Below, in pieces: positions 1 to 64,000 of a DNA stretch of 64,000 nt. Under the pieces are notes generated by a model, which was not told the DNA's origin, searched no databases, and was given only the letters and a program-made list of their open reading frames with translations. Source of the DNA: Actinomycetota bacterium (lineage in GTDB: Bacteria; Actinomycetota; UBA4738; HRBIN12); the NCBI GenBank assembly GCA_035697485.1, contig DASSCU010000011.1, forward strand, positions 1 to 64,000, given 5' to 3'. Positions within the stretch are counted from its first letter, which is position 1, and the number at the start of each line of letters is the position of its first letter. The position numbers were made by a program, and so were the translations under genes.

Positions 1-186
1 CCTCGGCTGACCAGGCATCCGAGGAGTGATGACCCCTGACGCTGCTCACCGGCCATTCCGAAGTCAGCCGCCCGGGGGAGTGGTAAGTCACCCGTTGTCC
101 CCTGTTCGTCGGTTGCACGGCGGTGTTAGCAATGACGCAGAGGAAACGGCAAACTCCGAGTCGCCCGCGAAGGACTTCAGCCGAGG

Positions 187-678
187 ATGGACAGGGAACT
201 CACAGATCTCGCGACGGTGCTGTTCATCGCCGCCGGAATGGGGCTGTCGTTCGCTTGCGCATATCTGGTCCGCAAGCCGGCGCCGCGCACCTTGCGGCTC
301 TGGGTGAGCGCGGCGGCGGTGGTCATCCCAGGTCTCCTGCTCGGGCTGGCCCTGTCGGACTCCAGGCTGGGTGTGCGCGCCGCCTACCATGGGTTCACCG
401 AGGCGCCGTTGGAGCCCCCGACGTTCGAGGCTGAGAGCCTCCCCCGATCAAGGGTTGCGGAGACGAGCTCGGCCCGGGACGACGAGCGGCAGAGTGCGCC
501 GAGCCTCGCTCCGTCCATCGACAACCCCGTGCCGGCGATCGGCGGCGCCGACGAACCACCACCTTTCGACCCCCCACCCACCGACGACCCCCCACCCGCC
601 GACGATCCTCCTGGCCCGCCCTGGGGGTCCCCAGGCCCGCCGCCCTGGGGGACTCCGGGCCCACCCCCGAAGCCCTGA
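187..678 (+). CDS. Hypothetical membrane protein with proline-rich tail
   Basis: I do not recognise this 163-residue protein. It opens with two hydrophobic stretches (about residues 9-24 and 36-56) that could be membrane helices. An acidic Ser/Glu linker follows. From about residue 120 the tail is almost only Pro, Asp, Gly and Trp, with near-repeats WGSPGPPP and WGTPGPPP. Such tails usually lie outside the membrane as flexible linkers, so an anchored protein with an extracytoplasmic tail is the likely topology (inference). The ATG follows gccgagg, a weak ribosome-binding match. No neighbour suggests a function. The hydrophobic N-terminus and in-frame GC-rich codons support a real gene, but the low-complexity tail weakens the call. 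Confidence 0.55.
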   Translation: MDRELTDLATVLFIAAGMGLSFACAYLVRKPAPRTLRLWVSAAAVVIPGLLLGLALSDSRLGVRAAYHGFTEAPLEPPTFEAESLPRSRVAETSSARDDERQSAPSLAPSIDNPVPAIGGADEPPPFDPPPTDDPPPADDPPGPPWGSPGPPPWGTPGPPPKP

Positions 679-970
679 CTGCGGTCCTTCTTGTACGTAC
701 CGGGGACTTGGGGGTCGCGTTGCCTCTAGCGTGCTTCTTGGCCAGCTCGTAGATCCGCCCGTCGAACCCCCGACGACCTACAACATGGTGTGGTAGATGG
801 GCCCGCTCCCTGGCCCATTTGACCGACTGACCCACCGGCGACGCGTCGGCTAGCGTCGGTCGAAGATAGACGGGTGGAAGATCACGGCTCCTAGCGCCTT
901 CCCGGGCATCGACAGATCCTCGGGCACCAACCCCACTAGGGGACGGCGAGACGCTAGGAGGTGTGCCCAT
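679..970. other. Intergenic stretch without a recognisable gene
   Basis: No convincing coding sequence, RNA gene or repeat was found here. Short reverse-strand reading frames lack a start signal and resemble no family. The only clear signal is the AGGAGG ribosome-binding site at 956-961 that serves the next gene. Confidence 0.5.
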
Positions 971-1297
971 ATGGCAGACGCGGATGCCGTCTGGTTCTGG
1001 GCCGAGGACGTGGTCGTCGATCTCCCCACGTTCCCCGCCGCTCCGGTTGTCGAGGGGGACTGCGCCTGCCCGTGGTCCCTCTGTGAGCGTGATTCGGTGA
1101 TCGGCGGACTCTGTCTGATGTGCCACGAGGTCTGCATGGGACCGATCCCGGATCTCACCGCCCACGATGTCGTCGGTGAAGGGATCGACCGCGATAGCAG
1201 CGAGCGAATGCGAAGCTCCCTCAACGAGATCGACCCGACCGAGTACGGCCACCGCTCCAGGTCGTCGCGTCGCAACGGGGCGAATCCTGCGGACTAG
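971..1297 (+). CDS. Small cysteine-rich hypothetical protein
   Basis: Unrecognised 108-residue protein. It carries six cysteines in a compact block at about residues 32-56: CAC, then CERD, then CLMCHEVC (spacing C-x-C-x4-C-x8-C-x2-C-x3-C). This arrangement suggests bound zinc or another metal (inference). The N-terminus is acidic and Trp-rich; the C-terminus is Ser/Arg-rich and probably disordered. No signal peptide or membrane helix is visible. The ATG is well supported by AGGAGG at 956-961, 9 nt upstream. Its neighbours are unrelated small genes. Confidence 0.6.
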   Translation: MADADAVWFWAEDVVVDLPTFPAAPVVEGDCACPWSLCERDSVIGGLCLMCHEVCMGPIPDLTAHDVVGEGIDRDSSERMRSSLNEIDPTEYGHRSRSSRRNGANPAD

Positions 1298-1326
1298 TCC
1301 CGTGTGACACCTGCGGGTTTGCGCCG

Positions 1327-1572
1327 ATGACCGAGCAGGGTTACGACTGGCTCGTCCCATCCCCCGACAGAGGAGCCACTTCCCCGGTGACCTCGCTGGT
1401 CCTCACAGCCGTCGGGGCGGCGCTCGTCGTGCTCGGTGTCGTCGGCACTCCGGCGCGCCTTCTCAAGGCACGAGCTCTGAGACCTCCGCAGCTGGGATTG
1501 GTCGCACTCGGAGGCGGGCTCCTCGTGGCGGGCATGGCCGCCCTGGTCGGAGTGATGACGGCCGCTCACTGA
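1327..1572 (+). CDS. Small two-helix membrane protein
   Basis: Unrecognised 81-residue protein. Two strongly hydrophobic segments lie at about residues 21-41 and 55-77, separated by a basic loop (TPARLLKARALRPP). This is the pattern of a small hairpin membrane protein. The N-terminal 18 residues are polar. It follows the cysteine-rich gene by 29 bp on the same strand and may be co-transcribed with it. No catalytic motif is visible. Confidence rests on hydrophobicity and codon use only. Confidence 0.5.
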   Translation: MTEQGYDWLVPSPDRGATSPVTSLVLTAVGAALVVLGVVGTPARLLKARALRPPQLGLVALGGGLLVAGMAALVGVMTAAH

Positions 1573-1707
1573 GCTTGGTCGAGCCCAGGTGCCCGCTCCC
1601 GGGTCTCTGTTCCGCCGACGCTCAACGTCCTCGTCTCGCCCCGGCAACGTGGAACACCGCGGCTCCTGCTATCGAGGCGATCCCGACCAACCTCGGTCGA
1701 AACCTCT

Positions 1708-2631
1708 TTATGCGAGCGGTTCGCTGTAGATGTCCGACGCGAAGTTCCGGCAGCGCAACCGCTCGTAGTAGAGGGAGCCCCCGGCGCTGTCGTCAACGAA
1801 GGTGTCGAACGAATCGCGACCCTCGGGGAGAGCGCGGAACAGCTCCGGGCCGGTGGTGCCGTCCCAGGTCATGAACCTTACGTTGTGACCGCACGCCGGC
1901 GGTGAGCGGAGGAAGAACACCGCGCCGGCGTCGCTGACCGATGGCGCGTACTGCTGGAAGTCGCTGGGGTTGGGGACCTTCTCGGTCGTTTGGCCCATGA
2001 TGTCGTAGCGGAAGGTGTTGCAGGCCCGTCCCCGGCAGATGAAGTAGACGGCCCAGTTGCCGTTCACCTGGCCGGACGCGAGGAAGGTGCGGTTGCTGCT
2101 CCTTTCGGCGAGGACGATCTCCGCCTCGGTCGCCGTGTTGAACAACACGATGCGCTCGACCGCGCGACGGCGGGTGAACCGATCCCGGTCGAACAGCAGG
2201 TAGTCACCCGAGTTGGTCGCGTTGTGCTCGATGCGACCGGTGTTCACACCGGTAGGGAGTGGGATGGTGCTGTCGCTCGCCATGTCGTAAAGCACGAGGT
2301 CCCCGCTCCGGTCCGCGTCGGATTCCGTGTAGACGAGTTCGGTCCCGTCGATGCCGCCCGTCCAGCCTCGCGTGCCGGGCGGGTTGACGCGCTGCGAAGC
2401 GCCACCGTTCTGACTGAAGTACACGTTGAAGTGGTTCGGCCGCGCATCCGTGTTCCCCGCCCAGGCAACGTAGGCTCCGTCGGCTGCGGGGCTGAACTCC
2501 TGGGCACCCGTCTCGATGACCGGAGGATGCTGCCGTGCGAGTCCCTCGAACGGCAGCGCCGAGGCGGGAAGCCCCGCCGCTACGCAGATCACGACGGCCG
2601 CGAAGAGTAGGAACGATCTGCTGTGCCGCAC
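1708..2631 (-). CDS. Secreted beta-propeller-like (TolB/WD40-like) protein
   Basis: Predicted exported protein of about 307 residues. I start it at the GTG at 2631, preceded by gggggactcc, because it leads directly into a signal peptide: RHSR, a hydrophobic core, then an ASA-type cleavage site near residue 25. The reading frame extends upstream to 2745 but that part reads as noise. The mature part has repeated blade-like units with patterns such as [28 protein letters not shown] and FDRDRF, typical of TolB-type six-bladed propellers. Four or more cysteines in the second half could form disulfides outside the cell. No enzyme motif is visible, so a binding or scaffold role is likely. It is transcribed divergently from the LLM gene. 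Confidence 0.6.
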
Positions 2632-2744
2632 GGAGTCCCCCGATCCGATCGATGCCGGTGACACATCATCCCCCCACCTTGCTTCTGAGCGCAACTTCGC
2701 AGATGCCTCGACGTTTCGGGAGGTGGTCCGTGGGCCGACGCGCA

Positions 2745-2750
2745 TATCAT
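2745..2750 (+). promoter_or_regulatory. -10 hexamer TATCAT before the broken LLM gene
   Basis: TATCAT lies 10 nt before ATG 2761. No good -35 is visible. It supports 2761 as the ancestral start of the disrupted flavin oxidoreductase gene. Confidence 0.45.
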
Positions 2751-2760
2751 CGAGACAGGC

Positions 2761-3668
2761 ATGGACGCCGATCGGTTCCCGCGCGAGGTCGTGGACCAGG
2801 GGGTCCTCGACCGTGCCGTGGAACGGTTCCGCCCGAGCGGATCCGCGTCGGATCGGGAGTCGTCTGGACGCGCAACGTCGGCCTGCTCGCCGCCACGTTC
2901 GTCACCCTGGACGACCTGGCCCCGGGCCGCATCACGCTCGGGATCGGAGCGTGGTGGGATCCACTGGCTCAGAAGGTGGGGATCGAACGCCGCGGTCCCC
3001 TCGCCGTGATGCGGGAGGTCGTCGAGGCGACCCGGCGCCTCATCGCGATGGAACACGTCACCTTCGAGGGAGTGCACGTGCATCTCGACGGCGTGGAGAT
3101 CGGCGTGGTGCACGGCGATCGTTCCCCGCGCGACGTGCCGATCTACATCGGTGCGATGGGCATGAAGATGATGGAGCTCGCGGGGGAGATCGGCGACGGT
3201 GTCCTGCTCAACTACCTCGTGGGACCGCGCTACAACGCGACGGCGGTGGAGCACCTTGCAGCGGGTGCCGCGCGCGCGGGCCGCGACGTCGGGGACATCG
3301 ACCGTCCGCAGCTCGTGGTCTGTTCACTCGACGACGATCGTTCACTCGCGCTCGACCGCGTTCGCGAACTGGTGACGCAGTACCTCGGGCAACAGCCGCA
3401 CATCGGCAAGGCGAGCGGCGTCGACGAGGACCTTCTCGAGCGGGTCCGTCAAGTGCTCACGTGGCCGGCCGGACCGGAAGAGATCCACGCGGCGATGGCG
3501 CTCGTGCCTGACGACGTCGTGCAGATGGTGGCCGCGGCGGGCACCGCCGACGAATGCCGGGCGAAGGTGCGCGAGTTCGTCGGCGCCGGCAGCACCTGCC
3601 CGATCTTGTACCCGCTCGGCGACGACGTACGGGCGATGATCGACGCGTTCGCCGAGGGAGACTTCTAG
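2761..3668 (+). pseudogene. LLM-class (luciferase-like) flavin-dependent oxidoreductase, N-terminus disrupted
   Basis: From about 2832 the sequence encodes a typical bacterial-luciferase/Mer-type F420- or FMN-dependent oxidoreductase. It reads [14 protein letters not shown], then [17 protein letters not shown], then [22 protein letters not shown], the usual strand order of the TIM barrel. The first barrel strand and about 50 residues are missing from that frame, and no ATG or GTG lies near its beginning. A good start with a -10 hexamer (ATG 2761, [22 protein letters not shown]) is in a different frame and would need a 1-nt shift, probably with some loss, near 2815-2832. It heads a cluster of molybdenum hydroxylase genes and stops one base before the next start. 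A shorter functional product is possible but unlikely. Confidence 0.7.
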
Positions 3669-4538
3669 GTGGACGTCTTCCTGCCCGCCTCCCTCGAGGA
3701 AGCGCTGGAGATCCTCGCCGCACGTCCGGAGGCGGTGCCGATCGCGGGCGGCACCGACCTCATGGTGGCGCTGAACTTCCGGCGGCTGCGGCCCGAGGCG
3801 CTGATCGACCTCACCCGCCTCGCCGAGCTGCAGGAGGTCCGCCGAGCTCACGAGGAAGTGTTCCTCGGCGCGGGCGTCACCTACGCGCGGATCGTGCGCG
3901 AGCTCCGCGACGTGCCGACCCTGGTGCAGGCCTCCCGAACCGTGGGGTCGCCGCAGATCCGGGCCCGAGGGACCGTCGGCGGGAACCTCGGGACGGGGTC
4001 GCCGGCGGGCGACGCGATCCCCGTGCTCGCCGTGCACGACGCAGAGATCGAGCTGGCGGCCGCGGGAGGGCGACGCCGGTCGGTGCCTTGGGGCGAGTTC
4101 CTGCTCGGCCCCTAACGCGTTGCGCGCGAACCCGACGAGCTGATCGTGGGCGCGCGCTGGCGTCCGATCGAGGGCCCCGGCTCGTTCTCGAAGGTCGGCA
4201 CGCGCAACGCGATGGTGATCGCGGTCGCGAGCGTCTGTCTCCAGCTCGATCCCGGCACGCGGTCGGTCCGAGTGGCCCTCGGGTCGGTCGCACCGACCGT
4301 GGTGCGTGCCCCCGAGGCTGAGGCGTTCGCCGCCCGGGCCCTGGCCGACGCCGGCTCGTGGGAGGACCCCGCCGCCGGCATCGGCGACGGCGCGGCCCGG
4401 GAGTTCGGGGATCTCGTCGCGCGTGCCGCGACGCCGATCGACGACGTTCGAGGCTCGGCGGCCTATCGGCGCCACGCGGTCGACGTGCTGGCCCGCCGGG
4501 CGCTCGCGTGGGCGACGGCCGGGGAGGCGGCGGCCTGA
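3669..4538 (+). pseudogene. FAD-binding (medium) subunit of molybdenum hydroxylase, in-frame TAA
   Basis: CoxM/XdhB-type subunit that passes electrons from the 2Fe-2S clusters to FAD. The N-terminal half has the FAD-pyrophosphate signature AGGTDLMV and the second FAD loop TVGGNLGTGSPAGDA. After residue 148 the frame meets TAA at 4113-4115, where relatives usually have a lysine in GPK-R. The same frame continues without any shift through VAREPDELIVGARW and the C-terminal domain to the stop at 4536-4538. A single nonsense change therefore splits an otherwise intact gene of normal length (about 289 residues). It starts with GTG right after the LLM stop and overlaps the next gene as TGATG. A sequencing error is the main alternative to inactivation. 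Confidence 0.8.
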
Positions 4539-5011
4539 TGCACGTGCGGCTCAGGGTGAACGGCGAGTGGCGCGAGGGCGATGCCTGGGAGGGCGCCAGC
4601 CTCTTGACGATGCTCCGCGAGTCGCTGGGCCTGCTCGGCTCGAAGAACGCCTGCGAGCAGGGGGAGTGCGGGTCCTGCTCGGTGTGGCTCGACGGCGAGG
4701 TCGTCTGCGCCTGCCTCGTGCTCGCCGCCCAGGCCGAGGGCCGCGAGGTCCGCACCGTCGAGGGACTCGCCGACGACGTGGGGCTCCATCCGGTCCAGGA
4801 GGCTTTCGTCGCCGCCGGGGCGGTCCAGTGCGGCTTCTGCACGCCGGGTCTCGTGGTGGCGGTGGCCGACCTGCTGGACCGCGATCCGTCGCTCGACGAA
4901 CCCGCGCTCCGCGAGGCGCTCGCCGGCAACATCTGTCGATGCACCGGGTACGAGAAGATCCTCGACGCCGTCCGACTCGCGGCGGCCGCGAAACAGGGGG
5001 GTGCGTGGTGA
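4538..5011 (+). CDS. 2Fe-2S (small) subunit of xanthine dehydrogenase-type molybdenum hydroxylase
   Basis: Electron-transfer subunit of a three-part molybdenum hydroxylase, 157 residues, the usual length. The N-terminal plant-ferredoxin domain has CEQGECGSCSVWLDG (C-x4-C-x2-C) plus a fourth Cys in VVCACL. The C-terminal helical domain holds the second cluster, CGFCTPG and CRCTGYEKI. All eight cluster ligands are visible. It passes electrons from the molybdenum centre to the FAD subunit, which is interrupted upstream. It overlaps both neighbours by a few bases (TGATG and GTGGTGA), so the cluster is one operon. Substrate cannot be read from this subunit; the adjacent deaminase suggests a purine-like ring. 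Confidence 0.92.
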   Translation: MHVRLRVNGEWREGDAWEGASLLTMLRESLGLLGSKNACEQGECGSCSVWLDGEVVCACLVLAAQAEGREVRTVEGLADDVGLHPVQEAFVAAGAVQCGFCTPGLVVAVADLLDRDPSLDEPALREALAGNICRCTGYEKILDAVRLAAAAKQGGAW

Positions 5012-6366
5012 CGCGCCTCCTCGTCGACGCCTGCGACGTGGTCGTGACGATGGACGACGCCGGCACCGAGATCGAGGGTGGATCCGTCCTGCTCGACGAC
5101 GGTGCGATCGCGTGGGTGGGCACCGGCGTGCCTCCCGCCGAGCCCGACGAGCGTCTGGACGGGCGTGGCACGATCGCGGTCCCGGGCCTCGTGAACACGC
5201 ACCATCACCTCTTCCAGACGCTCACCCGCTCGCACGCGCAGGAGCGTGGGTTGTTCGACTGGCTGGTCGCGCTCTATCCGATCTGGGGTGGTCTGGACGC
5301 CGCGTGGGCGCGCACCGCGACGCTCGTGGGGCTCGCCGAGCTCGCACTGAGCGGCTGCACGACGAGCACGGATCACCACTACCTCTTCCCGCGCGGACGG
5401 GCCGGCGTGCTCGAGGCCACGATCGAGGCCGCGGGCGAGCTCGGGATGCGATTCCATCCCACCCGCGGGTCGATGGACCTGGGCGTCGCCCAGGGCGGGC
5501 TGCCTCCCGACGACGTGTGTCAGGACACCGACGAGATCCTCGTCGAGACCGAGGAGGCCGTGCGGCGCTTCCACGATCCGTCGCCCGGGGCGATGGTCCG
5601 GGTCGCCGTCGCTCCGTGTTCCCCGTTCTCCGTCTCCGAGCGATTGATGCGCGAGTCGGCGGATCTCGCCCGTCGGCTCGGCGTGCGGCTCCATACGCAC
5701 CTCGCGGAGACGTTCGAGGAGGAGGCGTACTGCAGCGAGCGCTATGGCCGGCGCCCGACCGAGCTGATGGACGAGTGGGGATGGCTCGGTGACGACGTGT
5801 GGCTCGCCCATTGCGTGCACCTCGACGACGAGGACGTGAGGCGGATCGCCGGATCGGGCGCCGGGGTCGCCTGGTGCCCGAGTTCGAACCTGCGGCTCGG
5901 CGCGGGCATGGCGCCGGCCCGTGCGCTGCTGGACGCGGGCAGCGTGGTCGGGCTCGGCGTCGACGGCTCGGCGTCCAACGATGCGGGCGACCTCGCCGCC
6001 GAGGTCCGTCAGGCGTTGCTCGTGACGCGCGGCGCCCACGGTGCGAGGTCGATCTCGGCGCGTGAGGCGTTGCGGGTCGCCACGCGTGGGGGCGCCGCCT
6101 GCCTCGGCCGTGACGACATCGGTTCGATCGAGGCCGGGAACCGCGCCGACCTGGCCCTGTTCCCGGCCGACGGCCTCGCGACCGCCGGGGCCGACATCGA
6201 CCCCGTGGCGGCGCTCGTGCTCTGCCGGCCGGGGCGGGTCCGTCACCTCCTGGTCGAGGGGCGGTTCGTCGTCAGGGACGGAACGCTCGCGACGGGCGAC
6301 GAGGTCGCGATCGCGCGGGACGGGCATCGGACCGCCAGGGAGATCGCCAAAGGGGCCGGCCGATGA
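5008..6366 (+). CDS. SsnA-like amidohydrolase / 8-oxoguanine deaminase-type enzyme
   Basis: Metal-dependent amidohydrolase of about 452 residues with the whole set of family motifs: VNTHHHLFQTL (metal-binding HxH), a HLAETFEEE region, AHCVHLDD and GVDGSASNDAGDL (metal Asp). This pattern fits the SsnA / 8-oxoguanine deaminase / hydroxyatrazine aminohydrolase branch, which removes an exocyclic amino group from a purine or triazine. Those activities are known for the family; the exact substrate here is inferred. It starts with GTG 5008 inside the TGA of the 2Fe-2S gene and ends overlapping the large-subunit gene. The pairing of SsnA, XDH and a YgeW-like carbamoyltransferase is known from E. coli ygeW-ssnA-xdhD clusters. 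No lesion is visible in this gene. Confidence 0.85.
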   Translation: MTRLLVDACDVVVTMDDAGTEIEGGSVLLDDGAIAWVGTGVPPAEPDERLDGRGTIAVPGLVNTHHHLFQTLTRSHAQERGLFDWLVALYPIWGGLDAAWARTATLVGLAELALSGCTTSTDHHYLFPRGRAGVLEATIEAAGELGMRFHPTRGSMDLGVAQGGLPPDDVCQDTDEILVETEEAVRRFHDPSPGAMVRVAVAPCSPFSVSERLMRESADLARRLGVRLHTHLAETFEEEAYCSERYGRRPTELMDEWGWLGDDVWLAHCVHLDDEDVRRIAGSGAGVAWCPSSNLRLGAGMAPARALLDAGSVVGLGVDGSASNDAGDLAAEVRQALLVTRGAHGARSISAREALRVATRGGAACLGRDDIGSIEAGNRADLALFPADGLATAGADIDPVAALVLCRPGRVRHLLVEGRFVVRDGTLATGDEVAIARDGHRTAREIAKGAGR

Positions 6367-8759
6367 GCGCGCCCCGCTCAGTTCGGACCAGGATGCGGGG
6401 CGGCGTCGGCGAGTCGGCGCGCCGACCCGACGGGATCCCGAAGGTGAAGGGCGCGTTCGCCTACGGCAGCGACCTGTGGGACGAGCGCATGCTGATCGGC
6501 GCGACGCTCCGGAGCCCGCATCCGTTCGCGACGATCCGTGCGATCGATGCGTCGGGCGCCCTCGCGCTGCAGGGTGTGCACGCCGTGCTCCTCGCCGAGG
6601 ATGTGCCCGGCGACCCCAACTACGGCCTCGAGTTCAGGGATCAGCCGGTGCTCGCCGCCGACGTGGTCCGCTACGCCGGCGAGCCCGTCGCGATCGTCGC
6701 CGCGGAGTCGCCGGAACTGGCGGCGCGCGCCGTGGAGCTGATCGATGTCGACTACGACCTCCGCGAGCCCCTCACCGATATGGAGCACGCGCTCGCGCCC
6801 GACGCCCCGAGGCTCCACGGGTGGGGGAACGTGGTCCGCCACCTCCGCATCGAGCACGGCGATCCAGAGGTCGACGCCGACGTCTGGATCGACGGCTACT
6901 ACGAGACCGCCTGGCAGGACCAGGCCCCGCTCGGCCCGGAGGGCGGCCTGGCGGTTCCCGCCGAGGACGGCGGCATCGAGCTCTTCGTCACCACCCAGTG
7001 GCTCCACGTGGACCGGCTGCAGATCGCGCCCTGTCTCAGGCTCCCCGAGGACAAGGTGCGGATCCATCTCGCGGGCATCGGCGGCGCGTTCGGGTCACGC
7101 GAAGACCTCCACGTGCAGATCCATTCGTGCATGCTCGCGCTGCGCACCGGCAGGCCCGTGAAGATGACCTACGGCCGGGAGGAATCCTTCTCCGGACACG
7201 TCCACCGTCATCCGTCGCGGGTCTGGATCCGCCACGGCGCGACCCGCGAAGGTGATCTCGTCTGCGTGCGCGCCCGCGTGCTGATCGACGGCGGCGCGTA
7301 CTCCTCGTCCTCGCCCGCGGTGATCGGCAACGCCACGTCGTTCGCTGCCGGTCCGTACGAGGTGCCCAACGCGCTGTTGGAAGGGAGCGCGGTCTACACG
7401 AACAATCCGCCGTGCGGGGCGATGCGTGGGTTCGGCGCGCCGCAGGTGGCGTTCGCGGTCGAGGGGCAGATGGACAAGCTCGCGGACGCGCTCGGCATCG
7501 ACCGCGTCGAGCTCCGTCGTCGGAACGCCCTGCGCAGCGGCTCGGTGCTCCCGACGGGCCAGGTGCTGCAGGGGAGCGCGCCGCTCCCCGAGGTGATCGA
7601 TGCCTGCACGTCGATGCCGCTGCCGGCGCATGTCGACCCCGCCGATCGCGACCCGGTCACGCTCCCGGGGGGTGCGGGCAACGTCGGCCGCGGCGAGGGG
7701 CTGCGCCGGGGCATGGGGTTCGCGCTCGGCTTCAAGAACATCGGCTACAGCGAGGGGTTCGACGACTTCCATCAGGCGCGCGTCACGCTTTCCCGAGGCA
7801 CCGACGGGCCGATCGCCGAAGTGCGGACCGCCGCGGTCGAGGTCGGCCAGGGCCTCGGAGCCGTGATGACCCAGGTGGTGCGCACCGAGCTCGGGGTCGA
7901 GAACGTCGTCCTGCACACCGCCGACACCGAGCTGGAGTCTGCGGGTTCGACGTCGGCCTCACGGCAGACGCTGATGGCGAGCGGAGCGCTGCAGCTCGCC
8001 TGCCGGGGCGTGCTCGAGGAGCTGGGCCGCCGGGCGGGGGCGCCCTTGGCCGACGGGACCACGACCATCGAGGAAGGCAGCGTCGCGGTCGAGGGCCGGG
8101 CCGTCGGCGATCTGATGGACCTGCTCGAGGAGCCCGTGGCGGCGACCCGCACGTTCCGCCACCGGCCCACGACGCCGATGGACGAGAAGGGGCAGGGCGA
8201 CCTCCACCCGATGTTCTCGTTCGCCGCGATGCGGGCGGTGGTGGACGTCGACCGCGACCTCGGCCTGGTGCGCGTCGTGCACCTGGATTCGGTCGTCGAC
8301 GTGGGCACGGCGATCAACCCGCAGCTCGTCGAGGGGCAGAGCGAGGGCGGCGCGGCGATGGGGCTCGGGCTCGCCGTGATGGAGGAGCTCCAGGTGCGCG
8401 ACGGCGTGATCCGCAACCCCTCGTTCACCGACTACCTGCTCCCCACGATCCTCGATGCCCCCTCGATCGACACCGTCATCGTGGAAGAACCCGAGCCCGG
8501 CGCCCCCTTCGGCGTGAAGGGCGTGGGCGAGTCGGCGACGATCGTGGCGCTGCCTGCAGTGGTGGCGGCGATCCGCGACGCCACCGGGCTCGAGCTGAAC
8601 CGAGCGCCGGTGCGCCCCGACGACATCGCGGGGCTCACGGGCCCCGTCACGACCGGCGGATGGCCCCCCGTGCCCGACGTGCCGGGGGAGGAGCCCGTCC
8701 CGACCTATCAGGGGGCGCTGCTGTCGCAACGCGCGACCGGAGGAGGTGTTGACCCGTGA
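6363..8759 (+). CDS. Molybdopterin-binding (large) subunit of xanthine dehydrogenase-type hydroxylase
   Basis: Catalytic subunit of 798 residues that hydroxylates a heterocycle or aldehyde at a Mo-pterin centre. The family motifs are present in order: GIPKVKGAFAYGSDL at the N-terminus, GGAFGSRED (pterin contact), NPPCGAMRGFGAPQ, VEVGQGLGAV, and GVKGVGES with the catalytic glutamate near the C-terminus. Nothing is truncated. Selenocysteine is not indicated, because no in-frame TGA is seen. It overlaps both neighbours by 4 bp. Its FAD partner gene is interrupted upstream, so the holoenzyme may not form unless that stop is an error. The substrate is probably a purine or related ring, inferred from the adjacent deaminase. 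Confidence 0.9.
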   Translation: MSAPRSVRTRMRGGVGESARRPDGIPKVKGAFAYGSDLWDERMLIGATLRSPHPFATIRAIDASGALALQGVHAVLLAEDVPGDPNYGLEFRDQPVLAADVVRYAGEPVAIVAAESPELAARAVELIDVDYDLREPLTDMEHALAPDAPRLHGWGNVVRHLRIEHGDPEVDADVWIDGYYETAWQDQAPLGPEGGLAVPAEDGGIELFVTTQWLHVDRLQIAPCLRLPEDKVRIHLAGIGGAFGSREDLHVQIHSCMLALRTGRPVKMTYGREESFSGHVHRHPSRVWIRHGATREGDLVCVRARVLIDGGAYSSSSPAVIGNATSFAAGPYEVPNALLEGSAVYTNNPPCGAMRGFGAPQVAFAVEGQMDKLADALGIDRVELRRRNALRSGSVLPTGQVLQGSAPLPEVIDACTSMPLPAHVDPADRDPVTLPGGAGNVGRGEGLRRGMGFALGFKNIGYSEGFDDFHQARVTLSRGTDGPIAEVRTAAVEVGQGLGAVMTQVVRTELGVENVVLHTADTELESAGSTSASRQTLMASGALQLACRGVLEELGRRAGAPLADGTTTIEEGSVAVEGRAVGDLMDLLEEPVAATRTFRHRPTTPMDEKGQGDLHPMFSFAAMRAVVDVDRDLGLVRVVHLDSVVDVGTAINPQLVEGQSEGGAAMGLGLAVMEELQVRDGVIRNPSFTDYLLPTILDAPSIDTVIVEEPEPGAPFGVKGVGESATIVALPAVVAAIRDATGLELNRAPVRPDDIAGLTGPVTTGGWPPVPDVPGEEPVPTYQGALLSQRATGGGVDP

Positions 8760-9777
8760 GCGAACGATCGTCGCTCGCAGGCCGTGACTACATCGAGACG
8801 CTCGAGTGGACCGTAGACGAGATCGACGAGGTCCTCGCGCTCGCGAGCGAGCTGAAGGCGAAGTTCAAGGCGGGGGAGCCCCACAGGCTGCTGCCCGACG
8901 AGACCCTGTTCATGCTGTTCCTGGACAAGTCCACGCGGACGAGGAACGCGTTCGAGGCGGGGATGACCCAGCTCGGCGGCCATGCCCACTACCTCGACGC
9001 CGAGAAGACCTAGGTCGCGCACGGCGAGAGCCCCAAGGACGTGGGCATCATCCTGTCCCGGTACGGCCACGCCTCGCGATCCGCCACGACCTGGTCCCCG
9101 GGGAGGGGAATGCCTACATGCGCGAGGTGGCGCGCTGGGCCGAGATCCCCGTGATCAACCTGCAGTGCGACGTCGACCACCCCACGCAGACGATCGCCGA
9201 CCTCATGACGCTCCGCGAGCATCGGGGGAACGATCTCCGGGGCCTGAGGGCGGCGGTCACGTGGGCGTTCGCCCCCTCGTACGCGAAGCCGATGTCCGTG
9301 CCGCAGGGCCTCGCCGCGCTCCTTCCGCGTTTCGGGATCGACGTCGTTCTCGCGCATCCTCCGGGCTTCGAGCTGATGCCTGAGCTGATGGCGCGCGCCG
9401 AGCGGGCTGCGGCAGAGGGGGGAGGATCGATCTCGTTCGCCGCCGACATGGACGAGGCCTTCCGCGGCGCGGACGTCGTGTATCCGAAGTCGTGGGGGCG
9501 GCTCGACCTTTTCGGCGATCAGGAGGCGGCGTTGGCCGACGCGGCGAAGTACGAGGACCGGATCTGCGACGCCCGCCGGATGGGGCTGGCGAACGACGAT
9601 GCCGCGTACATGCATTGCCTGCCGGCGGACCGGGGGAACGAGGTCACCGACGAGGTGATCGACGGGCCCCGGTCGATCGTCTACGACGAGGCCGAGAACC
9701 GGCTCCACACGGGGAAAGCGCTGATGGCGCTCACGATGGGGGGCATCCGCTCTGAGCCGTTCGTGCCGAACGCCTAG
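8756..9777 (+). pseudogene. YgeW-like knotted carbamoyltransferase, stop codon plus frameshift
   Basis: Relative of ornithine and aspartate carbamoyltransferases, closest in pattern to the knotted YgeW group found with purine-catabolic genes. The carbamoyl-phosphate loop DKSTRTRNAFEAGM and the C-terminal MHCLPADRGNEV motif are present. Two lesions split it. TAG at 9011-9013 falls in DAEKT-stop-VAHGESPKDVG, where relatives carry Gln. A missing base at about 9071 then moves the frame from RYGHA to AIRHDLVPGEGNAYMREVARW. With both repaired the product would be about 340 residues, the normal length. It starts at ATG 8756 (GTGAGC also lies there), overlapping the large-subunit stop, and ends overlapping the convergent small gene. 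Either a decayed gene or assembly errors. Confidence 0.82.
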
Positions 9778-9977
9778 GCAGCGACCGGCACCCGCTCGGG
9801 TGCCTCGGCCACCCAGCGATGGGCCTCGTGGTTCCAGGTGAGCGGTCGCCGCACGTCGTCGAGGAACTCGATGTAGATCTCGCCTCGACGCTCCTCTTCG
9901 GCGAGCAGCGCGAGCTCGGTGTCGTCGACGTCGGTCTCTCGCTTCGCCATCCTCCAGTAGACGATGTGGTGGCGCAT
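9774..9977 (-). CDS. Small hypothetical protein
   Basis: Unrecognised 67-residue cytoplasmic protein, MRHHIVYWRMAKRE at the start and then mainly acidic helix-forming sequence (LALLAEEERRGEIYIEFLDD). I choose ATG 9977 because AGGAGG lies 7 nt upstream; a longer frame extends to 10145 but looks non-coding. It converges with the carbamoyltransferase, overlapping its last 4 bases, and is divergent from the saccharopine dehydrogenase-like gene. No motif suggests a function. Confidence 0.55.
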   Translation of the reverse strand: MRHHIVYWRMAKRETDVDDTELALLAEEERRGEIYIEFLDDVRRPLTWNHEAHRWVAEAPERVPVAA

Positions 9978-10103
9978 CCTCATGCCTCCTCGTAGGTCCA
10001 CGGTCATCGTCGTCCGTGAGTGGGGCCGCGGGAGGTGACGAGGGTCCCGAGGAGCGGGGGCCGCCCGGCGCGTCTCGCGCCGTTCGGAGGGCCCGTCGCC
10101 GAT

Positions 10104-10109
10104 TACCAT
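10104..10109 (+). promoter_or_regulatory. -10 hexamer TACCAT of the saccharopine dehydrogenase-like gene
   Basis: TACCAT lies 34 nt upstream of ATG 10144. This leaves a short leader holding the ribosome-binding site gggggag, so this transcript is leadered, unlike many others here. Confidence 0.45.
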
Positions 10110-10143
10110 CGCGGGCATCCGTGCCCGAGGGGGAGATGGCGAC

Positions 10144-11367
10144 ATGAGGATCTTGGTGGTGGGTTCCGGGGGCGTGGGCTCCGCGTTCGCTCCGATCGCG
10201 GCCCGGCGGGACTTCTACGAGCACGTCGTGTTCGCCGACATCGACGGGGCGAAGGCGCAGCGCATCGTCGACCGCTACGGCTCCGGGGGCCGGTTCGCCG
10301 CGGCCAAGGTCGACGCGACCAACGCGACGCAGGTGGCCGACGCCGCTCGCGCCCACGACTGCGACATCATCCTGAACGCGGCCGACCCTCGCTTCGTGAT
10401 GCCCGTCTTCCTGGGCGCTCTCGAGGCCGGTGTGAACTACATGGACATGGCGATGTCGCTCTCCGAGCCCCACCCCCAGCGTCCGTACGAGGAGGTCGGG
10501 AAGAAGCTCGGCGACGATCAGTTCGCGATGTCGGACCTGTGGGAAGACCGCGGGGCGCTCGCTCTCGTCGGCATCGGCATCGAGCCGGGAGCAGCCGACG
10601 TGTTCGCCCGGTACGCGGCCGACCATCTGTTCGGCCGCATCGACGAGGTGGGCGTTCGCGACGGCGCGAACCTCGAGATCGAGGGGTACGACTTCGCGCC
10701 GACGTTCTCGATCTGGACCACGATCGAGGAGTGTCTGAACCCGCCGGTGATCTGGGAGAAGGACCGCGGATGGTTCACCACCGCGCCGTTCAGCGAGCCG
10801 GAGATGTTCTCGTTCCCCGAGGGCATCGGCGAGGTCGAGTGCGTGAACGTCGAGCACGAGGAGGTGCTGCTCGTGCCGCGGTGGGTCGACTGCCGTCGCG
10901 TCACGTTCAAGTACGGCCTCGGCGACGAGTTCATCCAGGTGCTCGAGACCCTGCATAAGCTCGGACTCGACCGCGTGGAGAAGGTGAACGTACGCGGGGC
11001 GGAGGTCTCGCCGCGCGATGTCGTCGCGGCGGCGCTGCCCGACCCTATGACGCTCGGCGACACGATGACGGGGAAGACGTGCGCGGGCACGTGGGTGACC
11101 GGCACCGGCACCGACGGAGCTCCCCGCGAGGTCTACCTCTACCACGTCGTCGACAACGAGCAGACGTGGAAGGACGACGGCGCGCAGGCGGTCGTGTGGC
11201 AGACGGCGATCAACCCCGTGATCGCCCTCGAGCTCCTCGCGAACGGCACCTGGGCGGGCGCAGGCGTGCTTGGGCCCGAGGCGTTCGATGCCGTGCCGTT
11301 CCTCGACCTGTTGAACGAGCACGACAGTCCGTGGGGCATGACCGAGATGACGCCGCGGACCGCGTGA
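10144..11367 (+). CDS. Saccharopine dehydrogenase family oxidoreductase (Lys9-like)
   Basis: NAD(P)-dependent oxidoreductase of 407 residues. The N-terminal Rossmann motif is VVGSGGVGSAFAPIA, with the acidic residue of the second strand in FADIDGAKA. The family core follows, including ILNAADPRFVMPVFLGALEAG, YMDMAM and GIGIEPGAADVFARYAADHL, then the C-terminal Lys9/Lys1-type domain. Family members act on saccharopine or carboxynorspermidine, or remain uncharacterised; nothing nearby indicates lysine or polyamine metabolism, so the substrate is unknown. The start ATG has gggggag upstream. It is followed by a convergent SRPBCC gene 26 bp away. Length and motifs look complete. Confidence 0.82.
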   Translation: MRILVVGSGGVGSAFAPIAARRDFYEHVVFADIDGAKAQRIVDRYGSGGRFAAAKVDATNATQVADAARAHDCDIILNAADPRFVMPVFLGALEAGVNYMDMAMSLSEPHPQRPYEEVGKKLGDDQFAMSDLWEDRGALALVGIGIEPGAADVFARYAADHLFGRIDEVGVRDGANLEIEGYDFAPTFSIWTTIEECLNPPVIWEKDRGWFTTAPFSEPEMFSFPEGIGEVECVNVEHEEVLLVPRWVDCRRVTFKYGLGDEFIQVLETLHKLGLDRVEKVNVRGAEVSPRDVVAAALPDPMTLGDTMTGKTCAGTWVTGTGTDGAPREVYLYHVVDNEQTWKDDGAQAVVWQTAINPVIALELLANGTWAGAGVLGPEAFDAVPFLDLLNEHDSPWGMTEMTPRTA

Positions 11368-11393
11368 GATCCGACGTCGCCGGGTGAGGGGCC

Positions 11394-11837
11394 TCAGACG
11401 CGCGCGTCGAGCGCCTTCTTCAGCCCCGCGACCGCCCGGTCGCTCATCTGGTCGAGGCGGCCCCGGAGGAACGGCAGCGCGATCGATGTCGGCCCCTTGA
11501 GGCCGAGGTCGGCCACGTAGGTCACGTGGGTGCCTCCGTCCTCACGCGGGGCGAACGAGATCACGTCGACGCCGTGGAAGTTCTTCCCGTCACCGACGAA
11601 TGTGACACTGCTCGGGCGTTCGTAGGCGGTGATCTCGTAGACGATCGTCTGTTCGGTCGAGCCGAACCGGGAGAGCAGCTCGAAGCGGCTGCCGAGGCCG
11701 ATCGGGTCCTCGTCCAGCCTGCGAGCCCGCGGGATGCCGGGGTCCCACTCCTCGGTGGTGGAGAAGTCCGCGACGAAGTCGAACGCGCGCTCGGGGGAGC
11801 AGGCGGTCTCGATCACACGTTCCACGCGGTGAGCCAT
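11394..11837 (-). CDS. SRPBCC (START-like) ligand-binding protein
   Basis: Polyketide-cyclase/SRPBCC superfamily protein of 147 residues. It begins VERVIETACSPERAFDFVADF and continues with TEEWDPGI, the typical first strand and helix of the fold, which makes a deep pocket for hydrophobic ligands. Later parts give the expected antiparallel strands and a long C-terminal helix (LDQMSDRAVAGLKKAL). The ligand is unknown and these genes are often genomic singletons. The start ATG 11837 has TATGCT 6 nt upstream on the same strand, indicating a leaderless transcript. It is divergent from the GGDEF-EAL gene. Confidence 0.8.
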   Translation of the reverse strand: MAHRVERVIETACSPERAFDFVADFSTTEEWDPGIPRARRLDEDPIGLGSRFELLSRFGSTEQTIVYEITAYERPSSVTFVGDGKNFHGVDVISFAPREDGGTHVTYVADLGLKGPTSIALPFLRGRLDQMSDRAVAGLKKALDARV

Positions 11838-11843
11838 GGAACG

Positions 11844-11849
11844 AGCATA
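11844..11849 (-). promoter_or_regulatory. -10 hexamer TATGCT, leaderless SRPBCC gene
   Basis: Read on the minus strand, TATGCT sits 6 nt before ATG 11837, so transcription should begin at or next to the start codon. Confidence 0.5.
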
Positions 11850-11972
11850 GGCGCCATGGAGTCCTTCGCCGGAGTGGAACCCACGCACCGGCGCTGCGTG
11901 TGGGCTCGCGCTCATGTCGACGGCCCGGCCATCCGATGCATACCGAGAGACGTCTCGGAAGGATTGGCACGC

Positions 11973-14096
11973 ATGGTGACCGAACGCGACCCGGCGTCGG
12001 CGCTCGATGCTGCCGGCGCCCGCTTCGCCGCGATGATCGAGCCCGGGTCGCTGCTGGAGGCGACGCCCGAATGTCTCGTCGTCGCGAGCACCGACGGCCG
12101 CATCGTGTTCGCGAACCAACGCGTCCAGGAGCTGACGGGATTCGGCCGCGACGAGCTGGTCGGCCGATCGGTGGAACTGCTCGTCGCGGCCGACCTGCTC
12201 GACCTCGGCACGGGCGACCGGGTCGAGGCCGTCTGCGGCACGAGCGAAGGCGGGACCGTGCCGGTGGAGGTGCACGTCGGGCGCATCGACGGTCCCGCGC
12301 CGCTGATGGTGGTGACGCTGCGCGACGCGACCGAGCTGCAGGCGGGGCGGGAGGCGAGGTTCGAGGCCGAGGCAAAATACCGTGCCCTCGTCGAGCAGAT
12401 CCCCGCGGTCGTCTACCTCGACCCCGTCGACGAGAACGCCGACTCGATCTACGTGAGCCCGCAGGTCGTCACCCTGCTCGGCATCGACCCCGACGAATGG
12501 CTCACCGACCCCTACTGCTGGCGCAAGCACGTGCACCCCGAGGACCTCGATCGCGCGTGGGACGAGTACGAGCAGGCGTTCAAGGAGCACACGACCCTCA
12601 ACCACGAGTACCGCATGGTGCACGAGGACGGCACGATCAAGTGGGTGCTCGAGCAGGCGTATCCGATCAAGGACGAGCAGGGTGAGCCGTGGCTGATCCA
12701 GGGCGTGATCTTCGACATCACGGCCCGTAAGGCCGCAGAGGACCAGGTGGCGTTCCTCGCGTACCACGACAAGCTCACGGGACTACCGAACCGGCTCCTG
12801 TTCGAGGAGATGCTCGAGAACGCGATCTCGCGTGCCCGGCGACACGATCTCGGCGTGGGCGTGATCTTCGTCGACCTCGACAACTTCAAGCTCGTGAACG
12901 ACTCCCTCGGGCACGCCGCCGGCGATCAGCTCCTCGCACAGCTGGCGGAGCGGCTCCGCGTGTACACGCGTGAGACCGACCTCGTCGCGCGTCAGGGCGG
13001 CGACGAGTTCCTGCTGCTGCTGTCCGATCTCGATCGGACCCACGACACGGGATCGGACCGGGAGGCGGCGATGATCGTCGCCGAGTCGGTGGCCTCGCGT
13101 GTGCACGAGTCGCTGGCCGAGCCGTTCGTGCTGAACGGCACGGAGTTCATCGCGAGCGGATCGATCGGCATCTCGCTCTTCCCCCAGGACGCGCTCGATG
13201 CCGAGACGCTGATGAAGAACGCCGACGCGGCGATGTACCAGTCGAAGCGCCAAGAGCCCGGCGGCTACGTCGTGTTCGCGACGAGCGGCGACGACCCGAA
13301 GAAGAAGCTGTCGCTCACGACGCGACTGCGCCGGGCGGTCGAGTACGAGGACTGGGTGCTGCACTACCAACCCGTCGTGAACCTGGCCGACGGCTCGGTC
13401 GAGGGGGTCGAGGCGCTCGTGCGCTGGCATGGCCCGAACGGCGGCATCGTGCCGCCCGGCGAGTTCATCCCCCTGGCGGAGGAGCTCGGGCTGATCGAGG
13501 CGATCGGCGACTGGGTGATCGACGGGATGGCAGCGCAGCAGCGCGCCTGGGCCGACGACGGCCTCGATCTCACGGTGGGCTTCAACCTCTCGCCCCGTCA
13601 GCTGTGGTCGGCGCACCTCGCCGAGAAGATCCTGAAGAAGCTCCGCGCCGCCGACGTCGATCCGTCGAAGGTCGTCGTCGAGATCACCGAGTCCACCGCG
13701 ATGGCCGACCCGGACCGGACCCAGAAGATCCTGGCCGAGCTGCGCGCGTGGGGCCTGTCGCTCGCGATCGACGACTTCGGCACCGGGTACTCGTCGCTCG
13801 CGCGCCTGAAGCACCTGCCGGTCCAGATCCTGAAGATCGACCGGTCGTTCATCCGCGACGTGCACCGCGACACCGGCCTCGCGAGCATGGTGCGGGCGAT
13901 GATCCAGCTCGCGAGCGGGCTCGGCATGGTGCCGCTGGCCGAGGGCATCGAGACCGCAGCAGAACTGGAGTTCCTGAAGGCACACGGATGCTCGATGGGC
14001 CAGGGCTTCCATTTCGCTCGGCCGGTTCCCGCCGAGGAGATCCCCGCCCTCGTGACCCGCAAGCTCGGGCTGGCGCCGGCCGACACCCCGCGCTGA
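11973..14096 (+). CDS. PAS-PAS-GGDEF-EAL cyclic-di-GMP turnover protein
   Basis: Signalling protein of 707 residues. Two PAS domains (about 25-130 and 140-255; the second has the EYRMVHEDGTIKWV and DITARK hallmarks) precede a GGDEF diguanylate cyclase domain and an EAL phosphodiesterase domain. The cyclase motif is intact (GGDEF 342-346) with the inhibitory RxxD site RETD at 333-336. The EAL domain is also intact (EAL 480-482, then FNLSPRQLW, EITEST and DDFGTGYSS). It could therefore both make and cleave cyclic-di-GMP, with PAS sensing choosing the direction. No transmembrane segment is seen, so it is cytoplasmic. ATG 11973 has ggaagga upstream; the frame runs further upstream but that part is the divergent promoter region. 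It precedes leuS as a separate unit. Confidence 0.9.
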   Translation: MVTERDPASALDAAGARFAAMIEPGSLLEATPECLVVASTDGRIVFANQRVQELTGFGRDELVGRSVELLVAADLLDLGTGDRVEAVCGTSEGGTVPVEVHVGRIDGPAPLMVVTLRDATELQAGREARFEAEAKYRALVEQIPAVVYLDPVDENADSIYVSPQVVTLLGIDPDEWLTDPYCWRKHVHPEDLDRAWDEYEQAFKEHTTLNHEYRMVHEDGTIKWVLEQAYPIKDEQGEPWLIQGVIFDITARKAAEDQVAFLAYHDKLTGLPNRLLFEEMLENAISRARRHDLGVGVIFVDLDNFKLVNDSLGHAAGDQLLAQLAERLRVYTRETDLVARQGGDEFLLLLSDLDRTHDTGSDREAAMIVAESVASRVHESLAEPFVLNGTEFIASGSIGISLFPQDALDAETLMKNADAAMYQSKRQEPGGYVVFATSGDDPKKKLSLTTRLRRAVEYEDWVLHYQPVVNLADGSVEGVEALVRWHGPNGGIVPPGEFIPLAEELGLIEAIGDWVIDGMAAQQRAWADDGLDLTVGFNLSPRQLWSAHLAEKILKKLRAADVDPSKVVVEITESTAMADPDRTQKILAELRAWGLSLAIDDFGTGYSSLARLKHLPVQILKIDRSFIRDVHRDTGLASMVRAMIQLASGLGMVPLAEGIETAAELEFLKAHGCSMGQGFHFARPVPAEEIPALVTRKLGLAPADTPR

Positions 14097-14128
14097 CGCG
14101 TCTCCCGGAGGCGCTTCCGACCCTCCGC

Positions 14129-14134
14129 TACCAT
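14129..14134 (+). promoter_or_regulatory. -10 hexamer TACCAT, leaderless leuS
   Basis: TACCAT ends 8 nt before ATG 14143. No convincing -35 is visible. Confidence 0.55.
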
Positions 14135-14142
14135 CTACCGCC

Positions 14143-16605
14143 ATGAGCAGGCGGTACGACCCGAGCGAGTTCGAACCGAAGTGGCAGCAGGCCTGGGCCG
14201 ACGAGCGCATCTACGAGGCGTCGGAGGATGCCGCCGACGAGCGGCCGCGGTTCTACGCGCTCGATATGTACCCGTATCCCTCGGGCGACCTGCACATGGG
14301 TCACGCCGAGGCGTTCAGCGGGGGCGACGTGGTCGCCCGATATCGGTGGATGCGCGGGGACAACGTGCTCCATCCGGTCGGATGGGACTCGTTCGGGCTG
14401 CCGGCAGAGAACGCCGCGATCAAGCGGGGCATCGACCCCAGGGCGTGGACCGATGCGAACATCGAGCAGCAGGCGCGGTCGTTCCGGCGCATGGGTATGT
14501 CGTTCGATTGGACCCGGCGCCTGGCCGTGCACGAGCCCGAGTACTACCGGTGGACCCAGTGGTTGTTCCTGCGGTTCTTCGAGAAGGGGCTGGCCTACCG
14601 CAAGGAGTCGCCCGTCAACTGGTGCCCCAAGGACCAGACCGTGTTGGCGAACGAGCAGGTGATCCAGGGGGCGTGCGAGCGCTGCGGCGTGATGGTGGAG
14701 CGCCGCAACCTGACCCAGTGGTTCTTCAAGATCACCGACTACGCGCAGCGCCTGCTCGACGACGAGGACCAGCTCGTGCGGTGGCCTGAACGCGTGCTGA
14801 CCATGCAGCGCAACTGGATCGGCCGCAGCGAGGGCGCGCGCGTCACGTTCACGATCGAGGAGACGGGCGAGGAGATCGAGGTCTTCACCACCCGCCCCGA
14901 CACCCTGTGGGGCGTCACGTTCTTCGTGTTCTCGGTCGAGCACCCCGCGGTCGAGCGCCTCGCGAAGCTCGGCGGCACCTGGGCCGAGGTCGAGCCGCTG
15001 ATCCAGCGCTCCCGCGCGGCCTCGCTCGCGAGCCGGGAGGCCGCCGATACCAAGGAAGGCGCGGCCCTCGGCGTGCACGCGGTCAACCCGGTGAACGGTG
15101 AGACGGTGCCCGTCTACGCGGCGCCGTACGTGCTGATGGAGTACGGGACCGGCGCGATCATGGCCGTGCCCGCGCACGACGAGCGCGACTTCGCGTTCGC
15201 ACGGCAGCACGGCCTGCCGGTGCGGGTCGTGATCCGGCCCGAGGGATCGGAACCGATCGACGCCGACGCCATAACCGAGGCGCTGCCGCACGAGGGCGTG
15301 ATGGTCGACAGCGGGCCGTTCGACGGGGAGCCCTCACCGGCCTCGATCGCGAAGGTCGCGGCCTGGCTCGAGCGGGAAGGGCGGGGCGAGGCCACCGTGA
15401 ACTTCCGCCTGCGGGACTGGCTGCTCTCGCGGCAGCGGTACTGGGGGGCCCCGATCCCGATCGTGCACTGTCCTTCATGCGGAGAGGTGCCGGTACCCGA
15501 CGACGAGCTGCCGGTGCTGCTGCCCGACGACGCCGACTTCCAGCTGGGTGGGGAGAGTCCGCTGGCCCGTCATCCCACCTGGAAGCACGTGCGGTGCCCG
15601 TCGTGCGGCGGCGAGGCGACCCGTGACACCGACACGATGGACACGTTCGTCGACTCGAGCTGGTACCTGTTCCGGTACTGCTCGCCGGGCTACGAGGGCG
15701 GGCCGTTCCGCCGCGAGGACGTCGACCGCTGGATGCCGGTCGGCCAGTACACCGGCGGCGTCGAACACGCGATCCTGCACCTGCTCTACACGCGGTTCTT
15801 CACGAAGGTGCTCTACGACCTAGGCATGGTCGGCTTCACCGAGCCGTTCCCGCGCCTGATGAACCAGGGCCAGGTGATCTACGACGGCGCCTCGATGAGC
15901 AAGTCGAAGGGCAACATCGTCGAGCCGATGCCGATCGTGGAGCGATGGGGCGCCGATACGATGCGGCTGATCATGTTGTTCGCCGGTCCGTTCGAGGACG
16001 ACATCGACTGGAAGCTGATCGCCGGCGACGACCCGAACCGGCGTCCGGGGGTGCACTCGTGGCTCGGGCGGGTGTTCGCAGCCGTCGGCGACGCGGTGCA
16101 ACGTGGCGACGCCTCGCCGGAGCCCGATGCCTTGGTGCGCCTCACGCACAAGACGATAGCGGGCGTCACCGACGATCTCGACCGGTTCCGGTTCAACACC
16201 GCGATCTCGAAGCTCCAGGTGCTCACGAACGAGATGCGGACCGCTCTCGACGCGGGCGGGGGTGCCCTCGGTGCCGCGCGCGCCCTCGTGCAGATGCTCG
16301 CACCGTTCGCACCGTTCGCGGCCGAGGAGCTGTGGCGCGTCGAGTTCGGGGAGCCTGCGTCGGTGCACCGGTCCAGCTGGCCCTCGTTCGACCCCGCCCT
16401 CGTGGTCGAGGACACCGTCACGATGGTCTTCCAGGTCGACGGGAAGCTCCGCGACAAGGCCGAGGTGTCGGCCGACATCGACGAAGCCCGTGCGCTCGAG
16501 TTGGCGCGCGGCAGCGACAAGGTGCGGGCCGCGATCCACGGACGCGAGGTCGTGCGGGAGATCGTGCGCGTGCCGAAGCTCGTGAACCTCGTCACGAAGC
16601 GCTGA
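14143..16605 (+). CDS. leuS: Leucyl-tRNA synthetase
   Basis: Class I aminoacyl-tRNA synthetase that charges tRNA-Leu. The product of 820 residues is of bacterial LeuRS length. The catalytic HIGH motif appears as PSGDLHMGHAEAF near residue 50 and KMSKS as MSKSKGNIVEP near residue 585. The editing (CP1) domain follows FTTRPDTLWG, including VPAHDERDF. A zinc-type pair is seen in CPSCGEV and CPSCGG. The C-terminal anticodon-binding and tail domains are complete. It is transcribed from its own leaderless-type promoter and converges with the sulfite oxidase-like gene. No oddities. Confidence 0.97.
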   Translation: MSRRYDPSEFEPKWQQAWADERIYEASEDAADERPRFYALDMYPYPSGDLHMGHAEAFSGGDVVARYRWMRGDNVLHPVGWDSFGLPAENAAIKRGIDPRAWTDANIEQQARSFRRMGMSFDWTRRLAVHEPEYYRWTQWLFLRFFEKGLAYRKESPVNWCPKDQTVLANEQVIQGACERCGVMVERRNLTQWFFKITDYAQRLLDDEDQLVRWPERVLTMQRNWIGRSEGARVTFTIEETGEEIEVFTTRPDTLWGVTFFVFSVEHPAVERLAKLGGTWAEVEPLIQRSRAASLASREAADTKEGAALGVHAVNPVNGETVPVYAAPYVLMEYGTGAIMAVPAHDERDFAFARQHGLPVRVVIRPEGSEPIDADAITEALPHEGVMVDSGPFDGEPSPASIAKVAAWLEREGRGEATVNFRLRDWLLSRQRYWGAPIPIVHCPSCGEVPVPDDELPVLLPDDADFQLGGESPLARHPTWKHVRCPSCGGEATRDTDTMDTFVDSSWYLFRYCSPGYEGGPFRREDVDRWMPVGQYTGGVEHAILHLLYTRFFTKVLYDLGMVGFTEPFPRLMNQGQVIYDGASMSKSKGNIVEPMPIVERWGADTMRLIMLFAGPFEDDIDWKLIAGDDPNRRPGVHSWLGRVFAAVGDAVQRGDASPEPDALVRLTHKTIAGVTDDLDRFRFNTAISKLQVLTNEMRTALDAGGGALGAARALVQMLAPFAPFAAEELWRVEFGEPASVHRSSWPSFDPALVVEDTVTMVFQVDGKLRDKAEVSADIDEARALELARGSDKVRAAIHGREVVREIVRVPKLVNLVTKR

Positions 16606-16628
16606 CTGGCCCAACTCCTGGAGCTCGC

Positions 16629-16662
16629 GCCCCGAGCTCAGGCCCCGGAGCTCAGGCCCCGG
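16629..16662. repeat. Short tandem repeat between convergent genes
   Basis: Two and a half copies of a 13-14 bp unit (GCCCCGAGCTCAG, then GCCCCGGAGCTCAG, then GCCCCGG). The unit contains the palindrome GAGCTC, so GAGCTC copies at 16621, 16634 and 16648 could pair as weak hairpins between leuS and the convergent gene. No T-tract follows, so a terminator is not claimed. Confidence 0.5.
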
Positions 16663-17782
16663 CGACCGTGACCCGCAGGCGGTGTACGGCGTTGTTCGCG
16701 TACCCACCGAGGTTCGGCTCGGCGTGGAGCGGCTGGCACGCGCCCGACGCATCCGTCGCCCGGCATGCGAGCTCATGGATTCCCGGGGTCGCGTTCCAGT
16801 CGAAGGTCCAGCGCTGCCACGCGTGCCGAGCAGGAGCCGGCTCGAGGACCGCCTCCGCCCACGTGCGGAGTCCGTCGACGCTGACCTCGACGCGTTCGAT
16901 CGAGGCCGAACCGGACCATGCCCGTCCCTCGAGCGTCGTGGGTCCGGCTCCCAACACGCGGTCGCGTTCGGGGAACGTCGGCACGCCGGGCGGGACCATC
17001 AGCGATCTCACGCGGATGCGTGACAGAGGCTCGCCGGCGTCGTCGGGGTCGTTCCGGAGCCGGTAGGACACGAGGTTCTGGTAGCCGCCGAACTGTTCGG
17101 GGAGCGCCGTGATCCGGTCAAGCCACTTCACGTGCGTCATGCCGTACCAGCCGGGCACGACGAGCCGTGCGGGTGCCCCGTGCTGGGGAAGCAGTGGCCG
17201 TCCGTTCATCTCGTAGGCGATCATGACGTCGTCGCGCATCGCCTCGGCGAGCGGAAGGCCGCGCTCGTACGCCTGCTCCTCGCCCCCTTCGATGCCCCGG
17301 TCGAGTCCGGCGAACGCGATATCGACGGTGTCCGCCGGGACCCCGGCTTCCTGCAGGAGTGGTGCGAGCGGTGTCCCCGTCCACTCGGCGGTGCCCACTG
17401 CCTCGAGCAGCCATGGCTGGCTCGGCGGGCGTTCCTCGAACATCGCGCGGCCGTTCCCTGCGCATTCCAACGTGACCGGCGCGGTGACGCGCGGACGCTC
17501 GCGGAGGGCGTCGATGCTGAGACGTCGCGGTTGCTCGAACCCATCGAGGGTGAGCGACCATCCGGCAGCGTCGACGAGCGGCATGTCGTAGTGGATCAGC
17601 AGGTAGTGGAGGCCGGCGGGCGTGATGTCGGACCGGAGCGCCTCGAGCGGCAGGCCGTGGTTCCTCGCCGCCTGGGCGAGCTCGTCCAAGCCGATGCCAT
17701 CGTCGCGGTGTCGCTGCATCGGCTGATGCAACCACGTTCCGTGCCCGAAGGCGAACCGCCGCACAGCCGTGACGCGCGTCAC
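16652..17782 (-). CDS. Sulfite oxidase-like molybdopterin oxidoreductase
   Basis: Member of the sulfite oxidase/nitrate reductase Mo-cofactor family, 376 residues. The Mo-ligand cysteine is C107 in VTLECAGNGR. The pocket sequence HGAPARLVVPGWYGMTHVKWLDRI is characteristic. The C-terminal Ig-like dimerisation domain runs from about residue 260, with VEVSVDGLRTWAEA and the terminal HELACRATD region. There is no haem domain, signal peptide or Tat motif, so it is probably a cytoplasmic or unpaired sulfite dehydrogenase-like enzyme; electron acceptor and substrate are unknown. GTG start. It is divergent from comEA with only 35 bp between them, so the two promoters overlap. Confidence 0.85.
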   Translation of the reverse strand: MTRVTAVRRFAFGHGTWLHQPMQRHRDDGIGLDELAQAARNHGLPLEALRSDITPAGLHYLLIHYDMPLVDAAGWSLTLDGFEQPRRLSIDALRERPRVTAPVTLECAGNGRAMFEERPPSQPWLLEAVGTAEWTGTPLAPLLQEAGVPADTVDIAFAGLDRGIEGGEEQAYERGLPLAEAMRDDVMIAYEMNGRPLLPQHGAPARLVVPGWYGMTHVKWLDRITALPEQFGGYQNLVSYRLRNDPDDAGEPLSRIRVRSLMVPPGVPTFPERDRVLGAGPTTLEGRAWSGSASIERVEVSVDGLRTWAEAVLEPAPARHAWQRWTFDWNATPGIHELACRATDASGACQPLHAEPNLGGYANNAVHRLRVTVAGA

Positions 17783-17804
17783 TGAACGCCTACGAGGGCC
17801 CCCC

Positions 17805-17810
17805 TAGCGT
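17805..17810 (+). promoter_or_regulatory. -10 hexamer TAGCGT, leaderless comEA
   Basis: TAGCGT lies 7 nt before ATG 17818, inside the 35-bp divergent gap with the sulfite oxidase-like gene. Confidence 0.45.
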
Positions 17811-17817
17811 CCGTGGC

Positions 17818-18462
17818 ATGAGCGTCAGGGATCGGCTCGACACGTTGTCTCGGGGGGAGCTCGTCGGTCTGGTCGTGGTGGTCGTCATCACGATGGCGGG
17901 CGCCGGCCTGTGGTACGTGCGATCGCTCCCGAGGCCCGTGACGATCGCGGTCGACGCGCTGGCGTCGATGGCCCCCGCCGCGCCCGCCGATGCGCCCGCC
18001 GATGCGACTGCGGTCGCGTCGCCGACCGGACCGCCGATCATCGTCGACGTCACCGGTTGGGTGCACGAGCCGGGTGTCTACGAGTTCGCCCAGGGCGACC
18101 GCGTGGTCGACGCCGTCGACCGCGCCGGTGGGGCAAGGAAGGGCGCCGACCTCTCGGTGCTGAACCTGGCGGCCCCGCTGACCGACGGCACCCAGGTCGT
18201 CGTCCCGAAGCAGGGGGCCGCTGACCCCGGCACGGTGGCGCCGGCCGGCGCCGGCTCCGTTTCGAGCGGCGGCCTGATCAACATCAACACTGCGAGCGCG
18301 ACGGAGTTCGAGACCCTCTCCGGCATCGGCGAGGTGCTCGCCGGCGCGATCGTCGACTACCGCACGGAGAACGGCCCGTTCGCCTCGGTCGACGACCTCG
18401 AGAACGTGAGCGGCATCGGCCCGGCGACCCTTGAGGAGATCCGAGACCAGGTCACGGTATGA
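17818..18462 (+). CDS. comEA: Competence protein ComEA (DNA receptor)
   Basis: Membrane-anchored DNA-binding protein of 214 residues that delivers double-stranded DNA to the ComEC channel. A single N-terminal helix (about 15-36) anchors it. An Ala/Pro linker leads to an SLBB domain (about 73-130, IIVDVTGWVHEPGVYEF). The C-terminal helix-hairpin-helix pair follows (about 150-214): INTASATEFETLSGIGEVLA and the second hairpin NVSGIGPATLEEI. The domain order is standard for Gram-positive ComEA. It overlaps comEC by 4 bp (ATGA), giving a translationally coupled pair. Presence of both genes suggests some DNA-uptake capacity, though no pilus genes are in view. Confidence 0.95.
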   Translation: MSVRDRLDTLSRGELVGLVVVVVITMAGAGLWYVRSLPRPVTIAVDALASMAPAAPADAPADATAVASPTGPPIIVDVTGWVHEPGVYEFAQGDRVVDAVDRAGGARKGADLSVLNLAAPLTDGTQVVVPKQGAADPGTVAPAGAGSVSSGGLININTASATEFETLSGIGEVLAGAIVDYRTENGPFASVDDLENVSGIGPATLEEIRDQVTV

Positions 18463-20870
18463 GCGCCTGGCTGCTCCCGGCCGCGACCACGGCCTGGTGG
18501 GCGGGGCTCCTCATCGGATTCGGTCCCGCGCGGTCATGGATCGTGTGGGCGCCCGGCGTACTCGGCCTGGCCGCGTTGGTCTCGGCCGTGATCGCCGCGC
18601 CCGTCACCCGCGGACGGGATCCGGTGGCTGAGGCCGGGCTCGTCCCGGCCGAACGCCGTCCCGTGGCGTCGGTCGAACGTGTGGCGGCCCCCAGGCGCAG
18701 CCCCGGCGCCCCTGTCGCCGCGGTGACCCTCCTGGTCTGCACCGGCGTCTGTGCCCTGGGTGTCTGCTGGGCCCTGCTCGCTCTGCGGCGGCTGGCATCT
18801 TCGCCGCTCGCGGCACGGGCGCCCGACCGGGTCGAGGTCGACGCCACGCTCCGGGAGGATCCGCGCCCCGGCGCGCTCGGATGGCACGCGCTCGCCGATG
18901 TCCGCCTCCTGCGCACGGCCGACGGCACGGTGAGCGCGCTCCGCGAGACGATCTGGCTCTCCGGCGACGAGGATCCGCCCGCGGCCGCCCGCGGCGACCT
19001 CGTCCGGGCCGACGGTTCGCTCCAGGTGCCCGACGACCCGGGGTTCCTCGACGCGATCCACGCCAAGGGCGTCGCGGTCACGCTGCGTGCGTCGCAGGTC
19101 GAGCGGCTCGAGGGTTCCCCGAACCCGTTCGTTCGAGCGACCCAGGCCGTGCGGTCGACGATGGCACGGTCGATCGAGGCGGTGTTCCCCGCCCGGGAAG
19201 CCGGGTTGCTCATGGGCCTCGCGCTCGGCGACGACTCGCACGTCGACGCGGGCGTCGAGCGCGACTTCAAGGCAACCGGGCTCACGCACCTGCTCGTCGT
19301 CTCCGGCGGCAACGTGGCGATGGTGCTCGGCCCGATCCTCGCGCTCGTGACGATGCTGGGGCTGCCCAGGGCCGCCCAGGTGTCGGTCGGGCTCGCGACG
19401 GTCGCGTTCATCGTCGTGCTCACCGGCGCGGAGCCGTCGGTGATGCGTGCCGGCGCGATGTCCGCGCTCACCCTCGTCGGTCTGCTCCTCGGCCGCGCCC
19501 GTTCGACCGCGGTCGTGCTCTCGGGCGCGGTGCTCGTGCTGCTGATCCTGCAGCCGGTGCTGGTTCGATCGATCGGCTTCCAGCTCTCCGTCACGGCGAC
19601 CGCCGGCATGGTGGCGATGGCCGGCCCGCTGGGCGAGCGGTTCGCCCGCGTGATGCCTGCGCCCGTCGCGGCGGCGGCGGGCACGACGCTCGCCGCCCAG
19701 CTCGGTGTGACGCCCGTGTTGCTGTACCACTTCCACGATGTGCCGGGTGTGACCCTGCTCGCGAACGTGGTCGCCGCGCCGACCGTGGCGCCGTCGCTGC
19801 TGCTCGGGCTCGTGGCGGCCGGGCTGGGCATCGTCTCGGAGCCGATCGGTCACCTCGTCGGGCTCGCCGCCCAGGCGCCGATGCGAGCCCTGCAGCTGAT
19901 CGCGAACGTCGCGGGGCGGGCTCCTGTCGCGCACATCACTTCGAACGGAGGCCCAGCCGTGCTGGTCCTCGGTGCCGGTCTCGTCGTCGCGGTCACGGCG
20001 GCGCTGCACTCGGGGTGGCGCCCGCCCCGCCGTGCGGTCATCGTCGGCGTGCTCCTCGTGCCGCTGCTTGTGTGGAACTCGGCGGCCTCGGTCGGACCGC
20101 CCGATGCGCTCACCGTGCGGTTCCTCGACGTCGGGCAGGGCGACGCGGCGCTCGTCACGACCCCGGCCGGCATGACGATGCTCGTCGATGGCGGCCCCGA
20201 CGAGGAGCAGACCGCCACCGAGCTCGCCGCGCTCGGCGTGAAGCGGATCGACGTCGTCGTCGCGAGTCACCCGCACGCCGATCACGTGGTCGGCCTGCCC
20301 GCGGTGCTGGCTCGGTTCCAGGTCGGTGTGGTGCTGCAGCCGGGGTGTCCGTCGACGTCGGCGCTGCAGGTCGAGGTCGACCGGGCGATCGCCGACGAGG
20401 GGATCGAGGCGCGCACGCCCTGGGCGGGTGACTCCTTCGTCGTGGGCGACGTGCGGCTCGACGTGTTGTCGCCGCACGAGTGCTACACGGGCACCGAGTC
20501 CGACACGAACAACGACGCGCTCGTGATCAGGCTCACCCACGGCGCGGACTCGGTGCTCTTCGCGACCGAACCCGAGGAGCCCGCCCAGGAGTGGCTCCTC
20601 GAGCAGCGCGACCAGGTGGGTCTCGACCTGCACGCCGACGTGCTGAAGGTGCCCCACCACGGCGCGGCCACATCGGTCGCGGAGTTCTTCGAGGCCGTGG
20701 CGGCGCCGGTGGCCGTGGTGAGCGTGGGCGAGAACACCTACGGTCATCCCGTTCAGGCCACGCTCGATGCGATCACCACCACCGGGGCCCAGGTCTGGAG
20801 GACCGACCAACACGGAACGGTCACCATCACCTTCCAGGGTGGCGTGCCCGCCGTCGTCGCCGACCGCTGA
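18459..20870 (+). CDS. comEC: ComEC/Rec2 DNA-uptake channel with metallo-beta-lactamase domain
   Basis: Inner-membrane channel for uptake of single-stranded DNA, 803 residues. Several N-terminal helices and a DUF4131-like region precede the Competence domain with VVSGGNVAMVL and LTGAEPSVMRAGAMS (about 285-340). The C-terminal metallo-beta-lactamase domain starts at VRFLDVGQGDAALVTTP, followed by the metal motif SHPHADHVVGLPAVL and NNDALVIRL, and probably degrades the non-transported strand. The end, YGHPVQATLDAI to VWRTDQHGTV, is the normal family terminus. A diverged second copy of this last segment lies 1.8 kb downstream just before holA. Coupled to comEA. Confidence 0.95.
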   Translation: MSAWLLPAATTAWWAGLLIGFGPARSWIVWAPGVLGLAALVSAVIAAPVTRGRDPVAEAGLVPAERRPVASVERVAAPRRSPGAPVAAVTLLVCTGVCALGVCWALLALRRLASSPLAARAPDRVEVDATLREDPRPGALGWHALADVRLLRTADGTVSALRETIWLSGDEDPPAAARGDLVRADGSLQVPDDPGFLDAIHAKGVAVTLRASQVERLEGSPNPFVRATQAVRSTMARSIEAVFPAREAGLLMGLALGDDSHVDAGVERDFKATGLTHLLVVSGGNVAMVLGPILALVTMLGLPRAAQVSVGLATVAFIVVLTGAEPSVMRAGAMSALTLVGLLLGRARSTAVVLSGAVLVLLILQPVLVRSIGFQLSVTATAGMVAMAGPLGERFARVMPAPVAAAAGTTLAAQLGVTPVLLYHFHDVPGVTLLANVVAAPTVAPSLLLGLVAAGLGIVSEPIGHLVGLAAQAPMRALQLIANVAGRAPVAHITSNGGPAVLVLGAGLVVAVTAALHSGWRPPRRAVIVGVLLVPLLVWNSAASVGPPDALTVRFLDVGQGDAALVTTPAGMTMLVDGGPDEEQTATELAALGVKRIDVVVASHPHADHVVGLPAVLARFQVGVVLQPGCPSTSALQVEVDRAIADEGIEARTPWAGDSFVVGDVRLDVLSPHECYTGTESDTNNDALVIRLTHGADSVLFATEPEEPAQEWLLEQRDQVGLDLHADVLKVPHHGAATSVAEFFEAVAAPVAVVSVGENTYGHPVQATLDAITTTGAQVWRTDQHGTVTITFQGGVPAVVADR

Positions 20871-20886
20871 CGATGTTGGTTGGCTC

Positions 20887-20892
20887 TATGAT
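20887..20892 (+). promoter_or_regulatory. -10 hexamer TATGAT before the 20898 gene
   Basis: TATGAT lies 5 nt before GTG 20898, again a leaderless arrangement. Confidence 0.5.
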
Positions 20893-20897
20893 GAGTC

Positions 20898-21581
20898 GTG
20901 ACCTCCGAGCTTCGCGTGCTCGTCGAACAGCCAACGAGGGGCAAGCGCTGGGTCGCCGTTGCGGCGGACTGGCCGGGACTCGAACGGGGCGGCAAGACGG
21001 AGGACCTGGCGGTCGAGAAGCTCGTCGACTACGTCCCGCGGTACCTTCCAGTCGCGAAGCGCGTCCGGCTGGGCTCGCAGCTCACGACCCAGACCAAGCT
21101 TGACATCATCGATCGATACCCGGGGACCGGCTCGACCGATTTCTGGGGCGTCTCGTTCGCGCCTTCGCCGCTGGACCGCCAGGCGTTCGACGCGCCGACG
21201 TTCGACCGCCAGGTGCGGCTGCTCCGCGCGGCGTGGGCCGAGTTCGACGAGACGGCCGCTCGCGTAACGGCAGAGCTCCGGCCGGGTGTCCGGGGCGGCG
21301 GCCGCTCCCGTGACAAGATCATCCGCCACGTCCTGGCGAACGAGGGTGAGGACTTCTCGAGGCGCGTGGATGCCAAGTCCGAGCTGGTGGACCTGCTGAG
21401 GCCGAGCGGACTCGCCAAGCACCGCGACCGCTTCGTTGAGGCGATGCGTGCGCGGTACAAGGAGGGCACGCCACTCGGCAAGTGGACGATCCCGTACCTG
21501 CTTCGACACACGGCGTACCACGTGCTCGACCACACCTGGGAGATGCAGGATCGAGATCTGTCGGACGACGCCACCAGGTGA
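20898..21581 (+). CDS. Hypothetical DinB-like-ended protein
   Basis: Protein of 227 residues that I cannot assign firmly. The N-terminal half is a short alpha/beta region (RVLVEQPTRGKRWVAVAADWPGLERGG). The C-terminal half is helical and ends with YLLRHTAYHVLDHTWEMQDR, whose H-x3-H-x3-H-like histidines resemble the last metal-binding helix of the DinB/YfiT fold. It may be a metal-dependent DinB-superfamily enzyme or a relative that has only the fold (inference). It is the first of three small genes between comEC and a displaced comEC tail, and starts at GTG 20898 with TATGAT just upstream. Confidence 0.65.
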   Translation: MTSELRVLVEQPTRGKRWVAVAADWPGLERGGKTEDLAVEKLVDYVPRYLPVAKRVRLGSQLTTQTKLDIIDRYPGTGSTDFWGVSFAPSPLDRQAFDAPTFDRQVRLLRAAWAEFDETAARVTAELRPGVRGGGRSRDKIIRHVLANEGEDFSRRVDAKSELVDLLRPSGLAKHRDRFVEAMRARYKEGTPLGKWTIPYLLRHTAYHVLDHTWEMQDRDLSDDATR

Positions 21582-21644
21582 CCGCCTCGACGCAGGGACG
21601 GTCGCTGGCGGCTCGAGATACATCCCCGAAACCTCGCGCAACCG

Positions 21645-22148
21645 TCAGCCCTCGGCGTCTGGCGGATCCAACGTGAGCCTGCCGACCGCCTCGCCGTACT
21701 CCCAGACGTCGATGCCGGGTGGCTCCATACCGAACGTCGTGAGCGCCGTACAGATCTGGCTCCGATGGTCGGTGCCGTGGTGCATCGCCTGTGCGAGCCA
21801 GATCCCGACGAAGGTGTGCTCCACCGGCCCGTCGATCGTCGGCGTCGTGAGCGGCAGATCGGGATCCCACCCCTCGGCGAGTTGGCGCTCCCACTCGCGC
21901 CCGTTCGCCTCCGCGATGACGCGAAGGGCTCCGAGGTCGGCGTCATCGTCCGGGCCGTCGTAGTCCCCTTCGGTATCCGCGAGGCGGAACAGGTACCAGC
22001 CGTCGGAGTCGACCACGTGCCGGAGCGTCTCCTGCACGCTGCCGTACATCGCCGGGAAAGGCCGGTGGAGCTGCTCGTCGGTCAGGTCCGCGCAGGCGTC
22101 GAGGACGCGCATCGTCGCCCAGTTGTGATGCCGGATGGCGTCTTCCAC
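21645..22148 (-). CDS. DinB family protein
   Basis: Four-helix-bundle DinB/YfiT superfamily protein of 167 residues. The metal triad is visible: His in RHHNWATMRVL, His in LRHVVDSDGWYL, and His in AMHHGTDHRSQI. Members include thiol transferases (mycothiol- or bacillithiol-dependent) and many unknowns. I choose GTG 22148 instead of the TTG further upstream because TAGGCT lies 8 nt before it, which fits the leaderless pattern, and because the family usually begins right at the first helix. It is convergent with the 20898 gene and divergent from the VOC gene, inside the segment flanked by two comEC ends. Confidence 0.82.
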   Translation of the reverse strand: MEDAIRHHNWATMRVLDACADLTDEQLHRPFPAMYGSVQETLRHVVDSDGWYLFRLADTEGDYDGPDDDADLGALRVIAEANGREWERQLAEGWDPDLPLTTPTIDGPVEHTFVGIWLAQAMHHGTDHRSQICTALTTFGMEPPGIDVWEYGEAVGRLTLDPPDAEG

Positions 22149-22156
22149 GAGAACCA

Positions 22157-22162
22157 AGCCTA
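22157..22162 (-). promoter_or_regulatory. -10 hexamer TAGGCT, leaderless DinB gene
   Basis: On the minus strand TAGGCT ends 8 nt before GTG 22148 and overlaps the alternative upstream TTG start, which argues against that start. Confidence 0.5.
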
Positions 22163-22189
22163 CGACTCCTCCCCTGCAAGAATGGCCGC

Positions 22190-22627
22190 ATGGCGCTTCA
22201 ACGGATGGACAACGTCGGCATCGTGGTGGAATCGCTCGATGCTGCGATCTCGTTCTTCGCCGAGTTGGGCCTCGAACTCGAGGGTCGAGACATGATCGAG
22301 GGAGACTGGTCAGGGCGCGTCACCGGACTGCGCGACCAGCGCGTCGAGGTCGCCATGATGCGCACGCCGGACGGCCACGGCCGGATCGAACTCTCGCGAT
22401 TCGTCGCGCCGCCTGTGGTCGCCGATCACCGGAACGCCCCGGTGAACGCTCTGGGCTACCTGCGTGTCATGTTCGCGGTGGACGACCTCGACGATACGCT
22501 CGCCCGGCTCCGCGACCACGGCGCGCAGGTCGTCGACGAAGTGGTCCAGTACGAAGAGGTGTATCGGCTCTGCTACGTCCGAGGCCCCGAGGGCATCCTC
22601 ATCGGACTGGCCGAGCAGATCGGCTGA
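22190..22627 (+). CDS. VOC family (glyoxalase/bleomycin-resistance fold) protein
   Basis: Vicinal-oxygen-chelate protein of 145 residues with two beta-alpha-beta3 repeats. The first is MDNVGIVVESLDAAISFFAELGLELEGR (about 6-33). The second starts at LRVMFAVDDLDDTLARLRDHG (about 90-110) and ends with YVRGPEGILIGLAEQIG. Metal ligands are plausible: the acidic residue in RIELSRF and the Glu-type position near the C-terminus. Members include glyoxalase I, dioxygenases and antibiotic-binding proteins; the substrate is unknown. The comEC remnant follows within about 30 bp. Confidence 0.85.
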   Translation: MALQRMDNVGIVVESLDAAISFFAELGLELEGRDMIEGDWSGRVTGLRDQRVEVAMMRTPDGHGRIELSRFVAPPVVADHRNAPVNALGYLRVMFAVDDLDDTLARLRDHGAQVVDEVVQYEEVYRLCYVRGPEGILIGLAEQIG

Positions 22628-22654
22628 CGCCGACACGCGCTCAGGTGACATCGC

Positions 22655-22792
22655 CGAACGCTGGGGCACCCGACCGCGTTCACGCTCGACGCCCTCGCCG
22701 CCGCGGGGTCGACGGTCTGGCGCACCGACCGCAGCGGCACGGTCACCGTGACGTTCGTCGACGGGGTGGCGGTCGTCTCTGGCGAGCGCTGA
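22655..22792 (+). pseudogene. Diverged 3' remnant of a second comEC
   Basis: From about 22658 the frame reads TLGHPTAFTLDAL, a short Ala/Gly stretch, VWRTDRSGTVTVTF and VSGER, then TGA at 22790-22792. This aligns along about 44 residues with the terminus of the intact ComEC upstream (TYGHPVQATLDAI, VWRTDQHGTVTITF, VVADR), with a little over half the residues identical. In-frame TGA lies at 22646-22648, so no longer protein is possible. It sits exactly where the comEC 3' end should lie, 49 bp before holA. The simplest reading is that a segment carrying its own comEC end plus three genes entered next to the resident comEC tail, leaving this stub. Confidence 0.82.
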
Positions 22793-22828
22793 TCGGCACG
22801 GCGCTGCGGACACGTCACAGCGTCGCGC

Positions 22829-22834
22829 TACCAT
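22829..22834 (+). promoter_or_regulatory. -10 hexamer TACCAT, leaderless holA
   Basis: TACCAT lies 7 nt before ATG 22842, within the short gap after the comEC remnant. Confidence 0.55.
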
Positions 22835-22841
22835 CCGAGCC

Positions 22842-23780
22842 ATGGCCAGCCGTTCCCGTGCTCCGATCGCGCTGCTGTGGGGCGAGGACGACTTCCTGCT
22901 GCGCGAGGCGGCGCTCGCCCGGTTCGGCGAGGTGCGCCCGGGCGAGGTCGACGCGGGGGAGTGGCAGGGCGGGGAGCTGCAGGACCTCGCCACCCCCTCG
23001 CTGTTCGGTGAGCCGAGGGCACTGTTGATCTCCGACGCGCGCTCCCTCACGAAGGATGCGACCGCGGAGCTCGCTGCCTACCTCGACGCTCCCGACCCCG
23101 ACGCACAGCTCGTGATCTGTTGTCGGGTGGCCGATCGCGGCAAGGTACCCGCCGCCCTCGACAAGCTCGTGAAGCCCGTCGGCGACGTGGTACACGTCGA
23201 GATCAAGCGGAAGGACCTCGAGCCCTGGCTCACCCGCCGGGCCGACACCCTCGGCCTCGACCTCTCGGTCCCGGCCGCTCGCGCGCTGGTCGAGATCCTC
23301 GGAGAAGAGCCCGGCCAGCTCGTCGCCGCCCTGGCTCAGCTCGAGTCGGCATTCCCGGCCCAGCGGATCACCCCCGCTCTGGTGGCTCGCCAGTTCCGGG
23401 GGCTCGGCGAGCAGAAGGTCTGGGACCTGTGCGACCGCGCGTTCTCACGCGACCTTCCGGGCGCGATCCGCTCGTGGCGTTCGATCGAGGAGGGCGGCGA
23501 CGACCCGCTCAAGGTGCTCGGCGGCGTCTCGAGCCGTCTGCGTGACCTGATCCGCGTGCGCTCGCTGCCCGATCGCATGCCGCCCGCCGAGCTCGCCAAG
23601 CGCGCCGGCCTGCGGTTCGACTGGCAGGCCCGCCGCTACCAGCAGCAGGCGCGGAACTTCTCGATGGCCCAGCTGCTGCGTGTGCACGAGCGCATCACCG
23701 AGACCGATCGCGCCTTGAAGTCGGGTGCCTCCGGCGACACCGTGATGCCCGCGCTCGTGGTCGCGATCGCCGCCGGGTGA
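22842..23780 (+). CDS. holA: DNA polymerase III subunit delta
   Basis: Clamp-loader delta subunit of 312 residues, which opens the beta sliding clamp. The N-terminal AAA+-like domain begins LLWGEDDFLLREAALARF and includes FGEPRALLISDARSL. The degenerate nucleotide site (no Walker A) is normal for delta. The middle region EILGEEPGQLVAALAQLE and the C-terminal collar (RFDWQARRYQQQARNFSMAQLL) complete the usual architecture. It follows comEC in many bacteria, and here follows a comEC remnant. It converges with a hypothetical gene, the stops separated by a single base. Confidence 0.93.
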   Translation: MASRSRAPIALLWGEDDFLLREAALARFGEVRPGEVDAGEWQGGELQDLATPSLFGEPRALLISDARSLTKDATAELAAYLDAPDPDAQLVICCRVADRGKVPAALDKLVKPVGDVVHVEIKRKDLEPWLTRRADTLGLDLSVPAARALVEILGEEPGQLVAALAQLESAFPAQRITPALVARQFRGLGEQKVWDLCDRAFSRDLPGAIRSWRSIEEGGDDPLKVLGGVSSRLRDLIRVRSLPDRMPPAELAKRAGLRFDWQARRYQQQARNFSMAQLLRVHERITETDRALKSGASGDTVMPALVVAIAAG

Positions 23781-23781
23781 C

Positions 23782-24291
23782 TCACCGCTCCCCGCACGCG
23801 ATCGAGCTCTCGACGAAGACGGTTGGCCAGTCCGGCCGGTCGACGTCGGTCCCCCGGGCGACCTCGACGCGGCGCCAGGCCCAGCGCCCCGCGTAGTCGA
23901 GCTCGGCGGTCCACCTGACCGCCGGGAACGGTCCCGGGCGCACGACGTCGCGGTCGCCCGGCAGGGCCGAGTACCCCTGCACCTCGAAGGCCTCGATCAC
24001 GTCCTTCCTCGGCGCCGTCGTGCCGAACGTCGTCCGATGGGTCGGGCAGCACCCAGCGGGGTCGCAGTAGGGGCGGGCGGTGGAGACGCGCGGCCGGCCC
24101 AGCACCGCCGTCATGAAGTCCCGCTGGGCCGCGGGGGTGCCTGGCACGAGCGGAGCGAGCGAGGCGGGAGAGGGTCCCGAGCCGCGCGGTGCCGGCTCGG
24201 CGATCATGGTCAGCCCGACGAACACGGCCACGGCGACGCCGGCCATCGAGAGGTAGGCGCCGAGCGGGGAACGACCGGGTGAGGCCGCCAT
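23782..24291 (-). CDS. Hypothetical membrane-anchored protein
   Basis: Unrecognised 169-residue protein. One helix at about residues 12-31 (YLSMAGVAVAVFVGLTMIA) acts as an anchor or uncleaved signal. The outer part contains a CDPAGCCPTH block with three clustered cysteines and ends with ESSIACGER. Trp/Arg-rich strands (WTAELDYAGRWAWRRVEVA) suggest a small beta domain. The start ATG 24291 has TAGGCT 6 nt upstream on the minus strand. It lies between holA (convergent) and rpsT (same strand) in an otherwise conserved neighbourhood, and its function is unknown. Confidence 0.65.
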   Translation of the reverse strand: MAASPGRSPLGAYLSMAGVAVAVFVGLTMIAEPAPRGSGPSPASLAPLVPGTPAAQRDFMTAVLGRPRVSTARPYCDPAGCCPTHRTTFGTTAPRKDVIEAFEVQGYSALPGDRDVVRPGPFPAVRWTAELDYAGRWAWRRVEVARGTDVDRPDWPTVFVESSIACGER

Positions 24292-24297
24292 GAGGGC

Positions 24298-24303
24298 AGC
24301 CTA
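24298..24303 (-). promoter_or_regulatory. -10 hexamer TAGGCT before the 24291 gene
   Basis: On the minus strand TAGGCT lies 6 nt before ATG 24291, a leaderless arrangement. Confidence 0.45.
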
Positions 24304-24334
24304 TGACAGACGTGGGGCGAAGGGACCGGGGACG

Positions 24335-24604
24335 CTACTCGGCGCCGGCCGCGTTGGCGGCCTTCGCCAGACGGCTCTTGCGGCGAGCGGCGGTGCGCTT
24401 GTGCACGACGCCCTTGCTCGCGGCCTTGTCGAGCGCCTTGGATGCCTCGCGCGCCCGCTCCTGGGCGGCCTGGGCATCGCCCTCGGCGATCGCGGCCTCG
24501 ACCTTCTTGTGCGAGGTCTTGAGCGACGAACGCACGGCCTTGTTGCGCTCGCGGCGCACCTCGTTCTGCTTGTTCCGTTTGATCTGTGACTTGATGTTCG
24601 CCAT
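24335..24604 (-). CDS. rpsT: 30S ribosomal protein S20
   Basis: Small basic protein of 89 residues that binds the 5' domain of 16S rRNA. It has the standard start [20 protein letters not shown], the middle [15 protein letters not shown] and the hallmark [19 protein letters not shown]. Length is normal. The start is ATG 24604; TACGCT lies 10 nt upstream. It is divergent from lepA with 72 bp between, an arrangement shared by many Actinomycetota. No oddities. Confidence 0.97.
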
Positions 24605-24614
24605 ACGGCCGCCC

Positions 24615-24620
24615 AGCGTA
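24615..24620 (-). promoter_or_regulatory. Possible -10 hexamer TACGCT of rpsT
   Basis: On the minus strand TACGCT lies 10 nt before ATG 24604. The spacing is at the upper end of the leaderless set, so this is less sure. Confidence 0.35.
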
Positions 24621-24661
24621 CCAGTCGGGCTCCGTGCGGCCGCGGGTGCGCGGCCCGCCCG

Positions 24662-24667
24662 TACCAT
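24662..24667 (+). promoter_or_regulatory. -10 hexamer TACCAT, near-leaderless lepA
   Basis: TACCAT lies 9 nt before GTG 24677, on the opposite side of the divergent gap from the rpsT promoter. Confidence 0.5.
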
Positions 24668-24676
24668 GGGTGGGCC

Positions 24677-26487
<1,811 letters not shown>

Positions 26488-26491
<4 letters not shown>

Positions 26492-27600
26492 GCGCGGGCA
26501 TCTACGTGCACGTGCCGTTCTGCCTCACCCGCTGCGGCTACTGCGACTTCAACGCGTACGCGGGGCTCGACGAGCTCGAGCCTCGGTACCTGCGCGCGTT
26601 GCTGGCCGAGGCTGGACTCGCGGCTCCCGCGTGGGACGGCGCGTCGGTCGAGAGCGTCTTCCTCGGCGGGGGAACGCCGACGACGATGACGCCGGGCGAT
26701 CTCGGCTCGTTGCTGAGTGCGCTGCGCGACGCGTTCGACGTGGCGCCCGACGCCGAGGTCACGACCGAGGCCAACCCCGACACCGTCGAGGAAGCCTCGC
26801 TCGCGGCATTGCTCGCCGAGGGCTACACGCGGCTGTCGATGGGCGCGCAGTCGTTCGACCCGGCGGTGCTGCGGTCGCTCGAACGGCTGCACTCGCCCGA
26901 CAGCGTCCGGCGGGCGTTCGCCGCCGCGCGCGCCGCCGGCTACGTGAACGTGAACCTCGACCTGATCTACGGCGCGCACGGCGAGACGCTCGAGTCGTGG
27001 GAACGCACGCTCGCGGAAACGATCACCCTCGCCCCGGAGCACGTGAGCGCGTACGCCCTCACGATCGAGCCCGCGACGCCGCTCGGCCGTGCGGTGGCCC
27101 GCGGCGACGTGAGGGCGCCGGACCCCGACACGCAGGCCGACATGTTCCAGCTCGCGTGCTCGATGCTGCGCGACGCCGGCTACGGTCACTACGAGGTCTC
27201 GAACTGGGCGCGGCCGGGCTACGAGTGCCGGCACAACCTCGGGTACTGGCGGCGGCGGCCGTACCTCGGACTCGGCGCGGGTGCGCATTCCTACCGGGAC
27301 GACCGCCGATGGTGGAACGTCCGTCCTCCCGAGGAGTATCTCGCGACGGTCGAGCGCGGTGAGCTGCCCATCGGGGGCGAGGAGTCGCTCGACCCCGGCG
27401 ACGCCTACCTCGAGGAGGTGTTCCTGCGGCTGCGCATCCTCGAGGGCGTTCCGGCGAGCTGGATCGATGACGATCGAGCGGGGTCGTTCCTCGAGAGCCG
27501 CTTGCTCATCGACGACGACGGGTCGCTCGTGCCGACCGAGCGGGGGATGCTCCTCCTGAACGAGCTCGTGCTCGGGCTCACCGCCGACCGGCCCGGCTAG
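26488..27600 (+). CDS. hemW: Radical SAM protein HemW (haem chaperone-like)
   Basis: Radical SAM protein of 370 residues in the HemN/HemW family. The cluster motif is [10 protein letters not shown] (C-x3-C-x2-C), lacking the extra Cys of true coproporphyrinogen dehydrogenase, which together with the lepA linkage favours HemW. Other motifs: [35 protein letters not shown] and a HemN C-terminal region ([20 protein letters not shown]). HemW binds haem and probably inserts it into target enzymes (family knowledge). GTG 26488 overlaps the lepA stop. No irregularity. Confidence 0.93.
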
Positions 27601-27656
27601 TCCGTCACGAACCGGTCGGGCGCCGGGCTCCCCGGGCGTCGGACGGGGAGGCCGGA

Positions 27657-27662
27657 TAGAGT
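27657..27662 (+). promoter_or_regulatory. -10 hexamer TAGAGT before the zinc-ribbon gene
   Basis: TAGAGT lies 6 nt before ATG 27669, a leaderless arrangement. Confidence 0.5.
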
Positions 27663-27668
27663 GGTCCC

Positions 27669-28433
27669 ATGCCGTCGGTGCGCTGCCCGAGCTGCGACAG
27701 GGCCCAGCACGTCGAGGCCGGGTCCAGCGGCTACACGTGCTCATCGTGCGGCAAGGAGTGGGGATTCGTCGTCTGTCGTTCGTGCGGATCGCGGTTCCAT
27801 GCGAAACTGAACGCAACCACGTGGACCTGTCCTCGATGCGGTCTGCTCCAGGATGCCTCGGCGGAACCGCCGCCTCCCGCCCCCCCGGAACCGGCGACCC
27901 CGACCACGGTCACGATCACGGATGCCGATCTCGACACGCCCCAGGAGCCGCTGGGTTCCGCGTTCCCACCGGGACTGGGGCTCGGGGCCGACGACGAGGG
28001 GCCCGAGGACGCGTTCGCGATGCCGGTCCGCGAGTCCGGTGGACGACCGAACTGGATCTACGCGTTGGTGGCGGTCGTGGCCGCCGTGGTGCTCGTGCTT
28101 CTCTTCAACGTGGTCTTCGGTGGCGACGACGGCGGGGGCGAAGGCACGCCGACCGACGGAGGCGGCCAGGTGACCGCCGAGGCGGCGACCGCCACGATGT
28201 GCGGGCACGTCCAGCAGGTGGTGGTCTTCCGTGACGACGCGCTCGGGGTCGCGGCCGAACAGCTCAAGGAGGACGTTGCGGCCCTCAAGGAGGCGGGGGA
28301 GCGTCCGACCGCGAAGCAGGTCAGGGCGGTGATCGCCGCGATCGACGATGCTCGCGAGGCACTCGCCACCCAGGCCGATACCACGGCCCCCTTCGCCGCC
28401 CTCGAGGAAGCGATCACCCAGCTTCCCTGCTGA
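27669..28433 (+). CDS. Zinc-ribbon membrane protein of unknown function
   Basis: Unrecognised 254-residue protein with a clear layout. The N-terminus has three CxxC knuckles (CPSCDR, CSSCGKEW, CRSCGSRF) and CPRCGLL by residue 62, forming one or two zinc ribbons. A Pro/Glu/Asp-rich linker follows to about residue 120. One helix (IYALVAVVAAVVLVLLFNVVF, about 125-145) crosses the membrane. A Gly-rich link leads to an outer helical domain (about 175-254) ending at Cys. Ribbons inside and a helical domain outside suggest a sensor or scaffold (inference). It lies between hemW and hrcA and has its own promoter. Confidence 0.7.
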   Translation: MPSVRCPSCDRAQHVEAGSSGYTCSSCGKEWGFVVCRSCGSRFHAKLNATTWTCPRCGLLQDASAEPPPPAPPEPATPTTVTITDADLDTPQEPLGSAFPPGLGLGADDEGPEDAFAMPVRESGGRPNWIYALVAVVAAVVLVLLFNVVFGGDDGGGEGTPTDGGGQVTAEAATATMCGHVQQVVVFRDDALGVAAEQLKEDVAALKEAGERPTAKQVRAVIAAIDDAREALATQADTTAPFAALEEAITQLPC

Positions 28434-28451
28434 GGCCGCGACTCCGCGCGC

Positions 28452-28478
28452 TTAGCACTCCCTGGGGCAGAGTGCTAC
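28452..28478. promoter_or_regulatory. CIRCE operator (HrcA binding site)
   Basis: TTAGCACTC, 9 bp, GAGTGCTAC matches the CIRCE consensus (TTAGCACTC-N9-GAGTGCTAA) in 17 of 18 arm positions. It ends just upstream of the -10 of hrcA, so HrcA bound here would block its own promoter. This is the classic heat-shock autoregulatory loop. Confidence 0.95.
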
Positions 28479-28479
28479 G

Positions 28480-28485
28480 TATGAT
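28480..28485 (+). promoter_or_regulatory. -10 hexamer TATGAT of hrcA
   Basis: TATGAT lies 1 nt after CIRCE and 7 nt before ATG 28493. The operator covers the -35 and spacer, and the transcript should be leaderless. Confidence 0.65.
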
Positions 28486-28492
28486 TGGGGTC

Positions 28493-29542
28493 ATGGCCGA
28501 TCGAGACCGTCCCGACCTGGGTCCGCGCAAGGGCGCCGTGCTCCGTGCCGTCGTCGAGCAGTACGTTCGCGATGGCGAGCCGGTGAGCAGTGAGTCGATC
28601 GCGGAGCACGCGGGCCTCGGTGTCTCGAGCGCGACGATCCGAAACGAGATGGCCGCACTCGAGGAACTCGGGTACCTGACCCATCCGCACACGAGCGCCG
28701 GTCGCATCCCGACCGACAGCGGGTACCGGCACTACGTCGATTCGCTCCCGGCGGGCGGGCGGCTGCGCGAGGCGCAGCGGCGGTTGATCGCGGGCTACTT
28801 CGCCGAGGCGATCGTCGACCTCGAGGAGGTGCTGAAGGGGAGCGTGCAACTGCTCTCCCGTCTGACCCAGTATGCGGGCCTTGCCGTGCCTCCGAGCGCC
28901 GTCGAGGAGCCGATCGTGCGGGTCGAGCTCATCGACATGGGACCCACGATGATGATCCTGGCGATCGGCCAGCACGGGCGCGTCGACAAGCAGGTGATCG
29001 ACAAGCCCGACGAGGTGGACGCGGCCGCCCTGCGGGATGCCGACCGGCGGCTGAAGGCCTTGCGGGGGCTCAACTACCTCGACGCGCAGGCCCGGCTGCT
29101 GCAGCTCGCCGCCGAGGGCACCGCCGCTCAGCGAGACCTGCTGCTGCACGTCGCGGAGACGCTGCGGGTTGCGACCCAGGGCGAGCGCTCGGCGCACATG
29201 GTGGTAGGTGGTGTCTCGAACCTGGCCGACGAGGCGCAGCAGATGCGTCGCGAGACCCTGCGGCGCCTGTTCGAGACGCTTGAGCGCGAGCAGGAGATGC
29301 TCGGCGTGCTGGCCGACGTCAGCTCCGCCCGCGGTGAGCTCAACGTGACGATCGGTGCGGAGCATCCCTCGACGGGCGAGTGGGAAGCCTCCCTGATCAC
29401 GGCACCGTTCCGCACCGGCGAGACGACGCTGGGCACGATCGGCGTGGTGGGTCCGACGCGCATGGACTACCTGTCGGCGATGGCGTCCGTGCGGGCGGTG
29501 GCGAAGCGGTTGTCGGAGCTGGCGACGGAGCTCGATCAGTAG
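28493..29542 (+). CDS. hrcA: Heat-inducible transcription repressor HrcA
   Basis: Repressor of chaperone genes that binds CIRCE, 349 residues from ATG 28493. The winged-helix N-terminus reads LRAVVEQYVRDGEPVSSESI and SSATIRNEMAALEELGYL; then HTSAGRIPTDSGYRHYVD is the family signature. The middle GAF-like and inserted domains (GPTMMILAIGQHG) and the C-terminal GVVGPTRMDY motif are intact. Upstream in-frame starts at 28472 and 28481 overlap CIRCE or the -10, so 28493 is preferred. It is immediately followed by dnaJ with no gap, giving a CIRCE-controlled hrcA-dnaJ operon. groES/groEL and dnaK are not in view. Confidence 0.95.
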   Translation: MADRDRPDLGPRKGAVLRAVVEQYVRDGEPVSSESIAEHAGLGVSSATIRNEMAALEELGYLTHPHTSAGRIPTDSGYRHYVDSLPAGGRLREAQRRLIAGYFAEAIVDLEEVLKGSVQLLSRLTQYAGLAVPPSAVEEPIVRVELIDMGPTMMILAIGQHGRVDKQVIDKPDEVDAAALRDADRRLKALRGLNYLDAQARLLQLAAEGTAAQRDLLLHVAETLRVATQGERSAHMVVGGVSNLADEAQQMRRETLRRLFETLEREQEMLGVLADVSSARGELNVTIGAEHPSTGEWEASLITAPFRTGETTLGTIGVVGPTRMDYLSAMASVRAVAKRLSELATELDQ

Positions 29543-30652
29543 ATGGCCGCCGTCCGCGATCTGTACGAGGTGCTCGGCATCACGCGCGACGCGTCCGACG
29601 ACGACATCAAGAAGGCGTACCGGCGTCTGGCGCGCGAGCTGCACCCCGACGTGAACGACGATGCCGCAGCCGAGGAGCGGTTCAAGGAGGTCGCCGGCGC
29701 ATACGAGATCCTGTCCGATCCCGACAAGCGGCGGCAGTACGACGCGTTCGGCAGCACGGGTGGCCCCGCCGCGGCCGGCTTCACCGACATCCAGGACATC
29801 TTCGACATGTTCTTCGGGCAGGGCGGTTTCGGCGTCGGCAGCCGTCGCCGTGGTCCGCGTTCGCGGACCCAGCACGGCGAGGACCTCGGCGTGCGCATCG
29901 TGCTCGGGTTCCGCGACGCGGTGTTCGGCGCCCGCCGCGACCTGGAGATCGAGCGCCTCGTCGCCTGCGATCGTTGCAAGGGCAACGGCGCGGAACCAGG
30001 CACGGCCCCGGTCTCGTGTCGCTCGTGCGGAGGGGTCGGGCAGGTGCAGGCGGTGCGTCGGAGCGTCTTCGGCGCGGTGATGACCTCCGCGCCGTGCACG
30101 ACCTGTCGGGGCACGGGGCAGGAGGTGCTCGACCCGTGCGAGGCGTGCTTCGGTGAGGGGCGCCGCCGGGAGCAGACGACGGTCACGATCGAGATCCCCG
30201 CCGGGGTCTCCGACGGCATGGAACTCCGGGTGGCGGGGAACGGGCACGCGGGTGTCGCCGGCGGACCGTCGGGCGACCTCTACGTCGGCATCTCGGTCGA
30301 GCCTGCCGAGGAGTTCGACCGTCGCGGCCAGGACCTGTTCACGGTGCTCGACGTCTCGATGACCCAGGCGACGCTGGGTGCCGAGCTCGACATCGAGGGG
30401 CTCGACGGCCCCGAGCGCATCAGCGTCGAGCCAGGGACGGAGTCCGGCACCGTCGTGCGCATCAAGGGCGGCGGGGTGCCCAACGTCAACCGACGGGGGC
30501 GCGGCGACCTGTACGTCACGCTCCACGTCATCACCCCCGACGACCTCTCGCGCGAGGAGCGCAAGCTCTGGGAGCGCCTCGCGGATCTGCGCGGCGAACG
30601 GACCTCGAAGCGCGAACCGGCGCCGGCGCGCCTGCGGCGTCCGGAGTTCTGA
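29543..30652 (+). CDS. dnaJ: Co-chaperone DnaJ
   Basis: Hsp40 co-chaperone of 369 residues that loads substrates on DnaK and stimulates its ATPase. The J domain (about 4-70) has HPD at 34-36. A Gly/Phe region (about 80-105) follows. The zinc-finger domain has all four CxxCxGxG repeats: [24 protein letters not shown] and CEACFGEG. C-terminal substrate domains end with GDLYVTLHV. The start directly follows the hrcA stop, as in the DnaJ2 type of Actinomycetota. No oddities except that rsmE, usual downstream in relatives, is absent. Confidence 0.96.
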
Positions 30653-30670
30653 GGGTCGGGCCGCACGGGG

Positions 30671-30676
30671 TAGGCT
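30671..30676 (+). promoter_or_regulatory. -10 hexamer TAGGCT, leaderless HIT gene
   Basis: TAGGCT lies 7 nt before ATG 30684. Confidence 0.5.
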
Positions 30677-30683
30677 GGAACGC

Positions 30684-31031
30684 ATGGACACGTCCTGCCT
30701 CTTCTGTCGGATCGCGGCCCGTGAGATCCCGGCCGACATCGTCCGCGAGTCCGACGGGGTCGTCGCCTTCCGCGACGTGAACCCACAGGCGCCGACGCAC
30801 ATCCTGCTGATCCCCAAGGAGCACGTGGCATCGGTGGCCGAACTCGGGGATCACCACGGCGACGTGCTCGCCGACATCATGCAGGCGGCGAGCCAACTGG
30901 CGCGCGCCGAAGGCATCGCCGAGAGTGGGTGGCGCCTCGTGGCCAACGTGGGGCCCGACGCCGGACAGGCGGTGTTCCACCTGCACTTCCACCTGCTGGG
31001 CGGTCGCCAGATGAGCTGGCCTCCGGGCTAG
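30684..31031 (+). CDS. HIT family (histidine triad) nucleotide-binding protein, HinT-like
   Basis: Nucleotide phosphoramidase-type protein of 115 residues. The N-terminal CLFCRIAAREIPADIV segment is typical of HinT. The catalytic triad is in VFHLHFHLLGG (H-x-H-x-H). Family members hydrolyse AMP-lysine or aminoacyl adenylates; the physiological substrate here is unknown. The product ends MSWPPG, close to the usual HinT terminus. It lies between dnaJ and phoH in the conserved actinobacterial order. A CxxC near the N-terminus (C5, C8) could help bind zinc. Confidence 0.93.
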   Translation: MDTSCLFCRIAAREIPADIVRESDGVVAFRDVNPQAPTHILLIPKEHVASVAELGDHHGDVLADIMQAASQLARAEGIAESGWRLVANVGPDAGQAVFHLHFHLLGGRQMSWPPG

Positions 31032-31133
31032 GTTCGGTTACAGTGGTTGATGAGGCCGCCGCGAAGGCGGCCATCGTCGACAGTGCTGCCGAACCAGGAG
31101 GGAACGGGGCCACCGCCCCGAGAGACGACACAC

Positions 31134-32135
31134 GTGGCGAGCGCCACCACCCAAGTCAAGATCCTCGTCCCGGGCAACCAACCGATGGTGGCCCTCCTCG
31201 GCCAGCGCGACGTCTTCCTCAAGTTGATCGAGTCGGCGTTCGAGTGCCGCATCCTCGTGCGCGGGAACGAGATCACCGTCACCGGCCGCGAGGCGGAAGC
31301 CGAGCGCGTGGCCCGGATCTTCGAGGAGCTGCTCGTGCTGCTCGAAGAGGGTCACGAGCTCACCGACTCCTCGGTCGGTCAGACGATCGCCCTCGTGAAG
31401 GGCGACGGTTCGAGATCGGCCGATGAACCGGAGCTGCGTCCCTCGGAGGTCCTCGGCGACCGGCTGCTCACCGCGCGGGGAAAGGGCATCACCCCGAAGA
31501 CGATCGGGCAGAAACGGTTCGTCGACGCGATCCGATCGAACACCGTGACGTTCGCGATCGGGCCGGCGGGCACGGGCAAGACCTACCTCGCCGTCGCCAC
31601 CGCGGTCCGTGCGCTGCAGGACCGCCAGGTCTCCCGCCTGATCCTCACTCGGCCGGCGGTCGAGGCGGGGGAGCGGCTCGGATACCTGCCCGGCACGCTC
31701 TACGAGAAGATCGACCCCTATATGCGCCCGCTCTACGACGCGCTGTTCGAGATGACCGGCGCCGAGACCCTTCCACGGCTGATGGAGCGGGGCACCGTCG
31801 AGGTCGCACCCCTCGCGTACATGCGCGGGCGCACCCTGAACGATGCGTTCGTGATCCTCGACGAGGCGCAGAACACGACCCCCGAACAGATGAAGATGTT
31901 CCTCACGCGTATCGGGTTCGGATCCAAGGCCGTGATCAACGGCGACGCGACCCAGGTCGACCTCGAGCACGGGCAGAAGAGCGGGCTGGCGATCATCGAG
32001 GAGATCCTCGGCGACGTCGACGACATCGCGTTCTGCCACCTCGGGGGCAGCGACGTGGTGCGGCACAAGATCGTGCAGGACATCGTGGAGGCGTACGACC
32101 TGTTCGGGCAGCAGGCGCTGCCGGTGGAGCCGTGA
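31134..32135 (+). CDS. PhoH-like ATPase (PhoL/YbeZ)
   Basis: PhoH family P-loop ATPase of about 333 residues, linked to RNA metabolism with YbeY. The N-terminal KH-like part is VPGNQPMVALLGQRDVFLKLIE. Walker A is GPAGTGKTYLAVA, Walker B VILDEAQNTTPEQMK, and the sensor is INGDATQVDL. I use GTG 31134 because homology begins a few residues later (VKILVP). An ATG at 31050 with TACAGT 5 nt upstream would add 28 Pro/Arg-rich residues and is an open alternative. It overlaps ybeY by 4 bp (GTGA). Confidence 0.9.
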   Translation: MASATTQVKILVPGNQPMVALLGQRDVFLKLIESAFECRILVRGNEITVTGREAEAERVARIFEELLVLLEEGHELTDSSVGQTIALVKGDGSRSADEPELRPSEVLGDRLLTARGKGITPKTIGQKRFVDAIRSNTVTFAIGPAGTGKTYLAVATAVRALQDRQVSRLILTRPAVEAGERLGYLPGTLYEKIDPYMRPLYDALFEMTGAETLPRLMERGTVEVAPLAYMRGRTLNDAFVILDEAQNTTPEQMKMFLTRIGFGSKAVINGDATQVDLEHGQKSGLAIIEEILGDVDDIAFCHLGGSDVVRHKIVQDIVEAYDLFGQQALPVEP

Positions 32136-32599
32136 CCGCGGGTGCGATGAACGACGACGACTGCGGCCATCCCAGGGTCCTCGTGTCGGACCGCCGGTCG
32201 GATGCGTCGGCGGTCGACGAGGCGGCGCTGGCGGAGCTCGTGCGCGTCACCCTGGTGGCCGAGGGCCACGTACGGGCGGAGCTCTCGCTCTCCTTCGTCG
32301 ACGACGACGAGATCGCCGAGCTCCACGAGCGCTACATGCACGAGCCGGGCCCGACCGACGTGTTGTCGTTCCCGCTCGACGACGACGATCTCGACGAGCA
32401 CGGCGTCCGCATGCTGGGTGACGTCGTGATCGCGCCCGCCGTCGCGGCGCGGAACAATCCCCAGGACCCGGCGGCGGAGCTCCGGCTGCTCGTCGTGCAC
32501 GGGGTGCTCCACGTGCTCGGGTACGACCACGAGACCGACGAGGAGCGTGCCGAGATGTGGTCTCGACAGGAGCGCTACAGCGGGGTGATGGTGCCGTGA
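32132..32599 (+). CDS. ybeY: Endoribonuclease YbeY (16S rRNA maturation)
   Basis: Metal-dependent RNase of about 155 residues acting in 16S rRNA 3' processing and ribosome quality control. The zinc-binding signature HGVLHVLGYDHETDEE (H-x3-H-x5-H) is intact. LSLSFVDDDEIAELHERYMHEPGPTD and TDVLSFPLDD are the other conserved parts, and the usual GDVVIAP segment follows. GTG 32132 overlaps the phoH stop; ATG 32147 is an alternative. PhoH-YbeY coupling is widespread. Next gene overlaps by 4 bp. Confidence 0.95.
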   Translation: MTAGAMNDDDCGHPRVLVSDRRSDASAVDEAALAELVRVTLVAEGHVRAELSLSFVDDDEIAELHERYMHEPGPTDVLSFPLDDDDLDEHGVRMLGDVVIAPAVAARNNPQDPAAELRLLVVHGVLHVLGYDHETDEERAEMWSRQERYSGVMVP

Positions 32600-33870
32600 C
32601 CTGGATGTGGGTGCTCGTGCTGCTGCTGGTCGTGCTCGGGTCGCTGCTCGCGCTGGCCGAGTCGTCGCTCACCCGCATGACCCGGGTGAAGGCGCTCGCC
32701 CTCGAGGACGAGGGGCGACGCAACGCGGCGCTGCTCGTGAAGCTCGAGACCGACCCGCCGCGGTACCTGAACTCCGTGTACCTCGCGGTGATGATCGTGC
32801 AGAACGGCTCGGCGATCCTGGTGGCGATCCTCGCGGAGTCCGAGTTCGGCAGCCTCGGCGTGACGATCGCCTCACTCGTCTTCACGTTGCTGTACTTCGT
32901 GTTCGTCGAGGCGATGTCCAAGACCTTCGGCGTCCTGCACTCCGACCGGATGGCCCTCGCACTCTCGCCCCTCGTGTACTTCCTGGGGCGCCTCCTGGCT
33001 TGGCCCACCCGTGCCCTGATCGGCCTCGCGAACGTGCTGCTCCCCGGCAAGGGCATCAAGGCCGGACCGTTCGTGAGCGAGGAGGAGATCCGCTCGATGG
33101 CCCAGGTGGGCTCCGAGGAGGGCTCGATCGAGGAAGGCGAGAAACAGCTGATCCACTCGATCTTCGAGTTCGGCGACACGATCGTGCGCGAGGTGATGGT
33201 CCCGAGACCCGACATCATCGCGATCGAGGACGATAAGGCGCTGCGCGACGTTCAGGCGCTCGTGCTCACCCACGGCACGTCTCGGATCCCGGTCTATGAC
33301 GCCGACGAGGATCTCGACGACGTCGTCGGCATCGTGTTCGCGAAGGACGTCCTGAAAGCCTTGCACCAAGGCAAGCACGACATGCCGCTCGCCGACATCG
33401 TCCGCGAGGCGCACTACGTGCCCGAGTCGAAGAAGGTCGCCGACCTGCTGAAAGAGATGCAGCGCGAGAAGTTCCACATGGCGCTTGTGACCGACGAGTA
33501 CGGGTCGGTGACCGGCCTCGTCTCACTCGAGGACCTGCTCGAGGAGCTCGTGGGCGAGATCACCGATGAGTACGACCGCGAGGAGCCGGAGTTCGAGCAG
33601 ATCGGCGACCGTGCGTACCGAGTGAGCGGGAAGACGTCGATCGACGATGTGAACGAGCTGCTCGGGCTCGCACTGCCCGACGAGGAGTGGGACACGGTCG
33701 CCGGGCTCGTGCTCGACCTCCTGGGGCACATCCCCGACGAGGGCGAGGAATGCCGGATCGACGGGCTCACGTTCACCGCCGAGGAGGTCAAGGGCCGCCG
33801 TATCGAGAAGGTGCTGATCACGCGCGACGCCGACACGGAGCACCTTCTCGTGGAGGAGCCAGCACCGTGA
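32596..33870 (+). CDS. CNNM/HlyC-CorC family transporter-like protein with CBS pair
   Basis: Membrane protein of 424 residues with the CNNM (DUF21) domain, CBS pair and CorC_HlyC domain. The DUF21 part has helices at about 1-20, 55-80, 85-110 and 120-145. A CBS pair follows ([35 protein letters not shown]; then [27 protein letters not shown]). The C-terminal CorC domain ends [10 protein letters not shown]. Relatives export or regulate Mg2+/Co2+; the old name hemolysin is misleading. GTG 32596 overlaps the ybeY TGA. The ybeY-CNNM-cdd-era order is conserved. Confidence 0.93.
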
Positions 33871-34295
33871 CCGCGATCGAACCCGAGGTGCTCGAGCGCA
33901 TGGTCGCGGCCGCCCGCGAGGTTCGCTCCAACGCCTACGCGCCGTACAGCGGGTTCCACGTCGGCGCGGCCCTGCTCGCGGGCGACGAGATCTTCGCCGC
34001 CGTCAACGTCGAGAACGCGAGCTACCCGGTCTCGGTCTGTGCCGAGCGGAACGCGGTCGCGATGGCGGTGGCTGCAGGCGCGGCGGCAGGGATCCGCGCC
34101 GTCGCCGTCGTGACCGACGCCGACGACCCGACGCCGCCCTGCGGCGGGTGCCGCCAGGTCCTCTTCGAGTTCGGAGGGCCCGGCATGGCGGTCGTCGCGG
34201 AGTCGGCCGACGGGTCGACGCGCACGTACTGGTCGCTCGACGAGCTGCTGCCCGATGCGTTCGGGCCGAGCGACCTCGACCGGCTCCGGTCGTGA
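33867..34295 (+). CDS. cdd: Cytidine deaminase
   Basis: Zinc enzyme of 142 residues converting cytidine and deoxycytidine to uridine forms for pyrimidine salvage. Substrate loop [13 protein letters not shown] and [21 protein letters not shown] (catalytic Cys and Glu) and [12 protein letters not shown] (two more zinc Cys) are intact. Length fits the homotetrameric type. GTG start overlaps the CNNM stop, and the end overlaps era, so all are one transcript. Confidence 0.95.
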
Positions 34296-35188
34296 GCGAC
34301 CCCGCCGGCCATCGGGCCGGCATCGTGGCGGTCGTGGGGCGGCCCAACGTCGGCAAGTCCACGCTCGTGAACGCCCTGGTGGGGGAGAAGGTCGCGATCG
34401 TGTCCGACAAGCCGCAGACGACGAGGCGCGACATCCGGGCGATCAGGACCACCGACGACGTGCAGGTCGTCTTCACCGACACGCCGGGGTTCCACAAGCC
34501 TCGGACCGCGCTCGGTGCCCGGCTGAACGACCTCGTCAGCGACGCCGTGGAGGGGGTCGACGTGGTCGTGCAGGTCGTCGACGCGGCGAGCGGTGTCGGG
34601 CGCGGCGACGCCTACGTTCATGATCACCAGGTCGCCTCGGCGAACGCGGGCGCCCGCATCTGCGTCGTGAACAAGATCGACCGGATCCGCCACCACGAGC
34701 TGATCCCGCAGCTCGCGGCGGCGGGCGAGCTCGGCGACTGGGGTGAGATCGTGCCCGTCTCCGCGGCCGACGGTACCGGCGTCGACATGCTGCTCGACCT
34801 GCTCGTGATGCGCATGCCCGAAGGGCCGGCGCTGTTCCCCGAGGGCGAGGTCACGGACCAGCCGATCGAGGTGCGCATCGCGGAACTCGTGCGCGAGCAG
34901 GCGCTCGCTGTGACGCGAGAAGAGGTGCCACACTCGGTCGCGGTGGTGATCGAGGAGATCGAACACGAGGACGGGCTCGAGCGGATCCACGCCTCGATCG
35001 TCGTAGAGCGTGACTCACAGAAGGGCATCCTGATCGGCAAGGGCGGGCAGACCCTCAAGACGATCGGGACGCGGGCGCGCAGGCAGATCGAGCCGCTCGT
35101 AGGCAAGCGCGTCTTCCTCGACCTGCGGGTCAAGGTGATGAAGGAATGGCAACGCGACCCGAAGATGCTCGACCGCCTCGGGTACTGA
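34292..35188 (+). CDS. era: GTPase Era
   Basis: Ribosome-assembly GTPase of 298 residues acting on the 3' end of 16S rRNA. The GTPase domain has G1 GRPNVGKS (16-23), switch [15 protein letters not shown]3 DTPGFHKP, G4 VNKIDRI and G5 PVSAADG. The C-terminal KH domain reads [16 protein letters not shown] and FLDLRVKV, ending with the usual [11 protein letters not shown] start overlaps the cdd stop. In related genomes recO follows closely; here recO is 26.2 kb away beyond an accessory segment. Confidence 0.96.
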
Positions 35189-35609
35189 GGATCGATCGAT
35201 GACCGACCGGCGTGCCCCCGCGTTCCTTGCCGCCGCGCACGCCTGGATCCGATCGCACGTGACCGTGACCGGGGAGATCGAGCAGACGCACGTGCAGTGG
35301 TGGTCGACGGTGTTCCGCGTGCCGACGTCCGACGGTTCGGTGTGGTTCAAGGCGACCGTCGATGGCGCGACGTTCGAGCCACCGCTCACGCTGCTGCTGG
35401 CCCAGCTGCGACCCGTCGTGCCGGAGCTCATCGCGCCCCCAAGACTTCGCAGTCGAAGGTCCGCGCCGACGACCTCGACAGCATCCTTATGGCCTGCAGC
35501 GGTTCCTCGAGTGCTGACCGATCGGCGCCCGGCGCTAGGAGGGCGGGCTCCCCGGGTTCCGTGGAGCGCGAGAGCGGCCGCCTCCCTGCCCGGCATCCTC
35601 TCGGCCATC

Positions 35610-35627
35610 GTGGAACAACGATTCCAC
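35610..35627. promoter_or_regulatory. IclR-type operator 1 (GTGGAA-N6-TTCCAC)
   Basis: Perfect 6-bp inverted repeat, GTGGAA caacga TTCCAC, ending 16 bp before the -10 of the iclR-like gene, so it overlaps the -35. IclR-family sites such as TGGAA...TTCCA are alike. It probably mediates autorepression. Confidence 0.7.
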
Positions 35628-35633
35628 CCTCCG

Positions 35634-35643
35634 GAACGAGTTC
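35634..35643. promoter_or_regulatory. Second palindrome GAAC-GA-GTTC at the iclR promoter
   Basis: GAAC GA GTTC lies between operator 1 and the -10 (its last base precedes TATGAT). Its arms match those of the other GGAAC/GTTCC sites at 37499 and 37586. Confidence 0.5.
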
Positions 35644-35649
35644 TATGAT
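35644..35649 (+). promoter_or_regulatory. -10 hexamer TATGAT, leaderless iclR-like gene
   Basis: TATGAT lies 7 nt before GTG 35657 and itself contains the tempting ATGATG at 35645-35650, which is therefore not preferred as a start. Confidence 0.6.
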
Positions 35650-35656
35650 GCACTCC

Positions 35657-36421
35657 GTGGCCGAGCAATCGACACGCGTGGTGGAGAGCGTCGATCGGGC
35701 CCTCCGGTTGTTGCAGGAGCTCGCCGAGCATGGGTCGGGCGTCACGCTCAGCGAGCTGGCGTCGACGACGGGACTGCCGAAGAGCTCGCTGCATCGAACG
35801 CTCGGGGCGCTGCAGGAGCGTGGCTTCGCGACCCAACGAGACGATGCGCGCTACCTGTTGGGGGCGGAGCTGCTCAGGATCGCGTTCGAGTTCCAGGGCC
35901 GCCTCGATCTGCGCGTGCTGTTGCGACCGACGCTCGAGCGGGTACGTGCGACCCTGAACGAGACGGTGCACGTGGGGGTACTCGACGGCCCGGACGTCGT
36001 CTACGTAGACAAGCTCGAATCCACCCGGCCGCTCTCCCTCACGTCGAAGATCGGGGGACGCAATCCCGCACATGCCACGGCGGTCGGGAAGGCGCTGCTG
36101 GCGTGGGCCTATCCCACGCAGGCGTCGATCACCGAGTGGGTCCGTCGCGACGGCCCGCTCGTGAGGAGGACCTCCCGCACCATCGTCGACGCGAGCCACC
36201 TCGCGAAGGAGTTGTCGCGCGTTCGTGCGGACGGGTTCTCCAAGGACCTGGAGGAGAGCGAGCCGGGCGTGCGGTGCCTCGCGACGCCGGTCTTCTTCGG
36301 CGGTGCGGTGCCGATCGCCGCGATCTCCGTCTCGGCGCCCAAGGACCGTCTGCCGACCGGCATGATGCCCGAGGTCGCAGCCCTCCTGGTGCAGGAAGCG
36401 GCCGACCTCCGTGGCCCCTAG
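35657..36421 (+). CDS. IclR family transcriptional regulator
   Basis: Regulator of 254 residues. The N-terminal winged helix-turn-helix reads VVESVDRALRLLQELAEHG, LSELASTTGLPKSSLHRTLGAL and RDDARYLLGAELL. The effector-binding domain follows from about residue 85, with ETVHVGVLDGPDVVYVDKLES, HATAVGKALLAW and the hallmark SEPGVRCLATPVFF near the end. It probably binds a sugar-acid or aromatic metabolite (family knowledge). GTG 35657 is chosen because of the -10 at 7 nt and because homology starts there. Palindromes at its own promoter and in the amidohydrolase/aldolase intergenic region suggest it controls both. It converges with the amidohydrolase, overlapping 4 bp. Confidence 0.92.
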   Translation: MAEQSTRVVESVDRALRLLQELAEHGSGVTLSELASTTGLPKSSLHRTLGALQERGFATQRDDARYLLGAELLRIAFEFQGRLDLRVLLRPTLERVRATLNETVHVGVLDGPDVVYVDKLESTRPLSLTSKIGGRNPAHATAVGKALLAWAYPTQASITEWVRRDGPLVRRTSRTIVDASHLAKELSRVRADGFSKDLEESEPGVRCLATPVFFGGAVPIAAISVSAPKDRLPTGMMPEVAALLVQEAADLRGP

Positions 36422-37488
36422 CTGGCCCCGGCGAGGCCCGGGATCGCCCGTCGGGCGTTGTCCCCGTAGACACTGCGGAGCACGTCGTCGGGGAGATCGA
36501 GGCCGCTGATCGCCCATCGCCCCTCCGGGGGAGGGTCGTCGATCGAGTACGGGAAGTGCTCGTCGGCGGTCTCGAGGAAGCGGAAGTGGATCTCGTACAT
36601 GTCCCGGTCGGGCGGGAACAGGTCGGTGCCGAAGAGGAGGCGGTCGGCATGCCGCAGGAACAACGCTCGCGCCGCCCTCGGCTGCCGGCCGAGTTCGGCG
36701 ATCCGCGCCGCGATGTCTGCGTACAGGTTCGGATACGCGTCGAACATCCGGGAGACCCACGCCAGGTCCTCGGCGAAGCAGGCGACGTGGGCACCGATGA
36801 AGGTCGTCGCCCTGTGTTTCGCCACGAGGGCCTCGAAGGAGTCGATGATCCGATCGAACGACGGGAACGTGGCGCGGTCACCGAAGTACCAGTCGGGATT
36901 CGCGAGCAGCTCCTCCATCCGCTCGTTCGTGCCGTCGAGCGGCTGGAAGAACGCGACCGGGTCGGCGACGTGGATCGTGACAGGGACGCCCAAGCGTGCC
37001 GCCGTGTCCCAGAGAGGACCGAGACGACGGTCGTCGGGCATCAGCAGCTCGCCGCGGTCGTCACGGATCCGCAGACCGAGCTGCTTCCAGACCTTCAACC
37101 CGCCCGCACCGGCGAGGACGCAGCGTTCGAGCTCCGCCGCGAGTCGGTCGCCGAACCCTGCCTGCTCGGTGACGCTCCAGTCCAGCTGGCAGAACGTCAG
37201 GAACCGGTCCGGATGGGGAGTGTCGTACCGTTCGAGGTTGGCTCGGAGCTCGTCACCGTGCAGCCCGTCGAGGTTCACGACGGTGGCGACGTTGCACGCG
37301 TCCATCACCTCGAGTAACTGCCCGACGTCGGGTGCGGACCATCCGTGATCGGCCGACAACCATCGCCCGAGATGGTTGTGGGCGTCGACGACGGGGAACC
37401 GAGCCCGTGGCGCGCGGTGGACGGGAAGGCGAAGGGACGAGCGAGGCCGGAACTCGTGGAGCGGGAGTTCGCGAAGCCTCGGATCCAT
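36418..37488 (-). CDS. Amidohydrolase-2 family (TIM-barrel metal-dependent) hydrolase
   Basis: Protein of 356 residues in the amidohydrolase_2 group (decarboxylases, lactonases and hydrolases). The first metal motif is VVDAHNHLGRW (HxH). Others follow: GGLKVWKQLGLRIRDD, VTIHVADPVAFF, FIGAHVACFAEDL and FGTDLFPPDR with the catalytic/metal Asp. A lactonase or decarboxylase acting on a sugar-derived acid would suit the locus (inference). The start ATG 37488 has TACCGT 8 nt upstream, overlapped by the palindrome at 37499-37511. Its 3' end overlaps iclR by 4 bp. Confidence 0.85.
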   Translation of the reverse strand: MDPRLRELPLHEFRPRSSLRLPVHRAPRARFPVVDAHNHLGRWLSADHGWSAPDVGQLLEVMDACNVATVVNLDGLHGDELRANLERYDTPHPDRFLTFCQLDWSVTEQAGFGDRLAAELERCVLAGAGGLKVWKQLGLRIRDDRGELLMPDDRRLGPLWDTAARLGVPVTIHVADPVAFFQPLDGTNERMEELLANPDWYFGDRATFPSFDRIIDSFEALVAKHRATTFIGAHVACFAEDLAWVSRMFDAYPNLYADIAARIAELGRQPRAARALFLRHADRLLFGTDLFPPDRDMYEIHFRFLETADEHFPYSIDDPPPEGRWAISGLDLPDDVLRSVYGDNARRAIPGLAGAS

Positions 37489-37496
37489 GGTGCGTC

Positions 37497-37502
37497 ACGG
37501 TA
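37497..37502 (-). promoter_or_regulatory. -10 hexamer TACCGT, leaderless amidohydrolase
   Basis: On the minus strand TACCGT lies 8 nt before ATG 37488 and overlaps the GGTAC-GAC-GTTCC palindrome. Confidence 0.45.
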
Positions 37503-37511
37503 CGACGTTCC
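37499..37511. promoter_or_regulatory. Operator-like palindrome GGTAC-GAC-GTTCC
   Basis: Imperfect inverted repeat sharing ACGACGTTCCG with the site at 37586-37599. It sits on the amidohydrolase promoter, facing the aldolase-like operon promoter. Confidence 0.5.
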
Positions 37512-37543
37512 GCCGGGTCGGCGGCGCGGGCAGCGTCATCCGC

Positions 37544-37573
37544 TTGACTTGCCTGGATGGGCCTAGCTATCGT
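37544..37573 (+). promoter_or_regulatory. Promoter of the aldolase-SDR-GH4 operon
   Basis: TTGACT (37544-37549) and TATCGT (37568-37573) with an 18-bp spacer form the best conventional promoter in this part. The start point would be near 37580, giving a 44-nt leader that contains two palindromes. Confidence 0.6.
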
Positions 37574-37585
37574 CGGGTTGCTTGC

Positions 37586-37609
37586 AGAACGACGTTCCGT
37601 CTGACGGAA
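37586..37609. promoter_or_regulatory. Overlapping palindromes in the operon leader
   Basis: AGAAC-GAC-GTTCC (37586-37598) overlaps TTCCGT-CTG-ACGGAA (37595-37609, perfect 6-bp arms). They lie just after the predicted start of transcription, where a bound repressor would block the operon. The IclR-type protein encoded 1.2 kb upstream is the likely ligand (inference). Confidence 0.6.
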
Positions 37610-37623
37610 TCCTCTGAACCTCG

Positions 37624-38754
37624 ATGGATCCGGCTGGGGGGAGCACCGGGACGATGGGAGCGTACGACCAGATCGACACGCCCTCGCTCATCGTTGACCT
37701 CGACGTCGTGGAGCGCAACGTGTTCGAGATGGCGGAGGTTGTGCGGCAGGCGGGCGTGGCCCTGCGCCCGCACGTGAAGACCCACAAGGCGCCCGAGATC
37801 GCCCGGATGCAGCTCGATGCCGGCGCACGCGGGATCACGGTCGCCAAGCTCGGCGAAGCCGAGGTGATGGCCGACGCAGGGTTGCACGACGTCCTGATCG
37901 CCTACCCGATCGTGGGGGAGCTCAAGCTCCAGCGACTCGCGTCGCTCATGGATCGGGCCGACGTGCGCGTGAGCCTCGACACGATCGACGTCGCTGAGGG
38001 CCTGGGGCGCGTGGGCGTGCGGCGGGGTGTCGACGTCCCGGTTCTCATCGAGGTCGACACCGGACTCCACCGCATGGGACGGCCGCCGGGGAAGCCCTCG
38101 TCGTCGCTGGCGCTCGAGGTTGCGGGTGTCCCTGGGGTCGACGTGGTCGGTCTGCTCACCCACGCGGGCCATTCCTACCGCGCGTCGGATGCCACCGAGC
38201 TTCGACGCATCGCGGAGCGTGAGGCGCGCGACTTGCTGGACACGGCCGAACGATGCGCCCGCATGGGACTGGAGATGCGCGAGATCAGCGTGGGATCCAC
38301 CCCGACCGCACGCATCGTCGCGGGCGTGCCGGGCGTGACCGAAGTACGTCCGGGGACGTACGTCTTCAACGACGTCCAGCAGCTCCGGCTCGGCGTCGCA
38401 ACGGTTGAGGCGTGCGCTGCTCGCGTGCTCGTGACGGTCGTCGCGAGACCGACACCGGAGCGTTTCCTGATCGACGGCGGCACCAAGTCCTTCAGCGCCG
38501 ACGGCGGCGACGGTCCTCCCTTCCCGGGACGCGGTGTCGTGATCGGCCGCCCGGACCTGATCCTGGACTTCATGACGGAGGAGCACGGCGTCGGCCACAT
38601 CGAGAGAGGCGGTGACCTCGCGATCGGTGAGCGTCTCGAGGTCATCCCGCTGCACGTGTGCAGCTGCGTGAACCTCTACGACGACGCGCTCGGTGTGCGG
38701 GACGGTCGTGTCGATCACGAGATCCCGATCGCAGCACGGGGGCGTATGCGCTGA
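37624..38754 (+). CDS. D-threonine aldolase / D-serine dehydratase-like PLP enzyme
   Basis: PLP enzyme of the alanine-racemase fold, up to 376 residues. The Schiff-base lysine lies in LRPHVKTHKAPEIARMQL. The PLP-phosphate region is VGSTPTARIV, and the C-terminal domain carries VCSCVNLYDDALGVRDGRV, where relatives bind the metal through His and Cys. Family members cleave D-threonine or D-3-hydroxy amino acids, or deaminate D-serine. Substrate is unassigned. Start is ATG 37624 or 37654 (MGAYDQIDTPSLIVDLD, where homology begins). It overlaps the SDR gene as TGATG and heads a six-gene operon that ends at 43750. Confidence 0.85.
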   Translation: MDPAGGSTGTMGAYDQIDTPSLIVDLDVVERNVFEMAEVVRQAGVALRPHVKTHKAPEIARMQLDAGARGITVAKLGEAEVMADAGLHDVLIAYPIVGELKLQRLASLMDRADVRVSLDTIDVAEGLGRVGVRRGVDVPVLIEVDTGLHRMGRPPGKPSSSLALEVAGVPGVDVVGLLTHAGHSYRASDATELRRIAEREARDLLDTAERCARMGLEMREISVGSTPTARIVAGVPGVTEVRPGTYVFNDVQQLRLGVATVEACAARVLVTVVARPTPERFLIDGGTKSFSADGGDGPPFPGRGVVIGRPDLILDFMTEEHGVGHIERGGDLAIGERLEVIPLHVCSCVNLYDDALGVRDGRVDHEIPIAARGRMR

Positions 38755-39509
38755 TGCGCGGCCTGGCAGGCAAAGGCGTCCTCGTGAGCGGAGGAACGAG
38801 CGGGATCGGCCTGGCGACGGCGCGCCGTTTCCTCGAGGAGGGGTCGCGGGTATTCGTGACCGGGCTCCAGATCGAAGAGATCTCGGCGGCGCTCGACGAG
38901 CTCCGCGATCTCGGCGAGGTCGACGGGGTCGGCGGAGATGTGAGCCGCGAGCCGGACGTCGAGGCGATCGTCGAGCGAGCGACCACGTTCCTGGGGCGGA
39001 TCGACGTGCTGGTCAACAACGCCGGCATCGCCCGGAAGTCATCCTTCCTCGACACAGGGTCCGACGATTGGGATCGCATCATCGCCGTGAACCTGCGTGG
39101 CATGTTCCTCGTCGCTCGCGCCGTCGCCCGGCTTATGGTTGCCGACCGCCGCGGCGGGGCGATCGTGAACATGGCCTCGACGAACGCCCTCGGCGGCGAA
39201 CGGGACTTCGTCGCCTACAACGCTTCGAAGGGAGGCGTGTTGCAGTTGACGAGGACGATAGCGGTCGAGCTCGGCGGGCACGGCATCAGGGTGAACTGCC
39301 TCTGTCCGGGCTTCGTCGACACGCCGCTCAACCGTGAGCTCGCGACCGAACGGGAGTTCCGGGACTACGAACGCAGCCAGATCCCTCTCGGGCGGCGCGG
39401 CACCGCTGATGAGATCGCCGCCGCATACGCGTTCCTCGCCTCGGACGACGCCTCGTTCGTCCATGGAGCAGCACTCGTGGTCGACGGCGGCCAGACGGCG
39501 GTCATGTGA
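38754..39509 (+). CDS. Short-chain dehydrogenase/reductase
   Basis: Classical SDR of 251 residues. The cofactor motif is VSGGTSGIGLATA and the structural NNAG motif is in VLVNNAGIARKSS. The catalytic set is Ser in NMASTN and YNASK (Y-x3-K). The terminus FLASDDASFVHGAALVVDGGQ is typical. It probably oxidises or reduces a sugar or hydroxy-acid with NAD(P). The ATG overlaps the aldolase stop. No unusual features. Confidence 0.9.
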   Translation: MRGLAGKGVLVSGGTSGIGLATARRFLEEGSRVFVTGLQIEEISAALDELRDLGEVDGVGGDVSREPDVEAIVERATTFLGRIDVLVNNAGIARKSSFLDTGSDDWDRIIAVNLRGMFLVARAVARLMVADRRGGAIVNMASTNALGGERDFVAYNASKGGVLQLTRTIAVELGGHGIRVNCLCPGFVDTPLNRELATEREFRDYERSQIPLGRRGTADEIAAAYAFLASDDASFVHGAALVVDGGQTAVM

Positions 39510-39527
39510 GGATCGCGAGGTGACCAG

Positions 39528-40367
39528 GTGACGACGCCGCTCGATCGACTCCAGCAGGTGCCCACCGGGAGGGGGCGGACCGCACTGACCTGGTTCGGTC
39601 AGGCCGGTTTCGCGGTCGCGGCCGGGGGACGCATGACGCTCATCGATCCCTTCCTCTCGCCCCACGCGGCGCGCCGGTACGACCCGAGCATGCCCCCGTC
39701 ATCGGCATCCGGCGTCGACCTCGTGCTGTGCACGCACGAGCACCTCGATCACCTCGACCCTGCGGGCGCGCCTGCCATCGCCGCCGCGTCGCCGGGTGCC
39801 GTCTTCGTGGTCCCGACCCCGATCGTGGACCAGGTCACGGAGGTGGGGATCGCTCCCGACCGGGTGCTCGGCGTCCAGCCGGGGGAGCGGCACGAGGTCG
39901 CGGGGTTCACGGTCGATGCCGTCCCGGCGTGTCACGGCGTCACGATGGACGATGCGTACGGGTTCGGCGAGGAGCTGTCGGGCGGCGCGATCCGATTCCT
40001 CGGCTACGTGATCGACGCCGGGGGTGTACGGATCTACCACGCGGGCGACACGATCCATTTCGAGGGCATGGAGGCGTCGGTGCGCGCTCTGGAACCAGAC
40101 GTGGCGCTGCTCCCGGTGAACGGCCGTCATGCGCAGCGTGAGGCCCGGGGCATCGTCGGCAACCTGAACGAACGGGAAGCGGCGTGGCTCGCGGCCGAGG
40201 TCGGCGCCGAGACGCTCATCCCGATGCACCACGACATGTTCGACGGGAACCTCGGATCGGCCGCCGCCGTCGTGGAGGCGGCCGAGCAAGAGTCACGCTC
40301 GGTGGCCGTGCTCGTGCCGCCGCGCGACCAGCCGTTCGTGGTGGCGGCACGCAGGGAGCGGTCGTGA
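39528..40367 (+). CDS. UlaG-like metallo-beta-lactamase-fold hydrolase
   Basis: MBL-fold protein of 279 residues. Metal motif THEHLDHLD (H-x-H-x-D-H) near residue 70, CHGVTMDDAYGFGEE, GVRIYHAGDTIHFEGM and LIPMHHDMF supply further metal ligands. The pattern is that of UlaG, the L-ascorbate 6-phosphate lactonase, and relatives that open sugar lactones. A lactonase step following sugar oxidation would suit this operon (inference). GTG start with aggtga 4 nt upstream. It overlaps the dehydrogenase gene by 4 bp. Confidence 0.85.
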   Translation: MTTPLDRLQQVPTGRGRTALTWFGQAGFAVAAGGRMTLIDPFLSPHAARRYDPSMPPSSASGVDLVLCTHEHLDHLDPAGAPAIAAASPGAVFVVPTPIVDQVTEVGIAPDRVLGVQPGERHEVAGFTVDAVPACHGVTMDDAYGFGEELSGGAIRFLGYVIDAGGVRIYHAGDTIHFEGMEASVRALEPDVALLPVNGRHAQREARGIVGNLNEREAAWLAAEVGAETLIPMHHDMFDGNLGSAAAVVEAAEQESRSVAVLVPPRDQPFVVAARRERS

Positions 40368-41365
40368 AGGCGCTCGTCTACCTAGGCCCGCGGCGCATGG
40401 AGCTGCAGGACATGCCCGACCCGTCGCCCGAGCCCGGCGACGTGCGCGTCCGGGTGCGCGCCACCGCGATCTGCGGATCCGACCTGCACGGGTTCCGCGA
40501 GGCGAGCCCACGGCGCGTTCCGCCGCTCGTGATGGGACACGAGGTCGTGGGTGAGGTCGACGGGGTCGGTGACGGCGCCGATCCCCGCCTGGAAGGGACC
40601 CGGGTCATCGCGATGCCGGTCGTGGCCTGCGGGGCGTGCGCTCGATGCCTCGAGGGGCGATCCAACCTCTGTCCGCATCGGCGACTGATGGGCATGAGCT
40701 TCCCGGGGGCGTTCGCGGAAGCCTTCACGATCCCGGCGACGCAGGTTCTCGAGGTGCCCGAAGCGCTCGCCGACGAGCCCGGCTCGCTCGCCGAGCCCCT
40801 CGCGAACGCCATCCACTCGGTCGAACGGTCGGTGAGCCCGGGCGACGCGGTGCTCGTCATCGGGGCCGGTCCGATCGGCCTGTTCGCGGCCGGGATGGCG
40901 GTCCTCGACGCCGCCGCTCGGACGTTCGTCGTCGACAGGCTGGCGGGCCGGCTCGCGCTCGTCGCTGCGCTCGGCGCGGATCCTCTCACGGCGGGTGGCG
41001 CGCTCGACGAGATCATCGAGGCGACCTCCGGGACGGGCGTCGACGTGGTGATCGACGCCGTCGGTCTGCCCTCGACGTGGGAGCTGGCGCTCTCGGCGGT
41101 GCGCTTCGGTGGGCGGGTCGAAGCGATCGGTCTCGGTGCGCTGGAGGGTCCCCTGGCCTACCAGTCGCTGATCACGAAGGGCGTCACGGTCGTCGGTTCG
41201 TATGCCTGCCTGCCCGCGGACTTCGAACGCGCGTTGCATCTGCTCGCTTCCGGCGACGTCGACGTCGGGCCCTGGATCACGCGCCTCCCGCTCGCGCAAG
41301 GGCAGACGGCGTTCGAGGCCCTGGTCGATGACGGTGCCTACACCAAGGTGGTGCTCGTCCCGTGA
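40364..41365 (+). CDS. Zinc-dependent alcohol (sugar-alcohol) dehydrogenase
   Basis: Medium-chain dehydrogenase of 333 residues. Catalytic zinc ligands are Cys in TAICGSDLHGF and His-Glu in MGHEVVGEV. The structural zinc site shows CGACARCLEGRSNLC. Rossmann motif VIGAGPIGLFAAGMA. It resembles threonine, sorbitol or L-idonate dehydrogenases, oxidising a secondary alcohol with NAD. The product FERALHLLASGDVDVGPWI toward the C-terminus is normal for the group. GTG start overlaps the preceding stop. A 94-bp gap separates it from the GH4 gene. Confidence 0.88.
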   Translation: MKALVYLGPRRMELQDMPDPSPEPGDVRVRVRATAICGSDLHGFREASPRRVPPLVMGHEVVGEVDGVGDGADPRLEGTRVIAMPVVACGACARCLEGRSNLCPHRRLMGMSFPGAFAEAFTIPATQVLEVPEALADEPGSLAEPLANAIHSVERSVSPGDAVLVIGAGPIGLFAAGMAVLDAAARTFVVDRLAGRLALVAALGADPLTAGGALDEIIEATSGTGVDVVIDAVGLPSTWELALSAVRFGGRVEAIGLGALEGPLAYQSLITKGVTVVGSYACLPADFERALHLLASGDVDVGPWITRLPLAQGQTAFEALVDDGAYTKVVLVP

Positions 41366-41459
41366 CGATCATCGACGGAGGGTTCTGCCGGGTCGACACC
41401 AACCGCTGCGTCTCGATGGGCTCCGACCTCGGTCGGAGGGCGTTTGGGGAGGAGGGAGC

Positions 41460-42809
41460 ATGGCGGACGGCCCACGCATCGTGATCGTGGGTGCCGGCGG
41501 ATGGGTCTTCCCGCTCGAGCTCACGCGCGACATCCTGTCGTTCCCGGCGCTCGACGGTTCGACGCTCGCGCTCTACGACATCGACGTGGCTGCCGCCGAG
41601 CGCACCGCCGCGTCGGCCCGAGAGCTCATCGGGATCGGCGGTTCCACGATGCGCGTCGAGGTCCCCGGTGACCTGCGGACGGCGCTGCGCGGCGCCGACG
41701 TCGTGATCACGGTCTTCCAGGTCGGCGGGCTCGACGCCTACGCGCTCGACATCGAGATCCCACGCGAGTTCGGCATCGACCAGACCGTGGGCGACACGCT
41801 GGGGCCGGGCGGTGTGTTCCGGGGCCTGCGGACCGTCGAAGCACTCCGCGAGGTGGCGGATGCGATGCTCGAGATCTGTCCCGACGCCTGGCTCCTCAAC
41901 TACGCGAACCCGATGTCGGTGAACTGCTGGGCCACGGAACGCTCGGGCGTGAAGATCGTTGGCCTGTGCCACAGCGTGCAGGGCACGTCGCAGCAGCTCG
42001 CGCACGAGCTCGGCGTGCCCTACGAGGAGGTCGCTTTCGAGTGCGCGGGGATCAACCACACCGCGTGGTTCACGACCTTCCGTCGTGGGGACGAAGACCT
42101 GATCCCACGGATCCGAGAGGTGATGCGGGCGCGCCACGTCGACGGGACCACCCCGCTGCTCCCCCGCTCGGACGACCCGTACGAGAGCATCGAGCGGGTC
42201 CGCACCGAGCTGATGCTGCTCACCGGGTACTTCCACACCGAGTCCAGCCATCACGCGAGCGAGTACTGGGCCTGGTTCCGAAAGACCCCGGATCTGGTGG
42301 CCCGCTACCTCGACCGCCAGTGGGACTACCTCACGGTCTGCCGCTCTTCCGACGCGGCCGGCCACAACGAGGAGCTGATCGAGCACGCCCGGCGGGACGG
42401 CATCCGCTACGGCGGGGAGTTCGCGGCTCCGATCGTGGACAGCCTCGTGACCGGGGTGCCCCGTGTGGTCTACGCCAACGTCCGCAACGGGGGATCGGTC
42501 GAGAACCTGCCGGCCGACGCGTGTATCGAGGTGGCATGCGCGGTCGACGCGAACGGGGTGCGCCCGATGCGATACGGGCGCCTCCCCGCAACCTGTGCGG
42601 CCCTGAATCAGACGCAGATTGCGGTGCAGCGGCTCACCGTCGAAGCTGCGGTCTCGGGCGACCGGGGCCTCGTCCATACCGCGGTCGCACTCGACCCCCT
42701 CACCGGCGCGGTACAGACGTTGCCGAAGATCCGCGAGATGACCGATCGCATGCTGGATGCCCAGGCACGCTGGCTGCCGCGGTTCTCGCCGAAGGCGGCG
42801 GCACGATGA
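41460..42809 (+). CDS. Glycoside hydrolase family 4 protein (first copy)
   Basis: NAD- and metal-dependent GH4 glycosidase of 449 residues, MelA-like. The dinucleotide motif is VIVGAGGWVFPLE. The family core is intact: TLGPGGVFRGLRT, LLNYANPMSVNCWA, GLCHSVQGTSQQL (metal Cys and His) and AGINHTAWFTTF (second metal His). GH4 enzymes oxidise the sugar at C3, eliminate the aglycone, and can act on alpha- or beta-linkages. Hence specificity cannot be read here. Strong SD gaggaggga lies 4 nt before ATG 41460. It overlaps the next gene as ATGA. Confidence 0.88.
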   Translation: MADGPRIVIVGAGGWVFPLELTRDILSFPALDGSTLALYDIDVAAAERTAASARELIGIGGSTMRVEVPGDLRTALRGADVVITVFQVGGLDAYALDIEIPREFGIDQTVGDTLGPGGVFRGLRTVEALREVADAMLEICPDAWLLNYANPMSVNCWATERSGVKIVGLCHSVQGTSQQLAHELGVPYEEVAFECAGINHTAWFTTFRRGDEDLIPRIREVMRARHVDGTTPLLPRSDDPYESIERVRTELMLLTGYFHTESSHHASEYWAWFRKTPDLVARYLDRQWDYLTVCRSSDAAGHNEELIEHARRDGIRYGGEFAAPIVDSLVTGVPRVVYANVRNGGSVENLPADACIEVACAVDANGVRPMRYGRLPATCAALNQTQIAVQRLTVEAAVSGDRGLVHTAVALDPLTGAVQTLPKIREMTDRMLDAQARWLPRFSPKAAAR

Positions 42810-43750
42810 CGTCGGATCCGACGCGGGCGATCGACGTGGCGCTCGAAGCGATCGGGGTGCCGGCACGCGAAGCGGTCGACGCGCCTGCATCGACGAGCCG
42901 ATTCCCCGACGGTGTCGCGTTCCGCATCGAGATCCCGAGCGTCGAGGGTCCCGCCTGTCTCGATGCCGTGCTCGAGGAAGCCGCCGCGCTGGACGTTCCG
43001 GTGCGCCGGTTGTCACAGGGGAGCGGCGTGTCGATGCTGACCGACGCCGAGCTGGATCGCATGGCCGAGACGGCAGCCGACGCAGGGGTCGAGGTCAGCT
43101 TGTTCGCGCGTCCCGGGGCGTCATGGGGGCGATCCTCCAGTGCCCGGTCGTCGGCCGGCGCCGCGCTCGCGGCGGCATCCTGGGGTCATGAGCAGCTTCG
43201 CGCATGCCTCGACGACGCGATGCGTGCGGCGGAGCACAGGTTCCGCAGCGTGCTGATCACCGACCTGGGCGTCCTCGTGGCGTTCGCCGAGCTCCGGCGC
43301 GCCGGCTCCCTTCCGAGCGACATGCAGGCCAAGGTGTCGGTCATGGCCGCGATCGGGAACCCGGCCACGGCGAAGACGTGGCAGGACCTCGGTGCGGACA
43401 CCCTGAACGTGCCCGGCGACCTCGGCCTCGGCCAGCTGGCAGCGATGCGCGCGGCGGTCGCGGTGCCGCTCGATCTCTACGTCGAGTCGCCGGACGATCT
43501 GGGTGGCCTGGTTCGGCTGCACGATGTGGCCGACCTGATCCGGGTGGCGGCCCCGGTCTACGTCAAGCTGGGGCTGCGCAATGCGCCGGCCTTGTACCCA
43601 TGGGGGCAGCATCTCGAGGGAACCGCAGTCGCGATGGGGCGAGAGCGCGTGCGCCGCGCTCGGATCGTGATGGAGCGACTCGAGCGGGCCGGCATCGACA
43701 CGCGGACCTCGGTGCCCGGCGCCGAGGGCCTGGCGGTGCCGTGTCCGTGA
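42806..43750 (+). CDS. U32-peptidase-like TIM-barrel protein
   Basis: Protein of 314 residues, tentatively a U32-like or related TIM-barrel protein. It begins with DVALEAIGVPAREAVD; later it has FRIEIPSVEGPACLDAVLEEAA, VEVSLFARPGASWG, a putative phosphate-type GNPATAKTWQDLGADTLNVPG strand-helix unit and PLDLYVESPDDLGG. These repeat as strand-helix units of a barrel. U32 members are collagenase-like proteases or act in rRNA or cofactor hydroxylation; none is expected in sugar catabolism, so an aldolase- or epimerase-like role is equally possible. It ends the operon and is convergent with the DeoR gene. Confidence 0.6.
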   Translation: MTSDPTRAIDVALEAIGVPAREAVDAPASTSRFPDGVAFRIEIPSVEGPACLDAVLEEAAALDVPVRRLSQGSGVSMLTDAELDRMAETAADAGVEVSLFARPGASWGRSSSARSSAGAALAAASWGHEQLRACLDDAMRAAEHRFRSVLITDLGVLVAFAELRRAGSLPSDMQAKVSVMAAIGNPATAKTWQDLGADTLNVPGDLGLGQLAAMRAAVAVPLDLYVESPDDLGGLVRLHDVADLIRVAAPVYVKLGLRNAPALYPWGQHLEGTAVAMGRERVRRARIVMERLERAGIDTRTSVPGAEGLAVPCP

Positions 43751-43760
43751 CGTCCGGTCC

Positions 43761-44519
43761 TCAGACGGTGACGACGGAGACCCCGGCCTCCCGCATGGCC
43801 GCGACCGTCGCAGGATCGGCCCCGGCATCGGTGATCAGCTCGTCGACCGCTTCGAGCGGGCAGATGCGAGCGAACGCCACCAACCCGAGCTTGGAGCTGT
43901 CGACCACGGCCGTCACCGCGCGGGCCCGCTCGAGCAGCACCCGGTTCGTGTGCGCCTCCACCTCGTGGTGGGTCGTCAACCCTTCGTCGAGGGCGATCCC
44001 GTCGGCGCCCACGATCGCGACGTCGAGATGCATCTCCTCGAGCGTCCGCTCGGCAAGCGGACCGACGAGCTCGTACGACTCGGGCCGTGCGGTGCCACCG
44101 GTCACCACGAGCTTCAGGTCGGACCGGATCGCGAGCTCCCCTGCGATGTTGAGCGCGTTCGTGACGACGGTGAGACCGGTGCGGTCGAGCAGGTCCCTGG
44201 CCACCTCGGTCGTCGTCGTGCCGCCGGTGAGCCCGACCACGGAGCCATCGGCGACCCGGCCGGCGGCCTCGCGAGCGATCCGGGTCTTCTCGGGCTGGTG
44301 CCGCGCCGCCTTGTACCGGAGCGGCAGCTCGTACATCACGTCGTTCGCGACGGCGCCGCCGTGGGTGCGCGCGAGCATCCGTTGTTCCTCGAGCAATCGG
44401 AGGTCCCGACGCACGGTCGCCTCGGACACGCCGAGGTCCTCTGCGAGGGCCGTGACATCGACGACGCCGTTGGCCGCGAGGGTCCCCAAGATCTCGCTCA
44501 ACCGCTCGGATCGTCGCAC
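43761..44519 (-). CDS. DeoR family transcriptional regulator
   Basis: Repressor of 252 residues. The N-terminal DeoR helix-turn-helix reads RSERLSEILGTLAANGVVDV and EDLGVSEATVRRDLRLLEEQ, followed by ARTHGGAV. The sugar-phosphate-binding domain has AAGRVADGSVVGLTGGTTTTEVAR, VVTNALNIAGEL and VGADGIALDEGLTTHHEVEAHT. Ligands for the family are sugar phosphates. GTG 44519 has TATAGT 7 nt upstream. The gene faces the SIS-ABC-GH4 operon, so it probably represses that operon and itself. Length is normal. Confidence 0.92.
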   Translation of the reverse strand: MRRSERLSEILGTLAANGVVDVTALAEDLGVSEATVRRDLRLLEEQRMLARTHGGAVANDVMYELPLRYKAARHQPEKTRIAREAAGRVADGSVVGLTGGTTTTEVARDLLDRTGLTVVTNALNIAGELAIRSDLKLVVTGGTARPESYELVGPLAERTLEEMHLDVAIVGADGIALDEGLTTHHEVEAHTNRVLLERARAVTAVVDSSKLGLVAFARICPLEAVDELITDAGADPATVAAMREAGVSVVTV

Positions 44520-44526
44520 CGGGCGA

Positions 44527-44532
44527 ACTATA
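44527..44532 (-). promoter_or_regulatory. -10 hexamer TATAGT, leaderless deoR-like gene
   Basis: On the minus strand TATAGT lies 7 nt before GTG 44519. Confidence 0.6.
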
Positions 44533-44565
44533 CGCCTGGTTGAGGGTGCGCGGTAGATGCTCGAT

Positions 44566-44576
44566 TGGTTTGACCA
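44566..44576. promoter_or_regulatory. Operator-like palindrome TGGT-TTG-ACCA
   Basis: An inverted repeat with 4-bp arms that overlaps the -35 (TTGACC) of the SIS operon. It resembles amino-sugar regulator boxes of the TGGTCTAGACCA type, one base shorter. The adjacent DeoR protein is the obvious candidate to bind it. Confidence 0.5.
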
Positions 44577-44599
44577 CATGCACGGAACTGCTCTACTCT
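44570..44599 (+). promoter_or_regulatory. Promoter of the SIS-ABC-GH4 operon
   Basis: TTGACC (44570-44575) and TACTCT (44594-44599), spacer 18 bp. The -10 ends 8 nt before ATG 44608, so the transcript should be leaderless. Confidence 0.65.
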
Positions 44600-44607
44600 C
44601 GCCTGAG

Positions 44608-45501
44608 ATGAGCGATACCGCGCAAGAAGTCGCCTCGCAGCCGGATCGTTGGCGACGGGCGGTGGCCTTGGCGGCCGGGGTCGCTCCCGTACTGCCGGCG
44701 CTCGGCGAGCGGGTCGCCGTCGTCGGTTGCGGCACCTCGCTCTACGCGGCCCGGGCCTACGCCGGGCTGCGCGAGGAGGCGGGGCAGGGTGAGACCGACG
44801 CGTTCCCCGCATCGGAGTTCCCCGCGGGCCGATCCTACGACCGAGTCGTCGCGATCAGCAGGAGCGGCACGACGTCGGAAGTCGTCTCGGTCCTGCGCCG
44901 GCTGGACCGGGTGCGCACGGTCGTGATCACCGGGGTGCCGACCTCGCCCGCGGTGGAGATCGCGTCCGACGCCGTGACCCTCGAGTTCGCGGACGAGCGC
45001 TCGGTCGTGCAGACGCGTTTCGCGACCTCGACGCTCGCCATGTTGCGCGCCCACCTCGGCCAGGAGCTCGGGCCGGTGATCGTCGACGCGGAGCGAGCGC
45101 TCGCCGAGCCGGTCCGGGCGGACGACGTCGACCACGAGCACTTCGTGTTCCTCGGACACGGGTGGAGCGTCGGCATCGCCGAGGAAGCAGCGCTCAAACT
45201 CCGGGAGGCCACGCGCTCGTACACCGAGGCATATCCAGCGATGGAATACCGACATGGCCCCATCAGCATCGCCGGCGATCGGACGCTCGTCTGGGTGATC
45301 GGCACCCCTGATCCCACGATCGTCGATGACGTGCGCGCCGTGGGCGCCTCCGTTCGTGTGGCGACCCTCGACCCGATGGCGGAGCTGGTGCGCGTGCACC
45401 GGCTCACGCTGGCCCTCGCCGAGCGGCGCGGGCTCGACCCCGACCACCCGCAGCACCTGACCCGATCAGTGGTGCTGTCCGCGAAAGGAGCGAACCCATG
45501 A
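44608..45501 (+). CDS. SIS-domain sugar-phosphate isomerase/deaminase-like protein
   Basis: Two-SIS-domain protein of 297 residues, like AgaS or the isomerase half of glucosamine synthase. The first domain is VAVVGCGTSLYAARAYAGL and RVVAISRSGTTSEVVSVLRRL (Ser/Thr of the phosphate loop). The second is HFVFLGHGWSVGIAEEAALKLREA and YTEAYPAMEYRHGPIS. There is no glutaminase domain, so it probably isomerises or deaminates an imported amino-sugar or ketose phosphate. I choose ATG 44608 (promoter spacing); ATGs at 44557 and 44578 lie upstream in frame. It overlaps the lipoprotein gene by 4 bp. Confidence 0.85.
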   Translation: MSDTAQEVASQPDRWRRAVALAAGVAPVLPALGERVAVVGCGTSLYAARAYAGLREEAGQGETDAFPASEFPAGRSYDRVVAISRSGTTSEVVSVLRRLDRVRTVVITGVPTSPAVEIASDAVTLEFADERSVVQTRFATSTLAMLRAHLGQELGPVIVDAERALAEPVRADDVDHEHFVFLGHGWSVGIAEEAALKLREATRSYTEAYPAMEYRHGPISIAGDRTLVWVIGTPDPTIVDDVRAVGASVRVATLDPMAELVRVHRLTLALAERRGLDPDHPQHLTRSVVLSAKGANP

Positions 45502-46817
45502 AGCGTCGGTTCACGCGATGGCTGGCGGCCGGGGCGGCGCTGATGCTGCTCGGGGCAGCGTGCACGTTCGGCGCCGAGGACACGGGTGGCGGGGGAACGG
45601 CGGCGCCCGACGAGCCAGTGACCTTGCGAGTCTGGTCGCTGCAGAGCCCGTCGTACAAGCGGGCCTTCAAGGATCTCGAGGCTGGCTTCGAAGACGCGAA
45701 TCCCAACGTGGATGTGGAGGTCGAGTTCTTCGACTACGACACCTACATCCAGACGCTCCAGACCTCGCTGCCGGCCGGGAGCGGCGCCGACGTGGTCCAG
45801 CTGTTCGGAACGTGGGTGTGCAGCTACGCCGACACCCTCACATCGGTTCCCTCCGATGTGATGTCGCTCGAGGACGCCCGGGCCGACTTCTACGAGGCGC
45901 CGATCGACGGCTTCACGTGCGACGAGACGCTGTACGGGTTCCCCCAGGAGTTCAACATCGAGTACGGAGCCACGCTCGTGAACACCGAGGTCGCCGCGGC
46001 CGCCGGTGTCGACGCGACCGCGGGCTGGGCCTCGTGGGACGAGTTCAAAGCCGACGCCAAGGCGATGACCGAAACGAGGGACGGCACGATCACCCGGGCG
46101 GGCTATCACTTCACCGCCGGCGACGGCCTGCCGTTCACGTTCTACTCGTTGATCCTGCAAGCGGGCGGGCACTTCCTAGCCGAAGACGGCCAGTCGTTCA
46201 CGATCGACACGCCCGAGGCCCGGGAGGCGGTCGCCCTCATGCAATCGATCGTCGACGAGGGCATCACCGACCCGACGCTGTTCAACGACACGGAGAACTG
46301 GGTCGGCGACTGCTACTTCGAGGAAGTGTGTTCGATGGGGCTGGTCGGGCCGTGGGTGATCACCGACTACGAGGCCGACTTCCCGGAGGTCGCTGCCGCG
46401 ACGCAGTACGTGCCGCTCCCGACCCTCGGGGAAACTCCTGACTTCGTCGCCGACTCTGGCTGGGGGCTCACGGTCTCGGCGGACAGCCAGGTCACGAACG
46501 TCGCGTGGGACTTCATCGAGTACGCGACCCTCGACCCCGAGATCGCCGCCGAGTGGAACGTCGATACCGGCACCCTGCCGGCGCTGCGCGAGAACGGCGA
46601 GGGCGTCGTGAAGGAGGAGTTGATCGCCGCGTTCCCGCACTTCGCACCGTGGTTCGAGCTCCTTCCCTACGGGCAGTTCGTCGGGAACCTTCCCGACCGC
46701 GACCTGCTCTGGTACGAGATCACGTACCCGCACCTGTTGAAGGTGCTGCAGGGTGGCGAGAGCGTGGACGATGCGCTGGCGGCGATGGAATCCGAAGCGA
46801 ACGACATGTTCCGCTAG
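45498..46817 (+). CDS. ABC sugar-transporter substrate-binding lipoprotein
   Basis: Periplasmic-type (surface lipoprotein) binding protein of 439 residues. The signal peptide MKRRFTRWLAAGAALMLLG ends in a lipobox (LLGAAC, lipidated Cys at about residue 22). The mature part is a family-1 solute-binding protein with TLRVWSLQSPSYKRAFKDL, VVQLFGTWVCSYADT, GFPQEFNIEYGATLVN and a C-terminal GWGLTVSADSQ segment. It likely binds an oligosaccharide or glycoside. Its permeases follow directly, and two cysteines elsewhere may form a disulfide. ATG overlaps the SIS stop. Confidence 0.93.
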   Translation: MKRRFTRWLAAGAALMLLGAACTFGAEDTGGGGTAAPDEPVTLRVWSLQSPSYKRAFKDLEAGFEDANPNVDVEVEFFDYDTYIQTLQTSLPAGSGADVVQLFGTWVCSYADTLTSVPSDVMSLEDARADFYEAPIDGFTCDETLYGFPQEFNIEYGATLVNTEVAAAAGVDATAGWASWDEFKADAKAMTETRDGTITRAGYHFTAGDGLPFTFYSLILQAGGHFLAEDGQSFTIDTPEAREAVALMQSIVDEGITDPTLFNDTENWVGDCYFEEVCSMGLVGPWVITDYEADFPEVAAATQYVPLPTLGETPDFVADSGWGLTVSADSQVTNVAWDFIEYATLDPEIAAEWNVDTGTLPALRENGEGVVKEELIAAFPHFAPWFELLPYGQFVGNLPDRDLLWYEITYPHLLKVLQGGESVDDALAAMESEANDMFR

Positions 46818-46828
46818 GGGCTGCCGTC

Positions 46829-47833
46829 ATGGCGAGTGCCACGATCGAGCGACCACGGGGCCGACGCCGGTGGCTCGGCGGGCGTGAGGGTGCCCAGCGC
46901 CGGTTCGTCGCGGTGGTCCTCTCGCCCGCGCTCGCCTACATGGCGGTCTTCCTGCTGCTTCCGATCGCCTGGGCGATCCTCCTCGCGTTCTTCGACTTCA
47001 GTTCTCGTCGCACGGGGAGCCCGTTCCTCGGGCTCGGGCTCGACAACCCGTACGTGGGTCTCGAGCACTTCAAGCGCATGTTCGACTTCTCCAGCACGGC
47101 GCCGCTCGAGGTGCGGCAGTTCCACACCGCGGTCAAGGTCACGCTGCTGTTCGCGTTCCTGGTGCTGCCGCTGAACCTCGCGATCACCCTGCCCCTCGCG
47201 GCCATGATCGAGTCGGTGCGTGACCGGTGGAAGGTGCTCTACCGCACCGTGTTCTTCCTTCCGGTGCTCACGTCGGCGGTCGGCGTGGCGATCATCTGGG
47301 GATTCGTGCTGAACCCGCAGCGGGGCCTGCTGAACGGGATGATCACGCGCCTCACGGGCCGGTTCACCTCGATCGCCTGGACGACCGACGCAGACCTCGT
47401 CTTCGTCGGCATCCCGGTGGCGCTGATCGCGATCATCGTCGCCTACCTCTGGCAGGACATCGGCTACAACCTCGTGATCTTCATCGCCGCGCTGCAGTCG
47501 ATCCCGGACTCGGTGAAGGATGCCGCGAGGGTCGACGGTGCGAGCACGTGGCAGACGTTCCGATACATCACCCTGCCGCTGCTCAAGCCGACGATCCTGT
47601 TGGTGTCGGTGCTCACGATGATCTCGTCGTTCCAGGTGTTCGACCTCTTCCAGGTGATGACGAACGGGGGTCCCGACGATCAGACGCGGGCGCTCTCGCT
47701 CGACATCTACGAGAGCGCGTTCCGCTACCAGCGCATGGGATGGGCCGCGGCGGTCTCCGTCGTGTTGTTCCTGCTGGTGCTCACGATCTCGCTCGTGCAG
47801 TCGCGGTTCCTCAAGGCGAACTGGGAGTACTGA
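46829..47833 (+). CDS. ABC sugar-transporter permease (MalF/UgpA type)
   Basis: Permease of 334 residues with six helices. The first is about residues 31-53 (VVLSPALAYMAVFLLLPIAW). Others are near 105-125, 140-162, 190-215 and 240-260. The ATPase-contact EAA loop is DAARVDGASTWQTFRYITLPLLKP. It lies 11 bp after the binding protein and joins the second permease with no spacing. Transport direction is inward, inferred from its binding protein. Confidence 0.93.
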   Translation: MASATIERPRGRRRWLGGREGAQRRFVAVVLSPALAYMAVFLLLPIAWAILLAFFDFSSRRTGSPFLGLGLDNPYVGLEHFKRMFDFSSTAPLEVRQFHTAVKVTLLFAFLVLPLNLAITLPLAAMIESVRDRWKVLYRTVFFLPVLTSAVGVAIIWGFVLNPQRGLLNGMITRLTGRFTSIAWTTDADLVFVGIPVALIAIIVAYLWQDIGYNLVIFIAALQSIPDSVKDAARVDGASTWQTFRYITLPLLKPTILLVSVLTMISSFQVFDLFQVMTNGGPDDQTRALSLDIYESAFRYQRMGWAAAVSVVLFLLVLTISLVQSRFLKANWEY

Positions 47834-48736
47834 GTGGCGACGACGATCGAACGACCGGCTGCAGGCGAGCGGGCGGATGCCGCGACGCGCCAGCCTCGGC
47901 TGCCGGGGCAGGGGCGCCACACCCTCAGCCGCCTCGCCCTCTACGCGCTGCTCTCGGTCTTCGGGGTGATCGCGGCCGTCCCGTTCGTCTGGATGATCCT
48001 GGGATCGTTCAAGACCGGCGCGGAGCTGCGACAGACCCCGCCGACGTTCTGGCCCCAGGATCCGACGCTCGCGAACTACGAGACCATCCTGAGCGACCCC
48101 GACCTGCCGCTCGCGCTCTTCTACCGGAACTCCCTGTTCGTGGCCGTCACGGTCGTGATCGCCACGCTGTTCACGAGTTCGCTGCTCGGATACGTCTTCG
48201 CGAAGTACGAGTTCCGCGGGCGCCAGCCGCTGTTCTGGTTCGTGCTCGCGACGATGATGATCCCGGCGCAGGTCACGATGATCCCGGCGTACCTGATCCT
48301 CGTGCAGCTGGGGCTGCTGAACAACCTGTGGGGACTGGTGCTGCCGTCGTTCGTCGACGCGTTCGGCATCTTCCTGATGCGGCAGTTCATGTTCTCGATC
48401 CCCGACGACGAGATCTGGTCGGCGCGGGTCGACGGCGCGTCGGAGTGGCGCATCTACCGCTCGGTCGTGCTGCCGCAGCTGAAGCCGGCGCTCGCCACCC
48501 TCGGCATGCTCACGTTCATGTTCCACTGGAACGCGTACCTGTGGCCGCTGATCGTGCTGACCGAGCAGGACAAGCGCACGCTGCCGATCATCCTCACGTG
48601 GTACGAGACGCAGCACACCGCGCAGCCCAACCTCGTGATGGCCGCCTCGGTGCTGATGGTGATCCCGGTGCTGATCGTCTTCGGGCTCTCGCAGCGCTGG
48701 ATCGTGCGCGGCTTGACCCTCACGGGCACGAAATGA
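47834..48736 (+). CDS. ABC sugar-transporter permease (MalG/UgpE type)
   Basis: Partner permease of 300 residues. Helix 1 is about 33-57 (LALYALLSVFGVIAAVPFVWMIL) and the usual FKTGAEL follows. The EAA loop is SARVDGASEWRIYRSVVLPQLKP. The C-terminus ends QRWIVRGLTLTGTK, a family hallmark. GTG start right after the first permease stop. It overlaps the second GH4 gene by 4 bp, tying transport to hydrolysis. Confidence 0.93.
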   Translation: MATTIERPAAGERADAATRQPRLPGQGRHTLSRLALYALLSVFGVIAAVPFVWMILGSFKTGAELRQTPPTFWPQDPTLANYETILSDPDLPLALFYRNSLFVAVTVVIATLFTSSLLGYVFAKYEFRGRQPLFWFVLATMMIPAQVTMIPAYLILVQLGLLNNLWGLVLPSFVDAFGIFLMRQFMFSIPDDEIWSARVDGASEWRIYRSVVLPQLKPALATLGMLTFMFHWNAYLWPLIVLTEQDKRTLPIILTWYETQHTAQPNLVMAASVLMVIPVLIVFGLSQRWIVRGLTLTGTK

Positions 48737-50043
48737 CGACGGTCACCCTGATCGGGGCGGGAAGCGCGGAGTTCGCTGCCGAGCTGGTGACCGACTTCCT
48801 CTCGGTCGACGCCTTGCCCGAAGGGCAGTTCCGTCTCGTCGACACCGATCCGGTCCGGCTCGAGCTCGCCCGCCGGTTCGCCGAGCACCTGATCGAGCGG
48901 ACCGGCAAGGCGTGGACCGTGCGGGCCGACGTCGACCGCGCGGCCGTACTCGCCGGCAGCGACGTCGTGATCAACACGATCGAGGTGGCGGGGCTGCGCA
49001 ACGTACGCCACGACTACGACATCCCGCTGCGCCACGGGGTCGACCAGTGCATCGGCGACACGATCGGGCCCGGCGGGCTCTTCAAGGCGTTCCGCACGAT
49101 CCCGGCGTGGCTCGAGATCCTGGGGGATATCGAGCGGTCGTGTCCCGAGGCGCTCGTGCTGAACCACACGAACCCGATGTCGATGATGGTGCTCGCCGCC
49201 TCGCGGGCTTCGTCGATCCCCGTCTATGGCATGTGCCACTCGGTGCACTACACCGTCGAACAGCTCGCGGAGTACCTCGAGGCCGACCTCGCCAGGCTGA
49301 CGTTCCGGGCGGCCGGCGTGAACCACCTGGCGTGGATCACGGAGCTCTGGCTCGACGGCGAAGACGCCTACCCGATGCTGCGCGAGCGGGGTCGCGTGCC
49401 CGAGGTCTGGGAGCAGGACCCCGTGCGCTTCGAGCTGATGTTCCACCTCGGCCGGTTTCCGACCGAGTCCAGCGGGCACGTGAGCGAGTACCTCCCCTCC
49501 TTCCGGTCGCACCCCGAGACGTTGAAGCGATACGCGCGGCCCGGGTACCGAGGGGAGTCGGGCTACTACGCGAACAACTGGCCGACGTGGCGGACCGAGA
49601 GCGACGAACGGCTCGCCCGCGTGCTCGCCGGCGACGAGGAGTACCCGATGGAGCGCGGCGGCGAGTATCCCTCGCGCATCGTCGAGGCGATGGCCACCGG
49701 CGAGCCCGTCGGTGTGTACGTGAACGTCCCCAACGACGGCTGGATCGCGAACCTCGAGCGGGGCGGTGTGGTCGAGGTGGAGGCGGTCGTCGACCGCGAC
49801 GGCATCCGTCCGCAGCGGTTCGGGGCGTTGCCTCCGCAGCTCGCCGCGCTCGATCGGCGGCATCTGGAGATCCACGACCTCGCCGTGACGGCGCTGCTCG
49901 AACGCGATCGGGAGCTCGCGGTGCAGGCGTTGATGCTCGACCCGCTCACCTCGGCCGTCTGCGCCCCGGCTGAGATCCGCGCGATGTTCGACGAGATGGT
50001 GGCTGCCGAACGCGAGGACCTACCATCGTTCCTCGAGATATGA
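48733..50043 (+). CDS. Glycoside hydrolase family 4 protein (second copy)
   Basis: GH4 glycosidase of 436 residues. Motifs are VTLIGAGSAEFAAELVTDFL, GDTIGPGGLFKAFRT, VLNHTNPMSMMVLA, GMCHSVHYTVEQL (metal Cys and His) and AGVNHLAWITEL. It is recognisably related to, but clearly diverged from, the GH4 at 41460, so it may serve a different linkage or anomer. Being coupled to the permease gene, it likely acts on the imported glycoside. ATG 48733 overlaps the permease stop. Confidence 0.9.
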   Translation: MTTVTLIGAGSAEFAAELVTDFLSVDALPEGQFRLVDTDPVRLELARRFAEHLIERTGKAWTVRADVDRAAVLAGSDVVINTIEVAGLRNVRHDYDIPLRHGVDQCIGDTIGPGGLFKAFRTIPAWLEILGDIERSCPEALVLNHTNPMSMMVLAASRASSIPVYGMCHSVHYTVEQLAEYLEADLARLTFRAAGVNHLAWITELWLDGEDAYPMLRERGRVPEVWEQDPVRFELMFHLGRFPTESSGHVSEYLPSFRSHPETLKRYARPGYRGESGYYANNWPTWRTESDERLARVLAGDEEYPMERGGEYPSRIVEAMATGEPVGVYVNVPNDGWIANLERGGVVEVEAVVDRDGIRPQRFGALPPQLAALDRRHLEIHDLAVTALLERDRELAVQALMLDPLTSAVCAPAEIRAMFDEMVAAEREDLPSFLEI

Positions 50044-50068
50044 CCCCATCGGAAGCCGGAGGAACGAC

Positions 50069-50434
50069 ATGCCACGCAGGACGATCCTCGCCGCCGGATC
50101 GAGCGCCGCGCTCGTGCTCGCGCTCGCCGCGTGCGGCGGCGGCGAGGAGGCGCCGACGTGTGAGAACCCTCGAACCACGGCCAGCGTGGCGATGGGCGAC
50201 TTCGTCTACGACCCCGGCTGCGTCGAGGTCGCGCCGGGCGACGAGCTCGAGATCGTGAACGACGGCAAGGCGCCCCACACGTTCTCGGTCGAGGCCGATG
50301 CCGCCGACGCCGAGGTTGACGTGCCGGCGGGCGAACGGGCGACGCTCACGATCCCGGCGCTCGAGGCCGGCACATACCGGGTCGTCTGTACCTACCACCC
50401 GCAGATGGAAGGTGCGCTCCGCGTCACGGGGTAG
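50069..50434 (+). CDS. Cupredoxin-type blue copper lipoprotein
   Basis: Small exported copper protein of 121 residues. The signal peptide ends in a lipobox with lipidated C22 (LALAAC). The mature plastocyanin-like domain has copper ligands His70 (APHTFSV), Cys107, His110 and Met113 (VVCTYHPQM), the C-x2-H-x2-M spacing of amicyanin. It may carry electrons at the cell surface. Two more cysteines (residues 31 and 51) could form a disulfide. Its place between GH4 and ABC ATPase genes in the same direction is unusual for an electron carrier; an SD-like gccggagga precedes ATG 50069. Confidence 0.85.
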
Positions 50435-50456
50435 GGCCCACCGAGGAGAGGACGCC

Positions 50457-51662
50457 ATGGCCGACATCGCGATCGAGGAAGCCACGAAGGTCTACCCCGA
50501 CGGCACGGAGGCGGTCGCCGACTTGGACCTGGCGATCGCCGACGGCGAGTTCGTGGTGCTCGTCGGGCCCTCCGGCTGCGGGAAGACCACCGCCCTGCGC
50601 ATGGTCGCCGGCCTCGAGGAGATCTCGAGCGGCACCGTGCGCATCGGTGGCCGCGTCGTGAACGACCTGCCGCCGAAGGATCGCGACGTCGCGATGGTGT
50701 TCCAGAACTACGCGCTGTACCCGCACATGTCCGTGTACGACAACATGGCCTTCGCCTTGAAGATCCGGAAGATGGGCAAGGACGAGATCTCTCGGCGCGT
50801 GAACGATGCCGCGGGGATCCTCGGGCTGGAGGAGTACCTGCAGCGTAAGCCGAAGGCGCTGTCGGGCGGACAGCGCCAGCGGGTGGCGATGGGCCGGGCG
50901 ATCGTGCGGGAGCCGCGGGCGTTCCTGATGGACGAGCCCCTGTCGAACCTCGACGCGAAGCTCCGCGTACAGATGCGTGCCGAGATCGCGAAGCTGCAGC
51001 AGGACCTCGGCGTCACGACGATCTACGTCACCCACGACCAGATCGAGGCGATGACGATGGGCGATCGCGTCGCGGTGCTGAAGCAGGGGCGCCTGCAGCA
51101 GGTCGACGTCCCTCAGGTGCTGTACGACCGACCCGCGAACCTGTTCGTGGCCGGCTTCATCGGCTCGCCGGCGATGAACCTCGTCGACGCGTCCCTCGAT
51201 CTCGAGGGCGACCGCATGGTGGTGACGTTCGGCTCGACGACCCTCGAGCTCGACGACCGCGTGCTCGACCGCCGTCCGTCGCTCCGGGGGTGCGCAGGTC
51301 GCCGCATGGTCGTGGGCATCCGTCCCGAGGATCTGGAGGACGCCGCGATGACCGCGGACGGTCCCCGAGGACGTCGCATGACCGCCACGGTCGACCTGCT
51401 GGAGGCGCTGGGCTCGGAGGTACTCGCCCATTTCACGGTCGACGCGCCCCCCGTCGTGACCGACGATACGAAGGAGCTGGTTCGCGATCTCGGCACCACC
51501 GAACAGCTCGAGGCCCTGGCCGCCGAGGGCACCTCGAGCTTCGTGGCGCGCCTCGATCCGCGCAGCGCGGCGAGACGGGGCGCGCCGGTCGAGCTGGCGG
51601 TCGACGTCGAGCGCATGCATTTCTTCGATCTCGACGATGGGCGAAGCATCTTCGACGACTGA
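50457..51662 (+). CDS. ABC sugar-transporter ATPase (MsmK/UgpC type)
   Basis: ATPase of 401 residues. Walker A is [17 protein letters not shown]-loop [11 protein letters not shown], signature [15 protein letters not shown], Walker [17 protein letters not shown] and the H-loop [16 protein letters not shown]. The C-terminal OB-type (TOBE) regulatory domain continues from about residue 235 and is longer than average. It most likely energises the permeases encoded upstream and possibly other sugar importers. ATG 50457 has gaggagagg 5 nt before it. It follows the cupredoxin by 22 bp. Confidence 0.94.
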
Positions 51663-51678
51663 CACCGAGCCCGGTCGT

Positions 51679-51684
51679 TACGAT
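51679..51684 (+). promoter_or_regulatory. -10 hexamer TACGAT, leaderless deoC
   Basis: TACGAT lies 7 nt before GTG 51692 and contains the base pairs of the alternative ATG 51683, which is thus rejected as the start. It suggests that deoC-ALDH-ALDH can be expressed independently of the upstream ABC operon. Confidence 0.6.
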
Positions 51685-51691
51685 GGTGGGC

Positions 51692-52651
51692 GTGTCGCTG
51701 GCAGCCGAGCTCACTCCGCGTCCCCCCGCCGAATCCGTCGCCACCGCGCCGGAGGCCGCGCGGATCGTGGCTCGCGCCACCGCGGTCGACGCCGTCGGCC
51801 TCGAGGGCAGGGCTGCGGCGCTCGCGACCCGGTCGATCAAGCGGGACGCCAAGATCTGGGGGCTCGAGCTCGCGATCCGGTGCATGGACCTCACGACGCT
51901 CGAGGGCACGGACACCACCGGCAAGATCGTGGCGATGTGCGCCAAAGCGGTCCGTCCCGACCCGATGCGGCCCGACGTGCCGAGCGTGGCCGCGGTCTGT
52001 CTGTACCCACAGCTCGTGCCGGTGGCGGTCGAGCAGCTGCGCGGCACCGGCGTCGCGGTCGCGAGCGTGGCCGGAGGGTTCCCCTCGGGCCTCGGACCGC
52101 TCGACGCCCGGCTGCAGGAGATCCGAGACGTCGCCGCGGCCGGCGCCGACGAGGTCGACATCGTGCTGAACCGGTCGCTGTTCCTCGGTGGACGGTACGC
52201 GGAGGCGTTCGAAGAGCTCGTCGCCGCTCGCGAGGCCGCCGTCTCGACGCGCCTCAAGGTGATCCTCGAGACGGGGGAGCTCGGTTCCTACGACCGCGTC
52301 CGACAAGCGTCGATGCTCTCGATGGCCGCGGGCGCCGACTTCATCAAGACGTCGACCGGCAAGATCGGCGTCAACGCGACCCTGCCGACCGCGCTCTGCA
52401 TGATGGAGGCCGCGCGCGACTTCCACGATCAGGCGGGGCGGAAGGTCGGCATCAAGGTGGCCGGGGGTGTGCGCCGCGCCAAGCAGTCACTGCAGTACCT
52501 CGTGCTGGTGCACGAGACGCTCGGGCCCGATTGGATGACGCCCGAGCGCTTCCGCATCGGGGCCTCGAGCCTGCTGAACGACGTGCTGATGCAACTCGAG
52601 AAGGAACGCACCGGTCACTACTCTGGGCCGGACTACTTCACGATCGACTGA
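51692..52651 (+). CDS. deoC: Deoxyribose-phosphate aldolase
   Basis: Class I aldolase of 319 residues splitting 2-deoxyribose 5-phosphate to glyceraldehyde 3-phosphate and acetaldehyde. The Schiff-base lysine is K219 in DFIKTSTGK, with the proton-relay lysine K224 and another in GIKVAGGVRR. VASVAGGFPSGL, DEVDIVLNRSLFLGG and LKVILETGEL are the remaining core strands. It is longer than bacterial DeoC of E. coli type, as common in the actinobacterial group linked to aldehyde dehydrogenases. It is followed by two ALDH-family genes that could oxidise the aldehyde product. Confidence 0.93.
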   Translation: MSLAAELTPRPPAESVATAPEAARIVARATAVDAVGLEGRAAALATRSIKRDAKIWGLELAIRCMDLTTLEGTDTTGKIVAMCAKAVRPDPMRPDVPSVAAVCLYPQLVPVAVEQLRGTGVAVASVAGGFPSGLGPLDARLQEIRDVAAAGADEVDIVLNRSLFLGGRYAEAFEELVAAREAAVSTRLKVILETGELGSYDRVRQASMLSMAAGADFIKTSTGKIGVNATLPTALCMMEAARDFHDQAGRKVGIKVAGGVRRAKQSLQYLVLVHETLGPDWMTPERFRIGASSLLNDVLMQLEKERTGHYSGPDYFTID

Positions 52652-52672
52652 CGACGACGGAGGACGACGAGC

Positions 52673-54166
52673 GTGACCGACGCGATGGAGCGACCGGCGG
52701 GCGTGGCGCCGCCATGGGAGTACGCGAGCGCCCCGGAGTCCACCGACGTCGTCCGGCTCGAGGATCGGTATGGCCTGTTCATCGGGGGCGAGTTCGTCGA
52801 GCCGAAGAGCGGACGGTGGTTCCCGACGATCAGCCCGTCGACCGAGGAGACGCTCGCCGAGGTGGCCGAGGCCGACCCGGCCGACGTCGCGCGTGCGGCC
52901 GACGCGGCGCGCGACGCCCTGCCCGGGTGGCGCGGGCTCGCACCCGCCGAGCGCGCGAAGTACGTGTTCCGCATCGCACGACAGCTGCAGGATCGAGCCC
53001 GCGAGTTCGCCGTGCTCGAGACGATGAACGGCGGCAAGCCGATCAAGGAATCGCGCGACGTCGACATCCCGCTCGCGGCCGCCCACTTCTTCTACTACGC
53101 GGGCTGGGCGGACAAGCTCGAGTACGCGTTCCCGGGGCGCGGCGCGCCTCGCGCGGTGGGCGTTGCCGGGCAGATCATCCCCTGGAACTTCCCGCTCCTG
53201 ATGGCCGCCTGGAAGCTCGCCCCCGCGCTCGCGGCCGGCAACACCGCGGTGCTGAAGCCAGCCGAGACGACCCCCCTCACGGCCCTGTTCCTCGCCCAGG
53301 TCACGCAGGAAGCCGAGCTCCCGCCGGGCGTCGTGAACATCGTCACGGGTGCGGGCGAGACGGGCGCCGCGCTCGTCGATGCCGACGTCGACAAGATCGC
53401 GTTCACCGGCTCCACCGAGGTCGGCAAGATCATCCGGCGCTCGACCGCCGGCACTGGCAAGCGCCTCACGCTCGAACTCGGCGGCAAGGCCGCGAACATC
53501 GTCTTCGAGGACGCGCCCCTCGATCAGGCCGTCGAGGGCGTGGTCAACGGCATCTTCTTCAACCAGGGCCACGTCTGTTGCGCCGGCTCGCGCCTGCTCG
53601 TGCAGGAGCCGGTCTTCGATGCGTTGCTCGGCAAGCTCAAGGATCGTTTGCAGACCCTTCGCGTCGGCGACCCGCTCGACAAGAACACCGACGTCGGCGC
53701 GATCAACTCGCGCGCGCAGCTCGACAAGATCGCGGAGCTCGTGGAGTCCGGCGTCGAGGAAGGCGCTGAGATCTACCAGCCGGAGTGCGTGTTGCCCGAA
53801 CGAGGCTTCTGGTTCCGCCCCACGCTCTTCACGGGAGTCTCGCAGTCGCACCGCATCGCGCGGGAGGAGATCTTCGGCCCGGTGCTTTCCATCCTCACAT
53901 TCAGGACGGTCGACGAGGCGATCGAGAAGGCGAACAACACGCCGTACGGGCTCAGCGCCGGCGTCTGGACCGAGAAGGGCTCGCGCATCCTGCACATGGC
54001 GCAGCGGCTGCGCGCCGGGGTCGTCTGGGCGAACACGTTCAACCGCTTCGATCCGACGTCGCCGTTCGGCGGATTCAAGGAGAGCGGCTTCGGCCGGGAA
54101 GGCGGGCTGCACGGCCTCGAGCCCTACCTCGCCTTCGACGGTGGCGGCGACGGGGGCGACCGATGA
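52673..54166 (+). CDS. Aldehyde dehydrogenase
   Basis: NAD-dependent aldehyde dehydrogenase of 497 residues, complete. Motifs: IIPWNFPLLMAAWKLAPALA, FTGSTEVGKII (NAD binding), LELGGKAANIVF (catalytic Glu), and the catalytic cysteine in FNQGHVCCAGSR. The C-terminus SPFGGFKESGFGREGG is standard. In this position it probably oxidises acetaldehyde from DeoC, or the sugar-derived aldehyde of the island (inference). GTG start; it overlaps the short homologue by ATGA. Confidence 0.93.
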   Translation: MTDAMERPAGVAPPWEYASAPESTDVVRLEDRYGLFIGGEFVEPKSGRWFPTISPSTEETLAEVAEADPADVARAADAARDALPGWRGLAPAERAKYVFRIARQLQDRAREFAVLETMNGGKPIKESRDVDIPLAAAHFFYYAGWADKLEYAFPGRGAPRAVGVAGQIIPWNFPLLMAAWKLAPALAAGNTAVLKPAETTPLTALFLAQVTQEAELPPGVVNIVTGAGETGAALVDADVDKIAFTGSTEVGKIIRRSTAGTGKRLTLELGGKAANIVFEDAPLDQAVEGVVNGIFFNQGHVCCAGSRLLVQEPVFDALLGKLKDRLQTLRVGDPLDKNTDVGAINSRAQLDKIAELVESGVEEGAEIYQPECVLPERGFWFRPTLFTGVSQSHRIAREEIFGPVLSILTFRTVDEAIEKANNTPYGLSAGVWTEKGSRILHMAQRLRAGVVWANTFNRFDPTSPFGGFKESGFGREGGLHGLEPYLAFDGGGDGGDR

Positions 54167-55023
54167 GTACCGACCGCGTGGAGGTCCGCCGCACCGCGAA
54201 GCTCTACATCGGTGGCGCGTTCCCTCGCAGCGAGAGCGGCCGCTCGTACGAGGTCACCGCCCACGACGGGAAGCCGCTCGCCCAGGTGTCGCAGGCGTCC
54301 CGCAAGGACCTGCGGGAAGCCGTCGTCGCCGCCCGCGGCGCGTTCCCCGTGTGGTCGGGCGCGACCGCATACCTGCGCGGGCAGATCCTCTACCGGGTCG
54401 CCGAGATGATGGAGGGCCGGCGCGCTCAGTTCGAGACCGAGCTCGCCGACGCCGGCGCGGCCGATCCGGCTCGCGGCGTGAGCGCCTCGATCGACCGGTG
54501 GGTCTGGTACGCGGGATGGGCCGACAAGCTCGCTCAGGTGGTCGGCGCGACGAACCCGGTCGCCGGCCCGTACTTCAACTTCACGCTGCCCGAGCCCACC
54601 GGCGTCGTCGGGATCGTCGCGCCGGGCGACCAGGCGTTGCTCGGACTCGTCTCGCGGGTGGCGCCGGCGATCGTGAGCGGCAACACCGCGGTCGTGATCG
54701 CGAGCGAGCGCTCGCCGCTGCCCGCCGTCTCGCTCGCCGAGGTGCTGGCGACGAGCGACGTGCCGGGCGGGGTCGTGAACATCCTCACCGGGCGCACGGC
54801 CGAGCTCGTGCCGTGGCTCGCGAGCCACATGGACGTGAACGCACTCGACGTCACCGGCGTGCCGGCCGAGCTGCTCGCCGACACCGAGCGTGCTGCCGCC
54901 GACAACGTGAAGCGAGTGCACCGCGCATCCGACACCGATCCGTTCGACGACGCGGCGCAGAGCCCCTACGAGATCACGGCGTTCACGGAGATGAAGACCG
55001 TCTGGCACCCGATGGGCGCCTGA
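54163..55023 (+). CDS. Short aldehyde dehydrogenase-like protein lacking the catalytic half
   Basis: ALDH-superfamily protein of 286 residues, about 60% of normal length. The NAD-binding half is present: LYIGGAFPRSESGRSYEV, RWVWYAGWADKLAQVVGA and VVGIVAPGDQALLGLVSRVA. After VVNILTGRTAELVPWLASH it lacks the LELGGK motif and the catalytic Cys region. The C-terminus (SPYEITAFTEMKTVWHPMG) looks like a natural ALDH tail, so the middle was lost rather than the end. A pseudoenzyme or structural partner of the adjacent full ALDH is likely. Short ALDHs paired this way with deoC occur in other actinobacteria (recollection, not verified). Confidence 0.82.
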   Translation: MSTDRVEVRRTAKLYIGGAFPRSESGRSYEVTAHDGKPLAQVSQASRKDLREAVVAARGAFPVWSGATAYLRGQILYRVAEMMEGRRAQFETELADAGAADPARGVSASIDRWVWYAGWADKLAQVVGATNPVAGPYFNFTLPEPTGVVGIVAPGDQALLGLVSRVAPAIVSGNTAVVIASERSPLPAVSLAEVLATSDVPGGVVNILTGRTAELVPWLASHMDVNALDVTGVPAELLADTERAAADNVKRVHRASDTDPFDDAAQSPYEITAFTEMKTVWHPMGA

Positions 55024-55026
55024 GGC

Positions 55027-55587
55027 TCAGGCGTTGGACTCCTCTGCCCGTCGGAGCGACAGCCACGCCTGGTACATGGTGCGGTAGAGGGGGTCGCCGG
55101 CGAGCGTGGCCGTCGGCACGCCGGGCAGGCCGCGCAGCCGCCCCACGTCGTCGAGGTACGGCGCCTGCGCGAGGGCGGCGTCGAGCTCGAACAGGAGCAC
55201 GGCCGCGTCGGGGTCATCGCTCGCCTCGAGCGCCTTCCGGACCTCGCGCACCGCGTGCAGCACGACCCGGTTCTCATGGATGTCGGGGGTGAGCACGCGG
55301 CGGGCGTCGAAGATGCGCTTCAGCCGGCCGAACTCGTCGAGGTTCCCGGGCTTGCGCCGGCTGCGGATCAGCTCGCGCGGCTCGGGATGACGGGCGAGGT
55401 CCCCCGACGTCCAGCGTTCCACGCGGATCAGGTCGAGACGGTGGCGTTCCTGCAACCGGGGGAGCACGTCGACGAGGCCCGGCCGGCCGTCGACACCGCG
55501 CACCATGTCGCGCAGGGTCTCGATCGGCACCCGCGCCGCGGGACGCTCCGGAGCGTCGGCCGGCTCAGAAGTAGCTGGCGAAGCCAT
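55027..55587 (-). CDS. Miniature DUF2357-like partner of an McrB-type ATPase
   Basis: Protein of 186 residues resembling the central part of DUF2357/McrC-like proteins. It has RWTSGDLARHPEPRELIRSRR, then PDIHENRVVLHAVREVRKAL (E105-N106-R107) and ends with LAGDPLYRTMYQAWLSL, all typical family features. Full-size relatives are about 600-800 residues with a C-terminal PD-(D/E)XK nuclease; both the N-terminal part and the nuclease are missing here. It overlaps the ATPase gene by 23 bp and is read after it. Either a fragment after rearrangement or a free-standing adaptor of an McrB-like motor. It ends 3 bp from the convergent short ALDH stop. Confidence 0.6.
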   Translation of the reverse strand: MASPATSEPADAPERPAARVPIETLRDMVRGVDGRPGLVDVLPRLQERHRLDLIRVERWTSGDLARHPEPRELIRSRRKPGNLDEFGRLKRIFDARRVLTPDIHENRVVLHAVREVRKALEASDDPDAAVLLFELDAALAQAPYLDDVGRLRGLPGVPTATLAGDPLYRTMYQAWLSLRRAEESNA

Positions 55588-56548
55588 GCGTCGCGTAGTC
55601 CTCGCGCATCAGCCGCACCTTCTCGGTCGCGAGCGGGAAGTCGGGGCCGAGCGCTCGCTCGAACGCCTCGAGCCCCTCGTCGAGGCGGCCGTCCGCGCCG
55701 CGCACCCGTGGCAGCACCTTCTGCACGAACTGCTCGTCGAGCGCGACCTTCCAGTCGACGCCGACCTCGCCGGCGGCGATCACGTAGTGGTGCATCTCCT
55801 CGAGCACGCGGAACCCGAACGGCGCGATCGGCCGCAGGGCGTCCCAGACCCGCAGCAGCACCTCACCGTAGGGCTCCTCGCTGATGTACTCGACGACGTA
55901 GTTGCGCTGCAGTGGCAGCTCCAGCAGCTGCGCTCGGTCGTAGACCTTGTCGGCGAACCCATGGGTCGTCTCGTCGATGTTCACGGTGCCGACGAACCGA
56001 AGGTTCGGCGTGAGCTCGACCGTGTGGCCGGGAGCGAGGTCGAGCCGCGCGATGCCCTCGCGCGACCGGACCTCCATCGCCGAGAGGAAGCGCGAGAAGT
56101 AATGCTCGACGCGAGCGAGGTTCATCTCGTCGAGGATCACGTGGAACTCGCGAGCCGTTCGGCCGGCGAGATCGGCGGAGCTCCACTCACGGGCAGACTC
56201 CTGCACGAACTCGCTGAAGGGAGTGTGGTGGTAGAAGCCGTCGAGGGGAGAGAGGTAGCCCAGCAGATCTTCGTTCGACGACCAGCTCGGGTCGACCGCG
56301 GCGAGCTTCGGGCGGGCGCCGATCGCGTCGGCGTAGGCCTGGGCGAGCCACGTCTTACCCGTACCGCTCGCGCCTGACAGGATCACGAACCCACGGGACT
56401 GCATCGCGAGGTGGTAGCGGCGGATGACGTCGTCGCCGATCAGGAACCCGGGATTCTGCTCGCGGAATCGCGCGATCACCTGGTCGAGCAGCGACCCGGC
56501 GCCGACCCGATCGGTCGCGCTCTGGGTCTGTGTCATCGTGTCGCTCAC
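55565..56548 (-). CDS. McrB-like AAA+ ATPase
   Basis: AAA+ motor of about 327 residues in the McrB/MoxR-related clade. Walker A is GASGTGKTWLA (59-66), Walker B VILDEMNLARVEHY (about 137-150), and the signature MN/TVNID-like sensor GTVNIDETTHGFADKVYDRA. In McrBC the motor translocates on DNA and activates a nuclease partner. No modification-binding N-terminal domain is present, so DNA specificity would come from elsewhere. GTG 56548 has GGGAGG 7 nt upstream; in-frame ATG 56536 also works. Partner gene is the miniature DUF2357-like protein, whose nuclease domain is absent. Function as a defence system is unproved. Confidence 0.8.
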   Translation of the reverse strand: MSDTMTQTQSATDRVGAGSLLDQVIARFREQNPGFLIGDDVIRRYHLAMQSRGFVILSGASGTGKTWLAQAYADAIGARPKLAAVDPSWSSNEDLLGYLSPLDGFYHHTPFSEFVQESAREWSSADLAGRTAREFHVILDEMNLARVEHYFSRFLSAMEVRSREGIARLDLAPGHTVELTPNLRFVGTVNIDETTHGFADKVYDRAQLLELPLQRNYVVEYISEEPYGEVLLRVWDALRPIAPFGFRVLEEMHHYVIAAGEVGVDWKVALDEQFVQKVLPRVRGADGRLDEGLEAFERALGPDFPLATEKVRLMREDYATHGFASYF

Positions 56549-56670
56549 GCACCGGCCTCCCATGCTCCGACTTCGGGCGGCCGGTCTGCCCGGCTCGCCA
56601 TTGGTGTTTCGGCAGGGTGTGGCCTCGACTGAAACCGCTCGCAGGACGATTGCCGGCCAGGACTCTGGCC

Positions 56671-56865
56671 TCAGGAGCGCGCTAGCGGATGTTTCGGGGT
56701 CGCCCCCGTGTGCAGCCAGCACGTCGTCGATGCGTTGTAGGTGGACAGCACGGTCGTGCACCCCGGCTCGTCGCAGAGGCGGCCGTGCGAGGCGCGGGAC
56801 GTCGCGCCCTTGCCTGATCCCGGCGGTCCGTACTGGACCCGATCGGTCCCTCGTGCCTTCGTCAC
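56671..56865 (-). CDS. Small cysteine-containing conserved-type protein
   Basis: Protein of 64 residues, recognised only by a pattern I have seen in actinobacterial small proteins: RLCDEPGCTTVLSTYNAST, then TCWLHT. The Cys-x4-Cys and Cys-x2-His could bind zinc. Flanks are polar. GTG 56865 is preceded by agggggaatgcc, a good ribosome-binding site. It lies upstream of the McrB-like gene on the same strand. Between them and downstream to 57080 there is no other gene in about 200 bp. Its role is unknown. Confidence 0.6.
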   Translation of the reverse strand: MTKARGTDRVQYGPPGSGKGATSRASHGRLCDEPGCTTVLSTYNASTTCWLHTGATPKHPLARS

Positions 56866-57080
56866 GGCATTCCCCCTTCGCGGTGCGTCGCGGATCCGTG
56901 GGGGCGAGTGGCGGCGAGAGGCGGGCCGTCGCGATCGCTCTGCGCGAACCCTCGGGTGGATCCCGAGGACTCCAGCCTACCTGGTGAGCGGGGGCCGGGC
57001 CGACCGTTCGAGAGCCGGTGTGCCCTCTCATCGGGTCCACGAGGTCGGATACAGGAGAATGTGCGTTCCATCCGACCTTC

Positions 57081-57488
57081 CTACGCGTCGGCGCCGTCGA
57101 ACGTTGACGTCCACCGATGCTCGGGGCGAGCGTCTCCGCCGCTCGAGCTCACGGCAAGCCAACCCGTCACCGCGGTGCCGGCACCCGGACGTGAGCGAAC
57201 CTCGAGCTCACCTCCCAGCGCTCGGATCCGCTCGGACATGCTCCGCATGCCGATCCCCCGCCGAGCGGTGGTGGGCTCGAACCCGTCGCCGTCGTCGCCG
57301 ACGGAGAACGCGACCTCGTCGATCGATCGCCTGACCGTGACCGTGAGCGTCGAGGCCTTCGCGTACTTCGAGGCATTCTGCATCGCCTCGACGCAGCAGA
57401 AGTAGACGGCGACCTCGATCGGCTTCGGGAGCCGACCGACATCGCGGACCTCGAGCGTGACCGGTACCGCGGGTCGCGGTCGCGCCAC
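57081..57488 (-). pseudogene. Orphan histidine-kinase ATPase domain (NarX/LiaS type), N-terminus missing
   Basis: C-terminal HATPase domain of a two-component sensor kinase, 135 residues. N-box CCVEAMQNASKYAKA, G1 GDDGDGFEP and RRGIGMRSMSERIRALGG are clear. The dimerisation/phosphoacceptor (HisKA_3) domain and any sensor part are absent, so it cannot autophosphorylate normally. GTG 57488 is the only start near, immediately after the stop of the membrane gene upstream. Either a stub left by deletion or a standalone ATPase domain. No response regulator is nearby. Confidence 0.7.
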
Positions 57489-57497
57489 CGAGGTCCA

Positions 57498-58193
57498 TCA
57501 ACGGCCCTCCTGCGCAGGCACCCGTACTGTCGGTCGCGGGCTGGCCGGCCGCCGGAGCCGAGCGATGATGCCGGGCACCGCAGGATCGCGATGCGCGAGC
57601 GCGAGCAGGAGGATCGCGATCGCGCCGATCGTCACCCAGTAGCTCACGGGGTCCCCGATCACCACCCGCGACGGATCGATCGCGATCGGGCGATCCAGCG
57701 AGAGACCGAGCGCGAAGGGAAGGGCAACGGTCACGCCGACCACCCCGACGGTCGCGGTGATACCCGATCGATCCGACGGCATGCGGCGTGTCGCGATCGC
57801 GGCACTCGCCAACGCGACCAACGAGATGCTGACGAACATCGCGGCCGTCGGAACGGTGGGGCCCTCGAGGGTCCCGACCCACGTCAACCCGAACCATACG
57901 AGCGCGGTGGCCGACACCGTGACCGAGGCCCGCACGGAGCGCCGCAGCCACAGAGGCACGGGCGCCGGTGAAGTCAGCTCGGCGGCATCGTCCTCGAACG
58001 TCAGGCAGATCCAGATGCCGAGCAAGGTCGTCGCGATGGGCAGCGCGACCGCGGCTGGGTCACGCCCGTCGCGAGATCCCTCGCGCACCACCGCGATCGC
58101 GACGACCACGATCACGGCCAGCGGCATCCATCGCGTCGTACGGGCGCTGGGGCGAAGGAGGAGACCGAACGTGGTGTCCCCCCGGACGGCCAT
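57498..58193 (-). CDS. Multi-helix membrane protein at the end of an ABC exporter operon
   Basis: Unrecognised 231-residue protein with about five membrane helices (near residues 24-40, 48-65, 90-110, 115-135, 145-165 and 185-205). The ends are basic. It overlaps the ABC permease stop as TGATG, so it is the third membrane component of the same operon and may be a second permease or a companion. No catalytic motif. The histidine-kinase fragment follows 9 bp downstream. Confidence 0.75.
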   Translation of the reverse strand: MAVRGDTTFGLLLRPSARTTRWMPLAVIVVVAIAVVREGSRDGRDPAAVALPIATTLLGIWICLTFEDDAAELTSPAPVPLWLRRSVRASVTVSATALVWFGLTWVGTLEGPTVPTAAMFVSISLVALASAAIATRRMPSDRSGITATVGVVGVTVALPFALGLSLDRPIAIDPSRVVIGDPVSYWVTIGAIAILLLALAHRDPAVPGIIARLRRPASPRPTVRVPAQEGR

Positions 58194-58999
58194 CAGTAGC
58201 CGCCGGGCGGGGTCTGTTGCACCGCCGCGACGACCGCGACGCCGAGGGCAGCGATCGCGAGAACGACGCGCAGAACCGTCCTGCGATCGCGTGTGAAGGC
58301 CAGGGCGGCGAAGCCGACGATCACGGCGACGAGGTAGGCAAGGTGCCAGGGGACGCTGATACCCGAGGATGTGATCGCGATCCACGGCACGATCCACATC
58401 ACGCCGGAGAACACGTGCGCGACCACGACGAGGGGACCTCCGAGCACGGTCGGGATCCAGCGGCCCACGGCCACGCCGAACGTCCCGAGGGCCACGACCG
58501 CGAGCAGGTACTGGCCGTAGAGGAACGGATCGGCGCCGGTCGCGAGATCGTCGTCGAGACGTTCGAATGCGTACCACGCGACCGCGCCCACGACGACGCT
58601 GAACCCGCCGATGCCGAGCGCGAGCCCGAGGAGCAACCCGGCCGTCCGCGCCTCCGTCGGGGCGGGGAGCGATCCGTAGAGCTCGACGAGGCGGTCGCGG
58701 CGGGCCCGAACGGTCGCGACGTTCGCCGTGAGCACGCATCCGATCAGCGTGCCGACCGCGAGCCCGCCGACGAGCCACGCCAGGTTCAGCTCGAGCCCCG
58801 TCTCCGAGGACGCCCCGATCGCGCCTCGGAACAGGAGCAGTGCGAAGGCAACGGACAGCAGGAAGGCCGGATGCCGCAGCATCTGCTTGGCCTCGATGCG
58901 TCCGATCGACCAGATCAAGCCGAAGCGTGGCCGGCCGGTGCCCGCCGGCACCGCTGAGGACCGTGCCTCATCGATCGTCGCTCGCATCGACGTCGCCAT
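58193..58999 (-). CDS. ABC exporter permease
   Basis: Integral membrane protein of 268 residues with about six helices. It begins IWSIGRIEAKQMLRHPAFLL, a typical ABC-2 type permease start with a helix at about 43-60, then LNLAWLVGGLAVGTLIG, GLLLGLALGIGGFSVVVGAV and three more helices. It forms an exporter with the ATPase encoded directly upstream, whose gene it overlaps as TGATG. The load may be a lipid, antibiotic or peptide; unknown. Confidence 0.85.
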   Translation of the reverse strand: MATSMRATIDEARSSAVPAGTGRPRFGLIWSIGRIEAKQMLRHPAFLLSVAFALLLFRGAIGASSETGLELNLAWLVGGLAVGTLIGCVLTANVATVRARRDRLVELYGSLPAPTEARTAGLLLGLALGIGGFSVVVGAVAWYAFERLDDDLATGADPFLYGQYLLAVVALGTFGVAVGRWIPTVLGGPLVVVAHVFSGVMWIVPWIAITSSGISVPWHLAYLVAVIVGFAALAFTRDRRTVLRVVLAIAALGVAVVAAVQQTPPGGY

Positions 59000-59868
59000 C
59001 ACGCGGCCTCGTCCGCCGCCAAGGCGCGGTCGCCGACGAGCAGCAGGTATCCGTCCTCCAGCGTCGGGGTCAGGAGCACCGCGCCTGCCGGCGCGTCGCC
59101 GATGTTGCGATGTGCGCCGTCGGCCGTGCGCCACGACAACCGGGCGCCGACCGCACGCTCGTCCGCGAGCCACACGCGGCCGTCGGCGACGTCGGTGAGC
59201 TCCCGAGGCGTGCCTTCGAACAGCACCTGCCCGTCGAGCATCACGACGACCCGCTGGCACAGGGCGGCGACGTCCTCGGTCTGATGGGTCGAGAGCACCA
59301 CCGTTCGGTCGGCCGTGCGATCGGAGACGAGCTCGCGGAAGCGCAGCCGTTGTTCCGGGTCCAGGCCGGCGGTCGGCTCGTCGAGCACGAGCAGGTCCGG
59401 ATCGCCGAGCAGTGATTGGGCGAGCGCGACCCGACGGCGCATGCCACCCGACAACGCCTTGATCTTCCGACCGGACTCGCCTTCGAGACCGACGAGGCCG
59501 AGCACGCGGCGGACCTCGTCGTGACGGGCTCGCCGGTCGGTCATCTCCTTCAGGATCGCCACGTAGTCCACGAACTCGAACGCCGTGAACGATCGGTGGA
59601 AACCCGGTTCCTGGGGCATGTAGCCGAGGCGACGGCGGATCGCGAGGCGCTCGTCGGCGGCCTGAGGATCCCACGACATCAAGTGCAGGCGCCCGTCGTC
59701 GGGCGCGAGCACGGTGGCCATCATCCGCATCAACGTGGTCTTCCCGGCGCCGTTGGGGCCGAGGAGGGCGGTGATCCCGGCGGTGATGTCGAACGTCACC
59801 CCCTGCAGGGCCGAGGTCCGACCGAACCGCTTGCGGACGTCGGCGATCTCGATGGTCGGTGCGCTCAT
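58999..59868 (-). CDS. ABC exporter ATP-binding protein
   Basis: ATPase of 289 residues with Walker A LLGPNGAGKTTLMRMM, Q-loop GYMPQEPGFHRSF, signature LSGGMRRRVALAQSLLG, Walker B LLVLDEPTAGLDPEQR and the H-loop STHQTEDVAALC. It resembles daunorubicin/multidrug-type exporter ATPases (short C-terminal extension). It overlaps the anti-sigma gene by 4 bp (ATGA) and the permease. Operon expression is presumably linked to the sigma factor upstream. Confidence 0.94.
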   Translation of the reverse strand: MSAPTIEIADVRKRFGRTSALQGVTFDITAGITALLGPNGAGKTTLMRMMATVLAPDDGRLHLMSWDPQAADERLAIRRRLGYMPQEPGFHRSFTAFEFVDYVAILKEMTDRRARHDEVRRVLGLVGLEGESGRKIKALSGGMRRRVALAQSLLGDPDLLVLDEPTAGLDPEQRLRFRELVSDRTADRTVVLSTHQTEDVAALCQRVVVMLDGQVLFEGTPRELTDVADGRVWLADERAVGARLSWRTADGAHRNIGDAPAGAVLLTPTLEDGYLLLVGDRALAADEAA

Positions 59869-60701
59869 ACGACGATGCCTCCTTCGTAGACGGTGTGACG
59901 GTGAGCCAAGACCGCGGTCGATGCACCGATCACGATGAGGCACGCGACCTGCGCGGCGGGCCGGAAGACGGCGAACCGATCCTGCGCGCTCACCGCCGCG
60001 CCGGCTGCGAGGGCGACCCACCCGAGCGCGACGACGCCGGCGGCGACGAAGGGTCGGAGCCACGTGCCGAGCGCGAGGGTGGCGACGGTGAGCCCGAGCG
60101 CCGGCAGCAGCCAGGCCGCCGCGATCGCGTCCAGGCCAGGCAGCGCGAGCGCAGCGAGGGCGGTGATCGACATCGAGGTCACGAGCACGGCTGCGGCCCG
60201 GATCAACAAGAGGCGGTCAGCTCGCATGGGCGCCGCGGCGCCGATCTCGTAGGCGGGGTCGACGCCCGGGCCGAAGGCGACGGCCACCCCTGCCACCGGC
60301 AGCAGGGCCGCCACCACGAGGAAGAGGAAGAGGGCGACATCCTCGTCGCGGCCGCTCGCGCCGTTGGCAGCGATCACGGCGAACCCCAGCACGAGCGCTT
60401 CGGCGACGAGCCACGACGCGCGCAGCGACGGGGTCGCGACGAGCAGGCGGGCGATGTGCTCGGGTACCCGCAGAGCGAGCAGGAGGCGCTCCACGACGCT
60501 CCGGCGCGGCGCGTCGATCGTCTCGACGACCCCTCCCCAGACGCGGTCGACCCTCTCGGTGGGCGTCGAGGACGCGAGCCCGTTCCGGCAGCGGTCGCAC
60601 GTGAGCAGGTGGGCCTCGAGGGAGGTCGCCCGCACGTCGTCGAGCGTCCCGCCCGCGTAGTCCGAGAGCGTCCCAGGGTCGGCGTGCCAGGTCGTCGTCA
60701 T
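59865..60701 (-). CDS. Zinc-finger anti-sigma factor with multi-pass membrane domain
   Basis: Putative anti-sigma factor of 278 residues. The N-terminal ZAS motif is H31-x3-C35-x2-C38 in AHLLTCDRC, which binds and holds an ECF sigma factor. The rest is a large membrane domain of about six helices (from residue 105), larger than the single helix of most anti-sigmas, so the signal may come through the membrane. It overlaps both its sigma factor and the ABC ATPase gene by ATGA. A regulated-proteolysis site is not evident. Confidence 0.85.
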   Translation of the reverse strand: MTTTWHADPGTLSDYAGGTLDDVRATSLEAHLLTCDRCRNGLASSTPTERVDRVWGGVVETIDAPRRSVVERLLLALRVPEHIARLLVATPSLRASWLVAEALVLGFAVIAANGASGRDEDVALFLFLVVAALLPVAGVAVAFGPGVDPAYEIGAAAPMRADRLLLIRAAAVLVTSMSITALAALALPGLDAIAAAWLLPALGLTVATLALGTWLRPFVAAGVVALGWVALAAGAAVSAQDRFAVFRPAAQVACLIVIGASTAVLAHRHTVYEGGIVV

Positions 60702-61228
60702 GCCAGTACCTCTCGCAGTTCTCGGCGCGCCCGCGCCGCTCTGGTCTTCACGGTTCCCTGAGGGATGCCGAGCAGGGTGGCCGCCTCCTTCGTCGTGAGC
60801 CCGTCGAGCACGGTGGCCTGCATCACGGCGCGCAACTCGGGAGAGAGACGTCCGAGTGCCTCGCCGAGATCGCCGTGTTCCACGCCGAGCAGCACTTGAT
60901 CCTCGGCGGAGACCACCGTGTCATCGTTCGCCCCTCGCCGGGTGACCGCATCCGGCGTCCGTCGCAGCCGATCGATCAGCCGGCGGATGCCGATGCCCCA
61001 GATCCACGCGGGGACCTCGCCGGCGCCCCGATAACGTCCGGCGCCTCGCCACACGGCGACGAACGTGTCTTGAACGACTTCCTCCACCAGGCCGGGGTCC
61101 GCGCACCGACGCCGCAGGCGCGCCAGGAGCCAGGGAGCGTGTCGGCGGTAGAGCACTTCGAGCGCCGGCCGGTCTCCCTGGGCCACCGCACGCAGGAGCG
61201 CGTCGTCCTCGTCTGCGTGGATCGTCAT
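60698..61228 (-). CDS. ECF RNA polymerase sigma factor
   Basis: Sigma-70 family ECF factor of 176 residues. Region 2 reads LYRRHAPWLLARLRRRCADPGLVEEVVQDTFVAVWRG, with AWIWGIGIRRLIDRLRR at its end. Region 4 reads EALGRLSPELRAVMQATVLDGLTTKEAATLLGIPQGTVKTRAARARREL. It directs RNA polymerase to its own operon plus unknown targets; held inactive by the anti-sigma encoded downstream. ATG 61228 follows a strong SD (gggaggg). Inverted repeats lie just upstream. Confidence 0.94.
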   Translation of the reverse strand: MTIHADEDDALLRAVAQGDRPALEVLYRRHAPWLLARLRRRCADPGLVEEVVQDTFVAVWRGAGRYRGAGEVPAWIWGIGIRRLIDRLRRTPDAVTRRGANDDTVVSAEDQVLLGVEHGDLGEALGRLSPELRAVMQATVLDGLTTKEAATLLGIPQGTVKTRAARARRELREVLA

Positions 61229-61244
61229 CACCCTCCCTGTCGTA

Positions 61245-61264
61245 TGGAACCTTCCGAACGGTTC
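61245..61264. promoter_or_regulatory. Inverted repeats upstream of the sigma-factor gene
   Basis: GGAA-CC-TTCC (61246-61255) and GAACC...GGTTC (61247-61264) overlap in the region where an ECF-type promoter for the sigma operon would lie. Function unproved. Confidence 0.35.
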
Positions 61265-61384
61265 ACGGTGGCCATCGGACCACGCTCGCCGCCCGCGGTC
61301 GAGGGTGTCTGCACGCCGCTCAGTGACATGGGCCGCAACGGAAAGAACACACTTCCGCTGGGGTGTTGGCGAGGGTGCGGGCGC

Positions 61385-61390
61385 TACGAT
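61385..61390 (+). promoter_or_regulatory. -10 hexamer TACGAT, leaderless recO
   Basis: TACGAT lies 6 nt before ATG 61397. Confidence 0.55.
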
Positions 61391-61396
61391 TCGCGG

Positions 61397-62137
61397 ATGC
61401 CGCCCTACAAGGAACAGGGCATCGTCCTGCGCTCGTACAAGCTCGGCGAGGCCGACAAGATCGTCACCGTCATGACCCAAGGCACCGGCAAGGTGCGCGC
61501 GGTGGCCAAGGGCATCCGCAAGACGAAGAGCCGCTTCGGCGCGCGGCTCGAGCCGTTCACCCACGTCGACCTGATGCTGTACCGGGGACGCGGCGCGCTG
61601 GACACCGTGACCCAGGCCGAGATCATCGCGCCGCACATGAGGATCCGCGAGGACCTCGCGCGGTTCGCCGCAGGCGAGACGATGCTCGAGGCGGTCGACC
61701 GGGTCGCCGAGGAACACGAGCGGAACGTGCGTCTCACCCTGTTGCTGCTCGCGGGCTGCCGCGCGCTCGACGCGGGGCCGGGCGACCCGGCAGCCGTTGC
61801 CGAGTCCTTCATGCTGAAGCTGCTGTCGCTCTCGGGGTTCCACCCCTCGCTCACCGCATGTGCCGTCTGCGGCGACCGCGATCCGCAGCTGTGGAACGCC
61901 GGGCTCGGCGGCGCCGTCTGCGCACGATGCGCCGAGCAGGGCGCCGGTCCGTGCTCCCGAGCGGCGCTCGAGTACCTCGCGACGCTGGCACTCGCCGATC
62001 TGGGTGACGCGGGAGCCGTGCTGGAACCCGATCCCCGCGTGCGCAAGGAGACCCGAAGCCTGCTGTACGGCTTCGCCGAGTACCACCTGGAGCGGCGGAT
62101 GAAATCGGTGCCGATGCTGGTGAGGACGGCGACATGA
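61397..62137 (+). CDS. recO: DNA repair protein RecO
   Basis: Recombination mediator of 246 residues that anneals DNA and loads RecA with RecR. The OB-fold N-terminus reads GIVLRSYKLGEADKIVTVMT and AVAKGIRKTKSRFGARLEPF. The helical C-terminal domain follows, with a four-Cys zinc finger CAVCGDRDP and CARCAEQG. Full length. ATG 61397 with its own -10; it overlaps uppS by 4 bp. Partner of era in the ancestral gene order. Confidence 0.95.
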   Translation: MPPYKEQGIVLRSYKLGEADKIVTVMTQGTGKVRAVAKGIRKTKSRFGARLEPFTHVDLMLYRGRGALDTVTQAEIIAPHMRIREDLARFAAGETMLEAVDRVAEEHERNVRLTLLLLAGCRALDAGPGDPAAVAESFMLKLLSLSGFHPSLTACAVCGDRDPQLWNAGLGGAVCARCAEQGAGPCSRAALEYLATLALADLGDAGAVLEPDPRVRKETRSLLYGFAEYHLERRMKSVPMLVRTAT

Positions 62138-62874
62138 GCTTCCTGCTCGACATCGATCGCTCGCGCGTGCCCGAGCACGTCGCGATCGTGATGGACGGCA
62201 ACGGCCGGTGGGCGCAGCAGCGAGGGCTGGCCCGTACCGAGGGCCACGGCGCCGGTGAGGAGGCCCTCTGGGACACCGTGAAGGGCGCGAACGAGGTCGG
62301 CGTGCGATGGCTCACGGTCTACGCGTTCAGCACCGAGAACTGGAAGCGCCCCCAGCCCGAGGTGCTCTACCTGATGAACTTCAACCGCGATCTGCTGCGG
62401 CGCCGTCGCGACGAGCTCAACGGCATGAACGTGCGCATCCGATGGGCCGGCCGGCGCGACTGGCGCATGCCGCGCAGCGTGCTGAAGGAGATGCGAATCT
62501 CCGAGCAGCTCACGCGTGACAACACGGGCATGACGCTCACGATCGCGTTCAACTACGGAGGCCGAGCGGAGATCGTCGATGCGGTGAAGGACCTGGCGCG
62601 TGACGTCCGGGACGGCACGCTCAAGCCCGAGAAGGTGAACGAGCGCGAGATCGCCAAGCGCCTGTACCACGCCGACATGCCTGAACCCGACCTGCTGATC
62701 CGCACGAGCGGCGAGGAGCGCATCTCGAACTTCCTGCTGTGGGAGGTCGCGTACTCCGAACTGTGGTTCACGCCCGTCTTCTGGCCGGACTTCACGCGCG
62801 AGACGCTCTTCGAGGCGATCCGCGACTTCCAGAAGCGCACCCGTCGGTTCGGGGCGCTGCGCGAGGACGACTGA
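62134..62874 (+). CDS. uppS: Isoprenyl (undecaprenyl-type) diphosphate synthase
   Basis: Cis-prenyltransferase of 246 residues making the lipid carrier for wall polymers. Catalytic D21 in VMDGNGRWAQQRGLART, then WLTVYAFSTENWKRP, FNYGGRAEIVDAVKDLA, and the closing DLLIRTSGEERISNFLLWEVAYSELWF motif. Chain length (decaprenyl or undecaprenyl) cannot be told. ATG overlaps the recO stop. recO-uppS-glyS order is common. Confidence 0.96.
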   Translation: MSFLLDIDRSRVPEHVAIVMDGNGRWAQQRGLARTEGHGAGEEALWDTVKGANEVGVRWLTVYAFSTENWKRPQPEVLYLMNFNRDLLRRRRDELNGMNVRIRWAGRRDWRMPRSVLKEMRISEQLTRDNTGMTLTIAFNYGGRAEIVDAVKDLARDVRDGTLKPEKVNEREIAKRLYHADMPEPDLLIRTSGEERISNFLLWEVAYSELWFTPVFWPDFTRETLFEAIRDFQKRTRRFGALREDD

Positions 62875-62932
62875 CCGAACGGCGCGGTCGTGACGTTCCC
62901 GTTGCGGTCCGGGTCCGTGTGCGGGACACCGG

Positions 62933-62938
62933 TACGAT
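62933..62938 (+). promoter_or_regulatory. -10 hexamer TACGAT of glyS
   Basis: TACGAT lies 54 nt before ATG 62993, so glyS has a real leader holding gggagaaggga. Confidence 0.45.
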
Positions 62939-62953
62939 GGTCTCCACGCCAGC

Positions 62954-62970
62954 GGCCGCCGCCAGCGGCC
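62954..62970 (+). other. Short hairpin in the glyS leader
   Basis: GGCCGC-cgcca-GCGGCC, 6-bp GC stem and 5-nt loop just upstream of the SD gggagaaggg (62971). It could modulate translation. No T-box features are visible. Confidence 0.4.
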
Positions 62971-62992
62971 GGGAGAAGGGAGACCCGCACCG

Positions 62993-64000
62993 ATGACCGA
63001 CCTCATGGAGGCCGTCACCAGCCTCGCGAAGCGCCGGGGCATCGCGTTCCAGTCCGCGGAGATCTACGGCGGGTTGCGCTCGTCGTGGGACTACGGCCCC
63101 CTCGGGGTCGAGCTGCGGCGGAACATCCGCAACGCCTGGTGGCGCTCGACCGTGCAACTGCGCGACGACGTCGTCGGCGTCGAGGCCGCGGTGATCACGA
63201 GCCCCCGTGTCTGGCAGGCGAGCGGACACCTCGACACGTTCCACGACCCGCTCGTCGAATGCACGAATTGCCACCAGCGCTGGCGTGAGGATCACCTCGC
63301 GGCCGATGCGAACGGCATCGTGACGTGTCCGAACTGTGGTGGGGCCGAGTTCACCGAGCCGAAGCAGTTCAACCTGATGCTGAAGACGTTCCTCGGCCCG
63401 ATCGAGGACGACGACGCCGTCGCGTATCTGCGTCCCGAGACGGCCCAGGGCATGTTCGTGAACTTCTCGGCGATCCAGACCGTGTCTCGCAAGAAGCTCC
63501 CGTTCGGCATCGCCCAGATCGGGAAGTCATTCCGCAACGAGATCACGCCGGGGAACTTCATCTTCCGCACGCGCGAGTTCGAGCAGATGGAGATGGAGTT
63601 CTTCGTCGAGCCCGGCAGCGACGAGGAGTGGTTCGAGTACTGGGTCGAGCAGCGTCTGAACTGGTACCTCGAGCTCGGGGTGTCGAAGGAGAAGCTGCAG
63701 CTGCGCCCGCACGACGCGGAAGAGCTCGCGCACTACGCGAAGGCGGCCACCGACGTCGAGTACGAGTTCCCGTTCGGCTGGCAGGAGCTCGAGGGCATCG
63801 CGAACCGCACGGACTACGACCTGAACGCGCACCAGTCCGCAAGCGGCGAGGACCTCACGTACTTCGATCAGGAGCAGGAATCGCGGTACCTGCCGTACGT
63901 GGTCGAGCCGGCCGTGGGCGTCGATCGGGCGCTGCTCGTGTTCCTGCTCGACGCGTATCGCGTCGAGGAGGTGCCAACCGCGAAGGGCGACACCGACAAG
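62993..64000 (+). CDS. glyS: Glycyl-tRNA synthetase (3' end beyond the window)
   Basis: Class II (homodimeric, eukaryote-like) glycyl-tRNA synthetase, first 336 residues; the frame is open at the window end. N-terminus [17 protein letters not shown] and [16 protein letters not shown] are diagnostic. Zinc site CTNCHQRW and CPNCGG; class II motif 2 is [11 protein letters not shown] with [17 protein letters not shown], and YRVEE near the end starts the next region. No frameshift. It follows uppS by 118 bp with its own leader and SD. Confidence 0.95.

Follow-up and report, generated by a model that had tools for sequence, protein, structure and literature searches.

A comEC gene of foreign affinity and a comEC remnant before holA in an Actinomycetota bacterium: a probable replacement in place

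The window considered here, a stretch of 64,000 nucleotides on a 145 kb contig of a 3.4 Mb genome assembled in 64 contigs, carries in this order leuS, comEA, an intact comEC, three small genes, a short comEC 3' stub and holA (Table 1). It was compared with a set of 27 genomes from a small class of Actinomycetota. On either side of the insert the order of neighbours is kept as in the relatives, leuS-comEA-comEC upstream and holA-lepA-hemW downstream, and comEC and holA are adjacent, sometimes overlapping, wherever both were found in another genome of family f1, genus g4 excepted. This adjacency is therefore taken as the ancestral order and the three genes as its interruption. An earlier note on this DNA had already named holA as the normal neighbour of comEC, with the stub directly before it, and had counted three small genes between two comEC ends; both descriptions hold, the first with the exception of g4, and the genes encode a 227-aa protein, a DinB family protein and a glyoxalase/VOC family protein. 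The intact gene scores 208.9 bits against TIGR00361 ComEC_Rec2 (cut-off 190). Two observations concern the wider surroundings. The interval between leuS and comEA, whose length also varies among relatives, contains a molybdopterin oxidoreductase gene on the opposite strand (16652-17782), and holA is followed on the minus strand by a 169-aa open reading frame (23782-24291) that matches no Pfam or NCBIfam family and is missing from those of the relatives' loci that were searched.

Table 1. Features of the comEA-comEC-holA locus; positions are those of the window unless a contig label is given.
Feature	Position	Strand	Remarks
comEA	17818..18462	+	Pfam SLBB/HHH; overlaps comEC; tree and AU test
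Intact comEC, proposed incoming (xenologous) copy	18459..20870	+	803 aa; Pfam Competence E 2e-47; groups with G008
3' end of intact comEC, counterpart of the stub	20727..20870	+	Alignment with the stub
TATGAT, -10-like element	20887..20892	+	5 nt before GTG of gene 1; G021 homology starts here
Inserted gene 1, 227 aa	20898..21581	+	No Pfam/NCBIfam/PDB match
Inserted gene 2, DinB family protein	21645..22157	-	Family match
Inserted gene 3, glyoxalase/VOC family protein	22190..22627	+	Family match
comEC 3' stub, proposed remnant of native comEC	22656..22792	+	44 codons from 22658, stop 22790-22792; groups with G007
TACCAT, probable -10 element of holA	22829..22834	+	7 nt before ATG; conserved in relatives
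holA, usual downstream neighbour of comEC	22842..23780	+	TIGR01128 147 bits
comEC 3' stubs before holA in genus g4	L062:6155-6290, L061:1522-1665 (G004, G014)		One with a frameshift, one with an in-frame stop

The stub, an in-frame fragment at 22658-22792 that reads TLGHPTAFTLDALAAAGSTVWRTDRSGTVTVTFVDGVAVVSGER-stop, shares 24 of its 44 residues with the end of the intact ComEC, and the alignment scores 129, whereas 1000 shuffles gave at most 50. At the DNA level the two tails are about 69% identical over 112 nt. The earlier note had described a 44-residue comEC C-terminal fragment here and proposed aligning the two comEC ends; its description was right down to the coordinates, and the similarity lies far above the chance level. 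An independent search of the genome for comEC gave two matches only, the intact gene and, in second place (E 9.8e-9), the stub. Because no ATG, GTG or TTG start stands ahead of its GHP motif, we regard the stub as a remnant and not as a gene. From about 22656 onward (GAAC; 2 nt are deleted at the very edge) the DNA is homologous to comEC, and the 30, 60 or 90 nt lying 5' of the stub resemble comEC no better than shuffled sequence does (p 0.19, 0.08 and 0.19, respectively).

There is no stop codon inside the stub, and over 33 codons it differs from the comEC of G007 at 5, 5 and 15 first, second and third codon positions, the corresponding counts for a reference pair of intact genes (G005-G006) being 8, 3 and 20. 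Since the differences fall mostly at third positions, as they do between intact genes, the stub was coding and belonged to a working comEC until recently, relative to its split from G007. This coding history is a strong argument against an old duplication left drifting. Duplication of the gene's own 3' end, through repair with template switching or in tandem, followed by divergence, would indeed give similar tail pairs within one genus, and such pairs, with about 84-88% DNA identity, are present within each of the two g4 genomes, G004 and G014. However, the two G004 tails differ at 1, 2 and 12 first, second and third codon positions, mainly third ones, so that both must have diverged under coding constraint. 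In the window, moreover, barely more than half of the residues agree between the tails, the stub is closer to the comEC of another genus than to that of its own genome, and it is nearly undecayed and so cannot be both old and unconstrained. We thus consider duplication very unlikely.

Trees were built for leuS, lepA, hemW and holA, singly and concatenated, and for comEA and comEC, with the stub as a row of its own; the AU test was used for the grouping of comEA. The earlier note had called for the phylogeny of the main comEC to be compared with that of the stub, and the two indeed part. Residues 1-757 of the intact protein group with G008 at a support of 100/98, and the same pairing is recovered from its parts separately (N-terminal part 94/99, Competence part 94/94, metallo-beta-lactamase part 86/60). 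Holding the window in the comEC tree with G007 costs 24 lnL (p=0.040), with G002 77 lnL (p=0.002) and with G004/G014 82 lnL (p=0.0001). The stub, of which 42 residues entered the tree, groups with G007 at 97/93; it is short, and holding it with the body of the window's intact comEC is not rejected (p=0.20). As for the neighbours, the concatenated leuS, lepA, hemW and holA reject the pairing of the window with G008 (p=0.016), as do leuS (p=0.0027), lepA (p=0.0098) and comEA (p=0.020) singly, while the same pairing is borderline in hemW (p=0.054) and not rejected in holA (p=0.127). ComEA groups the window with G007 weakly (71/58), the HolA tree gives the window no special affinity to G007, and the flanking genes neither support nor reject the window and G007 as a species pairing (p=0.40). 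These trees thus give one affinity for the intact comEC and another common to the stub and, weakly, to comEA, which bracket it.

We consider it probable, though well short of certain, that comEC was replaced in place by a xenologous copy and that the 3' end of the native gene was left behind as a footprint. Three traits of xenologous displacement are found here, namely, a conflict between the gene tree and those of the neighbours, retention of the native locus and gene order, and loss of the native copy. The likeness to displacement in situ and to mosaic operons (Omelchenko et al., 2003, Genome Biol 4:R55, as cited in PMC1274311) lies in a foreign homologue that sits at the same conserved place and whose tree conflicts with those of its neighbours. 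What sets the window apart is that part of the displaced gene is still physically there, separated from the new copy by unrelated genes. To our knowledge, trees are usually the only basis on which displacement of this kind, and the replacement of core genes in general, is inferred; in the window the old gene's discarded end survives and can itself be placed on the tree. The process is a known one in evolution, of which the comEC of the window is a well-preserved case and not a new system, and the case leaves the understanding of any system unchanged. With comEC as the gene of the DNA-uptake channel, and with a disturbance of the same interval in another genus, the locus is a convenient one for studying how foreign copies enter conserved operons.

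We infer the direction of transfer, the order of events and the mechanism of recombination as follows. A donor comEC from a lineage related to G008 would have entered the comEA-comEC-holA locus and supplanted the native, G007-like comEC. Since even the N-terminus of comEC shares the grouping with G008 found for the gene as a whole, the left joint would be placed close to the comEC start. On the right, the joint would be non-homologous, or else the edge of a later deletion inside the native gene, about 44 codons before its stop, so that the native 3' end was kept next to holA and its promoter. A single step might have sufficed, with recombination homologous on the left and illegitimate on the right, or insertion beside the old gene might have been followed by deletion of most of it. 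The three small genes, which lie between the new comEC and the stub, may have come with the donor comEC or one by one. One-step events of the former kind are known as homology-facilitated illegitimate recombination, reported in three naturally competent species and E. coli (PMC3240628), in which a homologous joint on one side and a non-homologous one on the other would leave a foreign comEC and adjoining DNA joined to a truncated native gene; the proposed joints of the window differ in being read from the end state, the left one from trees and the right one from the abrupt edge of the stub.

Replacement with a footprint in a core locus is also what the earlier note had proposed. That part is strengthened by a comEC phylogeny that differs from those of the flanks and the stub, while the donor has to be moved further away and the three genes considered separately. 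A donor strain had been envisaged; the nearest comEC to that of the window is that of G008, at 62% identity, which puts the distance at that of a genus and makes G008 itself too distant to be the actual donor. Nor is homologous recombination, as invoked there, evident on the right side, where the stub begins abruptly without upstream homology and resembles an illegitimate joint or a deletion edge.

The data are also compatible with a transfer in the opposite direction, into G008. Let us assume, then, that the intact comEC is native, that its affinity to G008 arose by such a transfer and that a G007-like donor supplied the stub, and perhaps the inserted genes with it. G008 is on a long branch in the flanking-gene trees, and topology alone gives no direction. 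Yet comEA, upstream of the intact gene, is also weakly G007-affine, and the stub stands in the native position before holA and its promoter, although HolA has no special affinity to G007, so that a cross-over would have been needed exactly between the stub and holA. On balance, a G007-like donor of the stub seems unlikely to us.

The three inserted genes bear on how many arrivals replacement would have involved. Gene 1 is 84% identical at the amino acid level to a gene in G021, of family f4, whereas the HolA proteins of the same two genomes are only 49% identical; the DNA match (window 20887-21571, L105:9177-9862; 86%) is almost confined to the gene and its -10 element, which points to a recent single-gene transfer between families. 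The best relatives of gene 2, about 50% identical, are at other loci. Gene 3 is 79% identical to a gene in G018, of family f3, and again the match is gene-sized (22178-22632). Class-wide searches found each of the three apart from comEC, and in no relative was any of them tied to the comEC locus; a donor carrying comEC beside the three genes, considered as a candidate source, was rejected on this ground. The earlier note had brought them in with the donor's segment. With closest relatives that are separate, two of them in other families and none beside comEC, they look instead like individually acquired accessory genes and not like one block from the comEC donor, at least as far as their sequence affinities tell, and these separate affinities favour several arrival steps over joint arrival with the donor comEC.

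The same interval is disturbed in another genus. In both g4 genomes a full comEC and a separate comEC 3' end lie on different contigs, the latter directly before holA. The ends of the two G004 contigs are matched at 99% by a single G014 contig, on which about 120 nt separate them; across two assemblies, this suggests that the order in G004 is comEC, about 3.3 kb with a histidine kinase and other DNA, stub and holA; in G014 the 99%-identical segment adjoins other DNA, not comEC. The earlier note had held that a stub in relatives without the three genes would speak against its proposal. Literally, G004 and G014 are such relatives, but their stubs have other DNA upstream and a tail pair of their own, so that they mark a recurrently disturbed interval and do not refute replacement. 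An ancestral insertion common to g4 and the window's genus is disfavoured, the window stub grouping with G007 and the g4 stubs resembling the comEC of g4 itself. The comEC-holA interval has thus been hit more than once, in the window and in two genomes of another genus, at the gene for the DNA-uptake channel. A profile search of 297 genomes in the phylum gave, among the matches listed, a second short comEC tail in no genome but G000, G004 and G014. G001, the sole other genome of the window's genus in the set, has no match to comEC or holA, and neither the native state of that genus before replacement nor the proposed donor arrangement was found in the genomes searched. That two genomes were falsely joined at the comEC-holA stretch is extremely unlikely in our opinion: the assembly is in 64 pieces and the arrangement is known from it alone, but the contig is long, the genes upstream and downstream agree on the part of the family tree to which the window belongs, and the same kind of stub recurs in g4.

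Two further features of g4 were noted. The histidine kinase segment (L156:245-2286, L063:1-2041) is 99% identical between G004 and G014 in different surroundings, as against only 89% for their comEC regions, and presumably reflects either misbinning of a contig or recent transfer. The metallo-beta-lactamase part of g4 comEC (G004 comEC L063:2212-4611, compared with residues 541-757 of the window's) is very divergent and forms a long branch of its own; its identity to the window is about 42%, whereas other f1 genera reach 54-78%.

Mobile elements can integrate into the 3' end of a protein-coding gene and restore the gene, and an intact gene, an insert and a displaced tail are the anatomy of such an integration. 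Perhaps, then, an integrase-borne element, since shrunk to three genes, used the conserved N-x-Y-G-H-P codons of comEC as its attachment site and restored the comEC 3' end while displacing the old one. Stub homology starts at these same codons in the window and in G004, two genera with different cargo, and in G014 at the motif or slightly upstream of it (weak extension, p=0.0125). The window differs, however, in lacking an integrase among its three genes, which comprise a DinB, a VOC and a protein of no family, and in lacking an identical core: the longest identical run between its two tails is about 9 nt, and no run of at least 10 nt was seen. A switch of tail at the GHP motif within the intact comEC, examined by regression of tail against body and by a split-row tree, found no support either; holding the tail with the body costs 0.2 lnL in the tree (p=0.39), and the residual of the tail in the regression is -0.5 SD. 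Furthermore, the foreign affinity extends to the whole of comEC and not just to its tail. A literature search on comEC with integrases and integration sites listed no paper that describes such a site in its title or the opening of its abstract. We hold integration of this kind to be decidedly improbable for the window. A broader proposition, to which we attach only a small likelihood, is that the N-x-Y-G-H-P codons are a recurrent point of recombination or integration in the family, at which unrelated cargo enters repeatedly, the tail is regenerated and the old tail stays before holA; if true, this would make the gene for DNA uptake itself a landing site for incoming DNA.

Lastly, the sequence between the stub and holA has a probable function of its own. 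TANNNT is found 5-10 nt before the start codon upstream of holA in 20 of 21 sequences of relatives and in the window, against a background of 2.2% per window of the same length. Its position suggests a probable leaderless promoter at holA (22829-22845), an arrangement reported for Actinobacteria (PMC3160421, PMC3898074). The presence of the stub need not be explained by selection for it as the holA promoter, since in the window the -10 element lies beyond it. In many relatives the element overlaps the last codons of comEC, so that holA expression should suffer from deletions there, and this may set the right-hand limit of such deletions; in the window, however, the element lies downstream of the stub.
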